Assembly: GCA_001804805.1 (NCBI GenBank)
Contig: MHBH01000090.1
Location: 1 to 47,753, forward strand
Source of the DNA: Lentisphaerae bacterium GWF2_49_21
GTDB lineage: Bacteria > Verrucomicrobiota > Lentisphaeria > Victivallales > GWF2-50-93
Length of the DNA: 47,753 nucleotides
Direction: 5' to 3'
The notes under the pieces are model-generated. The model worked only from the letters and a program-made list of their open reading frames with translations, was not told where the DNA came from and did not search any database. Each line of letters starts with the position of its first letter. Position 1 is the first letter of the stretch. Positions 1 to 47,753 of this stretch are shown one piece after another. Position numbers and translations under genes: made by a program.

Positions 1-225
<225 letters not shown>

Positions 226-226
226 T

Positions 227-270
227 TTTTTCCAACCGTCGATGTGACTATTTATGGACGGCTGGGAAAA
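227..270 (+). other. 23S-5S spacer hairpin
   Basis: Bases 227-240 pair with 257-270 (14 positions, one A-C mismatch and one T-G pair) around a 16-base loop. It starts right at the mature 23S end, so it is probably a processing or maturation stem of the rRNA precursor. A terminator is less likely because the 5S gene lies downstream and no T-run follows. Confidence 0.55.
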
Positions 271-355
271 GGAATAAAATACACTTGATGAATGTTGCAA
301 ACCTATTCTTCTTATTTTTATATTTTCAGAAGCCATAATAAGCTTCTAAAAGGTT

Positions 356-471
356 TCCCGGTGCCCATAGCGAGAAGGTTACACCCGTTCCCATTCCGAA
401 CACGGCCGTTAAGGGTCTCTGCGGCGATGGTACTACACAATAGAGTGTGGGAGAGTAGCGCGGTGCCGGGA
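356..471 (+). rRNA. rrf: 5S ribosomal RNA
   Basis: The sequence carries the 5S hallmarks: the first strand of helix I (TCCCGGTGCC, 356-365) pairs with GGTGCCGGGA (462-471); the CCCATTCCGAACACGG segment forms loop C/helix III; and GGGAGAGTAG precedes the closing strand. Length is 116 nt, typical for bacteria. It lies about 130 bases after 23S in the same operon and is followed at once by a T-run. Confidence 0.95.
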
Positions 472-484
472 TTTTTTTTTGCCG

Positions 485-511
485 ATATTTTTTTCGCGAC
501 GAAAAAAATAT
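485..511 (+). terminator. Probable rRNA operon terminator hairpin
   Basis: A perfect 12-bp stem (485-496 with 500-511) closes a 3-base loop just after 5S, and nine T residues directly follow the 5S 3' end at 472-480. The stem is almost all A-T with a CG cap, so it would be a weak classical terminator; the T-run after the 5S closing helix may be the actual stop signal. Confidence 0.5.
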
Positions 512-574
512 AAGTAATTGCTTTAATACTTATCTGGGATATCTTAAGCAATTAATAATCTTGATGGGGTCATT

Positions 575-943
575 TTGAATATTTACCAGGAAACATCCTA
601 TAACGGGAAATCTGTAAGCAACTTTGTCGAGGAGGAAAGCATTTTCATTGAATGCGACTTCACCTCGGCGAACATCCATGGAGCCGTCATTACCGACGCG
701 ATCTTCATAGCCTGCAACTTCTCAAAGGCGAATCTGGGACTATGCACCGCATTCAGGACCAAATTCATCAGCTGTGAATTCGATTCGACCCTTTTCAAAG
801 GCTCAAATCTCGAAAGCAGCGTGTTCATCAACTGCAATATCAAGAACTGCGACTTCACTTCGGAAGCTTCCGGAGGCAAGGGTATCTTCAACGACATTAC
901 CACTGAAGGATGCACGGTCGAAGGTACCTTCCCGGAAGAGTAG
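575..943 (+). CDS. Pentapeptide-repeat protein
   Basis: A 122-residue protein with a repeating A(D/N)-L/F-x-x pattern: FIECDFTSANIHG, FIACNFSKANLGL, FISCEFDSTLFKG, FINCNIKNCDF. These are pentapeptide repeats, which fold into a right-handed quadrilateral beta-helix. Many repeats have Cys before the central Asn/Asp (ECDF, ACNF, SCEF, NCNI, NCDF). No signal peptide is seen, so it is probably cytoplasmic. Function is not predictable from the fold; known relatives range from gyrase-protecting DNA mimics to scaffolds. The start is TTG at 575, because the nearest ATG (564) runs into a stop after four codons; GGGG at 565-568 could serve as a ribosome site. It is a single-gene unit ending in a hairpin. 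Confidence 0.8.
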   Translation: MNIYQETSYNGKSVSNFVEEESIFIECDFTSANIHGAVITDAIFIACNFSKANLGLCTAFRTKFISCEFDSTLFKGSNLESSVFINCNIKNCDFTSEASGGKGIFNDITTEGCTVEGTFPEE

Positions 944-969
944 ACAATTGCAATAATCTGCAATTGTCT
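942..969 (+). terminator. Hairpin at the end of the pentapeptide gene
   Basis: A perfect 11-bp inverted repeat (942-952 with 959-969) with a 6-base loop starts inside the stop codon and is followed by G and four T. This is a plausible intrinsic terminator, though the T-run is short. Confidence 0.5.
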
Positions 970-972
970 GTT

Positions 973-1068
973 TTCAGGTGTCAGAGTCCAGTTTTCAGGA
1001 AGGAAATTACATGCAAGATATTTCTATTTAGATTGGACCATCTTTTTTTCTAACCCCTGACACCTGAA
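973..1068. repeat. Intergenic inverted repeat with CTGACACCTGA ends
   Basis: TTCAGGTGTCAG (973-984) is the exact reverse complement of CTGACACCTGAA (1057-1068), enclosing 72 bases. The same CCCCTGACACCT core occurs in the nrdD upstream region (18009-18020), so this is a dispersed motif. It lies between two convergent genes. Confidence 0.6.
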
Positions 1069-1085
1069 GCCCGACACCCGGATTT

Positions 1086-1430
1086 TTATAAGGGGAATAT
1101 CTCTTTGTGCTCTATCTTTTCGCCGCAGAATACGCAGGTCTTGCTTTTTACGGATACAGGACGCGAACAGTTCTTGCATTTCGAGGTTGAGGAGGTGTAG
1201 GCCTTAGCCTTTTCAAATTCTACTTCAGTTATCTTCTTCCTGAGATCCTCGTCTGTCGTACCCGTCTTTTCCCTGAGCAGTTCCCACATGGCCTGGGTGA
1301 TTATTGTAAGATGGTGGATTTCATCCCTGAGCCTCTGGTTTTCAACGGAGGTCTGCTGGGCAAGACCCTGGGCGTCCTTGAGCTGATCCTTCCTTAGGTT
1401 ATCAGTAGGATAAATGTGAAAATTCAACAT
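1086..1430 (-). CDS. Coiled-coil protein with C-terminal zinc ribbon
   Basis: A 114-residue cytoplasmic protein. Residues about 15-75 are charged and helical (QLKDAQGLAQQ, NQRLRDEIHHL) and probably form a coiled coil. Residues 84-103 contain two CxxC pairs (CKNC and CVFC) 13 residues apart, a zinc-ribbon signature often used for protein or nucleic acid contacts. The ATG at 1430 is preceded by a good ribosome site (AAGGGGGT, about 6 bases away). I do not recognise a named family. It is monocistronic, convergent with the pentapeptide gene and downstream of the pseudopilin operon. Confidence 0.75.
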   Translation of the reverse strand: MLNFHIYPTDNLRKDQLKDAQGLAQQTSVENQRLRDEIHHLTIITQAMWELLREKTGTTDEDLRKKITEVEFEKAKAYTSSTSKCKNCSRPVSVKSKTCVFCGEKIEHKEIFPL

Positions 1431-1518
1431 CTTGACCCCCTTGCGCCTGTCGGCGGCTATAAAGTAACTTATTGTTAATCTGGCACATTTTCTTCAAAGT
1501 TCAAAATAACTATTAAAT

Positions 1519-2223
1519 TTATTTGTTCCCGTATGAAATTCTTCCAGTTGTCTGATCAATTTTAATGCTTACATAGCTCTGTGAATTCCTGTTTGTCATC
1601 GTCAAGGATGCCCCGATATATTTCGCTTCGGCCAATTCGATATATCTTCCACTGGGAGTGAGCCCATTCGGCTTGAATACGACTGCAGCGAAATCTGTGG
1701 CGGATGAACTGCCTCCTATGTCGGAACAATCAACCCCCTTGTTGGGTGAAGTTGCAGGCAGCGGGGATGGAGATATCGTCGTAATGGTTCCATTTGAGGG
1801 TGTGAGATATCCGGCTGTCGTGTTCACTCCGTCGTCGTCATCTACCTCGACTATGGCGACTCCTTCCGGAAGTAATTCCCAGGTTTCACCCTGTATCCAT
1901 TGCTGGAAATAGTAATTGCTTCCATTTTTTGCAACAATGCAGGCCCTGTATGAATTATGGAAATGACTGTCTGGGAAGCTTGTGGCCGCCGGCTTGCCCG
2001 AGCACTGGGGCATCAGGATGGCCACATACTGTCTTTTGCTTATGGCATACGATCTTGCAAGATTAAGCTTCGTAGAAAGGGTCCTTGCAGCAAATTCAGC
2101 GCCCTGCCCCCTGATCAGCCTTGCGAATTCTGGCGCAGTTATGGACATCAGAATTACAAGTATCCCGATGACTACAAGTATCTCTATAAGCGAGAATTCT
2201 GATCGTGTAATTTTGACGGCCAT
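1519..2223 (-). CDS. GspH/FimT-like pseudopilin
   Basis: A 234-residue type IV pilin-like protein. The N terminus has a short basic leader and the hydrophobic class III signal FSLIEILVVIGILVILM with the conserved Glu at +5 of the mature chain; the following helix (AARTLSTKLNLARSYAISKRQ) is characteristic of GspH/FimT minor pseudopilins, whose role is to prime or cap the pseudopilus in the inner membrane. The residue before the predicted cleavage site is Glu, not the usual Gly. The gene is last in a three-gene operon, 8 bases after a response regulator. The matching GspI-, GspJ- and GspK-like genes are divergent across 3773-3959. The C-terminal domain (residues 100-234) is rich in Ser, Thr and Gly. 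Confidence 0.85.
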   Translation of the reverse strand: MAVKITRSEFSLIEILVVIGILVILMSITAPEFARLIRGQGAEFAARTLSTKLNLARSYAISKRQYVAILMPQCSGKPAATSFPDSHFHNSYRACIVAKNGSNYYFQQWIQGETWELLPEGVAIVEVDDDDGVNTTAGYLTPSNGTITTISPSPLPATSPNKGVDCSDIGGSSSATDFAAVVFKPNGLTPSGRYIELAEAKYIGASLTMTNRNSQSYVSIKIDQTTGRISYGNK

Positions 2224-2231
2224 TCCCGCAC

Positions 2232-2663
2232 CTATTTGTTTTCTACGATTGAAACCAGCTCCTGTATGACGTTGAAAAGGCCGTCAAGGCCGGTAGGCTT
2301 GACAAAATAAGCCCTTGCATTCAGGTTCTTCACCTTGGATTTGTCATTCTCGCTCTGGGAAATGCTGAGGACTGCAACAGGTATTTCCTTGAGCTTGTGG
2401 TCCTTGTTTATCTCTTCAAGCACTTCAAATCCATTCATGCGCGGCATATTGAGATCGAGGAGAATCAGATCAGGATACGGCCTCTGGGTGAATTCCCCTT
2501 CCATCCGGAGATATTTCATGGCCTCGATTCCGTCCTGGGCGACGTTCACATTGAACTCCCTGTTGCTCTCCTTGAATGCCTCAAGGGTAAGCTCTATATC
2601 ATCAGGATTGTCCTCGACCATGAACACCTGGATGATTTTGTTCTTCTTTTTCTCAATTATCAT
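2232..2663 (-). CDS. Single-domain response regulator (CheY/Rcp1-like)
   Basis: A 143-residue stand-alone receiver domain. The acidic pair is E17/D18 (VEDNPDD), the phosphoacceptor is D70 (LLDLNMP), the switch residue S100 (VLSIS) and the conserved Lys K122 (YFVKP). The NPDD motif and the long insert before D70 resemble Rcp1-type regulators that partner phytochrome-like kinases. There is no output domain, so it must act by protein contact or phosphotransfer. Its ATG overlaps the TGA of the upstream kinase by 4 bases (2660-2663), which implies translational coupling and cognate partnership. Downstream is a pseudopilin gene, suggesting that this pathway bears on pilus or secretion assembly (inference). 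Confidence 0.93.
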   Translation of the reverse strand: MIIEKKKNKIIQVFMVEDNPDDIELTLEAFKESNREFNVNVAQDGIEAMKYLRMEGEFTQRPYPDLILLDLNMPRMNGFEVLEEINKDHKLKEIPVAVLSISQSENDKSKVKNLNARAYFVKPTGLDGLFNVIQELVSIVENK

Positions 2664-3772
2664 TGACCGTTCTCCTTTCTGTTTGCAACTGGTATGGTAA
2701 AATAAAATATTGCACCCTTGTCCTGCTCCGATTCAATCCGTATCGAACCGCCATGGCGTTCGATGATCCTTTTGCACATTGCGAGGCCGACCCCGTAACC
2801 AGGGAATTCCGACTCCTTGTGCAGTCGCTGGAATATTGTAAATATCCTATCGAAATATTTCGAGTCAATACCGATTCCATTGTCTTTTACATAAAACTCG
2901 TAAAATCCGTCCTTTTTGGCGACTCCGACATGTATTACGGGAATGTTCTTGTTTTTCGAAGAGAACTTGATGGAATTGGCTATAAGGTTCTGGAATACTC
3001 TTAGCAGCTGGAGGAAATCCGCATATACGGATGGGAGGTTGTCGTGGGTGATCCTGGTGCCCGTTTCATTGATTGCGACCTCGAGATTGCCGAGGGCGTG
3101 TTCGAGTATCTCATTGCAGTCGACCAGCTTGAAAGGTTCCGCATGGGTGCTGATCCTGGAATATTCCAGCACGCTTGTTATCATCACCTGCATGTTTTCG
3201 GCTGCTGCGTTTAGACGTTCTATGTAGTGATCGGCCTTGGCATCCAAGGCTCCGTGATATCTTTTTGAAAGCAGCTGGATGAATCCGGAAATTGAACGCA
3301 GAGGTTCCCTGAGATCATGGGAAACCGCATAAGAGAATTTCTCGAGATCCCTGTTTGAGCGCTCAAGTTCAATCTTCTGGGTCTGCAGTTGGGATATGAG
3401 GTCCTTATGTTCTATGGCGTTGTGCAGGGCCTTCATGAGGATCTTCCCATTCAGCTTGTGCTTATATAGGAGAGTCCTGGTGTCGATTCCGAGCGATGCA
3501 AGATCAAACTCATTGTCATCGAAAAACGTAAGAGCCACAAAGGGTATTGAAGGGAACATGTCCCTGATCTTGAGAAGAGTATCAGAATCGGTTTTCAATG
3601 GAGTTTTAAGGTCGATCAGGATGGCGTCTATTTTCTCCCTGTTTAGCAGTTCAAGGGATCCTGGTACGGACTGTGAATAGAAAAGTTTACAGGCCTCTCC
3701 GGAAATTTCGCTGAGGAAATCCCTGATGGTCTGTATGTCGCCGAGATCCTTTTCGATCAAAAGTATCTGCAT
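2660..3772 (-). CDS. Hybrid histidine kinase (REC-HisKA-HATPase)
   Basis: A 370-residue cytoplasmic kinase. Residues 1-120 form a receiver-like domain with phosphoacceptor D54 (LIDLKT) and T82, but its acidic pocket (IEKDLGD) and Lys region (LLYKHKL) are divergent. Residues 140-205 are HisKA with H152 in the SHDLREPLR box typical of phytochrome-family kinases. Residues 250-365 are the ATP-binding domain: N box NLIANSIKF, G1 box DNGIGID, G2 box GYGVGLAMCK. There is no membrane segment, so the input must come through the N-terminal REC domain or a soluble ligand. It is the first gene of the operon; GGAGG lies about 10 bases before the ATG. It overlaps the response regulator by 4 bases. Confidence 0.93.
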   Translation of the reverse strand: MQILLIEKDLGDIQTIRDFLSEISGEACKLFYSQSVPGSLELLNREKIDAILIDLKTPLKTDSDTLLKIRDMFPSIPFVALTFFDDNEFDLASLGIDTRTLLYKHKLNGKILMKALHNAIEHKDLISQLQTQKIELERSNRDLEKFSYAVSHDLREPLRSISGFIQLLSKRYHGALDAKADHYIERLNAAAENMQVMITSVLEYSRISTHAEPFKLVDCNEILEHALGNLEVAINETGTRITHDNLPSVYADFLQLLRVFQNLIANSIKFSSKNKNIPVIHVGVAKKDGFYEFYVKDNGIGIDSKYFDRIFTIFQRLHKESEFPGYGVGLAMCKRIIERHGGSIRIESEQDKGAIFYFTIPVANRKENGQ

Positions 3773-3875
3773 GTGCCAATAAACCTCCGTCCTGTAATTC
3801 TATGAAAAATCACCCCGATATTCAAGGGTTTGATCATATTTTCCATGAAAATATCCATCAAGATACTCCACATTG

Positions 3876-3904
3876 TTGCAATAGGCTGGCATTTATCATA
3901 TAAT
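3876..3904 (+). promoter_or_regulatory. Sigma-70-type promoter of the minor pseudopilin operon
   Basis: TTGCAA (3876-3881), exactly 17 bases, then TATAAT (3899-3904), about 55 bases before the ATG at 3960. Sequence inspection only; no start site is known. Confidence 0.6.
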
Positions 3905-3959
3905 TAGGTTGTAATAATTTGGAAAAATACCGGATTCCGGAAAGATCTGGGAGTTTTTT

Positions 3960-4601
3960 ATGTCGGAAATAATGAAAATATCGGGATTTCAACACTCCCG
4001 CCGTGGCATTGGCAGATCCTGCAAGCCCATGTATTTCAACCTGATTGAGCTCACCATAGCCATTGGAGTGGTCGGGATTGGTTTCACGGGTATAATTTCC
4101 CTTTTCCCAGAGGCTTTGAAGACCACCCGTGATGCAATAGGCGAGAATTATTCCTCCTATGTGGCCAACCAGTTCCTCATTTATATTGCAAGAAGCTGCA
4201 ATGATCCCACTAATAATTATCAAGGGAATACAAAGGATTTCTGGGAGGAATACATATATCCTGCTGACACACTGCCTATACCGGAATCATGTCCGACTGG
4301 AGCAGACGAGACGGCTGCGACTTTTGCAACTTCTGCCGAGGAAGGGGGGATCTATACCTCGGACAATCCCGGAATCTACAGGGTCAGGCAGGGGACCTCG
4401 AACCTTGTAGACTATCAGGCTACCATAAGGATATGGAAATCAACAATCAAGAACATGTATATATATAACCAGAACTATTCCGAAATCGGTTATGAATATG
4501 CCGTCAATCTCAATATTGAGATAAGCTGGCCTTCGGAGAAACCATATGGGAACAGAGAGAAAAGATATTATATGATGGAAATTTTCCGGCAGCAGTTCTG
4601 A
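3960..4601 (+). CDS. GspI/PilV-like minor pseudopilin
   Basis: A 213-residue protein with a 25-residue basic leader followed by FNLIELTIAIGVVGIGFTG, the class III prepilin helix with Glu at +5. The mature N-terminal sequence and the following FPEALKTTRDAIGENYSSYVANQF helix resemble GspI/PilV minor pseudopilins, which nucleate the pseudopilus tip with GspJ and GspK. The -1 residue is Tyr instead of Gly. The start at 3960 is supported by GGGAG 6 bases upstream; the alternative ATG at 4029 has no ribosome site. It is the first gene of a plus-strand operon, with 13 bases to the next gene. Exact subtype (GspI versus a lineage-specific minor pilin) is uncertain. Confidence 0.75.
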   Translation: MSEIMKISGFQHSRRGIGRSCKPMYFNLIELTIAIGVVGIGFTGIISLFPEALKTTRDAIGENYSSYVANQFLIYIARSCNDPTNNYQGNTKDFWEEYIYPADTLPIPESCPTGADETAATFATSAEEGGIYTSDNPGIYRVRQGTSNLVDYQATIRIWKSTIKNMYIYNQNYSEIGYEYAVNLNIEISWPSEKPYGNREKRYYMMEIFRQQF

Positions 4602-4614
4602 AAAGAATGGATAG

Positions 4615-5433
4615 GTGGATATGCTTAAAATCGCAAAACCAGCAACATCTGTTTTACGTTTCACCCTGATTGAGCTCATCGCCTCAATGGGGGTCTTCGC
4701 CGTTCTTATGCTTATATTAATGACATTCTTTGATTCCGCGCAGAGGACTTGGACGGAATCTTATAACAGAAGCCTGGCCTATGAGAACGCAAGGATCGCC
4801 TTCGACCTGATAGAAAGGGACTTGCAGTGCATCTATTACCAGCAGGAAAACGTGCCTTTCTGGCATAAGGCGGCCACTGCTGCTGCCTGGACTGCCTACA
4901 GGAACCAGATGCTCGCATTCGTCTCTCAAACTCCGGTACCTCCTAACAGCTACTGCGAGTCCAAGCTATGTGAAATCAAATATCAGCTCTATTACGCCTC
5001 GGACCACAATGATGCCAATGATGGCTGGCTACTGAGAAGTGCAACAGGGGACAAGAGTGATGCCAATATTGACAATTCAAAGTGGAACTTCAACCAGAAT
5101 TTCACAGTCGGGCTGTCTGATGCACTAAACGCCTTTACTGGAAACACGGATTCCAGCGATGATTTCGACAAGATAATCCCATATGTCACAGATCTCTCTT
5201 TCACATGCTACAAGCTCAACGGTTCTGAAATAACTCCTGACTCCTCCGGAACCGCCACCACCGAATTCCCATATTCCATACGGGTGGATATAACTCTCAT
5301 GGACAGGAACTCCTTTGCAAAATGGCAGAACCTCGACAGAGGAGGAACGGCGAACGCAGCACAGTTCAAGAACGACCGTTCCAGGAAGTTTTCCAAAACC
5401 TTTCTCATAGGGGAGAGAGGGCAGTATGAATAA
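4615..5433 (+). CDS. GspJ/PilW-like minor pseudopilin
   Basis: A 272-residue protein with a prepilin leader ending in Arg just before FTLIELIASMGVFAVLMLI, then DSAQRTWTESYNRSLAYENA and FDLIERDLQ. The ARIAFDLIERDL region is characteristic of GspJ/PilW, where the helix is followed by a beta-rich globular domain. The globular part contains several Asp/Asn/Ser stretches (residues 125-180). The start may be GTG 4615 or ATG 4621; AGGTGG lies between them, so neither is ideally spaced. The stop overlaps the next gene by 8 bases, showing tight coupling with the GspK-like protein, as expected for tip-complex partners. Confidence 0.78.
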   Translation: MDMLKIAKPATSVLRFTLIELIASMGVFAVLMLILMTFFDSAQRTWTESYNRSLAYENARIAFDLIERDLQCIYYQQENVPFWHKAATAAAWTAYRNQMLAFVSQTPVPPNSYCESKLCEIKYQLYYASDHNDANDGWLLRSATGDKSDANIDNSKWNFNQNFTVGLSDALNAFTGNTDSSDDFDKIIPYVTDLSFTCYKLNGSEITPDSSGTATTEFPYSIRVDITLMDRNSFAKWQNLDRGGTANAAQFKNDRSRKFSKTFLIGERGQYE

Positions 5434-8152
5434 AAATATTAAAATCCATGATTTTATATTATTTTTGAGAAGGCGCGAGGAGGGAATGGCACTGATAATG
5501 ACTGTTGCCATGCTTTTCATGCTTCTCCTCATGGCTATAGCATTTGCATCGACTGCCAGGATGTGGAAGCAGGCTGCCGGAAACAGCAATGACCTTGCTG
5601 TTACAAGGCTTTTTGCCGAATCCGCTATCCAACGGGCGATTGGCGCACTCAGGTTCTACAGCTCAATCTCCGGAAACCAATATGCCGATGTCATAAGTCA
5701 TGACGAGGTCGATTCAATTACTGCCAACAGGAAAAACTTCGATACTTTGTACAGGATTGCAACTGTTTCAAATGATGTCCAGTATGACTGGGTATCCCCC
5801 TATGATCCTGATGCAGTCGATGCTGTCCACTGGCAGTATGTGTATAACGGCCTTCCCGGTCCTTCTGATGCAGGATATGATGCTAAAAATCCAAAGAAAA
5901 TCATTGGAAGAATTGCCTACGTGACAGTTGCCGTTGGAGGGAAACTAGATCCTGCCGCATGTGTGGACCATAACTCAACCGTCGGCAGCGCGGTGAATGA
6001 AAACGGAGCCAGCGAGGAAAGAAATGGGATATATGTAAAAGAAATCAACATACAGGATCTGGATCCGGCAAACGCAACCACATTTCTGCCGGTGGCAACT
6101 ATCAGCAATTTCAGCTCGGCAAATGCTTCGCCGGCAGGGAGACTTGCAGACGGTGAAAGATGGATCGACTGGGATAAGCTTTTTTCCCCGTCCAAACTCA
6201 ATATTACAGACAGCATCCAAAAAGATGCATTCAGAACCTGGTTCACTATCGACAATCCAGCGGATCCCGAGGCGTTCTGGGTAGATACCGACAATGACGG
6301 TCTTCAGGATTCCGGGGAACTTTTCCACAGGTTCAATCTGGCAAGGACAGATTGGAATGCAATGGCTGTCGGGAATATAATAGCTAGTCCGACAACGTAC
6401 AGCAATGCGGCTTCAACATACGACGGCAATGGTATTAAATGGCTCAATAACTGGACGGATGCCGGTACTTACTCTACGGTCACCGCCAGGAAAAACCAAA
6501 TTGCCTCGAATATCAAGGATTACAGCGATTCTGACGACGACGTGACAACCGACAGCACCACGGCACCTACCTACACAGGAAATGAGAAGACCCCCTATAT
6601 AAATGAACTTGCCCTGGAAGTCCAATGCACGACAACAATGATAAATATTGAAGGTCCTGAAAAGGAAGCTCACTTGGATTTCTACATCAGGTGCGGAGGG
6701 GAGATCATAAACATGTATGGGGAGAATTTCTCAGCGGCGACCACCCTTCGTATGATCGGAACGATAGATTTTGACTATCATGCACAGGATCCTCCGGATG
6801 TCCAGCATTATTCTGGGACATACGACAGGACATTTGATCTCACGGCAATTGGAAGTTCCTCCTACAAGTTTACCTGGGATGTTCAACCCTTTCTGGTTAC
6901 AAAGACCATTATCTGTCTTCCTCCTCATAAGGTCTGGGTTGATAATTTGAAAGTCGGAGTGAATACGTCCATTCTCACTTATAACGGCAAATTTGCAGAC
7001 TGTGCAAAACCCGATGCCGCAGGAGAATTCAGTAATACATTCCTCCATCTTGTGGAAAGGGACAACCATGGAATTGACACCACTTACTTCGAATACCAGG
7101 TAGATGACCCGAGGCAGAATCTCAATTCCGGAGACTGGCCACAGGCGACATGTCCGGTACAGCAGGATCCTGCCATCAGTCCAGTATATGTCTATACCGG
7201 AACAATCGATGCCATAAATAGTGGAGTAACCTGCACAACAAGCGGAGACGCGGAGACCGGGTCTACTCCCCCGACCATTTCAACGGCCTTTATAAGGAAT
7301 GCCCCTATGAAATCCCCTTGGGAGCTCGGATGCATACATCGAGGAGGAAAATGGGAGACAATAAACCTTCTGACATATAATGAAACTGATGGACATTACG
7401 GTATTACTCCAACGGCCGGTGGTGGGACATTTGCTTCAGGGGACGCCAATATTCTGGATCAGGTCAAGATGACAGGCAATACGGAAACATACGGACTTGT
7501 AAGCATCAATGCATCAACAGACAGCGTCCTAAAAGCATTGATTGCCAAGATAAGGGCGGGCGTGCCTTGGAAGAATAATGGTTCGGATGGTACGTCCGGA
7601 ACTGCTGACGACAATTCACCCGGCAGCAGGAACAATGGTACCGAGCTTACCTACAATACCAACGTGACAAATATAGCTTCAGCTATTTCCGGATCAGCGT
7701 ACCGCCAGTTTAAGACAAGGGGACAGATAGTGAAAGTCTCCAAGCTCAGCGATGGAACCGAGGCGACTCAGACTAAGAATGCGACCAAGGAGGAGATCAT
7801 CGGCAAGTTCATCAATCTCACAAAGGCGACTTCCATTGATGATACCATTGTCATAATCGCCCTTGCCCAGGCGATCAAGGATGTCGGGGACGGCAAAACG
7901 ATAAGCAAGGATCTTGATGCGAACGGGACTATCGGGAGTGCAGACGAGGCCACTGCCACTGTCAAGTACGATATCAATGGGGATGGAGATATCACTGACA
8001 CCATTTCCGAAACTTTTAGCAATTGCCAGTATGGTACATACAATCAGTATGCCGATGAGATACTTGCGGAGCAGAAAGTGCTTGCTGTTGTATCCAGGAA
8101 TCCGGTCAGCGGAAAATGGAAAATCATAAAATTCATGTATCTTGAGGACTGA
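5426..8152 (+). CDS. Giant GspK/PilX-like pseudopilin with Ca-binding-like motifs
   Basis: A 908-residue protein, nearly three times the length of ordinary GspK. Residues 16-42 (RREEG then MALIMTVAMLFMLLLM) match the GspK leader: Gly at -1 and no Glu at +5, as in classical GspK. The following FAESAIQRAIGALR segment also resembles GspK/PilX. The rest is a large extracytoplasmic region with many Asn, Thr and Asp residues. Two sites look like Ca-binding loops: DTDNDGLQDSGE (287-298), and a pair, DLDANGTIGSADE (829-841) and DINGDGDITDT (849-859), spaced like EF-hand or dockerin repeats. GGGAG and GAGGG lie just upstream of the ATG. It probably sits at the pseudopilus tip with the two preceding gene products (inference). 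Confidence 0.75.
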   Translation: MNKNIKIHDFILFLRRREEGMALIMTVAMLFMLLLMAIAFASTARMWKQAAGNSNDLAVTRLFAESAIQRAIGALRFYSSISGNQYADVISHDEVDSITANRKNFDTLYRIATVSNDVQYDWVSPYDPDAVDAVHWQYVYNGLPGPSDAGYDAKNPKKIIGRIAYVTVAVGGKLDPAACVDHNSTVGSAVNENGASEERNGIYVKEINIQDLDPANATTFLPVATISNFSSANASPAGRLADGERWIDWDKLFSPSKLNITDSIQKDAFRTWFTIDNPADPEAFWVDTDNDGLQDSGELFHRFNLARTDWNAMAVGNIIASPTTYSNAASTYDGNGIKWLNNWTDAGTYSTVTARKNQIASNIKDYSDSDDDVTTDSTTAPTYTGNEKTPYINELALEVQCTTTMINIEGPEKEAHLDFYIRCGGEIINMYGENFSAATTLRMIGTIDFDYHAQDPPDVQHYSGTYDRTFDLTAIGSSSYKFTWDVQPFLVTKTIICLPPHKVWVDNLKVGVNTSILTYNGKFADCAKPDAAGEFSNTFLHLVERDNHGIDTTYFEYQVDDPRQNLNSGDWPQATCPVQQDPAISPVYVYTGTIDAINSGVTCTTSGDAETGSTPPTISTAFIRNAPMKSPWELGCIHRGGKWETINLLTYNETDGHYGITPTAGGGTFASGDANILDQVKMTGNTETYGLVSINASTDSVLKALIAKIRAGVPWKNNGSDGTSGTADDNSPGSRNNGTELTYNTNVTNIASAISGSAYRQFKTRGQIVKVSKLSDGTEATQTKNATKEEIIGKFINLTKATSIDDTIVIIALAQAIKDVGDGKTISKDLDANGTIGSADEATATVKYDINGDGDITDTISETFSNCQYGTYNQYADEILAEQKVLAVVSRNPVSGKWKIIKFMYLED

Positions 8153-8155
8153 TCT

Positions 8156-8629
8156 ATGGGAAATAATGGTACAGGCATAAAATTTACAAGCATATTGATG
8201 GCAGCTGTTTTTTTGGCCTCCTTTTTCATAAGCGCCCAGGAAGAAGTGGTTGTCAAGGGAAAGGTTGTCTATTCAAAGTCAATGGTAGATGCGAACCTGA
8301 AGACGATAAAGGACATTGTCAAGGATGGAAACAAGATGGGAGGAGGGACCAGGGAGGTTCAATCCTCGCAGATATACGGATTCATCTATCAGATGAATTA
8401 TTTTGCGAATTACGCTGAGATTGAGAAGGTCACGGGATATTCCCGCGACTGGTTTTCAGCCATGAAAAAGACACTTGAAGAGATGTGGATTCCAAAGAGC
8501 AAGATGGAAACGGCTGTTTTGAACAAGAATGAGAAAATTGTCGCCCAATATGAACCTGTCTACAAGGCTGCCCACAAGAAATTCCTTGACCTGCTCGATC
8601 ATCCTCAGAAAGCCCAGAAGAAGAAATAA
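8156..8629 (+). CDS. Small exported protein of unknown function
   Basis: A 157-residue protein with an N-terminal hydrophobic segment (residues 9-26, ending FFISAQ) that reads as a signal peptide, then a Lys-rich helical domain (KTIKDIVKDGNKMGG, EIEKVTGYSRDWFSAMKKTLEEMW). The C terminus is a basic KAQKKK tail. I do not recognise a family. It starts 3 bases after the GspK-like gene, with GAGG 7 bases before the ATG, so it belongs to the pseudopilin operon and may be a periplasmic accessory factor. It is convergent with the carboxypeptidase gene, with only 5 bases between the stops. Confidence 0.7.
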   Translation: MGNNGTGIKFTSILMAAVFLASFFISAQEEVVVKGKVVYSKSMVDANLKTIKDIVKDGNKMGGGTREVQSSQIYGFIYQMNYFANYAEIEKVTGYSRDWFSAMKKTLEEMWIPKSKMETAVLNKNEKIVAQYEPVYKAAHKKFLDLLDHPQKAQKKK

Positions 8630-8634
8630 GACTT

Positions 8635-9735
8635 TCATCTATTGGAAGACAGATATTCTCTGATTGCCGCTGCAAGATAATTTCCGAATATCTTAGCCGT
8701 TTCCTGGTTTACTTCCTGTCCCCTGGCCTCGGAGTAGGGGAGTTCCAGTGTCATTGCGGCCTTGGATCCCTGTTCATATGCCCAGTTTGAACTTGTCTTC
8801 AGCCCCGGAGGATTTCCGATGTTCCAATCCTTGCCAAATGGAAGATTGTCCTCAATGAAATATGGAAGAGGCCCCTTGTTGACTTCCATCAGGGCTTTGC
8901 CCAATTCCAGCTGTTCCTTCCAGTTGTCCGCGTGCCTTGATCCGGGAATGTAGATGGAATTGTTCCCCTTGCCCCTTATCCACGGGCAGTGGATGTCGAG
9001 GAAAAGGAAAGTTTTCCCCTTGATCCATTCCGGGACAAAATCCATTATGGCCTTGGTTTCATTGTATACGGCATCTGGAATATAATCCCTGTTATGGTCG
9101 TGTGGACGCCTGTTCTTGCCCTGGTCCCCGTCTTCAACACCGTCCTTGTCGACAAAGGGTATTATCATGATCCGGGCATTCTTAAGGAACCAGTCCGATT
9201 CCAGGATTGATTCGATGGCGCCTTCCACCGCATAATTGGCCATCATCTCGCAGCAATGGTGGCGTGCCGTTATCAGAATGCGGAACTCGCAGTCCGGCCC
9301 GCCAATCATTAGCCTTTCAACATCCCTTCCCTTTTTTGATTTGCATAATCTGTCTATTTTCAGATTTGGATTATTCCTGTATTTTTCCAGGAATTTCTCA
9401 AAATTACGCTCCGAATAAGGCATCCCCATGCTGAATCTGACATCATTTGCGGTTTTTGGGAACTGAAACTCAAATGATGATGGACCGAGGTTTTCAGGGA
9501 GAAGCCAGTTCCATGTCCATCCGTCGTCGAGGCTGACGGCTGCGCCATGATCTGTCAGGAGGTTTTTTCCTGTGAGATTGAATTTGAGTTTTTCCCCACC
9601 GGCATCCTTTATCCTGAAACACCAGTAGAACCAGTCGCCCTCGGTGTCCCGGAGATCCTGCCGTATATAGATATCATTACCGTCAATTTTCTCAACGATG
9701 ATGTTTCCTGTCGGGAAATCGGAATCTATTTTCAT
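8635..9735 (-). CDS. M14-family zinc carboxypeptidase
   Basis: A 366-residue enzyme with an N-terminal beta-sandwich-like region (1-105) and an M14 catalytic domain. Zinc ligands are H160 and E163 (ARHHCCE, the HxxE motif) and H249 (FLDIHCP). Substrate-anchoring residues appear in DKDGVEDGDQGKNRR and HNRDY (R209/R210, N215, R216). The general base is E331 (TLELPYS). The N-terminal domain followed by this catalytic layout resembles cytosolic carboxypeptidases of the M14D/CCP type. There is no signal peptide, so it is likely cytoplasmic, trimming C-terminal residues from peptides or proteins. The substrate is unknown. The ribosome site before the ATG is weak. Confidence 0.88.
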   Translation of the reverse strand: MKIDSDFPTGNIIVEKIDGNDIYIRQDLRDTEGDWFYWCFRIKDAGGEKLKFNLTGKNLLTDHGAAVSLDDGWTWNWLLPENLGPSSFEFQFPKTANDVRFSMGMPYSERNFEKFLEKYRNNPNLKIDRLCKSKKGRDVERLMIGGPDCEFRILITARHHCCEMMANYAVEGAIESILESDWFLKNARIMIIPFVDKDGVEDGDQGKNRRPHDHNRDYIPDAVYNETKAIMDFVPEWIKGKTFLFLDIHCPWIRGKGNNSIYIPGSRHADNWKEQLELGKALMEVNKGPLPYFIEDNLPFGKDWNIGNPPGLKTSSNWAYEQGSKAAMTLELPYSEARGQEVNQETAKIFGNYLAAAIREYLSSNR

Positions 9736-9832
9736 GGAAATAATCTATCACCTTGTAGTTTAAAATTCGAACAAGGTCAACCAGTGATAAGGATTATTTT
9801 CACGGCAATTTGAGTTTTGAGGCTGAAAATTC

Positions 9833-9861
9833 TTGAATTTACTGATTAAATATGATAGAAT
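9833..9861 (+). promoter_or_regulatory. Promoter upstream of the phosphoesterase fusion
   Basis: TTGAAT (9833-9838), a 17-base spacer, then TAGAAT (9856-9861), 33 bases before the ATG at 9895. The region is AT-rich and lies between divergent genes. Sequence-based only. Confidence 0.45.
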
Positions 9862-9894
9862 CACAGCTTCCGCAACTGGAAAGAATATTATCCG

Positions 9895-11607
9895 ATGAAA
9901 TATGCTATTTTATCTGATATCCATGCGAATCTGCATGCATGGAATGCCGTCAAGGACGACATGGAACTTGAAGGTGTCGAAGCAGTGGTCTGCCTTGGCG
10001 ACATCATCGGCTACGGACCCAGGCCCGTCGAGACCCTTGATTCCGTCTGCTCCAGCTCCAACTATATTGTCCTCGGAAACCATGAAGCCGTGATTGAGGG
10101 TAGCTTCGACCGTTCACAGTTCAATGATGAAGCCTGGAAGATGATCGATTGGACAGGAAATCAGCTGAGTCCGGATGACGGAAAATTCTTCGAGCAGCTT
10201 CCTCTTGTGATAGAAATGGATTCAGGGACATCCAAGATCCTCTTCGTGCACGGTACTTCGTTCCAGCCCGAATCCTTCAGCTACATAATTGAGACTGAAA
10301 GTGCAATGGAGGCCTGGAACGCCTGCGATGCGGACATTATTTTCGCCGGACATACCCATGAAACCGCCATTTTCATGCTTAAGGAAGGACATGTTTCAAA
10401 GAGGAAAGTCGCAGATTTTTCAATAAAGCCCGGCAGAAGATACATTGTGAACGTCGGCAGCGTTGGTATGCCAAGGGAAACTGATTTCAGGGCGGGTTAC
10501 TGTATCTTCGACACGGATTCAGGTCAAATATCCTTTAAGAAGGTGTCATACGACTTTGAAGCGTTCAGGAAGGATGTCCTGGATATCATCGGTGAGTCTG
10601 AGCAGTCAAGACATGTTCTCAGCTGTTTCAAGGGATCCCAGCATAAGCCGATCAAGGAACAACTCGACTTCGTTCCATCCACTGTAAGCCAGATACTGTC
10701 AAGGCAGATGGTGTTCAGGGAGAAAATGTCGGTAAGGGCGGATGGAATGCCTCCTCCAAGGCAGTTCCGCCTGAACAGGGCCGCAATCGGAACTGCCAAG
10801 GAAGTCAAATCGAAATCTAGCAGGAAGCATCCTGGAATAAACAAAAAGCTCTGGTTTTCCATCTGCGGATTTTTCCTGATGATCGCGATAGCCGCGACAC
10901 TTGTCGCCATATTTATTCCTCCTCCTAAGGCTATACCGATTGAGACTGCCGGTAAAGAGGAACCGGCTGCTGTTGGCGCCGCGACCGCAGAGAACAAAAC
11001 GGAAGTTTCTGACAGGAAGACCGAACCTGCACCGACCCCGGAAGTCAAACCTGTGGAGACAAAAGGTATTTCACTGCCCAAGCGGAAGGAAATCATCCCG
11101 GTGGCCCCGAGCACAGTGGGAGTCCGCCTTGAAACGAATTTCGGAAACGGTTCAAAGTATATTAAAGTTTCCGGACAGGACAATTCATCGCTGCCTGAAG
11201 GCTGGCGCGAGTCTTCCGCCTGGGGGGATCCGATGTGCAGCTATTCATTCCAGCCGGAAGTGGATGGAGGCTTCTTGAAATGCGATGGTGCGGCGAAGGG
11301 CAGGATGCTTATTTATCATGAGTTCAACGGGCTGGCGCCCGGAAAGACATTCAAGATCACCCTGAAGGTGAAAGGTACGGCCAAATCAGAAGTCTATGTT
11401 GCATTCGGTGCTCTGGAAAAGCCTTGGAACGTATACGACAATGCAGCCCTCCGCCTCCCTGGAGATTGGAAGGATGTCACAACGATGCTCACCTGCGGAC
11501 AGGTTCCTGCGAATACTCCATCAGGTTTTATGATATATGCTCGCAGTCCGGGCGCCTTTGGAATCATGTCGGTAAAAGTCGAGGAAATCAGCTTTCTTAT
11601 GAGATAA
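9895..11607 (+). CDS. Metallophosphoesterase fused to TM helix and carbohydrate-binding-like domain
   Basis: A 570-residue protein in three parts. Residues 1-240 are a calcineurin-like phosphoesterase of the YfcE/diadenosine-tetraphosphatase-like group with all metal motifs: D8 and H10 (SDIH), GDIIGYG with D36, GNHE (61-64), H119 (VHG) and GHTH (152-155). Residues 320-341 are one hydrophobic membrane helix preceded by a Lys/Arg-rich stretch, so the enzyme should face the cytoplasm. A Pro/Glu/Lys linker (342-405) leads to a beta-rich domain (about 410-570) resembling CBM4/9-like sandwiches and the C-terminal modules of the next gene. The layout suggests a transmembrane device in which an outside ligand affects a cytoplasmic phosphodiesterase; this is inference. 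The substrate is unknown. Confidence 0.8.
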   Translation: MKYAILSDIHANLHAWNAVKDDMELEGVEAVVCLGDIIGYGPRPVETLDSVCSSSNYIVLGNHEAVIEGSFDRSQFNDEAWKMIDWTGNQLSPDDGKFFEQLPLVIEMDSGTSKILFVHGTSFQPESFSYIIETESAMEAWNACDADIIFAGHTHETAIFMLKEGHVSKRKVADFSIKPGRRYIVNVGSVGMPRETDFRAGYCIFDTDSGQISFKKVSYDFEAFRKDVLDIIGESEQSRHVLSCFKGSQHKPIKEQLDFVPSTVSQILSRQMVFREKMSVRADGMPPPRQFRLNRAAIGTAKEVKSKSSRKHPGINKKLWFSICGFFLMIAIAATLVAIFIPPPKAIPIETAGKEEPAAVGAATAENKTEVSDRKTEPAPTPEVKPVETKGISLPKRKEIIPVAPSTVGVRLETNFGNGSKYIKVSGQDNSSLPEGWRESSAWGDPMCSYSFQPEVDGGFLKCDGAAKGRMLIYHEFNGLAPGKTFKITLKVKGTAKSEVYVAFGALEKPWNVYDNAALRLPGDWKDVTTMLTCGQVPANTPSGFMIYARSPGAFGIMSVKVEEISFLMR

Positions 11608-11638
11608 TTTATTCACGAGGAACTGGTGAATAAATTAT
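11604..11638 (+). terminator. Stop-codon-embedded hairpin
   Basis: A perfect 13-bp inverted repeat (11604-11616 with 11626-11638) and a 9-base loop; the TAA stop of the phosphoesterase gene lies inside the stem. No T-run follows, so termination strength is doubtful. A related sequence occurs at 33738-33763. Confidence 0.4.
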
Positions 11639-11682
11639 ACTGAATAACGGTCTACTGAAATAACCATTTATGGGGAGACAGT

Positions 11683-13500
11683 ATGAAAATTGGCAGAATG
11701 AGAGAGTTGGTGCGCACTATTTCAAGAGGAACAGTACTAACGGCAGTCCTGGGCCTTTTGCATTCGGCCCATGCCGCCGATGAAGTGAAGGTGCCTTCAG
11801 ACAAAAGTAAATTTCATATAATCGTGCTTATGGGGCAGTCGAACATGGCCGGATCAGGACATCCAGTTCCGCCTGAGTACATCAAGGCGGATCCAAATGT
11901 GATTTTACTCGGAAATGACATGAAATGGACCAGTGCGAAAATCAACTTTGGAGCTGGGTTCGGGCCGGGGCAGGCTTTTGCCCGTCATTATGCTGAACTT
12001 CATCCAGGAGTCACTGTCGGCCTGATACAAGGAGCCCGCGGAGGCAGAAGCCTGAAGGAACTTTCAAAGGGAGGCAAGGACCGTGATGGCGCTCCCAACT
12101 ATGACAATGTCATGGCGAAGATAAAGGAGGCGATGAAGGTCGGGATACTGAAGGGCGTACTCTGGCACCAAGGAGAAAGCGACTGCGGGGACAAGGCCTA
12201 CGTTGAAAAGCTCAAAGTCCTTGTGACCGATTTACGGACCGACACCGGTATTCAGGATCTTCCTTTCATTGCAGGTGAACTTGGCCGTTATGCGACATGG
12301 ACCTCAAACTTCAATACCAATATCATACCTAAGGCGAACACTGAAATCCAGTATTGCTCCGTAGCAAGTTCAGAAGGTCTCCTGGACCTCGGGGACAAAG
12401 TTCATTTCTCCGGATTCTCCTGCGAGGCCCTCGGGAGCAGATATCTGATGGAATACCTGAAAATCAAGGAACCCGAGCTCGCCACAAAATTCAAACCGGC
12501 CCTTGATGATATAACAAAGAAGATGGCAGCGAAAGATGCTGAATGGATAACTGTAGTAAATCCCTCGATGTCCGATGGCGAAACGAGACCTGTCGGCTGG
12601 GACGGGAAATGGACTTCAAAGGGGAGTTTGAATGCCATACGCGATGACAAAGATTTCGCATCCGCCCCGGCTTCGCTTAGAATCGAATCGGCAGGAGGTC
12701 CGGTACTTGGTTCTGTTACGACTCCTATCAAGGAAGTCTCCGGCAAGAATATCAAGGTGACCTGCAAGATGAAAAATGCGGGATTCGCAAAATGCTGTCT
12801 GGTAATAACCGGTCTTGACGGCAGCTACAAGCAGGCGTTGAACAAGGAACTTATTGATGCGAAGGATGCTAAGGAATGGACAATCCTTTCCGCTGAGTTT
12901 GTCGTTCCCTCGAATGCAGTCAATGATCGTCTTGCCATACTTGTAGAAGGAGAGGGGAAGGCATGGCTCGACGATATTTCCATAGAAAAGTCAACTCCTC
13001 CTCCCGAAGCGGCTTCACCCGATAAACCAAATATCGCTGGAGGAACCAATATTGCCTTGAATAGTTCAATGTCAGAAGGAGATGACAAGCCGACGAACTG
13101 GACGTCTGTCTGGACATCCAGCGGGAAACTTAAGGGCAGTAAGGACACACAGACCTTCAAATCCGGACCCGCCTCCCTCAAGATCGAATCCGATGGAGGA
13201 CCTGTGAAGGGAAGCATCAGCCAGAAACTTGAAGGTGCTGCAGGAATGAAATTGAAGGTCAAGGGCTGGGCGAAATGCCAGGGTCCGAAGACCTGCTCTG
13301 TAGGAATTGGAACCTTTGACGCTTCCTGGAAGATGATTAAGTGGATACATGTATTTGCTAAACCGGGTGATTTCGACTGGACCCAGTTCGAGCAGGATGT
13401 TGAAATCCCCGCAGAGGCTGTAAATGTCAACCTTGGGCTTGGGATAGACGGAGAAGGAGCCGAATGGTTCGATGATGTGGAAGTCATCGTTGTCAAATAA
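11683..13500 (+). CDS. Secreted sialate-O-acetylesterase/CE6-like esterase with two binding modules
   Basis: A 605-residue exported enzyme. Residues 1-32 are a signal peptide (HSAHA then ADE). Residues 44-275 are an SGNH esterase of the SASA/DUF303 family: nucleophile S53 in GQSNMAG, oxyanion region QGARGG, WHQGESD (161-167), and the D238-x-x-H241 pair in DKVHFS. Such enzymes deacetylate sugars such as acetylated xylan or sialic acids. Two homologous beta-sandwich-like modules follow (about 292-433 and 455-604), each starting N-x-SMS-(D/E)G, with PASLRIES/PASLKIES and ending with an acidic (A)WLDD or EWFDD motif. They probably bind carbohydrate. GGGGAGAC precedes the ATG. It follows the phosphoesterase, whose outer domain resembles these modules. 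Confidence 0.85.
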   Translation: MKIGRMRELVRTISRGTVLTAVLGLLHSAHAADEVKVPSDKSKFHIIVLMGQSNMAGSGHPVPPEYIKADPNVILLGNDMKWTSAKINFGAGFGPGQAFARHYAELHPGVTVGLIQGARGGRSLKELSKGGKDRDGAPNYDNVMAKIKEAMKVGILKGVLWHQGESDCGDKAYVEKLKVLVTDLRTDTGIQDLPFIAGELGRYATWTSNFNTNIIPKANTEIQYCSVASSEGLLDLGDKVHFSGFSCEALGSRYLMEYLKIKEPELATKFKPALDDITKKMAAKDAEWITVVNPSMSDGETRPVGWDGKWTSKGSLNAIRDDKDFASAPASLRIESAGGPVLGSVTTPIKEVSGKNIKVTCKMKNAGFAKCCLVITGLDGSYKQALNKELIDAKDAKEWTILSAEFVVPSNAVNDRLAILVEGEGKAWLDDISIEKSTPPPEAASPDKPNIAGGTNIALNSSMSEGDDKPTNWTSVWTSSGKLKGSKDTQTFKSGPASLKIESDGGPVKGSISQKLEGAAGMKLKVKGWAKCQGPKTCSVGIGTFDASWKMIKWIHVFAKPGDFDWTQFEQDVEIPAEAVNVNLGLGIDGEGAEWFDDVEVIVVK

Positions 13501-13599
13501 TTATATGGAGAGCCGGCGCTTGCCCTCATCCATCCGCAGTGACTCATTGGATGCAGGGAATGGTTAAGAAATTGTCTCTTGTTTTATTCTTATTTTTAT

Positions 13600-13707
13600 G
13601 TCAGGCGCTCCGGCCTGACTTTGGACTGCGGCACCCCTGTGTCGCTTTGTATTTATTTCTAAATATTCCCGGAATCCAAAGCGGCAGAAGGCTGCCGCAT
13701 TCCAAAG
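13600..13707. repeat. Composite palindromic intergenic element
   Basis: Within the 369-base gap 13501-13869. GTCAGG (13600-13605) faces CCTGAC (13614-13619). TTTGGACTGCGGCAC (from 13620) is an imperfect reverse complement of GCTGCCGCATTCCAAAG (13691-13707), and the arm CCAAAGCGGCAG...CTGCCGC is itself a hairpin (13676-13698). No coding signal is seen here. Confidence 0.6.
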
Positions 13708-13800
13708 ATTCGCTTTGCCCATCAATAAATCATTTGAATCCGGAACAGTCAATAATCTCGTCTATTCTTAACATCTTTGTTAGTAGTCTGTCTGGGGGAG

Positions 13801-13873
13801 CCTGTCGGACTTAGAAATGAGTTCAGATGAGGGCGTTTTTGCTTGTAGTAGCGCATGTTTGCGCGTACTTCAG
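13801..13873. repeat. Half copy of a palindromic dispersed element
   Basis: This stretch matches the left half of the complete element at 40079-40220: CCTGTCGGACTTAGAAATGA against CCTGTCTGACTTAGAAATGA, then GTAGTAGCGCATGTTTGCGC identical in both, ending CTTCAG. Its right edge supplies the stop codon of the thioesterase gene on the minus strand. The matching right half is missing. Confidence 0.75.
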
Positions 13874-14385
13874 AATTTTGTTTTGGAAGAATCCTCTATA
13901 TCCTGATCTGTAAGCGCAAAAGCCCTGCTTATCTCCTCGGGTATGGCCGTTGGACGTCCGCTTTTGGCGTTCACGAACACCCAGTCAGTCTCTCCTCTGA
14001 CAAGCAATTTCCCATCGGCAGCCCTCAGGAACTTATAGCGGCGCATTGATCTGGCACGGCCGAAATCGACGATCCATGTCCTGACATGGAGAGTTTCACC
14101 TGCAAATGCAGGACTCATATATTGGATCTTGTGGGAGCGGACAACCCATGTACATCCTGCCCTGTGCATGGCATCCATGCATCCGGACCCTTCGAAATGA
14201 CGGACCGCCACATCCTGCATCCACTGGACGAAGGAGACGTTGTTGACATGACCGTTCCCGTCTATCGCATCTTTCGGAACTGTCATCTCATGGATGAATA
14301 CAGCATTTCGTGAAATTTCGGATTTGTTATACTGTCTGTACATATAAGCAATGTTTATATAAGCAATGTTTATAGGCGACTTCAT
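13870..14385 (-). CDS. Acyl-CoA thioesterase (YbgC/4HBT hot-dog family)
   Basis: A hot-dog-fold thioesterase. The core contains KDAIDGNGHVNNVSFVQWMQD, matching the 4HBT/YbgC motif with catalytic Asp (D in AIDGNGHVNN) and HVNN, then TWVVRSHKIQYMSPAFAGETL and RGETDWVFVN, all typical. It hydrolyses acyl-CoA thioesters in the cytoplasm; the substrate is not predictable. The start is uncertain: ATG 14385 is used here (10 bases after the preceding gene), but GGAG abuts it. An upstream ATG at 14436 and internal ATGs at 14343 and 14286 also exist. Between 14341 and 14371 the DNA contains two direct copies of ATATAAGCAATGTTT, encoding the odd repeat NIAYINIAY, so the true start may lie after it. The stop codon lies in a dispersed repeat. 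Confidence 0.82.
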   Translation of the reverse strand: MKSPINIAYINIAYMYRQYNKSEISRNAVFIHEMTVPKDAIDGNGHVNNVSFVQWMQDVAVRHFEGSGCMDAMHRAGCTWVVRSHKIQYMSPAFAGETLHVRTWIVDFGRARSMRRYKFLRAADGKLLVRGETDWVFVNAKSGRPTAIPEEISRAFALTDQDIEDSSKTKF

Positions 14386-14395
14386 CTCCGACGAC

Positions 14396-14767
14396 TCACT
14401 TGGCTTTATGATCGTCTCCGGCCTTGCCGCTTTCATCCTGTGCTTTTGTTACAACTACCACTTCACCTTCGCAGAATATCCTTGAAATCTGCTTGCCCTC
14501 CTCGCTGGAAGCATATCCGGTTTTCTTGTCCTCAAGAAAAACCGTCATTTTCCTGCAGGTTATCGCCGTCTCCCCGTCATCGAACTTCACGTTCCCTGTG
14601 AAAACAGCGAAGTTCTTGGCGATATCTATGTTGATCATATCGGCTTTTATCACCGTGAGGATTTTCTTTATGCTCTTTATCTTAGGCTGTGCAAGCGGTA
14701 TATCCTGTGCAGATGCAACACTGCAGAACAACAGGGCAGATATAGTGATTTTATGAAAATTAAGCAT
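14396..14767 (-). CDS. LptA/OstA-like periplasmic protein
   Basis: A 123-residue exported protein. Residues 1-20 are a signal peptide (ISALLFCSVASAQ). Residues 40-108 fit the OstA-N/LptA beta-jellyroll: INIDIAKNFAVFTGNVKFDDGETAITCRKM has the typical pattern of a short strand, F-x-GNV, then D...I-C-x-x-M, and ends ISRIFCEGEVVVV. LptA shuttles lipopolysaccharide across the periplasm; short paralogues of unknown role are common. The start is ATG 14767, inside the end of nrdG, an 8-base overlap. It is therefore transcribed with the anaerobic RNR genes, which is an unusual partnership. The C terminus is hydrophilic (GKAGDDHKAK). Confidence 0.72.
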   Translation of the reverse strand: MLNFHKITISALLFCSVASAQDIPLAQPKIKSIKKILTVIKADMINIDIAKNFAVFTGNVKFDDGETAITCRKMTVFLEDKKTGYASSEEGKQISRIFCEGEVVVVTKAQDESGKAGDDHKAK

Positions 14768-15482
14768 CAAAAATGAATGAGCCTTTTAGCCCTCTTACAC
14801 GTGTATGATTGCCCATCCCCCGTGCAAGCTCGATGAGCTCTGCATCGGAATAGGTAGGCTCTGATGAAAGATTGTCATCTATGACTTCAGCGGCATGGAA
14901 CTGCTGGAGGGTCCACGCAGTGACTCCCAGGCTGTTCAGTTCTTCACGCATTCTTCCAAGGATTTCCGGACTGTGGAATTTCTTGTGTACGGTGGTCCTG
15001 ACATCGAGGATTATCTTGTTCTCTATGGCGTATAATATTGTCCTTTGGACCCTGTCTGCAATATCTTCAAGGCATGACTTTGTCAAATTCATGTAGTCTG
15101 CGGCAATAGACTTGTAGTCAAGACCCAGTGCGTCGAGGCATTTATTCTTATGAATACTAATAATAACTTCAGGATTGCTGCCATTGGTATCAAGTTTGAT
15201 AAAGTATCCAAGCGACTTGATTCTTTCAGTGAAGCCTGTAAGTGCGCTGTACATTGATGGCTCGCCACCGCTTATTACGACACCTTCTATCTTGCCGCGC
15301 CGTTTTTCAAGGAAATTGAAGATGAAGCTGTCTGAAAGACGCGGCTGGCTTTCCGGATCAATTACAAGATGTGGATTATGGCAGTATGGGCATCTGAAAT
15401 TACAGCCTCCCACATAAAGGATGCAGGTTATCTTCCCTGGGAAGTCTATGAGGGAGAATTTAGTAAGTCCGCGAATATCCAT
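14760..15482 (-). CDS. nrdG: Anaerobic RNR activating enzyme (radical SAM, NrdG2-type)
   Basis: A 240-residue radical SAM protein. The [4Fe-4S] motif is C27, C31 and C34 (CNFRCPYC), preceded by LIDFPGKITCILYVGG, a sequence typical of the NrdG2 subgroup. VISGGEP is the SAM-binding glycine-rich motif. It installs the glycyl radical on the class III ribonucleotide reductase under anaerobic conditions. It is the third gene of the nrd operon, after nrdD and the separate glycyl-radical polypeptide. AGGAG lies 7 bases before the ATG. The C-terminal half is longer than in minimal NrdG proteins (about 155 residues). Confidence 0.92.
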   Translation of the reverse strand: MDIRGLTKFSLIDFPGKITCILYVGGCNFRCPYCHNPHLVIDPESQPRLSDSFIFNFLEKRRGKIEGVVISGGEPSMYSALTGFTERIKSLGYFIKLDTNGSNPEVIISIHKNKCLDALGLDYKSIAADYMNLTKSCLEDIADRVQRTILYAIENKIILDVRTTVHKKFHSPEILGRMREELNSLGVTAWTLQQFHAAEVIDDNLSSEPTYSDAELIELARGMGNHTRVRGLKGSFIFDA

Positions 15483-15548
15483 AAGTAACTCCTGTGGGCG
15501 GAAAGGTATCGGCGGATGTGCGGCATTTCAAACCACAAAAGAAAACAA

Positions 15549-15599
15549 GTGCATATAATTGCACGACAAGGCGCACGGGCATGTCCCGTTCGCCTTGTC
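15549..15599. repeat. Double palindrome between the radical-domain gene and nrdG
   Basis: GTGCATATAATTGCAC (15549-15564) is a small hairpin; directly next to it 15565-15579 pairs with 15585-15599 (GACAAGGCG...CGCCTTGTC). It lies inside the nrd operon, so it may partly terminate or stabilise the mRNA. A similar role cannot be proven from sequence. Confidence 0.55.
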
Positions 15600-15628
15600 A
15601 TGTTAACATGTCAGCTCAGGGCCGAAAA

Positions 15629-15814
15629 TCAGGCCACTTTTTCCTTTTCCTTTTTCCTGAGTTCAGTACTGAAAGCTTTTCTATCCTTGAATTCTTCCTG
15701 TTTTCCCTTGTTCCAGTTCTTTACCGGACGGTGATAACCGCACACCCTGCTGAAAATTTCCGTTTTCATCCCGCATTTTGTAGCCATTTTAGTTTTCGAC
15801 TCCCTTTTATTCAT
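15629..15814 (-). CDS. Separate glycyl-radical domain of class III RNR (split NrdD C terminus)
   Basis: A 61-residue protein that matches the extreme C terminus of NrdD: SRVCGYHRPV (residues 22-31) contains the glycyl-radical site, here G26 in RVCGY, and NWNKGKQEEFKDRKAF matches the conserved tail NxGKQEEFK. In ordinary NrdD these lie at the end of one chain; here the large NrdD gene stops before them. AGGAGG lies 7 bases before the ATG, showing that this is an independently translated gene and not a frameshift tail. C14 may be one remaining zinc ligand of the split zinc site. Its likely role is to dock on NrdD and carry the radical. It sits between nrdD and nrdG. Confidence 0.85.
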   Translation of the reverse strand: MNKRESKTKMATKCGMKTEIFSRVCGYHRPVKNWNKGKQEEFKDRKAFSTELRKKEKEKVA

Positions 15815-15830
15815 ATCATTGCCTCCTCTT

Positions 15831-15858
15831 CCTGCTCCATGGGTGGCAGTGGAGCAGG
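15831..15858 (-). promoter_or_regulatory. Hairpin just before the ribosome site of the radical-domain gene
   Basis: CCTGCTCCA (15831-15839) pairs with TGGAGCAGG (15850-15858), a 9-bp stem with 10-base loop. On the minus strand it ends about 5 bases before the AGGAGG of the 61-residue gene. No T-run follows, so it may be a processing or stability element that sets stoichiometry rather than a terminator. Confidence 0.45.
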
Positions 15859-15939
15859 TCTGAGATCGTTTTATATTTTAAATTGAACTTAAAACCACTT
15901 AAACAGTATTAACGCACCTAATAACTGGAAAACAGTTCT

Positions 15940-17943
15940 CTATGCTGACATAATCTTGAGCTGATGAGGTTCATTCTCAGCTGATAGAGGGCATTCATGA
16001 TGCTCACCGGGAATATATCCATGAACAGGGCATATGCTGAATGTCGGTGTTATTGTGAAATATGGAATCTTATAGTTTTCGGCTATCCTCTTGACCAGTG
16101 CAGCAACTTGATTTTCATCCTCAATCCTCTCGCCTACAAAACCATGGAATACAGTTCCCCCGGTGTACTTCGACTGTAGAGGCTCCTGTATGTCCAGGGC
16201 GTCAAAGATATCATCGGTATATCCAACCGGAAGCTGTGATGAATTAGTATAATAAGGATCAGAATCTCCAGCGCAGATGATCTCGGGATATTTTTTCTTG
16301 TCGATCCTTGCAAGACGATAGCTTGTTCCTTCGGCAGGAGTCGCCTCGAGATTGTAGATGTGTCCTGTCTGGGCCTGGTAATCCGAAATCCTCTCCCTCA
16401 TGTAGTCCAGCACCTTGAGTGAAAATTCCATTCCTTCCCTGTCGGCTATGCAGCAGCCCTTGAAGTTGAGGCATGCTTCATTCAAACCTACGAGCCCTAT
16501 GGTGCTGAAATGGTTCTTCAGAGTTCCAAGATACGTCTTTGTATAGGGAAGAAGATCGCCGTCAAGGTGCCTCTGTACTATCTTCCTCTTGATCTCCATG
16601 GAATCCCTGGCCATGTCCATCAGATTGCCGAGTCTTGAAAAGAATTCGCTTTCGCTCTTGGCAAGATATCCGATCCTCGGCATGTTTATAGTTACTACAC
16701 CAATAGAACCAGTCTGTTCTCCAGCTCCAAAAAGTCCGCCGGTCTTATTGCGGAGTTCGCGGATGTCCATCTGCAGGCGGCAGCACATGCTCCTCACATC
16801 ACCGGGCTTCAGATCGCTCTTGATGAAATTCTGGAAATATGGAAGGCCGTATTTACCTGTGACCTTGAAGAGAAGTTTCGCATTTTCGCTGTCCCAGTCA
16901 AAGTCATTTGTGATGTTATAAGTGGGTATTGGGAACGTAAAAATCCTGCCATCACGGTCTCCGGCGCTCATCACCTCGAGGAATGCCTTGTTGATCAGAT
17001 CCATTTCCTTCTGGTAATCCCCGAAGAATTTTCCATCCTGGAGTTTTCCTCCTATGATTATGGGAGACTGCCTGAGATCTTCTGGAATGACCCAGTCGAA
17101 AGTAAGGTTCGTGAAAGGAGTCTGTCCCCAGCGGCTTGCAATGTTAAGGCCGAAGACGAATTGCTGGAGGTTCTGTTTTATTTCCTTGTATCCGAGATTG
17201 TCCTCTCTGACAAACGGTGCAAGCATGGTGTCGAATGAGTTGAACGCCTGCGCACCGGCCCATTCCGTCTGGAGAGTGCACATGAAGTTGACTATCTGTC
17301 CGAGCGCCGTGTCGAAATGCTTTGCCGGACCCGCGCTTGCGCGTCCTTCGCAGCCCTTGAATCCTTCAGTCAGAAGCTGCCTCAGGCTCCAGCCTGCGCA
17401 GTATCCGACTATTCCGCAGGAGAGATCATGGAGATGGAAGTCTCCGTCCCTGTGGGCATTGGCTATTTCCTTGGGGTAGATATTTGAAAGAGTATAATGG
17501 GCGACGACCGAGCCGCTGACATGGTTCAGGAGGCTTGCGTAGGAGTATCCTGCATTTGAGTTTTCATTTACACGCCAGTCGTTCTGTTCGATGTAGGAGG
17601 ACACGAGATCCTGCACATCCATCATCAGTTTCTTGCCTTCGCGCATCTTGTCGTGCTGTGCGCGATATAGGATGAATGATTTTGCAGCCTTGGTAAGGCC
17701 TCTGCGGATGAACGCCTGCTCGACGAGATCCTGAACAAGATCGATGTCGGGCACATCGTCCTTCACCTTGATCCCGTTAAGGGCGGCGATGACGTCCGAG
17801 CATATGGTCTTGGAAAGCTTCTCGTTCCCAGTGCCAACGGCCTTGAGGGCCTTGTTGACGGCAAGAGTTATACGTTCTGCATCGAATTCGACTATTCTTC
17901 CATCTCTCTTGCGGATGCGTTCGAAATTTGATTTTACAGACAT
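15940..17943 (-). CDS. nrdD: Anaerobic ribonucleoside-triphosphate reductase large chain, lacking glycyl-radical tail
   Basis: A 667-residue class III ribonucleotide reductase chain. Residues 1-95 are an ATP-cone (RKRDGRIVEFDAERI), an allosteric site. The catalytic barrel follows: FHLHDLSCG, SRWGQTPFTNLTFDW, CRLQMDIRELRNKTGGLFG, GSIGVVTINMPRIGYL, and GLNEACLNFKGCCI. It makes deoxyribonucleotides without oxygen. The C terminus has only the first half of the zinc site, C638 (SICPVHGY) and C651 (HHECP), then ends LSAENEPHQLKIMSA. The RVCGY glycyl-radical motif that normally follows is absent and is found in the next gene. The ATG has AGGGGGA upstream. Tandem NrdR boxes lie about 100-140 bases upstream. 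Confidence 0.95.
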   Translation of the reverse strand: MSVKSNFERIRKRDGRIVEFDAERITLAVNKALKAVGTGNEKLSKTICSDVIAALNGIKVKDDVPDIDLVQDLVEQAFIRRGLTKAAKSFILYRAQHDKMREGKKLMMDVQDLVSSYIEQNDWRVNENSNAGYSYASLLNHVSGSVVAHYTLSNIYPKEIANAHRDGDFHLHDLSCGIVGYCAGWSLRQLLTEGFKGCEGRASAGPAKHFDTALGQIVNFMCTLQTEWAGAQAFNSFDTMLAPFVREDNLGYKEIKQNLQQFVFGLNIASRWGQTPFTNLTFDWVIPEDLRQSPIIIGGKLQDGKFFGDYQKEMDLINKAFLEVMSAGDRDGRIFTFPIPTYNITNDFDWDSENAKLLFKVTGKYGLPYFQNFIKSDLKPGDVRSMCCRLQMDIRELRNKTGGLFGAGEQTGSIGVVTINMPRIGYLAKSESEFFSRLGNLMDMARDSMEIKRKIVQRHLDGDLLPYTKTYLGTLKNHFSTIGLVGLNEACLNFKGCCIADREGMEFSLKVLDYMRERISDYQAQTGHIYNLEATPAEGTSYRLARIDKKKYPEIICAGDSDPYYTNSSQLPVGYTDDIFDALDIQEPLQSKYTGGTVFHGFVGERIEDENQVAALVKRIAENYKIPYFTITPTFSICPVHGYIPGEHHECPLSAENEPHQLKIMSA

Positions 17944-18038
17944 GAAAAATCCCCCTGATCAATTTCTTGATAATGCTATAATTACTAGGGAAACAGGTGG
18001 CTTGATTCCCCTGACACCTCGATTATGGAATTATAGTA

Positions 18039-18085
18039 ATACTTTTTGTTGTGGTTGGCAAATCGAAAACCACTATATATTGTGT
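18039..18085 (-). promoter_or_regulatory. Tandem NrdR boxes upstream of nrdD
   Basis: CCACTATATATTGTGT (18070-18085) closely fits the palindromic NrdR box (ACACWATATATWGTGT type). A weaker second box, ATACTTTTTGTTGTGG (18039-18054), is 31 bases away, with a 15-base spacer; such helical spacing is typical of NrdR box pairs. A TATAAT lies at 18035-18030 on the minus strand, next to the second box. NrdR is the ATP-cone-containing repressor of RNR genes. Assignment is by sequence only. Confidence 0.7.
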
Positions 18086-18259
18086 TTTTTTTGTAAATAT
18101 TTTTATCTTTCGAAATAACAGAGTGTTGCATAATAATTTTAGGCGTGGACCGGGCAATTCTAATTTTGATTGATTAAATATTGGAAAACCACTTGATAGT
18201 TCACCTTTTTTATGATAGTTTTTTCGTCTTAATACCCATAAATAAAAATTGATCGGCCT

Positions 18260-19876
18260 ATGGACAGGAACAGAAGAATATTAATAGTCGATGACCAGCA
18301 GGATCTGCGTGAACAACTCGCAAAACTTCTTCTGCGTTCAGGAAAGAAAAACGAAACCCTCTCCCTTGTCCAACAGATGAGATCAAAGCTCCTAGGAGAA
18401 TCCCCCGATGTCCTGGAGGAGGGGGCCTCTGAAGAACAGTCATACGTCGTCGATACGGCCGAACAGGGCGAGATCGCCTTGGAAATGGTGAAGAAGTCCC
18501 TCACGAAGGAAGAACCGTATGCTGTCATGTTCCTCGACATGAGGATGCCTCCCGGCTGGGACGGGCTCAAGACGGCAAAGGCCATCCGCGATGTGGACAA
18601 GAATATTGAAATAGTGATTATGACGGCATATGCCGACCATGATCAGAAGCAGATCGCCGACACCGTCGGAACCCCTGAGAAGCTCCTGTATATCAAGAAA
18701 CCTTTCCAGGCGGAGGAGATCTACCAGCTCGCGCTTTCCCTCACTACGAAATGGTCGCTTGAACTTTCGGAGAAGCAGAGGAAAAACTGGCTTGAAGTAC
18801 TTCTCAGAGGGATGTGCAAGATTAAAAGCCCTTCAATAAACGAATCCGGAAACATCTACCCCCAGACGCTCAGGTCGCTCATGGATTTCACAGAGGCGAA
18901 AAAAGGCATTATAGCCACCTATGACGAGTGCGAGGGCGGTTGGAAGGTGGAAACAGTCTTGGACGTGGACAAGGGTGAGGCGGAAGAATTCGTCAGGAAG
19001 AACACCTCCTATCTGCATGAGAGCCGGACCACGCAGCATTTTGACGGGAAATATATCCTCCCGCTGAGGAAGGACGGTTTCTTCGCGGTTGCAATACTAT
19101 ATGATGTGAAGACAAAAAGCGATCCCGAATGGTACAAGCTCCTCAGCCTTCTTGTAATGACCTCCACCGAAGTCCTTAGCAATACGGTATTCATGAACGA
19201 CTATATCGAGAATGAGAGGCTTTCAGTGCTCGGAATCGCCATGAACAAGGTCTCCCACCAGTCGAAGAACATGCTCAACCAGATCATGGGTTATGCAGCT
19301 ATGATAAAGGACTCATCGGACAGCAGGACTGCTGATACCGTAGGCAAGCTCCTTGAATCAGGAGATGCCATGCTGAGAATGCTCCAGAACCTTTCGGTTT
19401 ACAACCACAATGGGAACATAGCCGTACAGGACTGCGATCTTGTCCAGATAATAAATGCCGGATGTGAAAGCGTAATCAAGACTGTCAGGAATGCATCGAA
19501 GAAGATAACAGGACCCCAGGAACTCAAGATAAAGGCCTCGCCTGAACTCATGCAGATAGCCTTTGCGAATCTCGCACTTAATTCCGTGGAGGCCGCCGCA
19601 CAGAGGAACATGGACAAGATATTCTTGAACATTGAAATAAAGGATTCGGATGGGAAGATCACAGTGAGCTTCGAGGACAACGGCCCCGGTGTGCCGGATA
19701 CTGTGAAAAAGACTCTCTTCAATCCATTTGTCACAGCGGGAAAAGGAACTTCAATAGGACTTGGTCTTCCAATTGTGAAGCAGATAATTTCGAAGCACAA
19801 GGGGAATATCGTCTACGACGAGAGCTTCGGTTCTGGAACAAGATTCCTTATAACTCTTCCCAAGGCCAAGGACTGA
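18260..19876 (+). CDS. Receiver-sensor-histidine kinase hybrid
   Basis: A 538-residue cytoplasmic signalling protein. Residues 1-160 are a receiver domain: D11/D12 pocket (LIVDDQ), phosphoacceptor D93 (FLDMRMP), T122 (VIMTAYAD), K147 (YIKKPF). It carries an extra segment of about 35 residues (30-65) between the first helix and second strand. Residues 180-310 are GAF-like, a small-molecule or signal-sensing fold (assignment tentative). Residues 320-385 have H333 (KVSHQSKNMLNQ) in a DHp-like segment. Residues 425-535 are the ATPase: N441 (LALNSVEAA), FEDNGPGV, GTSIGLGLP. No membrane segment is seen. It would be an upstream receiver feeding its own kinase. It overlaps maf convergently by 64 bases. 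Confidence 0.88.
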   Translation: MDRNRRILIVDDQQDLREQLAKLLLRSGKKNETLSLVQQMRSKLLGESPDVLEEGASEEQSYVVDTAEQGEIALEMVKKSLTKEEPYAVMFLDMRMPPGWDGLKTAKAIRDVDKNIEIVIMTAYADHDQKQIADTVGTPEKLLYIKKPFQAEEIYQLALSLTTKWSLELSEKQRKNWLEVLLRGMCKIKSPSINESGNIYPQTLRSLMDFTEAKKGIIATYDECEGGWKVETVLDVDKGEAEEFVRKNTSYLHESRTTQHFDGKYILPLRKDGFFAVAILYDVKTKSDPEWYKLLSLLVMTSTEVLSNTVFMNDYIENERLSVLGIAMNKVSHQSKNMLNQIMGYAAMIKDSSDSRTADTVGKLLESGDAMLRMLQNLSVYNHNGNIAVQDCDLVQIINAGCESVIKTVRNASKKITGPQELKIKASPELMQIAFANLALNSVEAAAQRNMDKIFLNIEIKDSDGKITVSFEDNGPGVPDTVKKTLFNPFVTAGKGTSIGLGLPIVKQIISKHKGNIVYDESFGSGTRFLITLPKAKD

Positions 19877-20448
19877 AGCGCTCTTGCGAGCTTTTCAGAC
19901 GGCAGTCCAATCACATTGTCGAATGATCCCTCTATTCCAGCTATCAGCATTTCTCCGTGTTCCTGGATCGCGTATGCCCCGGCCTTGTCAAGAGTATTCA
20001 CCTTTCCGATATAATCATCGACTGCCGGATTGGAAAGTTTCTTGAAAATGACTTCCGTGGAATCACAGAACACGCATTTGGCCCGGACTTCCTTTTTCAC
20101 CAGGCAGACGCCTGTCAGGACAAGATGTTTCCTTCCTGAAAGCATGAGAAGCATTTTTCTGGCTTCGGATGAAGAAGAGGGTTTGCCGAGGATTTTGCCA
20201 TCAAGCTCGATCACTGTGTCAGCCCCGATCACAAGAGATGAAGGATAGGCCTCCGAGATGTTTTCAGCTTTTCGGCAGGCGTTGACAAGAGGAACCAGCG
20301 AAGGGCAGAAATATTCGTTGGTTTCTTCTGCTGACGGGGTGAGGGACTTGAATCCTATCCCCATTCTTGAAAGGATTTCCTTCCTGCGGGGCGATTCCGA
20401 TGCAAGTATTATTTCAGGGACGCCCCTGTCTTCTGGAATTTTTTTCAA
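19813..20448 (-). CDS. maf: Maf-family nucleoside triphosphate pyrophosphatase
   Basis: A 211-residue protein of the Maf family. ILASESPRRKEILSRMG matches the N-terminal S-x-R(R)-x-x-(I/L)L motif. VIGADTVIELDGKILGKP is the active-site loop with catalytic Asp, and DKAGAYAIQEHGEMLIAGIEGSFDNVIGLP the second conserved block. Maf enzymes hydrolyse non-canonical or modified NTPs (such as dTTP/UTP or 7-methyl-GTP) and are linked to division arrest. The gene is last in a chain joined to the AmaP-like gene by a 4-base overlap. Its last 21 codons overlap the end of the convergent kinase gene. Confidence 0.93.
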   Translation of the reverse strand: MKKIPEDRGVPEIILASESPRRKEILSRMGIGFKSLTPSAEETNEYFCPSLVPLVNACRKAENISEAYPSSLVIGADTVIELDGKILGKPSSSSEARKMLLMLSGRKHLVLTGVCLVKKEVRAKCVFCDSTEVIFKKLSNPAVDDYIGKVNTLDKAGAYAIQEHGEMLIAGIEGSFDNVIGLPSEKLARALQSLALGRVIRNLVPEPKLSS

Positions 20449-20909
20449 AAACCGCTTTTCCTGGATTCAATCTTCCTGAGGGTCAGCTTTACTTCCTTGA
20501 CGGTGTCTATTCCGAATCTTTCCTTGAGAGTGTTGAGGATGTTGTTCTGAAGTTCATCGGAAAGAGTGATGAAGGAACTTTCCTTGTCATTGTCAAGATT
20601 CACCTGGAGTTCCAGATACGAAATGTCCCTGTCTTCGAGAAGATGTACCTTGGATATTTCAATGAGATCATACTCCTCTCCGATGGACTTGACCAGATCG
20701 GATATTGCACCTGAGCTTATGAAGATTGAACCTCTCGGTCCTTTTATCTCCACGCCGTGAGACCGCCTCGGATAACGGTAGATATAGCGCAGAAAAAGGA
20801 AAATCAGAGTAAGTCCCAGGATCAGGACAACGGCTGTCAAATATCCGTACTTGAAATTGAGGAGATCCCTGTTGTTGGCCTCAAGAAGCACATTGAGTAT
20901 GTCTTTCAA
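20445..20909 (-). CDS. AmaP-like alkaline-shock-associated membrane protein
   Basis: A 154-residue protein with one membrane helix (residues 21-43, YLTAVVLILGLTLIFLF) followed by a soluble alpha-beta domain with ISKVHLLEDRDISYLELQVNLDN and LKERFGIDTVKEVKLTLRKIE. The layout, and the fact that it follows an Asp23-family gene, fits AmaP-like proteins that anchor Asp23 to the membrane in Firmicutes. The similarity is in layout and context rather than strong sequence identity. It overlaps both neighbours by 4 bases (ATGA type), so it is translated together with asp23 and maf. Confidence 0.65.
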   Translation of the reverse strand: MKDILNVLLEANNRDLLNFKYGYLTAVVLILGLTLIFLFLRYIYRYPRRSHGVEIKGPRGSIFISSGAISDLVKSIGEEYDLIEISKVHLLEDRDISYLELQVNLDNDKESSFITLSDELQNNILNTLKERFGIDTVKEVKLTLRKIESRKSGF

Positions 20910-21322
20910 ATTTCATCCTCTCTTTCTTCAGTGTCGAGTTCCTGGACTATTACGTTGACGTTTGTAACTGTCATTCCGGTCATCTTTTCAACTTCCCTCA
21001 TTATGGCCGACTGCACATTGGCGGCAACTGTTGGAAGATGAGTTCCGTAGGCGATGTTCACCTTGACTTCGATGGCCACGGTGTCGCCGTTGATGTTGAT
21101 GGCGATCGATCTGTCGCCTATCCTGCGGTTGCCTATAATCTCGGCTATGTTGTCCACAAGCGGGCTTCCGGCAATCCTTATCACTCCGTTCACGCTGCAG
21201 GCAGCCTTCCTCACTATCGACGAAATGACATTCTCATGTATCTTTATGAGACCCATCTCGCTACCGTCGCTTTTGAGGGCGCCCGGTATCCTGCTTGTAT
21301 GAGCTTTCCTGTTTTCCTTCAT
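20906..21322 (-). CDS. Asp23/Gls24 family envelope stress protein
   Basis: A 138-residue protein of the Asp23/Gls24 family (DUF322): the core [27 protein letters not shown], then [54 protein letters not shown] is characteristic. The family is linked to envelope stress and, in Firmicutes, membrane docking through AmaP. Here it is immediately after accC, with a 4-base overlap, and before an AmaP-like gene. Placement between fatty-acid synthesis genes and a membrane anchor suggests an envelope maintenance role (inference). Confidence 0.9.
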
Positions 21323-22716
21323 CTGTTGGTCCCTCCCTTGACAGCCGGTTTACCGACTACTTCAGCAAAATAACCTGTCTTCATGACTCTTTCAATATAA
21401 CCCGTATCATAATTACCGGCGACAAAATCCTTAGAACCGATAACAAACTGTGTGAAAGGAATGGTTGTGTGCACCCCTTCGATTATGAATTCATCAAGAG
21501 CGCGCCTGCATTTTGCAAGTGCCTGCTCCCTGCTGTCCGCATGTATTATCAGCTTGGCTATCATGCTGTCATAAAATGGAGGAATGACATAGCCTGTGTA
21601 AACATGAGAATCTATCCTGACTCCCATTCCGCCTGATGGAGAATAGAGAGTCACCTTTCCAGGACTTGGAGAAAAGTTGTTATAGGGATTTTCAGCGTTG
21701 ATACGGCATTCTATGGCATGTCCTCTGAACTGGACATCCTTCTGGCGGAACCTAAGTCTTTCCCCTGCGGCTATTCTTATCTGCTCCTTGATGATGTCGA
21801 TGCCGGTCACGGATTCTGTCACAGGATGTTCAACCTGTACTCGCGTGTTCATTTCCATGAAATAGAAATTCTTGTTGGAATCGACAAGGAACTCAATGGT
21901 TCCGGCGTTCCAGTATTTCACGGCGCTTGCGGCCTTGATGGCGGCATAACCCATTTTCTTCCTCATGTCGGGAGTTATGAACGGAGAAGGGGATTCCTCG
22001 ATCAGTTTCTGGTGCCTTCTCTGTATGCTGCAGTCCCTTTCACCGAGGTGTATTATGTTCCCATGTTCGTCGGCGAGGATCTGGAATTCCACGTGATGGG
22101 GATTTTCAACGTATCTCTCAATATAGACTCCGGCATTTCCAAAGGCCCTTTCCGCTTCAGTCTTTGCGGCATGGAACCCCTGTATCAGGCTTGCATCGTT
22201 GTGGGCGACCCTCATCCCGCGTCCGCCACCGCCTGCCGATGCCTTTATGATCACCGGGAATCCGAGCTTCTGGGCTATTTTCCTGGCCTGGTCCGGATCG
22301 GTAATCTCACCGTCGCTTCCGGGAGTCACCGGTACACCGGCCTTTTTCATGGTCTCCCTTGCGACGACCTTGTCTCCCATGGCCTTAATCTGCTCCGGGG
22401 AGGGGCCGATGAACTTTATATTGCAGCTCCTGCAGATCTCGGCGAAATGCGCGTTCTCAGCCAGGAATCCATATCCAGGATGAATCGCATCGACGTCGCA
22501 TATTTCAGCTGCGCTTATGATGTGTTTTATCAGGAGATAGCTGGATTTTGGAGAGGCCGGTCCGATGCACACGGATTCATCCGCGAAATGCACATGCAGG
22601 CTATCCTCGTCCGCCCTGGAAAAGACTGCGACCGTCTTGATGCCCATCTCCTTGCAGGCGCGTATGATCCTGAGCGCAATCTCTCCGCGGTTGGCGATTA
22701 AAATTTTATTGAACAT
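21319..22716 (-). CDS. accC: Acetyl-CoA carboxylase, biotin carboxylase subunit
   Basis: A 465-residue ATP-grasp enzyme. [17 protein letters not shown] is the family N terminus. The ATP-grasp part has [14 protein letters not shown], the lid region [20 protein letters not shown], and [16 protein letters not shown] with the catalytic Arg. [18 protein letters not shown] is the metal-binding signature; [11 protein letters not shown] is the closing block. It carboxylates biotin on the AccB carrier with bicarbonate and ATP, the first step of fatty acid synthesis. It lies 27 bases downstream of accB and overlaps asp23 by 4 bases. The C terminus is about 15 residues longer than in E. coli (449 residues). 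Confidence 0.97.
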
Positions 22717-22743
22717 TTGAAAAGTCCTGTCTGGTTCGGATTG

Positions 22744-23232
22744 TTATTCAATGACGAAGAGCGGCTGGCCGAACTCAACAGGCTTGGCGTTTTCAACAAG
22801 GATCTCCTTGATGGTTCCGCTTTTCTCAGCCTTGATTTCGTTCATGACCTTCATGGCCTCGATAATACAAACCACGGTGTCGGGATTCACCTTTGAACCT
22901 GTTTTGACAAAGGACTCGGCGTCAGGAGATGGAGCCCTGTAGAAGGTTCCGACTATCGGGGAATCAATGGTCTCACGCTTTGCAGTTTCAACCTTGGAAG
23001 CTGCGCCGCTTTTTGCATCCCCTGTCTCGGCGGGAGGCTGTGAGGCCGGAGCTGCTGCCGGCATCGTGGTGATCACGGGTTGCTGGGTATGGGTAACCGT
23101 CATCATCCCAGGATGTGAATTTCCCCTGCGGATGCAAAGGTGCATGTCGTCTGATTCGATCTTGAATTCAGTGAGATCATGATCCGACATCAGTTCCACT
23201 ATGGTTTTAATTTTTTCGATTTCCATTTTCAA
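22744..23232 (-). CDS. accB: Biotin carboxyl carrier protein
   Basis: A 162-residue protein. Residues 1-35 ([22 protein letters not shown]) match the AccB N terminus; residues 45-80 form a Pro/Ala-rich linker ([15 protein letters not shown]). Residues 88-162 are the biotinyl domain with biotin-accepting Lys in [10 protein letters not shown], preceded by [23 protein letters not shown], the AccB 'thumb' region. It shuttles biotin between AccC and the carboxyltransferase. It starts 6 bases after aroQ, so the two are co-transcribed. Confidence 0.97.
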
Positions 23233-23238
23233 CTCCCG

Positions 23239-23682
23239 TTAGTTTTGTTTTTTTAAATAGCCGGCCATCGCCCTGAGAGCCCATTCATATCCGTCGGTGC
23301 CAAGTCCGCATATCTGTCCTATGCAGGCCGGCGCGGTGACAGATTTCCTCCTGAATTTTTCCCTCCTGTGGATGTTGCTTATATGAACCTCGATGGCAGG
23401 GATGCCAACTGATTCAAGGGCGTCATGTATTGCTATGCTCGTATGCGTGTAGGCAGCTGGATTGATGACAATCCCGTCCACGCCGTTTTTTATTGATGAA
23501 CATATGGCGTCAACTATCTCCCCTTCGCTGTTGCTCTGCAGGAAGCTGATCTTTATCTTGAGCTCCTTCGCCACGGACTCGAGGCGTCTGCGGACACCAT
23601 CAAGGGTTTCGGAACCATAGACCTCCGGCTTCCTGATTCCCAGGAGCTGTAGATTCGGGCCATTTATAACTGTTATTTTCAT
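23239..23682 (-). CDS. aroQ: Type II 3-dehydroquinate dehydratase
   Basis: A 147-residue protein with all type II dehydroquinase signatures: INGPNLQLLGIRKPEVYG (catalytic Arg and flexible lid Tyr), FLQSNSEGEIVD, INPAAYTHTSIAIHDAL (His catalytic base), and VEVHISNIHRREKFRRKSVTAPACIGQICGLG. It catalyses step three of the shikimate pathway for aromatic amino acids. It precedes accB by 6 bases; this aroQ-accB-accC order is a familiar arrangement in many bacteria. Confidence 0.97.
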   Translation of the reverse strand: MKITVINGPNLQLLGIRKPEVYGSETLDGVRRRLESVAKELKIKISFLQSNSEGEIVDAICSSIKNGVDGIVINPAAYTHTSIAIHDALESVGIPAIEVHISNIHRREKFRRKSVTAPACIGQICGLGTDGYEWALRAMAGYLKKQN

Positions 23683-23777
23683 AGGAGTCTTAAAGTCAAT
23701 AAAATGTTTTTTGAGAACGGTAAATATACACTTGTTTGCATATAATTCCAGAAAAAAGCAAAATTCGGGAATGAAGA

Positions 23778-25394
23778 TCAGCGCTCGGGCAAAGGAAGCG
23801 GCGTCATTGTGAAAACATGGGGGGAGATCAGCTTCTTCTGCATCTCTTCTTCAATGGATTTGGATGTGATCAGGATTTTCCTGGGTGTATTGTCGGTAAC
23901 AGCCTTTACCGGTGCAACTGGCGGAGGCGCCTCTGTAATGCCTATTTTCATCAGATGGTATACCATCAGGATGCTGGCCGACAAAATCACGCATGCCGCG
24001 ATAACAGTGAGCATTATCCGCCGGACCTTGATCTGCTGGAGCAGGTTTACCTGTTTCCCCTTTTCAAGCTGATGTATTACCTCCTCGGGAACTGTATATT
24101 CAAGCACCTTGCCTTTGACCTTGTTGAGAAGTACCAGGACTTGGTTTTCATCAACATGGTACAGATAGCACAGCGTCCTTACATATGCGTTAACATAAAC
24201 TGGGGCGGGCAGGTTTTGGAAGTCATCCCTTTCCAGGGCCTCAATGAAATTCTTCTTTATCTTCGTGGTTATTGAAACCTGGTCGATGCTCAATCCGGAT
24301 CTTACACGTCCTTCCTGCAGGATCTGCCCGGAAGTCGCATTGTCCGATGAAAACTTTTCGATGACATTGTATTTTTTCGGAGGTTTTGGAGTTTCCTTCT
24401 TTTCCTCATGCTTTACGGGAGCCGGTTTAACAGGCGCTGCTTTTGCAGGAGGAGCGGCAGATTCCTTCACCGCGTTTTGCTCGGGTTGTGGCGGTTTAGG
24501 GGCAGGAGGGTTCTCTTTCTTGTGCTGATGGCGAGGCTGATGGGCAGGTTCAGCTTTTGATTCAACTTTCGGTTCAACCTTGCGTTCGGGTTTCTTCTCC
24601 TCCTTTTTCTCTTCCTTCACTTTCGCCTGGAGCTTCACTGGTTCGGATTTTTTCTCCTGGACAGGAGCAGGTATGGATGCAACTGGAGGAGTAACTTCTG
24701 GAATGGGGATTGGAGCTGCTGCAGACGGAGCTGCCGGAGCAGGAGTTGGAACAACAGGAGGAGTTGAAACTGGAACAGGTTCGGCTTTGACAGGCGCCGG
24801 AGTTTTGATCTCCTGCTTGACAGGAGCCTCAACCTGTTTTGGTTGTTCTGGAGTTTTCACAGGCACCTTGGGTTCCGCCTTTTGAACGGCAGGCGCTGGT
24901 TCAGATTTGACGATTGCCGGTGTTTTCACTTCCTGTTTGACAAGAGCCTCAGCCTGTTTCGGCTGTTCCGGAGTTTTCACAGGTACCTTAGGGTTCGCTG
25001 CTTGAACGGCAGGCGCAGAACTTGAAGGTTTAGTTTCCTTCACTTCCTGAGTCTGGGTCTGCACCGTGGCCTGTTCCTGTATTGACTTCTTATATGGTGG
25101 AGGAACATGATGTACAGGCTTCCTTGGAGCAGATGGAGATGATATGTCATCAAAATTTCCAATATTCGGATCTATGGGCTTTGGAGCTTCCTGTATGGGA
25201 TTGGCGGTCATCTGCACGACCTGGACCGGATCTTTCTTCGGAGGTTCGGGAACAGCAGCCTTTACTTCCGGTTTGGGATCCGGATCTTTTTTCTCCACTG
25301 GCTCCTTCTTCTCCTCTCCTGCGAAATCAAGGGGCAACGAGCCTTCATTGGACTTTGAAGACTGGTTGAAAAGATCGTCTTTATGCTTGGCCAT
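23778..25394 (-). CDS. RodZ-like HTH membrane protein with long disordered N-terminal region
   Basis: A 538-residue protein. Residues 1-340 are low-complexity, rich in Pro, Lys, Glu and Ala, probably disordered; they include a near-duplicate block (PKVPVKTPEQPKQ at two places about 40 residues apart). Residues 356-425 are a RodZ-type HTH (GRVRSGLSIDQVSITTKIKKNFIEALERDDFQNLP, typical HTH_25). Residues 456-482 are basic residues plus one membrane helix (KVRR then IMLTVIAACVILSAS), and a 55-residue outer tail. RodZ links MreB to the cell-shape complex; normally its HTH is at the N terminus, so here it is displaced by a long cytoplasmic arm. It is 95 bases upstream of aroQ in the same direction. 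The ribosome site is weak. Confidence 0.75.
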   Translation of the reverse strand: MAKHKDDLFNQSSKSNEGSLPLDFAGEEKKEPVEKKDPDPKPEVKAAVPEPPKKDPVQVVQMTANPIQEAPKPIDPNIGNFDDISSPSAPRKPVHHVPPPYKKSIQEQATVQTQTQEVKETKPSSSAPAVQAANPKVPVKTPEQPKQAEALVKQEVKTPAIVKSEPAPAVQKAEPKVPVKTPEQPKQVEAPVKQEIKTPAPVKAEPVPVSTPPVVPTPAPAAPSAAAPIPIPEVTPPVASIPAPVQEKKSEPVKLQAKVKEEKKEEKKPERKVEPKVESKAEPAHQPRHQHKKENPPAPKPPQPEQNAVKESAAPPAKAAPVKPAPVKHEEKKETPKPPKKYNVIEKFSSDNATSGQILQEGRVRSGLSIDQVSITTKIKKNFIEALERDDFQNLPAPVYVNAYVRTLCYLYHVDENQVLVLLNKVKGKVLEYTVPEEVIHQLEKGKQVNLLQQIKVRRIMLTVIAACVILSASILMVYHLMKIGITEAPPPVAPVKAVTDNTPRKILITSKSIEEEMQKKLISPHVFTMTPLPLPER

Positions 25395-25564
25395 TATGCG
25401 TATATCCGAAAATTAATAGTATATCTACCTTATATTATTTTGAAAAATGAATTTTACAAGTCCGGAAAAACATGTCGGCTGATGTAAGGTCTTTTCTTTA
25501 AAGTCCTCCTGAAACCTCCCGCAGGGGTAGTTTTTGCTCTTCAAATAGAGAAACTTCCTTAAAA

Positions 25565-25756
25565 TCAAATATTCGCCTCATAGGATTTCATCACGGGAAT
25601 CCCATTGGGATAGGTGATTCCAGATATCAGGTTGGAATTCGCCAGGATTCTTGCCCCGTAAAAATCCGCCTTAGCGTGTTTTCGGGCCTCATTGGAAAAA
25701 CCGGTGTATGTGTTTTTCCGGAAGTAGTATTTAATTGGAAGTTCAGGACAGCCCAT
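25565..25756 (-). CDS. Possible small gene, unknown function
   Basis: A 63-residue reading frame in the 458-base gap 25395-25852. A strong ribosome site (AAAGGAG, 6 bases) precedes the ATG, which argues for translation. The protein has no recognisable domain, no hydrophobic segment and no similarity I can name; it is mixed in composition with several Tyr and Asn. It may be a remnant of a larger gene. The rest of the gap (25395-25564 and 25757-25852) holds no recognisable gene. Confidence 0.35.
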   Translation of the reverse strand: MGCPELPIKYYFRKNTYTGFSNEARKHAKADFYGARILANSNLISGITYPNGIPVMKSYEANI

Positions 25757-25852
25757 CGACAGCTCCTTTGAGTTCAGCTATGCTTATGAGCGGCTACACT
25801 TACAGGCAAATCGTATGTAAATGAGTAATTGCATCGCTCAATGCCGAAACAT

Positions 25853-26110
25853 TCACACGGCACGGTGCTGCAATTCTTCCTTGATTATGCGGCGGAACAT
25901 CATTTCCGTCGGCTCCTTCTTCCTGTGGATGCTCTCCTTCAGGACATCGTTGATCATGGTCTGGTAGTTGCCGCCTCCGGAATCATCGACCTTCTTCTTG
26001 TACCAGTTGATTATATCCCTATCGAGCCTGATGGTTATCCTGACCTTCTGCCTGCCGGAAGAGACGACGGCTCCCCTTTTACCCTTGCTGAAATCGTAGT
26101 TCTTTTTCAT
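25853..26110 (-). CDS. brnA: BrnA-family antitoxin
   Basis: An 85-residue protein. The central KVRITIRLDRDIINWYKKKVDDSGGGNYQTMINDVLKESI is a ribbon-helix-helix-type DNA-binding segment of the BrnA family. It neutralises the BrnT ribonuclease toxin and, with it, represses their own promoter. It starts 4 bases after the stop of brnT, in the usual toxin-first order for this family. The N terminus is basic (KKNYDFSKGKRG). Confidence 0.85.
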   Translation of the reverse strand: MKKNYDFSKGKRGAVVSSGRQKVRITIRLDRDIINWYKKKVDDSGGGNYQTMINDVLKESIHRKKEPTEMMFRRIIKEELQHRAV

Positions 26111-26114
26111 AGTG

Positions 26115-26378
26115 TCACCCCTGATAGTCCTTTATTTCTGTTTTAGCGGCCTTCCTCGCCGAGATCATCCGGATCGAGTCGCCCCGCCAGGTATAGACGA
26201 CTACGAGTATCCTCCCGAAGCAGTCCATGCCGACAGTGACGAATCTCTCCTCGCCGTTCTCAACGTCATCCACGGTCAAAGCCCCGGGATCTTCCAGAGC
26301 TGAAACGGCATCTGCAAGAGCCACCTTGTGCTTTTTCAGATTGACCTGGGCCTTTGTCTTGTCCCATTCATAGCTCAT
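26115..26378 (-). CDS. brnT: BrnT-family ribonuclease toxin
   Basis: An 87-residue protein matching BrnT: YEWDKTKAQVNLKKHKVALADAVSALEDP at the N terminus (W-D-x-x-K-x-x-x-N-x-x-K-H), then GEERFVTVGMD, GRILVVVYTWRGDSIRMISARKA. BrnT is an RNase of the RelE-like fold that blocks translation in type II toxin-antitoxin systems. The conserved GRILVVVYTWRGDSIRMISAR block is intact, so the toxin should be active. No good ribosome site is seen before the ATG. Upstream (26385-26410) a TGCACAGTGTATGTACAGTA-like stretch may be the autoregulatory operator. Confidence 0.88.
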   Translation of the reverse strand: MSYEWDKTKAQVNLKKHKVALADAVSALEDPGALTVDDVENGEERFVTVGMDCFGRILVVVYTWRGDSIRMISARKAAKTEIKDYQG

Positions 26379-26523
26379 GAGTTACTGTACATACACTGTG
26401 CATATATTCAAGTCCTGTATGAAATTTTCCTCAACTTATGTGCTCCCAACATCTTCCGCTTCCCCACTCCACGCCCGCCCGGGGACTGCCCGCCTCCGCT
26501 CCTGCCGTCCAGTGCACAGCAGG

Positions 26524-26952
26524 TCAATTCAGGGGGTCAGTGGGGGCTTTACCAGCATCGGGTTGGGGTGGCTGAATTCCTTGGACACCTATAGTAGGGC
26601 TTTGGGATTCTTTATTTGATATTCTTTTCCTAAGGTTTTCCAAGCTAATATCAGATAAGTATTGATTAGTATTTAAGTCGAGATAATAATATCTATCAAA
26701 AACACTTAATGAAAAAATACCATCTTTATTAGTATCCATCATTGCTTCATAAGTGCCCTTGATGACGTTATTTGAAATCAAAGTCCATTTGCCCTTCTTA
26801 TCAATGAAATCATTCTTTTCTTCAAGCGTACCGTTGGATTTTACAGTAAGAGTTGTAGTCCCTTCAAGTTGCTTGTAAGTTCCTGCCTGTGGAGAAGGAT
26901 GGCAACCAGCCAAAATTAAAATGAAAAACAGACATGGAATTATTTTAATCAT
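26524..26952 (-). CDS. Predicted lipoprotein of unknown function
   Basis: A 142-residue protein with a lipoprotein signal: FFILILAGC with Cys17 as the lipidated residue. After it come TYKQLEGTTTLTVKSNGTLEEKN and GKWTLISNNVIKGTYEAMMDTN, resembling small calycin/lipocalin-like lipoproteins that measure residue-length strands, but I cannot assign a family. The C terminus is Pro/Gln-rich (IQPPQPDAGKAPTDP). The gene is more AT-rich than its neighbours, suggesting acquired DNA near the BrnTA pair. Confidence 0.65.
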   Translation of the reverse strand: MIKIIPCLFFILILAGCHPSPQAGTYKQLEGTTTLTVKSNGTLEEKNDFIDKKGKWTLISNNVIKGTYEAMMDTNKDGIFSLSVFDRYYYLDLNTNQYLSDISLENLRKRISNKESQSPTIGVQGIQPPQPDAGKAPTDPLN

Positions 26953-27194
26953 TTTCTAATTCCTATTTATTAACTTTTGGGCTTTCAATAACTCTATTGC
27001 TTATTGAAGAACGGTGCCATGCTGGACATGTCCTTGTATTATAATATGTTACATGCATAACTTTGGTGTTTTCTATTTTGGTTTTCCACCGTTCCTGAAT
27101 GACTGTCGGCCGGAAAACAACTTCCAATGAGATGACTTGAAAAATTTGTACACCATAAATACCTTGATGCGGCTGGTGTGTGGGAGCCTTTGAT

Positions 27195-29531
27195 TTAGAC
27201 AACTGATTTTTTCAAAGCTCTCCTGAACATTCCGGATTTTGTCCTCCCGGCATCTTGTTTTTTGCCGTCCGGCCAGACAATTGTCACAGGCCTGGCGGAT
27301 TTAAGATCATATTTCAGTACCAGTTCCTTTTTTCCGGAAAGTTCCAGAGATACATTGATCTTGTCATTCCCTACAGGAGCGGTGCCGGATACTTTTCCAT
27401 ATTTGGAAAGGTGCGGCCTTAAGATTATTTTTTCAAATCCCGGACTTCCGGGCTTCACTCCAAGGACACAGGATAAGAATTCGTAGATAGGGGAGGCGCT
27501 CCAGGCATGGCAGTCGCTCCGGGTATGTTCGAACGGAATCTCGGGGAATGTCGTGAAATTCCATTTGAGGACGGACTTCCAGTTCTCAAGCTGTTTCCAG
27601 AAAAGCTCGTAGCATCCGACCTTCTCCCACGCCCTGAAAAGATAAAATGAGAAATAAAGGGTGGCCTTGCTCAATTTCTCGTTTTCAAAGATCTCGCGTC
27701 CGAGCGCTTCAGCCTTCCTTCCAGTTACTGCATCAGAAATGATCGCCCAGGAATTAGTGTGCTGGCTTATGAAATTAGTTCCCGGCATGTCCACATATAG
27801 GCCAAGTTTCCTGTCAAAGCACAATTTGTTGACCGCATCTATGGACTTTTTGTATTTCCCTTTGAATTCAATGCCGGACTTGTCCCCGATTTCCTCCGCG
27901 AGATATGCTGCGGTGCGGCATGCTTCAGCGTATTGCATGGTATTTATCGTCAGTGGATTGCTTGTCGTCCTCGCCGGATTTCCATTTGGCCATTCAGGAA
28001 GCCAGTCGGTGAAGTTCCAGTAACGGAGATGTCCGATCAGGCCGTTTTCCATCCTGTGCCTTTCAAACCACTCAAGAACAGCCCTTATTCCAGGGAATAC
28101 TTCCTTGACCAGTTCCTTGTCGCCGAAATATTCGTAGTAGTCGCGGACCATCATCACCCAGTAGAGGCTGAAACCGACAATGATCTGTTTCCAGGCTGAA
28201 GGATAGCGCGACTGGTTGATTCCCTCGGGAAGACGCGACCAGTCGTATTGGAGTATCGCCTGCCTGCCAAGCCTTCCGTCCCCGGTTGAGGAATATGAAA
28301 TAAGGGCCTGGATTCTCGTGTCGCCGGTATACTGGAGCTGTTCGTAATAGGGGCAGTCATAATAATGCTCATGGGCGCAGAGACGCGCCGTCCGCCAGGC
28401 AATTTCCCATATCCTGCGGATTTCGCAGTCGCCTGTTTCAAAGTCCGCCTTGAGATCCAGAGGGAACATGAAAGTTTTGAAGCTTGGCGGATGCATTGTA
28501 ATATGGGAGGAGGAATGAGGATTGATCTCAATCTCTACAAACCTGAATGTCCTGAACCAGAACGGCTCGAAGCACGAGGTGCCTCCGTCAAGTTTCAGGA
28601 GATCGCTGTATCCGAAAACGACACCGTCCTTGCGGTCCCTCTCAAGTTTTTTACCTTTGACAAAAAGAGATTCCGAATAAGTTATCTTGACGGTAGAATC
28701 CCTTCCTCCGTCGAATTCAAAACGGGGGAACGCGGTTGTCAGATTGCCTGCATCAATAGTGATTTTTGAGTGATAGGAAATTATCAACGGGGATTTGCCT
28801 TGGAGCCAGTCGGTGACAGATGATAGATCAACGCCTTCAGCCTTTACAGCGGATTTGAAAATATCCTCTTTCTCCTCCATCATCGGGATCTGCCTCGGAA
28901 CCAGCCACCACTGGGTGTAGGGATCCTTGACTGTGCTGCGGAGCGTAAAAGGACCGAAATCCTTGGGTTTGAGCCACAGTGAATCATTGAACTGGGAATA
29001 CATCCATTTCCTTGGAAGATTGGAGAAATCGATCTTTTCCATCGAAGGGATTGCCGTATATGTCCTCAGATCATATTCGGCGTCAAGAGGACGGTGGAAT
29101 CTTGATTTGTCCTCGTCGCATTTCCAGTCATCAGGAGTTTCAAGGTTCAGGATCTTCTTTTCGTTCTTGAAGATTCCGCCGGCGACTAGGAAACCGGATC
29201 CGGTATGCATTTCGGCAATAGCGACTTCTTTTCCGCGGGAACCGCTTCCGAAGACAGTCACATGCGCCGCAATGGCGTGCCTGCCCGGTTCGATATCAAG
29301 GTCATAGGTTTCATAGTTGTAATGTTCGGGATCGCTCCGGCATGGGCCACGTCCTATTATCTTTCCGTCGAGATAGAGATTATATCTGTTGTCTGCGGAG
29401 ACGTTGAGTTTTAACCGGCAGGATTTCTCCTTGATATCAAACGCCGTCCTGAAGAAGATGAAGCAAGGCTCCTTTGGTTTGAAATCCGGATGCCAGCACC
29501 AGCGGGTCTTTTCGGTAAAAAGATTTTCCAT
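27195..29531 (-). CDS. GH78 alpha-L-rhamnosidase-like glycoside hydrolase
   Basis: A 778-residue protein. Residues 1-340 form N-terminal beta-sandwich domains (LNVSADNRYNLYLDGKIIGRGP is the rhamnosidase-N-type substrate-binding sandwich). Residues 375-700 are the (alpha/alpha)6 barrel: DCPYYEQLQYTGDTRIQAL replaces the usual CPQRDERLGWTGDAQ with the catalytic Glu site, and HTRSDCHAWSASPIYEFL is the closing GH78/GH95-like block. The C-terminal 75 residues are a small beta domain. It should release alpha-L-rhamnose from plant or algal polysaccharides. No signal peptide is seen, so it may be cytoplasmic, acting on imported oligosaccharides. Specificity is not certain because the catalytic segment is divergent. 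Confidence 0.85.
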   Translation of the reverse strand: MENLFTEKTRWCWHPDFKPKEPCFIFFRTAFDIKEKSCRLKLNVSADNRYNLYLDGKIIGRGPCRSDPEHYNYETYDLDIEPGRHAIAAHVTVFGSGSRGKEVAIAEMHTGSGFLVAGGIFKNEKKILNLETPDDWKCDEDKSRFHRPLDAEYDLRTYTAIPSMEKIDFSNLPRKWMYSQFNDSLWLKPKDFGPFTLRSTVKDPYTQWWLVPRQIPMMEEKEDIFKSAVKAEGVDLSSVTDWLQGKSPLIISYHSKITIDAGNLTTAFPRFEFDGGRDSTVKITYSESLFVKGKKLERDRKDGVVFGYSDLLKLDGGTSCFEPFWFRTFRFVEIEINPHSSSHITMHPPSFKTFMFPLDLKADFETGDCEIRRIWEIAWRTARLCAHEHYYDCPYYEQLQYTGDTRIQALISYSSTGDGRLGRQAILQYDWSRLPEGINQSRYPSAWKQIIVGFSLYWVMMVRDYYEYFGDKELVKEVFPGIRAVLEWFERHRMENGLIGHLRYWNFTDWLPEWPNGNPARTTSNPLTINTMQYAEACRTAAYLAEEIGDKSGIEFKGKYKKSIDAVNKLCFDRKLGLYVDMPGTNFISQHTNSWAIISDAVTGRKAEALGREIFENEKLSKATLYFSFYLFRAWEKVGCYELFWKQLENWKSVLKWNFTTFPEIPFEHTRSDCHAWSASPIYEFLSCVLGVKPGSPGFEKIILRPHLSKYGKVSGTAPVGNDKINVSLELSGKKELVLKYDLKSARPVTIVWPDGKKQDAGRTKSGMFRRALKKSVV

Positions 29532-29532
29532 T

Positions 29533-29559
29533 ATAAAATTTTACTCCGGAAAATTTTAT
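29533..29559 (-). promoter_or_regulatory. AT hairpin overlapping ftsK stop and GH78 leader
   Basis: ATAAAATTTT (29533-29542) pairs with AAAATTTTAT (29550-29559), loop of 7 bases. The ftsK TAA is in the stem. On the minus strand the loop contains CCGGAG, the only ribosome-site-like sequence before the GH78 ATG, which starts 1 base after the stem. It may act as a terminator for ftsK or control GH78 translation. Confidence 0.45.
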
Positions 29560-31922
29560 GATTTGTAGTTGTCGCGTGAGACGAGTATGTCGCGTTTTGC
29601 GCTTGCTCCCATTGCAGGGCCGACAAAGCCCTTCCTTTCGAGGTTCTCCATGATGTTTGCGGCCTTGTTGTAGCCGACGCCAAGCCTTCTCTGGATGTAG
29701 CTGGTGCTAGCCTTTCCATCGGTGAGGATCGCCTCGATTGCGCGCTTTTCAAGATCATCGTCGGAGTCGCCGAAAAGATCACTGTCTCCACCCTCATCCT
29801 CGCCGTCAAGCGGAAGCTCATCCTCCAGTTCCTCGGCTTTTCCGGCGAGAATTGTCTCGTCGAAGGTCTGGTCCTGCTGCTGCGAGACGAAATTCACGAC
29901 CTTTTCTATATCCTTGTCGGAAACAAGGGCCCCCTGTATGCGTTCAAGACTGGAACTGCCCGGAGGAATGAACAGCATATCGCCGCGTCCGAGAAGTTTT
30001 TCAGCACCCTTCCTGTCAAGGATCACTCCGCTGTCGACGTATGACGAGACCTGGAACGCTATCCTTGTCGGCAGGTTGGCCTTGATCACGCCGGTTATGA
30101 TCTGCTTCCTGGGCGTCTGGGTGGCGATGACCATGTGCAGTCCGGAGGCGCGTCCCTTCTGTGCGATCCTCGCAATCGAATTTTCGACGCTCGCCTTTGC
30201 TTCAGTCATCATGATGTCGGCAAGCTCGTCTATGATCACGACAAGAATCGGCAATTTGTCCGGGATCTCGTTGCCGTCGTCGTCGAGTATGGGTACCGGG
30301 CTCTTCTCCCGTTTATTGAAATCAGAAAGTTTTTTTGCCTTGACCTTCGAGAAGATCTTGTAGCGCCTTTCCATTTCGTTCACCCCCCAGTGCAGTGCTA
30401 CGGGAACTTTCTTTGGATCATTGACGACCGGAGTGATCAGATGCGGGAGGGTCGTATATGTGGTGAATTCGACCATCTTCGGATCGACCATGATAAGCTT
30501 GAGCTCGGAAGGAGTGTAACGGAAAAGCAGACTCATCATGAGCGAATGCATGCATACGCTTTTTCCGCTTCCGGTCGCGCCGGCGATGAGCAGATGCGGC
30601 GCACGGGCAAGATCCAGGATTATCGGGTCGCCCGCAACATTCCTCCCGAGAATGATAGGTATCTCTATGTTGGGCGAGTTCCATGGACCGGATTCCATTA
30701 TCGAACGTATTGAGATGAATGAGACTTTTGTGTTGGGGACTTCTATTCCAACAGTGTTCTTGCCTGGGATCGGTGCGAGTATGCGCACGCTTTCCGCCTG
30801 CAGATCCTTGGCGAAATTGCTTGCAAGACTGCTGAACCTCTCCACCTTCACCCCGGGATCAAGTGAAACTTCATAGCGGGTGACCCTCGGACCTGAGGTC
30901 TGACCGATGACTTTTCCCTTTATGTCGAAACTGTCGAGTGTAGCCTGCAGGATTATTTTCTGCGCATCTATGGATTCCTGATCCTCCCCATGGACCTCCT
31001 TGCCCTTGTCCAGCAGGGTGATAGGAGGCAGGGCATATTCAGAGACAGGTCCCGCCTTCTTAGCAGGCTGCTTCACCGTCTTTTTCTTCAGCATTTCCGC
31101 GGCAAGCTTCCTGGCATCCTCGGTATCTTCAGTCTTTACAGGAATCTCCGGCGGGGGTTCCACGCGGTGTTCTCTTCCTTCATATTTATCCTTGTACTCC
31201 CTGTATTTCTTGTTGCGCTCCTCCTCGCGTTTCCGGCTCAGCGTTTCAATGGATTCCTCAAGTTCGTCTCCTTCCTCCACATCCTCCTTCTCCTTATGCC
31301 TGACAGCTTTTATTATGGTCTGCCAGTCCGCCAGCCATATGAATATTGAACCGCTGATCAGGAATACCAGCGCGACAATGAGGGAGCCGACAGTTCCGAA
31401 ATTGCTGGTTATGAGGCCGGGGGCTACAGACAGCTCCGGTGCCGCCAGCTTCTGTCCGATCACTCCTCCGGAGAGGGCGGACAGAGGGATATTTTTCGAA
31501 CCGATGCCGAGATACTCCGTTATAGTGGCAAACTTCTCAGGATGCATTGCGAAAAGGACAGTGATCCCGATGATCACGGCGATCACAGAACCGATATAAC
31601 CCCTGCGGTTCACCGGATATGGCAGGAGCGGACGGAACGCGCAGACAAGCAGGATGATCAGTATCGGATATGTCGCGATGCCGAACAGGTAGAATGCGAT
31701 CCTCGCAAAATGGGCGCCGAACGGGCCTATCCAGTTTTTAATATGGGCGGAGGATCCTCCTTCGATGACCGAAAGGTCCGAAGCATTGTGCGACAGCACG
31801 GACAGCAGGAGGAGGAGGAATCCTATTATCAGGAAGACATACCGGAACCTGAATCCGCCCTGCGGTTGTTCCTGATCCTTCTTTTCCTCGTCTTCAGCTA
31901 TGTTATTTTCTATTTCATCCAT
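29556..31922 (-). CDS. ftsK: FtsK/SpoIIIE DNA translocase
   Basis: A 788-residue protein. Residues 27-215 hold four to five membrane helices (VFLIIGFLLLLLSVL and others). Residues 225-290 are a charged linker. The motor has Walker A LIAGATGSGKSVCMH, Walker B ILVVIIDELADIMM, and ATQTPRKQIITGVIKANLPTRIAFQV. The C-terminal gamma domain (YIQRRLGVGYNKAANIMENLERKGFVGP) reads KOPS sequences. It pumps DNA through the division septum and supports XerCD dimer resolution. A 13-bp hairpin lies in its leader. A small downstream hairpin separates it from GH78. Confidence 0.96.
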   Translation of the reverse strand: MDEIENNIAEDEEKKDQEQPQGGFRFRYVFLIIGFLLLLLSVLSHNASDLSVIEGGSSAHIKNWIGPFGAHFARIAFYLFGIATYPILIILLVCAFRPLLPYPVNRRGYIGSVIAVIIGITVLFAMHPEKFATITEYLGIGSKNIPLSALSGGVIGQKLAAPELSVAPGLITSNFGTVGSLIVALVFLISGSIFIWLADWQTIIKAVRHKEKEDVEEGDELEESIETLSRKREEERNKKYREYKDKYEGREHRVEPPPEIPVKTEDTEDARKLAAEMLKKKTVKQPAKKAGPVSEYALPPITLLDKGKEVHGEDQESIDAQKIILQATLDSFDIKGKVIGQTSGPRVTRYEVSLDPGVKVERFSSLASNFAKDLQAESVRILAPIPGKNTVGIEVPNTKVSFISIRSIMESGPWNSPNIEIPIILGRNVAGDPIILDLARAPHLLIAGATGSGKSVCMHSLMMSLLFRYTPSELKLIMVDPKMVEFTTYTTLPHLITPVVNDPKKVPVALHWGVNEMERRYKIFSKVKAKKLSDFNKREKSPVPILDDDGNEIPDKLPILVVIIDELADIMMTEAKASVENSIARIAQKGRASGLHMVIATQTPRKQIITGVIKANLPTRIAFQVSSYVDSGVILDRKGAEKLLGRGDMLFIPPGSSSLERIQGALVSDKDIEKVVNFVSQQQDQTFDETILAGKAEELEDELPLDGEDEGGDSDLFGDSDDDLEKRAIEAILTDGKASTSYIQRRLGVGYNKAANIMENLERKGFVGPAMGASAKRDILVSRDNYKS

Positions 31923-31928
31923 ATGTTG

Positions 31929-31969
31929 TTTTTACTGTTTGTCCTGATTTCAGTTTCAAACAGTAAAAA
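31929..31969 (-). promoter_or_regulatory. Leader hairpin upstream of ftsK
   Basis: TTTTTACTGTTTG (31929-31941) pairs with CAAACAGTAAAAA (31957-31969), 13 bp, loop of 15 bases. On the minus strand the loop ends in CAGGA, the only purine-rich patch before the ftsK ATG (31922). It might be a terminator for upstream transcription or a translational switch. Confidence 0.35.
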
Positions 31970-32026
31970 TAACACGTCTTGTCATTATTTCGAACTGCTG
32001 GAATTATAAACTGCTCCATAATAAAA

Positions 32027-32187
32027 GAGGCAATTTCAAAACTGCCTCTTTTGAGCTGATTTCTAAAGTAGGAGTTCACAGCTTCAGCTGTGCATCCCCT
32101 TGATGATAAGACACAACTAAAGTTGTGAACTCCAACAGGCGCATTTCCAAAACAATATTATTCTGTATTTTGAAATCAGCTCAAAAG
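32027..32187. repeat. Composite nested palindromic element (type A)
   Basis: Located in the 349-base gap 31923-32271. A small hairpin GAGGCA...TGCCTC (32027-32048) precedes a 16-bp perfect outer inverted repeat, CTTTTGAGCTGATTTC (32048-32063) and GAAATCAGCTCAAAAG (32172-32187). Inside is a second inverted unit, GTAGGAGTTCACAGCTTCAG and the reverse-complementary TAAAGTTGTGAACTCCAAC, whose arms are each hairpins. A relative is at 44745-44906. No gene is seen in the gap. Confidence 0.75.
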
Positions 32188-32234
32188 ACTAATGGTAGGA
32201 CATTTTATGTCCCTGCCGCAATAAAAGAAAAGAT

Positions 32235-32275
32235 GTAAATATTTACTGAACTGACATAGTTCAGTGAATATTTAC
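32235..32275 (-). terminator. Stop-codon-embedded hairpin after the ADP-ribosylglycohydrolase gene
   Basis: An 18-bp stem (32235-32252 with 32258-32275; one T-G pair), loop of 5 bases. The gene's TAA stop lies in the stem. A strong structure, but without a long T-run. Confidence 0.6.
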
Positions 32276-33717
32276 CTCCACATGCAGTTCTTAGCTTCGC
32301 CGACTCCAAAAACCCAGTTCGCATCTTCAGAGGAATCTGCAGTCATGAGAGCCATTATTTCATGGGAACCGGATGAAAGTTCGACATCCTTGAAATGTCC
32401 CTGTCCGGCCCTGTGGAAAGAGGGAATCATCTTTCCGGTGCCTTCAAAGAGTAAAGTTCCATCCAGATAGAGAGAGCTTCCCATATACGTGCTAAGCATG
32501 ATTTTTCCCTTGAACGCCTCTTTTACATTGACGGAATATCTCACTGCAATCGTCTTCCCTCCATGCACCTCTTTTGGAACATAGGCGTAATTTCCCGGAA
32601 ATACGACAGGTTTCATTTCCTTCGAGATGGAGGTGATCGCAGCTTCCGTGCAGATTTTCAATCCGGACTGAATGTTTCCGGAATCGACAAAGGCTATTTC
32701 TGCGGTCACAAGAGAAGGTTCCGAGGATTTCTCAAACTGGTTTGACGAAGCAAGTTTGTCGGCGAGAGAGGAGATCATATCCGTGAACCCGTCAAGTGTC
32801 GGAGGATGGGTGATACCAGTGATCTGTTTGTTGAGCACAAGGCTCCTGCCGATCGGCTTGAGCCATTTTTCGCCTATCTGGTCAGGATGAAGGATTCCGA
32901 AGATGGCTCCGGCTGTCGCGCCAGTGCAGTCGGTGTCCTTTCCGCAGTTTACCGCACAGCAGATCGTTTTACCGAAATCGCCGTTTCCTGCGAGGAGTCC
33001 CAGCACAGTGAATCCAACGTTTTGGATGGTGTCCGTGAAGTTCGGATGGCCATATTTTGAGAGGATCATCTCTCTTACCTTCATCAGATCGCCGTACATC
33101 TTCCACCATGCCATCGTGTCTATGGAGACGCCCCGGACTTTTGATTCAAGCGGAAGATATGATGTGGATTTTAGGATTATCAGTTCCAGATCATTTTCGC
33201 GGAAGCAGAGGGATTCCATTACGGCGAAGAACATTTCCGCCCAGATTCCGTCGCCCGAATGGTCGGTGCAGGCGTCCTCATAAGCGTATTGTGCAGCCAG
33301 CATCGGATTCCCTGGTGCGAGGCAGGCCCATATTTCACTTCTAATCGCAGCGCCCATTCCGTTGTTGAACCAGTTGTCGCAGATGCCCGAGAACGGAGGC
33401 CTGATCCCGTTCCTGAGGTTGCGGATGCAGACGCCATATTCATCCCAGGGGAATTCGACATGCTTCAGCCAGGCGTCCGCAATTATGTTCTTGTCGACCT
33501 TCGGCTCCTTCATTTCGGCCATCACGCAGGCCCATAGCACCTGGAGATCAAGATCATCGTTTGGCAGCATCGTTGTCGGAACCGGATTGTAATAATCGAG
33601 CGACAGCGGGCCGTCCTTCCCCTCATAAGGAGTTCCAAGAGTTCCTCCTGCAGCTTTTCCCAGCCAGCATCCAAGGACTTTCTTCCTGTATTCAGTTTTG
33701 GTCAATGAAATTGTCAT
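32272..33717 (-). CDS. ADP-ribosylglycohydrolase-family protein with C-terminal jelly-roll
   Basis: A 481-residue protein. Residues 10-315 are the ADP-ribosylglycohydrolase (ARH) fold: LGCWLGKAAGGTLGTPYEG, LPNDDLDLQVLWA (metal site D54/D55), and VNCGKDTDCTGATAGAIFG with the second metal-binding cluster. ARH enzymes remove ADP-ribose from proteins or small molecules using Mg. Residues 360-481 are beta-rich with a PA14-like stretch (GSSLYLDGTLLFEGTG), a possible sugar-binding module. No signal peptide is seen. It lies beside sugar-degrading genes and an AraC regulator, so its substrate may be a nucleoside- or sugar-linked compound (inference). The ribosome site AAGGAG is about 7 bases before the ATG. 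Confidence 0.85.
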   Translation of the reverse strand: MTISLTKTEYRKKVLGCWLGKAAGGTLGTPYEGKDGPLSLDYYNPVPTTMLPNDDLDLQVLWACVMAEMKEPKVDKNIIADAWLKHVEFPWDEYGVCIRNLRNGIRPPFSGICDNWFNNGMGAAIRSEIWACLAPGNPMLAAQYAYEDACTDHSGDGIWAEMFFAVMESLCFRENDLELIILKSTSYLPLESKVRGVSIDTMAWWKMYGDLMKVREMILSKYGHPNFTDTIQNVGFTVLGLLAGNGDFGKTICCAVNCGKDTDCTGATAGAIFGILHPDQIGEKWLKPIGRSLVLNKQITGITHPPTLDGFTDMISSLADKLASSNQFEKSSEPSLVTAEIAFVDSGNIQSGLKICTEAAITSISKEMKPVVFPGNYAYVPKEVHGGKTIAVRYSVNVKEAFKGKIMLSTYMGSSLYLDGTLLFEGTGKMIPSFHRAGQGHFKDVELSSGSHEIMALMTADSSEDANWVFGVGEAKNCMWR

Positions 33718-33731
33718 AATTATCTCCTTTG

Positions 33732-33763
33732 TTAAAAATAATTTATTCGTCGGAATAAATTAT
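33732..33763 (-). terminator. Intrinsic terminator between AraC regulator and ADP-ribosylglycohydrolase gene
   Basis: ATAATTTATTC (33738-33748) pairs with GAATAAATTAT (33753-33763), loop of 4 bases; on the minus strand it is followed by four T. It probably ends the araC-type transcript before the next gene. Confidence 0.55.
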
Positions 33764-33862
33764 GCCGTGACAAAAGTGACAATTGATAGCACGATATTGC
33801 CAAAAGGTAATTTTTCATGGATTGAAGTGCAGGTGCGGTACTAAGTTAGGGAGTATCAATCA

Positions 33863-33920
33863 AAGACAGCCTAAAGGCTGGACTCCAAAATTTGGAGTTC
33901 ACACTTTAGTGTGCCGTCTT
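33863..33920. repeat. Palindromic element with three nested hairpins
   Basis: Outer arms AAGACAG and CCGTCTT (one mismatch) enclose CAGCCTAAAGGCTG, ACTCCAAAATTTGGAGT and CACACTTTAGTGTG, each a perfect or near-perfect small hairpin. It ends about 10 bases before the stop of the AraC-type gene. Confidence 0.65.
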
Positions 33921-33930
33921 ATTTTGGATT

Positions 33931-34851
33931 TCAGTTCTTTGGGAGATTTTCCTTGATTGAGACGTAGCTCCTGAAGCGGTTTGGGGGGATGCCGGTGCAT
34001 TTCCTGAAGGCACGTGAGAAGTAGTTTGCATCGTCGAACCCGCATGCCACGGCGACCTCGGAGAGAGGCATGTCGCCTCTTTCACGCAGGAGACGGCTCG
34101 CTTTTGAAATCCTTATCTTAAGGAGATACTGGATAGGCGTGCATCCCGCCGTCTTGCTGAAGTACCTGATGAAGGATCTCTTCGACATGCAAGCCAGTGA
34201 GCACAGCTTTCCGAGGTTCATGTCCTCATGGCAGTGGGACTGCATGTACGGTATCACCTTGCCAAGTCCGCTCCACCTGCTTTCAATCCTTGCGTCCCGG
34301 CTTTCCGAATACCTGCATGCGGTTATCAGCAGCTGGAGCAGGAGGAGCGATGACATTTCGTCGGATGCGGCATCGGGTTCGAACTGTTCCCTTTCGATCC
34401 TGTTTACGAGGGAGAGGCATTCATCAAGTCTTTCCCGTGTAAGGTTTGCGGGCTGGATGAATCGTCCGGTGAGCATATGGGAGAACAACGTCCTATATCC
34501 GTGGCACAATGACAGGACGCCTTTCCTGTTGTTTATGAAATTCTTTCGGATCAGCACATTGGACAGCTTGAAGTCGCGGCACTCCAGATAGGCATGTTTC
34601 ATTTTGCTGTCGACGAGGAAGAAGTCGCCCGGCTCGATCCTGTTCCTGTTTTTTCCAACAGCGTGCGTCGCGGATCCGCCGAGCACGAACACGAGCTCAT
34701 CGAAGTCGTGCGAGTGCTGCAGGGTGTCCCCCTGGTTGACCTTCTGTACGATCACCGATGAATTCCTTCCCCCGAGGCAGAGCTGCCTGAAGAAATATCT
34801 CCTGTAGGTGTTGGGCCTGTTCTGCGGTATGGCTTTTATGTTCAGGGGCAT
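33931..34851 (-). CDS. AraC-family transcriptional regulator
   Basis: A 306-residue regulator. Residues 20-125 are a cupin-like sensor (NQGDTLQHSHDFDELVFVLGGSATHAVG, with His and Asp for metal or sugar contact). Residues 205-300 are the two-helix AraC DNA-binding domain: LGKLCSLACMSKRSFIRYFSKTAGCTPIQYLLKIRIS, then MPLSEVAVACGFDDANYFSRAFRKCTGIPPNRFRS. It probably senses a sugar and controls the neighbouring sugar-degradation genes. It is on the minus strand, upstream of the ARH-type gene and divergent from the GH5 genes. Confidence 0.93.
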   Translation of the reverse strand: MPLNIKAIPQNRPNTYRRYFFRQLCLGGRNSSVIVQKVNQGDTLQHSHDFDELVFVLGGSATHAVGKNRNRIEPGDFFLVDSKMKHAYLECRDFKLSNVLIRKNFINNRKGVLSLCHGYRTLFSHMLTGRFIQPANLTRERLDECLSLVNRIEREQFEPDAASDEMSSLLLLQLLITACRYSESRDARIESRWSGLGKVIPYMQSHCHEDMNLGKLCSLACMSKRSFIRYFSKTAGCTPIQYLLKIRISKASRLLRERGDMPLSEVAVACGFDDANYFSRAFRKCTGIPPNRFRSYVSIKENLPKN

Positions 34852-34925
34852 GTCTGGAAATCCTTTTTTCTCGAGAAAATCTTATTTTATACAAATGGTC
34901 CGCCTGAGCCGGATTTGCACGTTCT

Positions 34926-34994
34926 CAAGTAGGGACGGGCTTCAGCCTGTCCCATGAAATTAAGATGGTACAGCCTAAAGGCCGTACCTACTTG
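34926..34994. repeat. Palindromic element with AAGTAGG/CCTACTT ends (type E)
   Basis: CAAGTAGG (34926-34933) and CCTACTTG (34987-34994) are exact inverted ends. Inside are the hairpins GGGCTTCAGCC and CAGCCTAAAGGC, joined by ATTAAGATGGTAC, a stretch shared with 41467-41570. It lies between the divergent AraC and GH5 genes. Confidence 0.7.
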
Positions 34995-35072
34995 TTCGCA
35001 ATCGTCAATATTTAGTCTTTTTTTAATTTACGGACATTGGCAATAAAGTCCAGTTAATTGGCGATTTTATGC

Positions 35073-35100
35073 TTTCACTGAAAATCTGCCAATGTATAAT
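35073..35100 (+). promoter_or_regulatory. Promoter of the first GH5 gene
   Basis: TTTCAC (35073-35078), 16 bases, TATAAT (35095-35100). The start would fall near 35107, so ATGs at 35069 and 35102 lie upstream of or at the start site and the real start codon is 35135 (GAGGTGA just before it). Confidence 0.5.
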
Positions 35101-35134
35101 AATGGCAAGAAAAAACTTACATGAGGTGATTGAT

Positions 35135-36745
35135 ATGACGTTCGCATCAGCATTCATGTCGGCAACAGTCGGATTTGTTTTTTTCGCATCGGCGGACTGC
35201 ATGGCGCAGGCACTGCCAGGGAAGACCGGGGAAGCGCGTGTCGGAGACGTGGTGTTGAAGATGGACTTCGACAAGCCGGAGGAACGGGAGAAGTTCACAA
35301 AAGCACCATGGGCGAAATGGGTGAAGGAAGGGGACAAGGGACCGACAGTTCTTTTTGTCGACGTTCCTAACACGGAAAAACCTGGACACTACAAAATAAA
35401 CATGCCGTTCGACGTCACCGCCTATAAAGGCATGTCACTCCATTTCCAGTGCATGGCGAAGACGGAGAAGGTCACCCAGCCGCCACAGCCGTACAATGGT
35501 GTGAAATACATGATGCACACCGTCTCTACCGCCGCCGGACAGCAATGGAAGAACCAGGACAAGGTATTCGGGACGTTCGACTGGAAGAAACTTTCGTTCA
35601 ACATGTCAATTCCCGATGATCTTATCAGCGGCGATATTTCACTGGGGCTTGAGAACAGCACCGGCAAGGTTTGGTTTAAAGACATTGTTGTTATCGTTTC
35701 AAGGGGCAAGATACTGCCGCGTCCCGCGCCGATGGTGAATCCTCCGCCGGCATACAAGGGGCACAGTCTGCCGCGCCTGCGCGGGACGATGTCGCCGAAC
35801 CAGTTCAAGGACGAGGATATGCGCGTACTCGGCCAGGAGTGGAATGCCAACCTCATACGCTGGCAGATGACCAGGTTGTGGGGTAAGGCAAATGTCGGAC
35901 GTGATCTGGGCGACTACGACAAGTGGATTGACGAGGAGATTGCAGATCTTGACAAGGCTCTTGAAGCCTGCAAAAAGTACGGGCTCAAGGTTGTCATCGA
36001 CCTGCACAGCCCTCCCGGCGGACGCTACGATGACAGTTCGATGGCGATGCTGACTGAAAAGATCTACCAGGACCATTTCGTCAAGATATGGGAGAAAATC
36101 GCCACCCGCTACAAGGGCAATCCCGCGGTCTGGGGCTATGACCTGATCAACGAGCCTGTGACCGGAGAACTTTCGACCGACGGGCTGGCAGACTATCTTG
36201 GAATACAGGTTCTCGCCGCAAAGGCGGTCAGGAAAATAGACCCGGATATCCCGATAATAATAGAGTCGGACAGCTGGGACAGCCCCGAGGCATATACATA
36301 TCTCGAGCCCGTCAACATAAAGAACGTCGTGTATCAGGCGCACATGTATTATCCGGGCACGTTTACGCACCAGGGAGTCAATAATAATCCTGACACTCCA
36401 GTCTCCTATCCGGGAATGATCGACGGAAAGATGTGTGACAAGGAGGCGTTGCGGAAATATCTGCAGCCTGTACGCGACTTCCAGCTTGCGTACAATGTCC
36501 ATATCTACATCGGCGAGTTCAGTGCGATCCGCTGGGCACCCGGCGACAGCGCCTACAACTACCTGAAGGACTGCATAGAGATTTTTGAGGAATACGGATG
36601 GGACTGGAGCTACCACGCATACCGCGAATGGAATGGCTGGAGTGTGGAGTACGGTCCCGACAAGAAGGACAATAATCCTGCAAAGGAGCCGACTGAGCGC
36701 ATGAAGCTGCTTCTAGGATGGTTTGAAAAGAACAAAAAACCTTAA
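35135..36745 (+). CDS. Secreted GH5-family glycoside hydrolase with N-terminal binding domain
   Basis: A 536-residue exported protein (start 35135). Residues 1-26 are a signal peptide (FASADCMAQA). Residues 30-195 are a beta-sandwich-like domain, probably carbohydrate-binding. Residues 210-530 are the GH5 barrel: LRGTMSPNQF, NANLIRWQM, VVIDLHSPPGG, YDLINEPVTG (INEP carries the acid/base Glu), VVYQAHMYYPGTFTHQG, and YIGEFSAIRWAPG with the nucleophile Glu. Such enzymes cut beta-1,4-linked or related glucans/mannans. A WDWSYHAYREWNG segment near the end is shared with the GH5 protein at 38974. It is the first plus-strand gene after the AraC regulator, 12 bases before the SGNH gene. Confidence 0.88.
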   Translation: MTFASAFMSATVGFVFFASADCMAQALPGKTGEARVGDVVLKMDFDKPEEREKFTKAPWAKWVKEGDKGPTVLFVDVPNTEKPGHYKINMPFDVTAYKGMSLHFQCMAKTEKVTQPPQPYNGVKYMMHTVSTAAGQQWKNQDKVFGTFDWKKLSFNMSIPDDLISGDISLGLENSTGKVWFKDIVVIVSRGKILPRPAPMVNPPPAYKGHSLPRLRGTMSPNQFKDEDMRVLGQEWNANLIRWQMTRLWGKANVGRDLGDYDKWIDEEIADLDKALEACKKYGLKVVIDLHSPPGGRYDDSSMAMLTEKIYQDHFVKIWEKIATRYKGNPAVWGYDLINEPVTGELSTDGLADYLGIQVLAAKAVRKIDPDIPIIIESDSWDSPEAYTYLEPVNIKNVVYQAHMYYPGTFTHQGVNNNPDTPVSYPGMIDGKMCDKEALRKYLQPVRDFQLAYNVHIYIGEFSAIRWAPGDSAYNYLKDCIEIFEEYGWDWSYHAYREWNGWSVEYGPDKKDNNPAKEPTERMKLLLGWFEKNKKP

Positions 36746-36757
36746 GATAGGGATGAG

Positions 36758-38104
36758 ATGATGAAAAGTAAAATCTTCATAATTGTTTTGTTTGTTGCAC
36801 TGGCAGGGGCCGTTAAATCATTCGGTGGCGAGATTGTAATCAAGGAGGATTTCAGCAAGGCACCGGCCAAGATCAGTTCCTGGGAGAACCGTTGGGAGCT
36901 GAAGGACGAGGCGATCAGGACAAAGGACGGTCTCAAAGCATATTCCTCCCTGCTTATGGGGAACCTGAACTTGGAATTGAACCGGACGACCCTGAGTTTC
37001 AAGGTCAGGCAGAACCAGCTCGATCCGAAGGGGAGCCTTTTCGGAGTGAAGCTGAATGCCGGCAGGGGAAACCAGCTCCACCTGTTCTACCAGAACGGAC
37101 TGATGCGCTGCATACAGACGGTTGAAGGGAAGAAAAGCGAGACGGAAAACTTCGGCAGGCTCGTGTCGCCGTTGACTGAGGGGAAAGACGCACCATGGAC
37201 GGAAATAACCTTTGACATTGCTGATTCAGCAATCAAGTCGAAAGTGAACGGACAGGACGTAGGAAGCATAGCATTGAAAAAGGAATGGAATATAAGCCTT
37301 CCAATCACGGAACTTGATTTCCACGCCTACCAGGCCGATGTCAGTTTTGATGATCTGTCGGTCGTTTCGGCGGAAAGCACGATAAAAGTTGAGGCCCAAC
37401 CGAGTGACAAGATCCTTTCACAGATGGATGTGGCTGAAAAACAGGCTGCCGCAAAAGGACCGAACGACTACAGGATCCTGTTTATAGGTGACAGCATTAC
37501 CAGGCATGGATTTTCCAAGAAAACTGTCAGTGAGATGGGATGGGATCATTTAGCGGGAATGGCCGCGACCAAGGAGGAGAATGACTACGCTCATCTACTC
37601 GCCGCGAAAATCCAGAAGCTCATGCCGGATAAGAAGGTCGATCTCCAGTTCCACGGCAAAGGTGGAAGCGGATCTGCAGCGCAACGTCTGTCCGCGATAA
37701 CTGAATTTGCGAATATCGCAGCCGACCTGGTGGTTGTCCAGCTCGGGGAGCACGAGAAGGAGGCCGTTGGTGCGGATGCTCTTGAATCAAGCTACAAGAA
37801 GCTGTTGGAGGCAATACGCGCTTGGCCCTCCAAACCGCTTGTCATTTGCACTGGTGTCTGGAACCCATATAAGGCCGGAGAAAGGACTGTATATACTGAA
37901 TGGACCCGGAAGGTTGAAGACACAATGCAAGGAGTATGCAAGAACATGTCGATTCCTTTCGCCTCGGTGGAAAAATACGCCCTTGATCCGTCCTGTAGTG
38001 GATGGGGGACGTCCGGAGGTGTAAAGTGGCATCCGAACGACAAAGGCATGCAGGGATACAGCGACGCGATATTCGCAGCTTTCGAGGAAAGCCGTAAGAA
38101 ATAA
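36758..38104 (+). CDS. Secreted SGNH/GDSL-type esterase with N-terminal binding domain
   Basis: A 448-residue exported protein. Residues 1-24 are a signal peptide ([10 protein letters not shown]). Residues 25-205 are a beta-sandwich domain ([20 protein letters not shown]), likely sugar-binding. Residues 240-445 are an SGNH hydrolase: block I GDSITRHG with nucleophile Ser, block II around [12 protein letters not shown], block III is GEHE instead of GxND, and block V is KWHPNDKG with the catalytic His. The changed block III may alter the oxyanion hole. It could deacetylate a polysaccharide attacked by the GH5 enzymes. It follows the first GH5 gene by 12 bases and is 26 bases before the pseudopilin gene. 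Confidence 0.8.
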
Positions 38105-38130
38105 GATTGTATTTCGAAGGGGGAATCACA

Positions 38131-38829
38131 ATGAAGAGACCTTTCACATTGATTGAATTGCTTGTCGTAATTGCGATCATCGCAATACTCGCCGCCATGC
38201 TGCTGCCTGCCCTGCATAAGGCGAAATCAACCGCTAGAAGCATCGTCTGCATCAACAATCAAAACCAGCTCGTGAAAGGTGCGGAGCTCTACAATGGCGA
38301 CTGGGACGGATACATTGTTCCAAGCTTCTCGCCCACTGGCGAAAAAGGCATGCCCGATCTGCGCAACTGGACCGGTTTCCTCCGTGAATACCTGGGAAAC
38401 AACAAGAACGCTAGTTTCGCTGCGGCGACAGATCTCGCCGTCGTCGCCTGTCCTGAAGCCCCATTCCGTTTCGGATACGGACACAACGGCGGTAATCTGG
38501 GATGGATCAATGTCAACAACGTAAATCCGAATTTCTCGTTCTGGACAAAGGTAACCCAGGGAACCAATCCTTCGAAGACAGTGATATTTGTCGACAGTGT
38601 GGCTCCAGGCGGGACAAGCGATGACTGGAACTGCGGGAAATGGAAGCCGCATGTGCGAGGAGGAGACAGCACACTCACAGATTCTGTCGTGGAATTCAGG
38701 CATTCTCCTGGAAACAGCTGCAACGTTGGATGGCTCGACGGGCATGCAGACTCCAGAAAGTACGGGGATGGTTTCCTTACGCCGGGAGTAGCCACGTCTG
38801 AGCTTGAATGGTGGGATCTGAAGAAATAG
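38131..38829 (+). CDS. Prepilin-like protein with variant H-X-DG motif
   Basis: A 232-residue protein. MKRP is a short leader, followed by [19 protein letters not shown] and Glu at +5, then [24 protein letters not shown], the classic lentisphaeral/planctomycetal prepilin-like N terminus. The C terminus has [18 protein letters not shown], a variant of the H-X9-DG processing-associated motif with 11 intervening residues. The -1 residue is Pro instead of Gly. The start is ATG 38131, with AAGGGGG about 8 bases away, not the TTG at 38107. These proteins are highly amplified in the group and their role is unknown; here it sits in a polysaccharide-degradation island. Confidence 0.88.
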
Positions 38830-38851
38830 CTGGAGCCCATTCGAAAATGAG

Positions 38852-38922
38852 GTAACGCGGACATTCCTGTCTGCGATTTAAAATTAAATTTGACTCCACA
38901 GACAAGAATGTCTGTGTTACCT
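38852..38922. repeat. Palindromic element with GGTAAC/GTTACC ends
   Basis: GGTAACGCGGACATTCCTGT (from 38852) is an imperfect reverse complement of ACAAGAATGTCTGTGTTACC (to 38922); 20 of 23 terminal positions pair. It lies between the pseudopilin and second GH5 genes and could form a cruciform or act as a transcript terminator. Confidence 0.65.
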
Positions 38923-38973
38923 TTTCCAGCAATATCTAGCTAATTATGGTAATCTGAATAACAAGGAGACAAT

Positions 38974-40065
38974 ATGATCAGATGCATGGTGTTCATATCG
39001 GCTGCGATCTTTGCAGTTACCGCCGCAGTGGCTCAGGAGAAGTCCGGAGATGTGAGACAAAGAGGTTTTACCGTCGATAAGATGATTCCAGAAAACCTTG
39101 AGTCGATGAAGAAAGATTGGAATGCAAATTCTGTCAGGGTCATGCTCAAGCCGAACTCTGTATCACGGCAGGGCAAGATGAAGACATATGGAGAAGGCTG
39201 GGATAAGCTGATGAAGGAGATGTCGGCGTATCTGGACAAGGCCGCAGAACTCGGGATCGGCGTCATCCTGGATTTGCACGAGGTACCGAACGACAACCAG
39301 AAGACATACAGCGACGACAGGAAAAAGCAGAAGACGGAATTCTGGCATGACAGGACTAATCTTGATGTCGCCGTTAAATGCTGGAAGCAGGCCGCGGAAC
39401 TCTGCAAGGACAGGAAACAGGTGATCTGGTATGACATCCTGAACGAACCTCTCGACTGGGAGGATTTCCCAAGTTATGTAAAAGTCTGGCCGGAATGGGC
39501 GCAGACAATGATCGACGAAATACGGAAGATTGATCCGGAGAAGGCGGTTGTTGTCGAGGTCGGACCTGGCGGACTCTGCTGGGGATTCAAGGATTTTCCA
39601 GTGCTGAAGGGGAAGAACATTATCTATTCCACGCACCAATACCAGCCCCATGTATACACGCATCAGGGGATATCCGGCCTTAACAATACTGATCTCGCCA
39701 AGGCGTATCTCAAGATGCAGCAGAAATGGCCGGGAGAATTTTCCGACACCGGTGGAGGAATGTGGGACAAGGCAAGGCTCTACAAGGAGCTCGCCCCGAT
39801 GATCGAGTTCCAGAAAAAGAACAATGTCAGGATCTATATCAGCGAGTTCGGAGTGGCCAGGTGGTCCCCTAATTCCGCCGATTATGTCAGGGACAATCTG
39901 GAAATCTTTGAGGAGTTCGGATGGGACTGGTCGTTCCATGCATACAAGGAGAATCCCATCTGGGATCCGGAATATGAGCCGGTGTTCGGGGAGAATGCGA
40001 AAGCGAAGGAGACGACTCCGGTCGGAGCAGTCCTTAAAAAATACTTTGAGAAGAATTCAAAGTAG
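38974..40065 (+). CDS. Secreted GH5-family glycoside hydrolase
   Basis: A 363-residue exported enzyme. Residues 1-20 are a signal peptide (FAVTAAVAQ). The barrel has NSVRVMLKPNS, VILDLHEVPND, WYDILNEPLDW (acid/base Glu), IIYSTHQYQPHVYTHQG, and YISEFGVARWSP with the nucleophile Glu. It is a single-domain relative of the GH5 protein at 35135, sharing WDWSFHAYKENPIW-like and ...THQG segments, so the two probably arose by duplication. AAGGAG lies 5 bases before the ATG. The substrate may be a beta-glucan or mannan, not resolved here. Confidence 0.9.
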   Translation: MIRCMVFISAAIFAVTAAVAQEKSGDVRQRGFTVDKMIPENLESMKKDWNANSVRVMLKPNSVSRQGKMKTYGEGWDKLMKEMSAYLDKAAELGIGVILDLHEVPNDNQKTYSDDRKKQKTEFWHDRTNLDVAVKCWKQAAELCKDRKQVIWYDILNEPLDWEDFPSYVKVWPEWAQTMIDEIRKIDPEKAVVVEVGPGGLCWGFKDFPVLKGKNIIYSTHQYQPHVYTHQGISGLNNTDLAKAYLKMQQKWPGEFSDTGGGMWDKARLYKELAPMIEFQKKNNVRIYISEFGVARWSPNSADYVRDNLEIFEEFGWDWSFHAYKENPIWDPEYEPVFGENAKAKETTPVGAVLKKYFEKNSK

Positions 40066-40078
40066 GATGGATTGCCAA

Positions 40079-40220
40079 CCTGTCTGACTTAGAAATGAGT
40101 TCAAAAACGGCTGAATTTGTTTGTAGTAGCGCATGTTTGCGCGTTCTTCAGTCTTTCGAAGTTCCGTTAAGAACGCTCGAACACGAGCTACTACAAGCGA
40201 AAAACCCTAAGTCAGACAGG
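40079..40220. repeat. Complete palindromic element, MITE-like
   Basis: Ends CCTGTCTGACTTAG (40079-40092) and CTAAGTCAGACAGG (40207-40220) are a perfect 14-bp inverted repeat. Inner arms TTGTAGTAGCGCATGTTTGC and the reverse-complementary GAACACGAGCTACTACAA are imperfect inverted arms. The left half recurs at 13801-13873. There is no open reading frame inside. It occupies much of the 321-base gap 40066-40386; the remainder (40221-40386) shows only a ribosome site for the next gene. Confidence 0.8.
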
Positions 40221-40386
40221 CTCATCCTGAGGAATCCTGAATTCTGCTCCTTGCAATAACTCTATAATTTACTTTTGCTCGCCATATGTCAATTTTAGTG
40301 GTTCCCTTCAATATTTTCCTGTAGGAATGAAAATCTTCAGGATGACAGTATATTATGAGCCCTAACCAAAACAAAGGGGATTTACC

Positions 40387-41472
40387 ATGCCTATGACCGG
40401 TAAGGAAAGGATCTCGAATATTCTCAAGAGGAAACCCGTCGATCGCATCGGACTCTACGAACACTTTTGGGGAGACACCCAGAAAGTCTGGACCGACCAG
40501 GGACATATCAAGAAGGACGAAGATCTCGCCACGCACTTCGGGTTCGATATGTCTGGATGCTGGGCGTTCAACTATGTCGCCAACATGGACTTTAAAAATG
40601 AAGTCATTGAGGAGGATGCCGAGACCAAGCTCGAAAAGGACGGAAACTACGCGATCCTCCGTCGTCACAAGCTCCACAACGCAACTCCTGAACATGTTGA
40701 TTTTACCGTGAAGGACCGCGCTGGATGGGAGGAGCTCATCAAACCATATCTACTCAAGACTGACAGGCGCAGGATCAATTTCGAAGGATATAAGCAGGCA
40801 AAAGAAGCTGCGGCGAAAAACAACCGTTTCTTCTGCTGGTCAGGAGTAAATGTCTTTGAACAGATGCATCCCATCTGCGGACATGAGTATATGCTAATGG
40901 GAATGGCGCTGGATCCGGACTGGATCAAGGACATGACCAACACACTTTCAGATCTGAACCTGAGGCTCATGGAAGTTCTTTTCGCCGAATGCGGGAAGCC
41001 TGACGGGATTTGGTTCTACGAAGACATGGGATTCAAGGAAAGACCGTTCATGTCGCCGGAAATGTACGGGGATATGGTACAGCCTGCACACAAAAAGACT
41101 TTCGACTATGCGCACTCCCTCGGTCTCCCTGTAATTGTCCACTCCTGCGGATATGTCGAACCTCTGGTTCCAGGACTTATTGAGGCGGGAATGGACTGCC
41201 TGCAGGTGATCGAGATCAAGGCTGGCATGGATCTGCTCAGGCTCAAGAAGAATTTCGGGCACAAGATCGCATTCTGTGGTGGTATGGATGCCAGGAACCT
41301 GGTCGCGAACAACAAGGATGCCATCAAGAAGGAACTGCAGCAGAAGATACCGGCTGCCATGAAGGATTCTGGATACATCCTGCATTCGGACCATTCGATT
41401 CCGACAGACTGCAAATACGAGACATACCGTTATTTTGTTGATGAAGGATTACGGCTTGGAACTTATAAGTAG
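40387..41472 (+). CDS. URO-D-type (MtaA/MtbA-like) methyltransferase
   Basis: A 361-residue protein of the uroporphyrinogen decarboxylase superfamily, in the corrinoid-methyltransferase-like branch. Zinc-type ligands are H252 and C254 (VHSCGYV) and C297 (FCGGMDARN), matching the HxC...C pattern of MtaA/MtbA, and not the decarboxylase active site. The N terminus MTGKERISNILKRKPVDRIGL is typical. Such enzymes move methyl groups to or from corrinoid proteins or thiols. No corrinoid protein is nearby, so the partner is unknown. AAAGGGGA is 6 bases before the ATG. The AAG-TAG end coincides with the left edge of a dispersed repeat. Confidence 0.85.
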   Translation: MPMTGKERISNILKRKPVDRIGLYEHFWGDTQKVWTDQGHIKKDEDLATHFGFDMSGCWAFNYVANMDFKNEVIEEDAETKLEKDGNYAILRRHKLHNATPEHVDFTVKDRAGWEELIKPYLLKTDRRRINFEGYKQAKEAAAKNNRFFCWSGVNVFEQMHPICGHEYMLMGMALDPDWIKDMTNTLSDLNLRLMEVLFAECGKPDGIWFYEDMGFKERPFMSPEMYGDMVQPAHKKTFDYAHSLGLPVIVHSCGYVEPLVPGLIEAGMDCLQVIEIKAGMDLLRLKKNFGHKIAFCGGMDARNLVANNKDAIKKELQQKIPAAMKDSGYILHSDHSIPTDCKYETYRYFVDEGLRLGTYK

Positions 41473-41570
41473 GGGCGGGCTTTAGCCTGTCCCCATTCCT
41501 AGATTAAGATGGTACATGCTTCCGCCGTCGCTAAGAAGCTATGGCGGACATGAGAAGCGCGTACCTACTT
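41467..41570. repeat. Palindromic element with AAGTAGG/CCTACTT ends (type E, longer copy)
   Basis: Ends AAGTAGG (41467-41473) and CCTACTT (41564-41570); shares GATTAAGATGGTAC with 34926-34994. Inside are GGGCTTTAGCC and a TCCGCC...GGCGGA hairpin (41521-41548). Its first bases give the stop codon of the upstream methyltransferase gene. Confidence 0.7.
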
Positions 41571-41624
41571 TCTCCACACGAGGATGGACGTCAGAAGATT
41601 CTTTAATTTTTCTTGGAAAACCAC

Positions 41625-41653
41625 TTGACTTGCCTTCATTGGCATATTATTAT
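41625..41653 (+). promoter_or_regulatory. Promoter of the IclR regulator gene
   Basis: TTGACT (41625-41630), 17 bases, TATTAT (41648-41653), 43 bases before the ATG at 41696. A close fit to the sigma-70 consensus. Confidence 0.6.
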
Positions 41654-41695
41654 TTCATCTATACTGAAATATAATTCATCATTGAGGAAATTGAT

Positions 41696-42448
41696 ATGCC
41701 AGGAAATGAACCAGTTCAATCACTTATAAGAGGGCTGGACATCCTTTTATACATAACTCAAAGCCGAGATGGACAAAGACTTAACGATCTTTCCGAAAAG
41801 ATGGACCTCAACCCGAGCACCGTCCACAACCTTGTAAAGTCCCTCCGATTGAAGGGATTTGTGGAAAAATGCCAGGATGGACGGCTGAGGACAGGCAATG
41901 TCTTCCGTGAACTGATGAAGACAAATACAGTTTCCGGATTCCATGGAAAAGTGGAAATGGAGATGAAAAACATTGCCGGAAGATTTAGTAATGCCATCCA
42001 GACTTATTCCGAGATCAGCAATTCCGATATAAACGTAATTATCAGGATGAGTCCCGACATGCCCGGAATAATCCAGCATCCGACGGCTACAAGATTCCAC
42101 CTTTATTACAACGTATCGGCCCTTGTGCATCTGGCCTTTGGAGATTCGGAAGCAATATCATGGCTGAAACTGAGCTATCCGTTCATGGAGGAAGGTTTGA
42201 AATATTGGAAGGACGAGAAAAGCCTGCTGGAATATCTGCGGAAGACGAGAACCCAGGGATATGCAAAAAGTCCGTTCACTGAAAAAGAAGTCCTGAGGAT
42301 TGCCGTTCCGGTTTTTTCTGGCAAAGGACTTTTACGGGGCAGTCTTGGAATCTCGCTTAAATTGATGCCTGACGAGAAAATTGATATGATTGAAAAGAAA
42401 TGCGCAGAAATTCTTATTGCATCTGCAGAAAATATTAAGGAGGAATAA
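41696..42448 (+). CDS. IclR-family transcriptional regulator
   Basis: A 250-residue regulator. Residues 8-68 are a winged helix-turn-helix: VQSLIRGLDILLYITQ, LNDLSEKMDLNPSTVHNLVKSLRLKGFVEK. Residues 75-245 are the IclR effector-binding domain (YYNVSALVHLAFGD, TRTQGYAKS, LRIAVPVFSGKGLLRGSLGISL). Members usually repress small catabolic operons until a small-molecule ligand binds. It has its own promoter (TTGACT/TATTAT) and GAGGAAA before the ATG. Its TAA is 1 base before the start of the Fe-S protein gene, so the two are translationally coupled. Confidence 0.93.
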   Translation: MPGNEPVQSLIRGLDILLYITQSRDGQRLNDLSEKMDLNPSTVHNLVKSLRLKGFVEKCQDGRLRTGNVFRELMKTNTVSGFHGKVEMEMKNIAGRFSNAIQTYSEISNSDINVIIRMSPDMPGIIQHPTATRFHLYYNVSALVHLAFGDSEAISWLKLSYPFMEEGLKYWKDEKSLLEYLRKTRTQGYAKSPFTEKEVLRIAVPVFSGKGLLRGSLGISLKLMPDEKIDMIEKKCAEILIASAENIKEE

Positions 42449-42449
42449 G

Positions 42450-43532
42450 ATGAATACGATGAAGGCCCAGGGAACTGAACGTGAATTTGAACAGGAGGAT
42501 CTCGATGATCCGGTAGAAGCCGCAAGACTTGTGAAAAGGCAGGCGCTTGCTTTTGGTGCGGATGCCGTCGGCATTGGAAACATTGAGAGGTGGGAAGGCT
42601 CACCGCTTCAGATGGATCCCCGCCAGATAATGCCCGAATGCAAATCTATAATCGGGATGGTCTTCAGAGTGATGCGCGGAAGCATGAGAGGAATTGAGGA
42701 AGGCACCTTCTTCAGCAATTATTCCGCAATGGGATATGGCGGACTTACCTATCTCTACATGCCCATGACCGTCATAAACCTCAGCAAGTTCATCGAGGAC
42801 CGCGGTTACGAGGCGATCCCTATGGGGCACCAGAGCGACTGGAGAGCCATTGACAATCTCGGCAACATCAGGAAGGATTATTCGCGTCCGGTCGCTCCCG
42901 GAAGGGCGGCACCTGACATCATGGTCCAGCTGAGAATAGCTGCATATCTTTGCGGTCTCGGTGAAATCGGATTCAGTAAGATGTTCCTCTCGTCCCAGTT
43001 CGGACCCAGGAACCGCGTAGGTCTCGTCCTGACCGACGTGAAGCTCGAACCGGATCCGATTTATGATGGTCCCCAGCTCTGCAACAAATGCATGGCATGT
43101 GTCAAGGCTTGTCCTGGAGGATGTATTAAGAAGGACAAGACAATCAAGGTCAATCTCGCCGGAAAGGAAGTTGAATGGTCTGATCTTGACATGATCAAAT
43201 GCGACGATACGTTCAAGGGTGGAGTCAGGCTTGAAAATGAAATTCCGGAAAATGAAAGATACGTCAAGGGAGACAAGAGTTTTGGGCGTGGATCTTGGAC
43301 ACCCTTCAATGAGAAGCCGAAGAACCTCTACAATACCGGGCAGGCCGTATGTGGAGCCGCAGGCTGTACAAGGGCATGTATGATATCGCTGGAATCGCGC
43401 GGGGTGCTGAAGAACAAGTTCAAGGACAAGTTCCGCAGGCGCAAGCAGTGGAAGGTCGACTGGAGCAAGGATCCGTATCCTGCCGCCTATGAGGCGCCAT
43501 ACAAGATCAAAGATGCAAGCGACGCCGACTGA
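42450..43532 (+). CDS. QueG/reductive-dehalogenase-like 4Fe-4S protein
   Basis: A 360-residue protein (start 42450, AAGGAGG 6 bases upstream). Residues 20-200 resemble the N-terminal catalytic domain of epoxyqueuosine reductase and reductive dehalogenases. The ferredoxin-type part has C211, C214, C217, C221 (CNKCMACVKACP, a [4Fe-4S] ligand set) and a second group C301, C306, C310 (AVCGAAGCTRACM), like the two-cluster pattern of QueG. The QueG substrate-side residues are not clearly present, so it is probably a related enzyme with another substrate. It shares an operon with the IclR regulator and is flanked by methyltransferase and U32-like genes. A dehalogenase role is not supported. Confidence 0.72.
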   Translation: MNTMKAQGTEREFEQEDLDDPVEAARLVKRQALAFGADAVGIGNIERWEGSPLQMDPRQIMPECKSIIGMVFRVMRGSMRGIEEGTFFSNYSAMGYGGLTYLYMPMTVINLSKFIEDRGYEAIPMGHQSDWRAIDNLGNIRKDYSRPVAPGRAAPDIMVQLRIAAYLCGLGEIGFSKMFLSSQFGPRNRVGLVLTDVKLEPDPIYDGPQLCNKCMACVKACPGGCIKKDKTIKVNLAGKEVEWSDLDMIKCDDTFKGGVRLENEIPENERYVKGDKSFGRGSWTPFNEKPKNLYNTGQAVCGAAGCTRACMISLESRGVLKNKFKDKFRRRKQWKVDWSKDPYPAAYEAPYKIKDASDAD

Positions 43533-43549
43533 GGGAATTGTAAAAGCCA

Positions 43550-43670
43550 ACTTCCAAATTCAAAAATAGAAAGAACAGCCCTTACGGGCTTGACGAACAA
43601 ATTCCAAATTGAAATTCATTCGTTTGTAGTTAATGTCGCAAGACATGTTTCTTAATTGGAATTTATTCAA
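43550..43670. repeat. Palindromic intergenic element between Fe-S genes
   Basis: AACTTCCAAATTC (from about 43550) and AAATTCCAAATTG face TTAATTGGAATTT (43652-43664) as imperfect inverted arms. Inside are hairpins CAGCCCTTACGGGCTTG and ATGTCGCAAGACAT. The next gene's ATG (43673) follows with no clear ribosome site. Confidence 0.55.
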
Positions 43671-43672
43671 TA

Positions 43673-44704
43673 ATGAAAAAGAATGGGAAAATCAAATTTG
43701 CCGTCGGATACCAGGAACCTGAGAATGGAGAGGATTTCCTCTCCATTGTCGAGGATTATCGCGGGCATATTTCAGAAATATATTTTGCCTGGCCTGGAAA
43801 GGCCTCCGGCAGACCTGCGCTTGGCAAGGGCAGGGAAGCTGAATGTTCCATTGAAGAGCTCGAATATAATATTTCAGAGATCCGGAAAATGGGTGTTAAA
43901 CTGGATCTCCTTTTCAACGCCGCCTGCTATGGAGGCAAAGCCGCCAGCAAGGAGCTTGAGAAAGAGGTCGTGACAACTGCGAAGCGGGTGATAGATGTCG
44001 CAGGAGGGCTGGAAATCATTACAACCTCATCAATTGCTATCGCCTGGATCTTCAAGAAGCATTTCCCAAAGGTTGAAGTCCGGGCATCTGTAAACATGAA
44101 GATAGGCTCTCCAGAATCAATGAGCTATGTTTCAGAGCTTTTCGACAGCTTCCATCTCCAGCGGGATGTCCAGAGGAACATCAGCCACGCCATGGAGACC
44201 AAGAAATGGTGCAAGGAAAACGGAAAGAAACTCTGCATCCTGGCTAACAGCGGCTGTCTGTACTACTGTCCGGGCCAGCTTTTCCATGACAATCTTGTTG
44301 CACACGATTCAGAAGTTTCCGGAAAAGAGGGGATCGATGGATTTGTCCCGCATGTCTGCTGGAACCTTTTCAAGGATCCGGAAAAGCGTTCCGCCATTTT
44401 GAAAGCCACCTGGATCCGTCCGGAGGATATGAAAAACTATGAAGGCATCGCGGATGTTGCGAAACTCGCAACCCGCATCCATTCGAACCCGAGAATGGTA
44501 ATAGATGCATATGTCAATGGAAGACATGACGGCAACCTTCTTGATCTTTTTGAGCCGACCTTCTCGATGGCATTGGCCCCGGAGATAGTTTCAAACAGCA
44601 AGTTTCCGGACGACTGGTTCAGGAAAACGTCGACGTGCGGACATAAGTGCCATAAGTGCGAATACTGCGATGAACTTTACCCAAAACTTCTTGAAAGATT
44701 GTAA
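43673..44704 (+). CDS. U32-peptidase-like Fe-S protein
   Basis: A 343-residue protein. The fold looks like the U32 family (UbiU/UbiV, RlhA, TrhP): LDLLFNAACYGG, IITTSSIAIAWIFKKHFPKVEVRASVNM, and NSGCLYYCPGQLFHDNLVAHD. Cysteines C195, C199 and C229 and a C-terminal set C322, C326, C329, C332 (CGHKCHKCEYC) may bind one or two Fe-S clusters. U32 members with such clusters do oxygen-independent hydroxylations, despite the name. No proteolytic role can be deduced. It follows the Fe-S protein gene by 140 bases with a palindromic repeat between them; no ribosome site is obvious before the ATG. Confidence 0.75.
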   Translation: MKKNGKIKFAVGYQEPENGEDFLSIVEDYRGHISEIYFAWPGKASGRPALGKGREAECSIEELEYNISEIRKMGVKLDLLFNAACYGGKAASKELEKEVVTTAKRVIDVAGGLEIITTSSIAIAWIFKKHFPKVEVRASVNMKIGSPESMSYVSELFDSFHLQRDVQRNISHAMETKKWCKENGKKLCILANSGCLYYCPGQLFHDNLVAHDSEVSGKEGIDGFVPHVCWNLFKDPEKRSAILKATWIRPEDMKNYEGIADVAKLATRIHSNPRMVIDAYVNGRHDGNLLDLFEPTFSMALAPEIVSNSKFPDDWFRKTSTCGHKCHKCEYCDELYPKLLERL

Positions 44705-44744
44705 ATGGACTGCGGGATACCAGAGAACTATAAAGCATATAATT

Positions 44745-44906
44745 GAGGCAATTTCAAAATTGCCTCTATTGAGCTGATTGCTTTCGTTGGAGTACAAGCT
44801 TCAGCTTGCGTAACCTGTTGAATAGTAAGACAAACTAATCCGCCGCGGCGGACCAACGGGCATATTTCCGCGACAACCGGTTTATTGTATTTTTGAAATC
44901 AGCTCA
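44745..44906. repeat. Composite palindromic element (type A, second copy)
   Basis: GAGGCAATTTCAAAATTGCCTC (hairpin from 44745), then TTGAGCTGATT, with the matching TGAAATCAGCTCA at 44894-44906. The interior differs from 32027-32187: GTTGGAGTACAAGCTTCAGC and a CCGCCGCGGCGG hairpin (44841-44852). It lies in the 449-base gap 44705-45153, which contains no gene. Confidence 0.7.
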
Positions 44907-44927
44907 TTTACATGAGACAATTGATAT

Positions 44928-44999
44928 GTAGGAGTTCACAGCTTCAGATGTGTCTTGGAGAGTTAATTGAAGAGCACAGCTAAAGTTGTGAACTCCAAC
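44928..44999. repeat. Inner unit of type A element as a free-standing copy
   Basis: GTAGGAGTTCACAGCTTCAG (44928-44947) and TAAAGTTGTGAACTCCAAC (44981-44999) form imperfect inverted arms, the same as the inner part of 32027-32187. This shows that the inner and outer parts of the element move or amplify separately. Confidence 0.7.
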
Positions 45000-45053
45000 A
45001 TATATCTGCATGAAACAATATAACTGGTCAGTGTAAGCAGAATTTATAGATTG

Positions 45054-45123
45054 CCGGCGGGACCTGTCCTGACCTGTAGTGAGCTTGTCGAACTAGCTTG
45101 TCGAAGGATGCCAGCGCTCCATA
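45054..45123. repeat. Short intergenic repeat with GCCGG and GCGCTCCATA ends
   Basis: GCCGGCGGGACC starts it and GATGCCAGCGCTCCATA ends it; the middle has two direct copies of AGCTTGTCGAA. The right end recurs at 47643-47659. Confidence 0.5.
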
Positions 45124-45128
45124 ATATT

Positions 45129-45156
45129 ATAAAATTTCCGTCCGGAAAATTTATTA
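45129..45156 (-). terminator. Hairpin at the end of the ankyrin gene
   Basis: A 12-position stem (45129-45140 with 43-54 of the same hundred, one A-A mismatch) next to the TAA stop of the ankyrin gene, a CG cap and AT-rich arms. It resembles the ftsK/GH78 hairpin. Confidence 0.45.
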
Positions 45157-45984
45157 TTTCTTCGGCTTTGTCTTCTTTATGATGTCGTAGAGGGGGCTTT
45201 CCTTCTTGACCAGGTCTTCCGGAGACTTCTTGTCACCGTTCTTCGTAGTCGCCTTTGCCCCTTTTTCCATAAGGAACTTGACTATGTCCACCTTGAGGTC
45301 GTCGGTGGCCTTTTTGTTGAGAAGAACAACATGCAGAGGAGTATTTTTAGATTCGTCGGGTTCATTGACATTTGCTCCAATGGCTATAAGCTCCTTTGCG
45401 GCTTCAAAACTTCCAAAATCAGTCTTCTTGTCACCGCCGGGTATTCCCGGTGAGTCCAGCAGCTCATGCAGGGAGCATGCATTTCCCCTGTCTGTAAGCT
45501 TCGCCCCGTATTTGATGAAGGCATTTACTATTTCCATGTAGTTTTTGACATCTGCGGTACGAATATTCTTCTTTGCAAGGATTTTAAGAGGGCCTTTTCC
45601 TTCCTTGTCCGTGACGCTGAAGCTGAGCTTTTGTCCGGCAAGATAATCTAATGTCGCCAGATAGTCCTTCTTTCTTGCATCATTCGGAGAACCCATGGCG
45701 CTTGCCATCTTGAGGATGGCTGTCTCTCCAGTAGCTGCAGTTTTGGCGTCCAGCTTTGCCCCCTTTTCAACAAGGTACTTGATGATGTCCAGCCTTGCCA
45801 TTCCCGCTGCCTCAACAAGGGGATAGCTTAGATACTCCATTTCCTTGTTGACAATATCAGGTTTTTCCTCGACAAGTGATTTCACCTTTGCAAGGTTGTT
45901 GTCGGTGATGGCCTTCATCATAAGGTTCTGCGAAAAGCAGGAAATCGAAAGTAAGATTGTGACGACAGCAAGCAATGTCTTCAT
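45154..45984 (-). CDS. Exported ankyrin-repeat protein
   Basis: A 276-residue protein. Start at ATG 45984, with GGGGAGG 5 bases before it, rather than the longer frame. Residues 1-18 are a signal peptide (TLLAVVTILLSISCFSQ). Residues 20-270 hold ankyrin repeats: LMMKAITDNNLAKVKSLVEE, YPLVEAAGMARLDIIKYLVEKGAKL, EIVNAFIKYGAKLTDRG, AAKELIAIGANVNEPDESKNTPLHVVLL, and VDIVKFLMEKGAKATTKNGDK. Ankyrin repeats bind other proteins, here in the periplasm or outside. No catalytic domain is seen. It is monocistronic and ends in a hairpin. Confidence 0.85.
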   Translation of the reverse strand: MKTLLAVVTILLSISCFSQNLMMKAITDNNLAKVKSLVEEKPDIVNKEMEYLSYPLVEAAGMARLDIIKYLVEKGAKLDAKTAATGETAILKMASAMGSPNDARKKDYLATLDYLAGQKLSFSVTDKEGKGPLKILAKKNIRTADVKNYMEIVNAFIKYGAKLTDRGNACSLHELLDSPGIPGGDKKTDFGSFEAAKELIAIGANVNEPDESKNTPLHVVLLNKKATDDLKVDIVKFLMEKGAKATTKNGDKKSPEDLVKKESPLYDIIKKTKPKK

Positions 45985-46119
45985 AAAAACCTCCCCAATA
46001 TGTTTTTTTGTAGAACAAAAAAACATATATTCGGATATGGAATTTTCAATGAATGATATGAATTTGATTGTTAAGCACAACCCGGATACTGTATTTCAAC
46101 ATTATCAGAAAGGGAACAG

Positions 46120-46247
46120 ATGAAAGCTTTGTTATTTCTGCTTCTTTCATTATTTTATCATTTTTCCGCCATTTCCACGGATTGTATACCACTTGGCAGA
46201 ACAACTATGACAACCTCGAAGCATTTGCGAAGGAAGTGAAGAAGTAG
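46120..46247 (+). pseudogene. Remnant of a small secreted-protein gene (probable frameshift)
   Basis: ATG 46120 opens a frame of 39 codons with a signal-like N terminus (ALLFLLLSLFYHFSA). From about 46199 a different frame reads NNYDNLEAFAKEVKK and stops at TAG 46245-46247, which looks like a real C-terminal helix. The two pieces may be the start and end of one degraded gene with an internal deletion. Inference only; the window offers no complete copy. Confidence 0.4.
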
Positions 46248-46278
46248 AGAAAACAGGTTTTTGCGGGGACATAGTACT

Positions 46279-46887
46279 ATGAGCAGAAATAACAAAATAA
46301 TATTATGTGTTGTACTCTCTTTTGTGGCATTCGCATCTGTTGCAATTGTGATAGGAATACAGCAATTTAGGAAGGAAATGCACAAAGGATTCATGAATCC
46401 TCTGATATATGAATCTCCAAGTCCAAGTCAGATGGGGAAGGCCATGTTCGTAACCCAGGGTTTTCAGGATAGAGGAATGCATCTTTATATAAGTGATAAC
46501 AAGGCAAGACAAGAAAACATTGACGTGGGTGAAATATTTTGGTCTCATACCAAGGCAACAAGAGCAACATGGTCTAAGGATGGTTCAATCATTGCGTGTG
46601 AAAACGATATTGGGAACCATGAATATTTCTCATACGTATATGATTTTCAAAAGGACATATTGTATTATCCACCTGGAATTTCCTGGTGCAGCGCTGAATA
46701 TAATTTGTCAGAAGAAGCATGGGCTGAACATTCCCAAAAAATGAAATTACTTATTGATGAAAGAGGAGGAAGAACCAAGGACATAGATCTTAACCTCATT
46801 TATGGAAACGGCCGTGCTCCTTCCACTAAGGAATGGGAAGAGTTGAATAAATTATACAAACCGTTCGAGACAAAAAGTAACAGGTGA
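46279..46887 (+). CDS. Membrane-anchored protein of unknown function
   Basis: A 202-residue protein (ATG 46279; a TTG at 46261 is less likely). Residues 6-27 are a hydrophobic anchor (ILCVVLSFVAFASVAIVIG); the rest should lie outside the cytoplasm. ATWSKDGSIIACEND resembles a single beta-propeller (TolB-like) blade, but the protein is too short for a propeller. No family is recognised. It is AT-rich compared with the housekeeping genes and lies between an ankyrin gene and a toxin-antitoxin pair, so it may belong to acquired DNA. Confidence 0.6.
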   Translation: MSRNNKIILCVVLSFVAFASVAIVIGIQQFRKEMHKGFMNPLIYESPSPSQMGKAMFVTQGFQDRGMHLYISDNKARQENIDVGEIFWSHTKATRATWSKDGSIIACENDIGNHEYFSYVYDFQKDILYYPPGISWCSAEYNLSEEAWAEHSQKMKLLIDERGGRTKDIDLNLIYGNGRAPSTKEWEELNKLYKPFETKSNR

Positions 46888-46935
46888 ACATAAATCTCCA
46901 TAGGTATGGAAGTAGCGCTGCTTTCTTATTATTGC

Positions 46936-46975
46936 TTGCAATTATATACGTATATGATATAATAGTGTACGTATA
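46936..46975 (+). promoter_or_regulatory. Promoter and palindromic operator of the toxin-antitoxin pair
   Basis: TTGCAA (46936-46941), 16 bases, TATAAT (46958-46963). ATATACGTATAT (46944-46955) is a perfect 12-bp palindrome in the spacer, and TACGTA recurs at 46968-46973 after the -10. This suits autorepression by the antitoxin complex. GAGGCGG precedes the ATG. Confidence 0.6.
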
Positions 46976-46988
46976 AAAAGAGGCGGAT

Positions 46989-47210
46989 ATGAAAAACAAA
47001 CTGACAGTTGCAATCGAAAAGGATCTGATTCCTAAGGCCAAATCATATGCGAGGAGCCATGGAACTTCGCTGTCTGAAATTATTGAAAAGACATTCAGGA
47101 GCCTTCCTGAAGGGAGAGGGATATCTTTTTCCGGCAGATGGAGGGGCAAGTTTACGGCTGCCCGTAAAAACGAGGACAGGTTTAAGAAACTTGCTGAGAA
47201 GTATTTATGA
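46989..47210 (+). CDS. Antitoxin of a VapBC-type pair (DUF6364-like)
   Basis: A 73-residue protein. KLTVAIEKDLIPKAKSYARSHGTSLSEIIEKTFRSL is a ribbon-helix-helix-like DNA-binding N terminus with a long helix, typical of DUF6364-type antitoxins. The basic C terminus (SGRWRGKFTAARKNEDRFKKLAEKYL) probably wraps the toxin. It overlaps the PIN toxin gene by 4 bases (ATGA), giving coupled expression. A palindromic operator lies in its promoter. Confidence 0.82.
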   Translation: MKNKLTVAIEKDLIPKAKSYARSHGTSLSEIIEKTFRSLPEGRGISFSGRWRGKFTAARKNEDRFKKLAEKYL

Positions 47211-47626
47211 GGATACTTGTCGATACAGACATACTGATTGATGTTGCCCTTGACAGGAAGCCATTTTCAAATGACGCATCATTGCTTCTGGACAAGCTTG
47301 AAATGAAACAAGCTGATGGATTTATTGCCTGGCACTCACTATCAAACTTATATTATATTTGCTCATCTTCCATTCAGGACAGGAAACTGAAGGAATATAT
47401 CAAAGAACTTCTGATGTTCCTATCTGTATCAGCAACAACATCAAAAGATGCAAGTTATGCATTAGGCCTGAATGTCGGCGATTTTGAGGACGCCCTGCAG
47501 ATTTCCGCAGCAATATCATGTAAGGCAGAATTTATTGTCACAAGGAACATAAGGGATTTCAAGCATTCACCCGTTCCTGCATGCCTTCCTGGAGAGATCA
47601 TAAGGATTATTGATAGGAACTTATAA
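47207..47626 (+). CDS. PIN-domain ribonuclease toxin (VapC-like)
   Basis: A 139-residue PIN domain. Acidic residues for metal binding are D6 and D8 (VDTDILID), an acidic residue in the DKLEMK region, DFEDALQ near residue 92, and TRNIRDF near 112. VapC toxins cut tRNA or rRNA when freed from the antitoxin. The catalytic acids are all present, so it is probably active. It forms a pair with the preceding antitoxin gene and is followed by a palindromic repeat. Confidence 0.9.
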   Translation: MRILVDTDILIDVALDRKPFSNDASLLLDKLEMKQADGFIAWHSLSNLYYICSSSIQDRKLKEYIKELLMFLSVSATTSKDASYALGLNVGDFEDALQISAAISCKAEFIVTRNIRDFKHSPVPACLPGEIIRIIDRNL

Positions 47627-47632
47627 AATTCC

Positions 47633-47659
47633 TGCCGGCAAGATGCCGGCGCTCCATAG
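47633..47659. repeat. Short intergenic repeat after the PIN toxin gene
   Basis: TGCCGGCAAGATGCCGGC (a small hairpin), ending GCGCTCCATA, as at 45113-45122. It is the short version of the 45054-45123 repeat. The remaining bases to the window end (47660-47753) hold no feature that I can support. Confidence 0.5.
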
Positions 47660-47753
47660 GATATAAATTTGGTTCGTTTTCATTTTGAGTGGGTTTCTAT
47701 TTTATGTTAGTGGTTCGTAATGGGCATTGACTTTGGTAAAGTTCAAATTGCCA

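Follow-up and report, generated by a model that had tools for sequence, protein, structure and literature searches.

Second-messenger phosphodiesterases that are bound to the membrane and carry outer or membrane sensor domains are found among the EAL, HD-GYP and GdpP-type DHH enzymes. The idea of an outer input that regulates a cytoplasmic phosphodiesterase is common to these enzymes and to the protein described here, whereas the catalytic folds differ. We know of no EAL, HD-GYP or DHH system in which a YfcE-like metallophosphoesterase (MPE) is joined to an ectodomain resembling a carbohydrate-binding module (CBM). YfcE, MJ0936 and PdeM (PDB 3rqz, 3qfm) have the catalytic domain and its motif in common with the present protein, but they are soluble, single-domain enzymes with neither the membrane helix nor the outer jelly roll seen here. 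With the CBM4/CBM_4_9 modules (PDB 1gu3, 1gui) the outer domain shares the jelly-roll fold and a weak sequence match. CBMs are usually carried on secreted enzymes, whereas this module serves a membrane phosphoesterase as its ectodomain.

RsgI anti-sigma factors of Clostridium thermocellum comprise a cytoplasmic output, one helix and an exchangeable outer sensor, which can be a carbohydrate-binding module (PMC12203970). They signal via proteolysis, and their output is an anti-sigma domain (PMC12203970). The plan of cytoplasmic output, one helix and exchangeable outer module is matched by the family described here; the likeness is at most one of working, not of membership. The N-terminal anti-sigma domain of RsgI was absent from the present protein, whose N-terminal part was matched only by MPE models among those of Pfam and NCBIfam.

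In the gut and the sea, Verrucomicrobiota, among them the Lentisphaeria and Kiritimatiellae, play an important part in breaking down complex glycans. The gene under study belongs to Lentisphaerae bacterium GWF2_49_21 and was analysed within a stretch of 47,753 nucleotides (GCA_001804805.1, MHBH01000090.1), referred to as the window. It occupies positions 9895..11607 (+ strand) as an open reading frame of 570 aa with full-length relatives, and encodes a membrane MPE with an outer jelly roll of the kind designated type B. Searches of Pfam, NCBIfam, the PDB and the listed titles of the open-access literature found the MPE-helix-CBM-like ectodomain layout under no family name, in no NCBIfam model or solved structure and in no paper, in agreement with the initial annotation, which knew of no named family so arranged.

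Architecture and topology

The window protein consists of an MPE domain, a helix, a linker and a jelly roll, and this architecture is well supported. An intact MPE, one helix, a Pro-rich linker and a beta-sandwich had been proposed in the initial annotation, and this main layout was borne out by Pfam, PDB, hydropathy, AF2 and Foldseek. The full-length AF2 model was poor (pLDDT 41, from an alignment of two sequences).

The class-III MPE domain (residues 1-228; 9895..10578, + strand) was delimited from Pfam, PDB 3rqz and its metal residues. Residues 1-209 matched Metallophos_2 (PF12850) with E 5.9e-19 and 69 bits against a cut-off of 27, and the reading frame also matched Metallophos (PF00149; E 2.4e-15, 57.9 bits against a cut-off of 21.5). 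The YfcE models of NCBIfam scored below their curated cut-offs (TIGR00040, 40.9 against 56.25 bits; PRK09453, 46.5 against 117). The best solved relative was PDB 3rqz (E 3.5e-28, residues 1-221). The class III phosphodiesterase motif is DxH-GD-GNH[DE]-H-GHxH (PMC4320098). All of its elements (D-x-H, GD, GNH[DE], H and GHxH) were present in the window MPE, the variable element reading GNHE in the window type and GNHD in type A. The eight metal and catalytic residues D8, H10, D36, N62, H63, H119, H153 and H155 were all kept, as the early reading of intact metal motifs had it, and the same eight were found in 50/50 aligned MPE sequences. We infer both the catalytic activity of the window MPE and its substrate.

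For comparison, a long form of the family was defined by a match of E <= 1e-66 within an open frame of 430 aa or more, length serving as a proxy and the helix being checked in 56 proteins; so defined, long forms occurred in 78 of 388 genomes drawn evenly from the phylum, understood as Verrucomicrobiota in the GTDB sense. In the window protein one hydrophobic segment was found, the transmembrane helix at residues 319-344 (10849..10926, + strand; KD hydropathy 2.8). An equivalent segment was present in 56/56 long forms measured, the window protein included, and started at residues 280-324 (median 286). L083 was the only one of these with further hydrophobic windows over threshold. Counts of K+R in the 15 flanking residues were 6 before and 2 after the window helix, and across the 56 long forms the count before the helix was larger in 47, equal in 8 and smaller in 1. 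No N-terminal signal was seen, the MPE beginning at residue 1. Together, the single helix, the K+R bias and the missing signal indicate that long forms are most probably N-in/C-out, with a cytoplasmic MPE and an extracytoplasmic jelly roll. The initial annotation had named a topology with both domains on one side as evidence against it; in silico, the helix and charge bias place them on opposite sides.

An LptA/LptD_N-like gene lies at 14396-14770 of the window (E 3e-7). Its presence points to a diderm envelope, most likely LPS-bearing, and hence to a periplasmic outer domain. Of the polysaccharide contact "outside" envisaged at the start, the extracytoplasmic placement was thus retained, the compartment was revised to the periplasm, and the presumed ligand was reworded as glycan.

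Between the MPE and the helix lies a juxtamembrane segment (residues 229-318; 10579..10848, + strand), predicted to be cytoplasmic, with a basic end before the helix. It carries the motif [RKQ][DE]x[hydrophobic]xF, which reads KEQLDF in the window protein (residues 254-259). Counted over region 226-285, motifs of this class were found in 41/58 long forms against 0/20 stand-alone MPEs, whose smaller length leaves fewer positions for a match. F259 was invariant among 13 aligned long forms. On the other side of the helix, the Pro-rich flexible linker (residues 345-~410; 10927..11124, + strand) was recognised from its sequence and from AF2 pLDDT values mostly below 50. Fully extended, its 66 residues could span approximately 20 nm, which would be enough for peptidoglycan.

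The outer jelly roll

The outer domain (residues 411-570; 11125..11604, + strand), placed in the periplasm by the topology above, was assigned as CBM4-like from Pfam, AF2, Foldseek, a sequence profile and a copy in a GDSL hydrolase. Residues 468-535 matched CBM_4_9 (PF02018) with E 1.3e-4 and 22.8 bits, below the Pfam cut-off of 25.9. The AF2 model of residues 407-570, built with one relative as alignment, was a jelly roll with pTM 0.70 and a mean pLDDT of only 66. With that model as query, the top Foldseek match was the CBM4 1gu3 (E 3.5e-6, TM 0.56/0.63), followed by a porphyran-binding CBM and, lower, by CBM27, CBM16, CBM15 and CBM22. Eph receptor ligand-binding domains and other protein-binding jelly rolls were returned at similar E-values, and toxin domains were also among the matches, so the fold alone is no proof of sugar binding. 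A four-sequence profile of the domain gave the CBM4 1gui as its best PDB match (E 7e-4). A domain search and fold prediction of residues 410-570 had been called for in the initial annotation, and the beta-sandwich that it described was supported (CBM_4_9, AF2 jelly roll, Foldseek matches to CBM4/16/22/27).

The nearest homologue of the domain lies at the N-terminal end of a GDSL hydrolase of 400 aa encoded by the same genome (contig C59, 38% identity), whose first residues resemble a signal peptide; a GDSL hydrolase with a homologous N-terminal domain was also found in G001. The outer-domain profile further reached the CBM_4_9 domain of a GH39-like protein on contig C57 (E 1.1e-6). That domain scored above the cut-off itself (E 1.9e-8, 35.2 bits), and the N-terminus of the GH39-like protein resembles that of the C59 hydrolase. 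As modelled, the window domain appears CBM4-like by fold and weakly so by sequence, and it may bind glycan. The beta-sandwich had also been likened to the modules of the adjacent esterase. This did not hold beyond a general resemblance, the closest relative being the C59 hydrolase domain, and homology to the esterase modules was not supported by sequence (BLASTP E 0.03 in one comparison, no profile match).

Family distribution and history

Full-length type-B relatives were found in G001 (60% identity) and G003 (59%), the latter being the protein of the Lentisphaerae MAG contig JANYBI010000474. Type B was present in 3/4 genus members, the window genome included. The window genome also holds a type-A paralogue of 510 aa on contig C54. 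Type A occurred in three families of the order (f1, f5 and f6), in many families of the class and throughout the phylum. Absence of the fusion from close relatives had been named as a result that would tell against the proposal; the survey found it in genus relatives and phylum-wide.

The outer domain of type A, which is the most frequent one in the family, gave no significant match to any sugar-binding family. When type-A and type-B outer domains were aligned with hhalign, an in-register alignment of 110 columns was obtained with E 0.13. Over 41 type-A-like proteins, mean identity was 53% in the MPE, 27% in the juxtamembrane segment and 24% in the C-terminal 150 residues. Longer members (640-1199 aa) bear other outer parts: L089 and L092 carry F5/8 type C domains that pass the Pfam cut-off, a weak Laminin_G_3 match was found in L093, and the outer part of L091 is only a Lys/Pro-rich tail.

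Four membrane MPE paralogues in G138 (contigs C556, C366, C216 and C57, corresponding to L085, L087, L091 and L092) differ mainly after the helix. Their post-helix parts comprise a weak malectin-like match, the Lys/Pro-rich tail and F5/8-C; one is cut at a contig end. The four lend themselves to a comparison of outer modules within one genome. Two tandem long MPE genes were seen at L129:3857-6997 (G380), and a similar tandem is suggested by open frames in G437 and G289.

In a tree built from the MPE domains, a 100/100 branch divided 58 long proteins and 2 short ones from 13 stand-alone MPEs. The same split (SH-aLRT 100) was obtained when a second stand-alone MPE subfamily was added. As judged from this tree, long forms are one clade apart from the stand-alone MPEs. 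The two short members, L017 and L019, lie within the clade and have neither helix nor outer domain. The simplest history would be one ancient fusion, after which the membrane part was lost at least twice; both short members are long-branched and their placement is uncertain. The window protein and its relatives L008 and L009 formed a divergent lineage of their own (100/100). A recent origin of the window protein by duplication of the C54 type-A paralogue was rejected, the protein branching separately, as an old lineage.

A TM-less member of the long clade (L098:1936-3342, G018; 245 aa) directly adjoins the gene of a LysM lipoprotein with a coiled-coil (LysM E 2.4e-15). It is possible that this lipoprotein replaces the lost outer part. 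A split of the gene into an MPE and a separate membrane partner was considered and rejected, the adjoining gene encoding a LysM lipoprotein and not the missing ectodomain.

Proposed role and gene neighbourhood

Type-A genes of the genus sit in a polysaccharide-type cluster of GT4 glycosyltransferases and asparagine-synthase-like amidotransferases. On C54 (L038:1-14001, G000) the type-A paralogue is surrounded by a carbamoyltransferase, three asparagine-synthase-like proteins and two GT4 genes, the first of which has a start that overlaps the stop codon of the MPE gene. GT4 also adjoins the type-A gene in G004 and G005 and is near it in G162. In the clusters of the genus the XrtA/PEP-CTERM models scored below their cut-offs and generic asparagine synthase above. 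Beyond these genomes the neighbours vary and include rnf genes (in some distant genomes), RecC and GAPDH. Clustering of the neighbourhoods of family loci returned no general or regulatory partner gene.

The best single reading is that the window protein is a one-protein receptor phosphodiesterase that senses periplasmic glycan, with a probability of roughly 0.45; signalling, ligand and substrate are putative. The transmembrane sensor suggested in the initial annotation, with contact outside changing phosphodiesterase activity inside, is thus plausible. The class-III MPE would act in the cytoplasm and the one helix would cross the inner membrane. On its flexible linker, the CBM4-like jelly roll would sample periplasmic glycan, either that of the cell wall or oligosaccharide in transit. 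Binding of the ligand would alter the state of the juxtamembrane segment and, through this presumptive coupling across the membrane, change how actively the MPE cleaves a soluble phosphodiester or nucleotide. The combination of a conserved enzyme, a conserved single helix and a fast-changing, exchangeable outer module gives the family the look of a receptor; conservation inside with exchange outside is what one would expect if a single output domain served many inputs. The kinship of the window outer domain with secreted GDSL and GH39-like proteins suggests glycan as the input, and RsgI, which senses glycan with a similar plan, provides a precedent. Against sensing we count the type-A outer domain with its lack of a sugar-family match, the lack of a partner gene, and the occurrence of jelly rolls as protein-binding folds; the tail-only L091 and the helix loss in L017 and L019 further imply that the enzyme can do without the input.

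The main rival, to which we give somewhat less credence, is a housekeeping enzyme: an always-active MPE tethered at the inner membrane near exopolysaccharide or wall machinery. Such an enzyme would cleave a membrane-delivered or nucleotide-linked by-product, and its jelly roll or charged tail would anchor it to wall glycan or an envelope protein. The GT4 overlap and the adjoining or nearby GT4 genes of type A suit this role, as do L091, with nothing outside but its tail, and the TM-less clade members, one of them beside a LysM lipoprotein gene. Beyond the family, however, the gene neighbourhood is not conserved, and the outer part has been swapped for quite different modules, which a simple anchor would not need; moreover, the type-B outer domain is common to secreted glycan-active enzymes and not to biosynthetic ones. 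An unlikely alternative retains a receptor, or an assembly factor, and has the outer jelly roll bind a protein or peptide (such as an envelope partner or another copy of the protein), the likeness to CBMs being one of fold only. The Eph receptor and other protein-binding matches in Foldseek, the unmatched type-A outer domain and the below-cut-off CBM_4_9 score of the window protein speak for it, whereas the nearest sequence relatives in secreted GDSL and GH39-like proteins and the CBM4 as best PDB match of the profile speak against. The genome was assembled as a draft of 91 contigs, in which two neighbouring genes might be joined by an assembly or reading error. That explanation is exceedingly improbable and was refuted by independent assemblies: the same full-length layout recurs at 56-60% identity in G001 and G003/JANYBI010000474, within a phylum-wide family.

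The receptor reading can be extended, more tentatively than for the window protein itself, to a phylum-wide class of Verrucomicrobiota receptor phosphodiesterases. In these, a YfcE-like MPE-helix core would be combined with exchangeable jelly-roll, F5/8 or other periplasmic modules, and glycan would set the level of a soluble nucleotide second messenger. Such a class would provide a means of sensing glycan other than the two-component, sigma/anti-sigma and EAL/HD-GYP systems. Should the coupling exist, the window protein would be a testable sensor encoded by a single gene and would point to an unknown phosphodiester signal in the phylum. If it is a tether only, the family would still represent a membrane enzyme of wide occurrence, with a likely role in the metabolism of the envelope or of exopolysaccharide.

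In the window, the type-B gene is followed by a gene for a secreted SASA-family esterase with C-terminal modules (11683..13500, + strand; Pfam SASA E 2.5e-44) and preceded by one for an M14-like carboxypeptidase (8635..9735, - strand; Peptidase_M14 E 1.7e-6). Both were assigned from Pfam and synteny, and the pair adjoins the type-B MPE gene in 2/3 loci. A run of pseudopilin-like genes adjoins it in 3/3 loci. Within this run, positions 5426-8152 of the window encode a 908-aa protein with a pilin-like N-terminus, which is GspK-like by eye and gave no Pfam match. Elsewhere in the window (23778-25394), a 538-aa protein carries a RodZ-type HTH_25 domain at residues 359-417, a domain that is N-terminal in RodZ.
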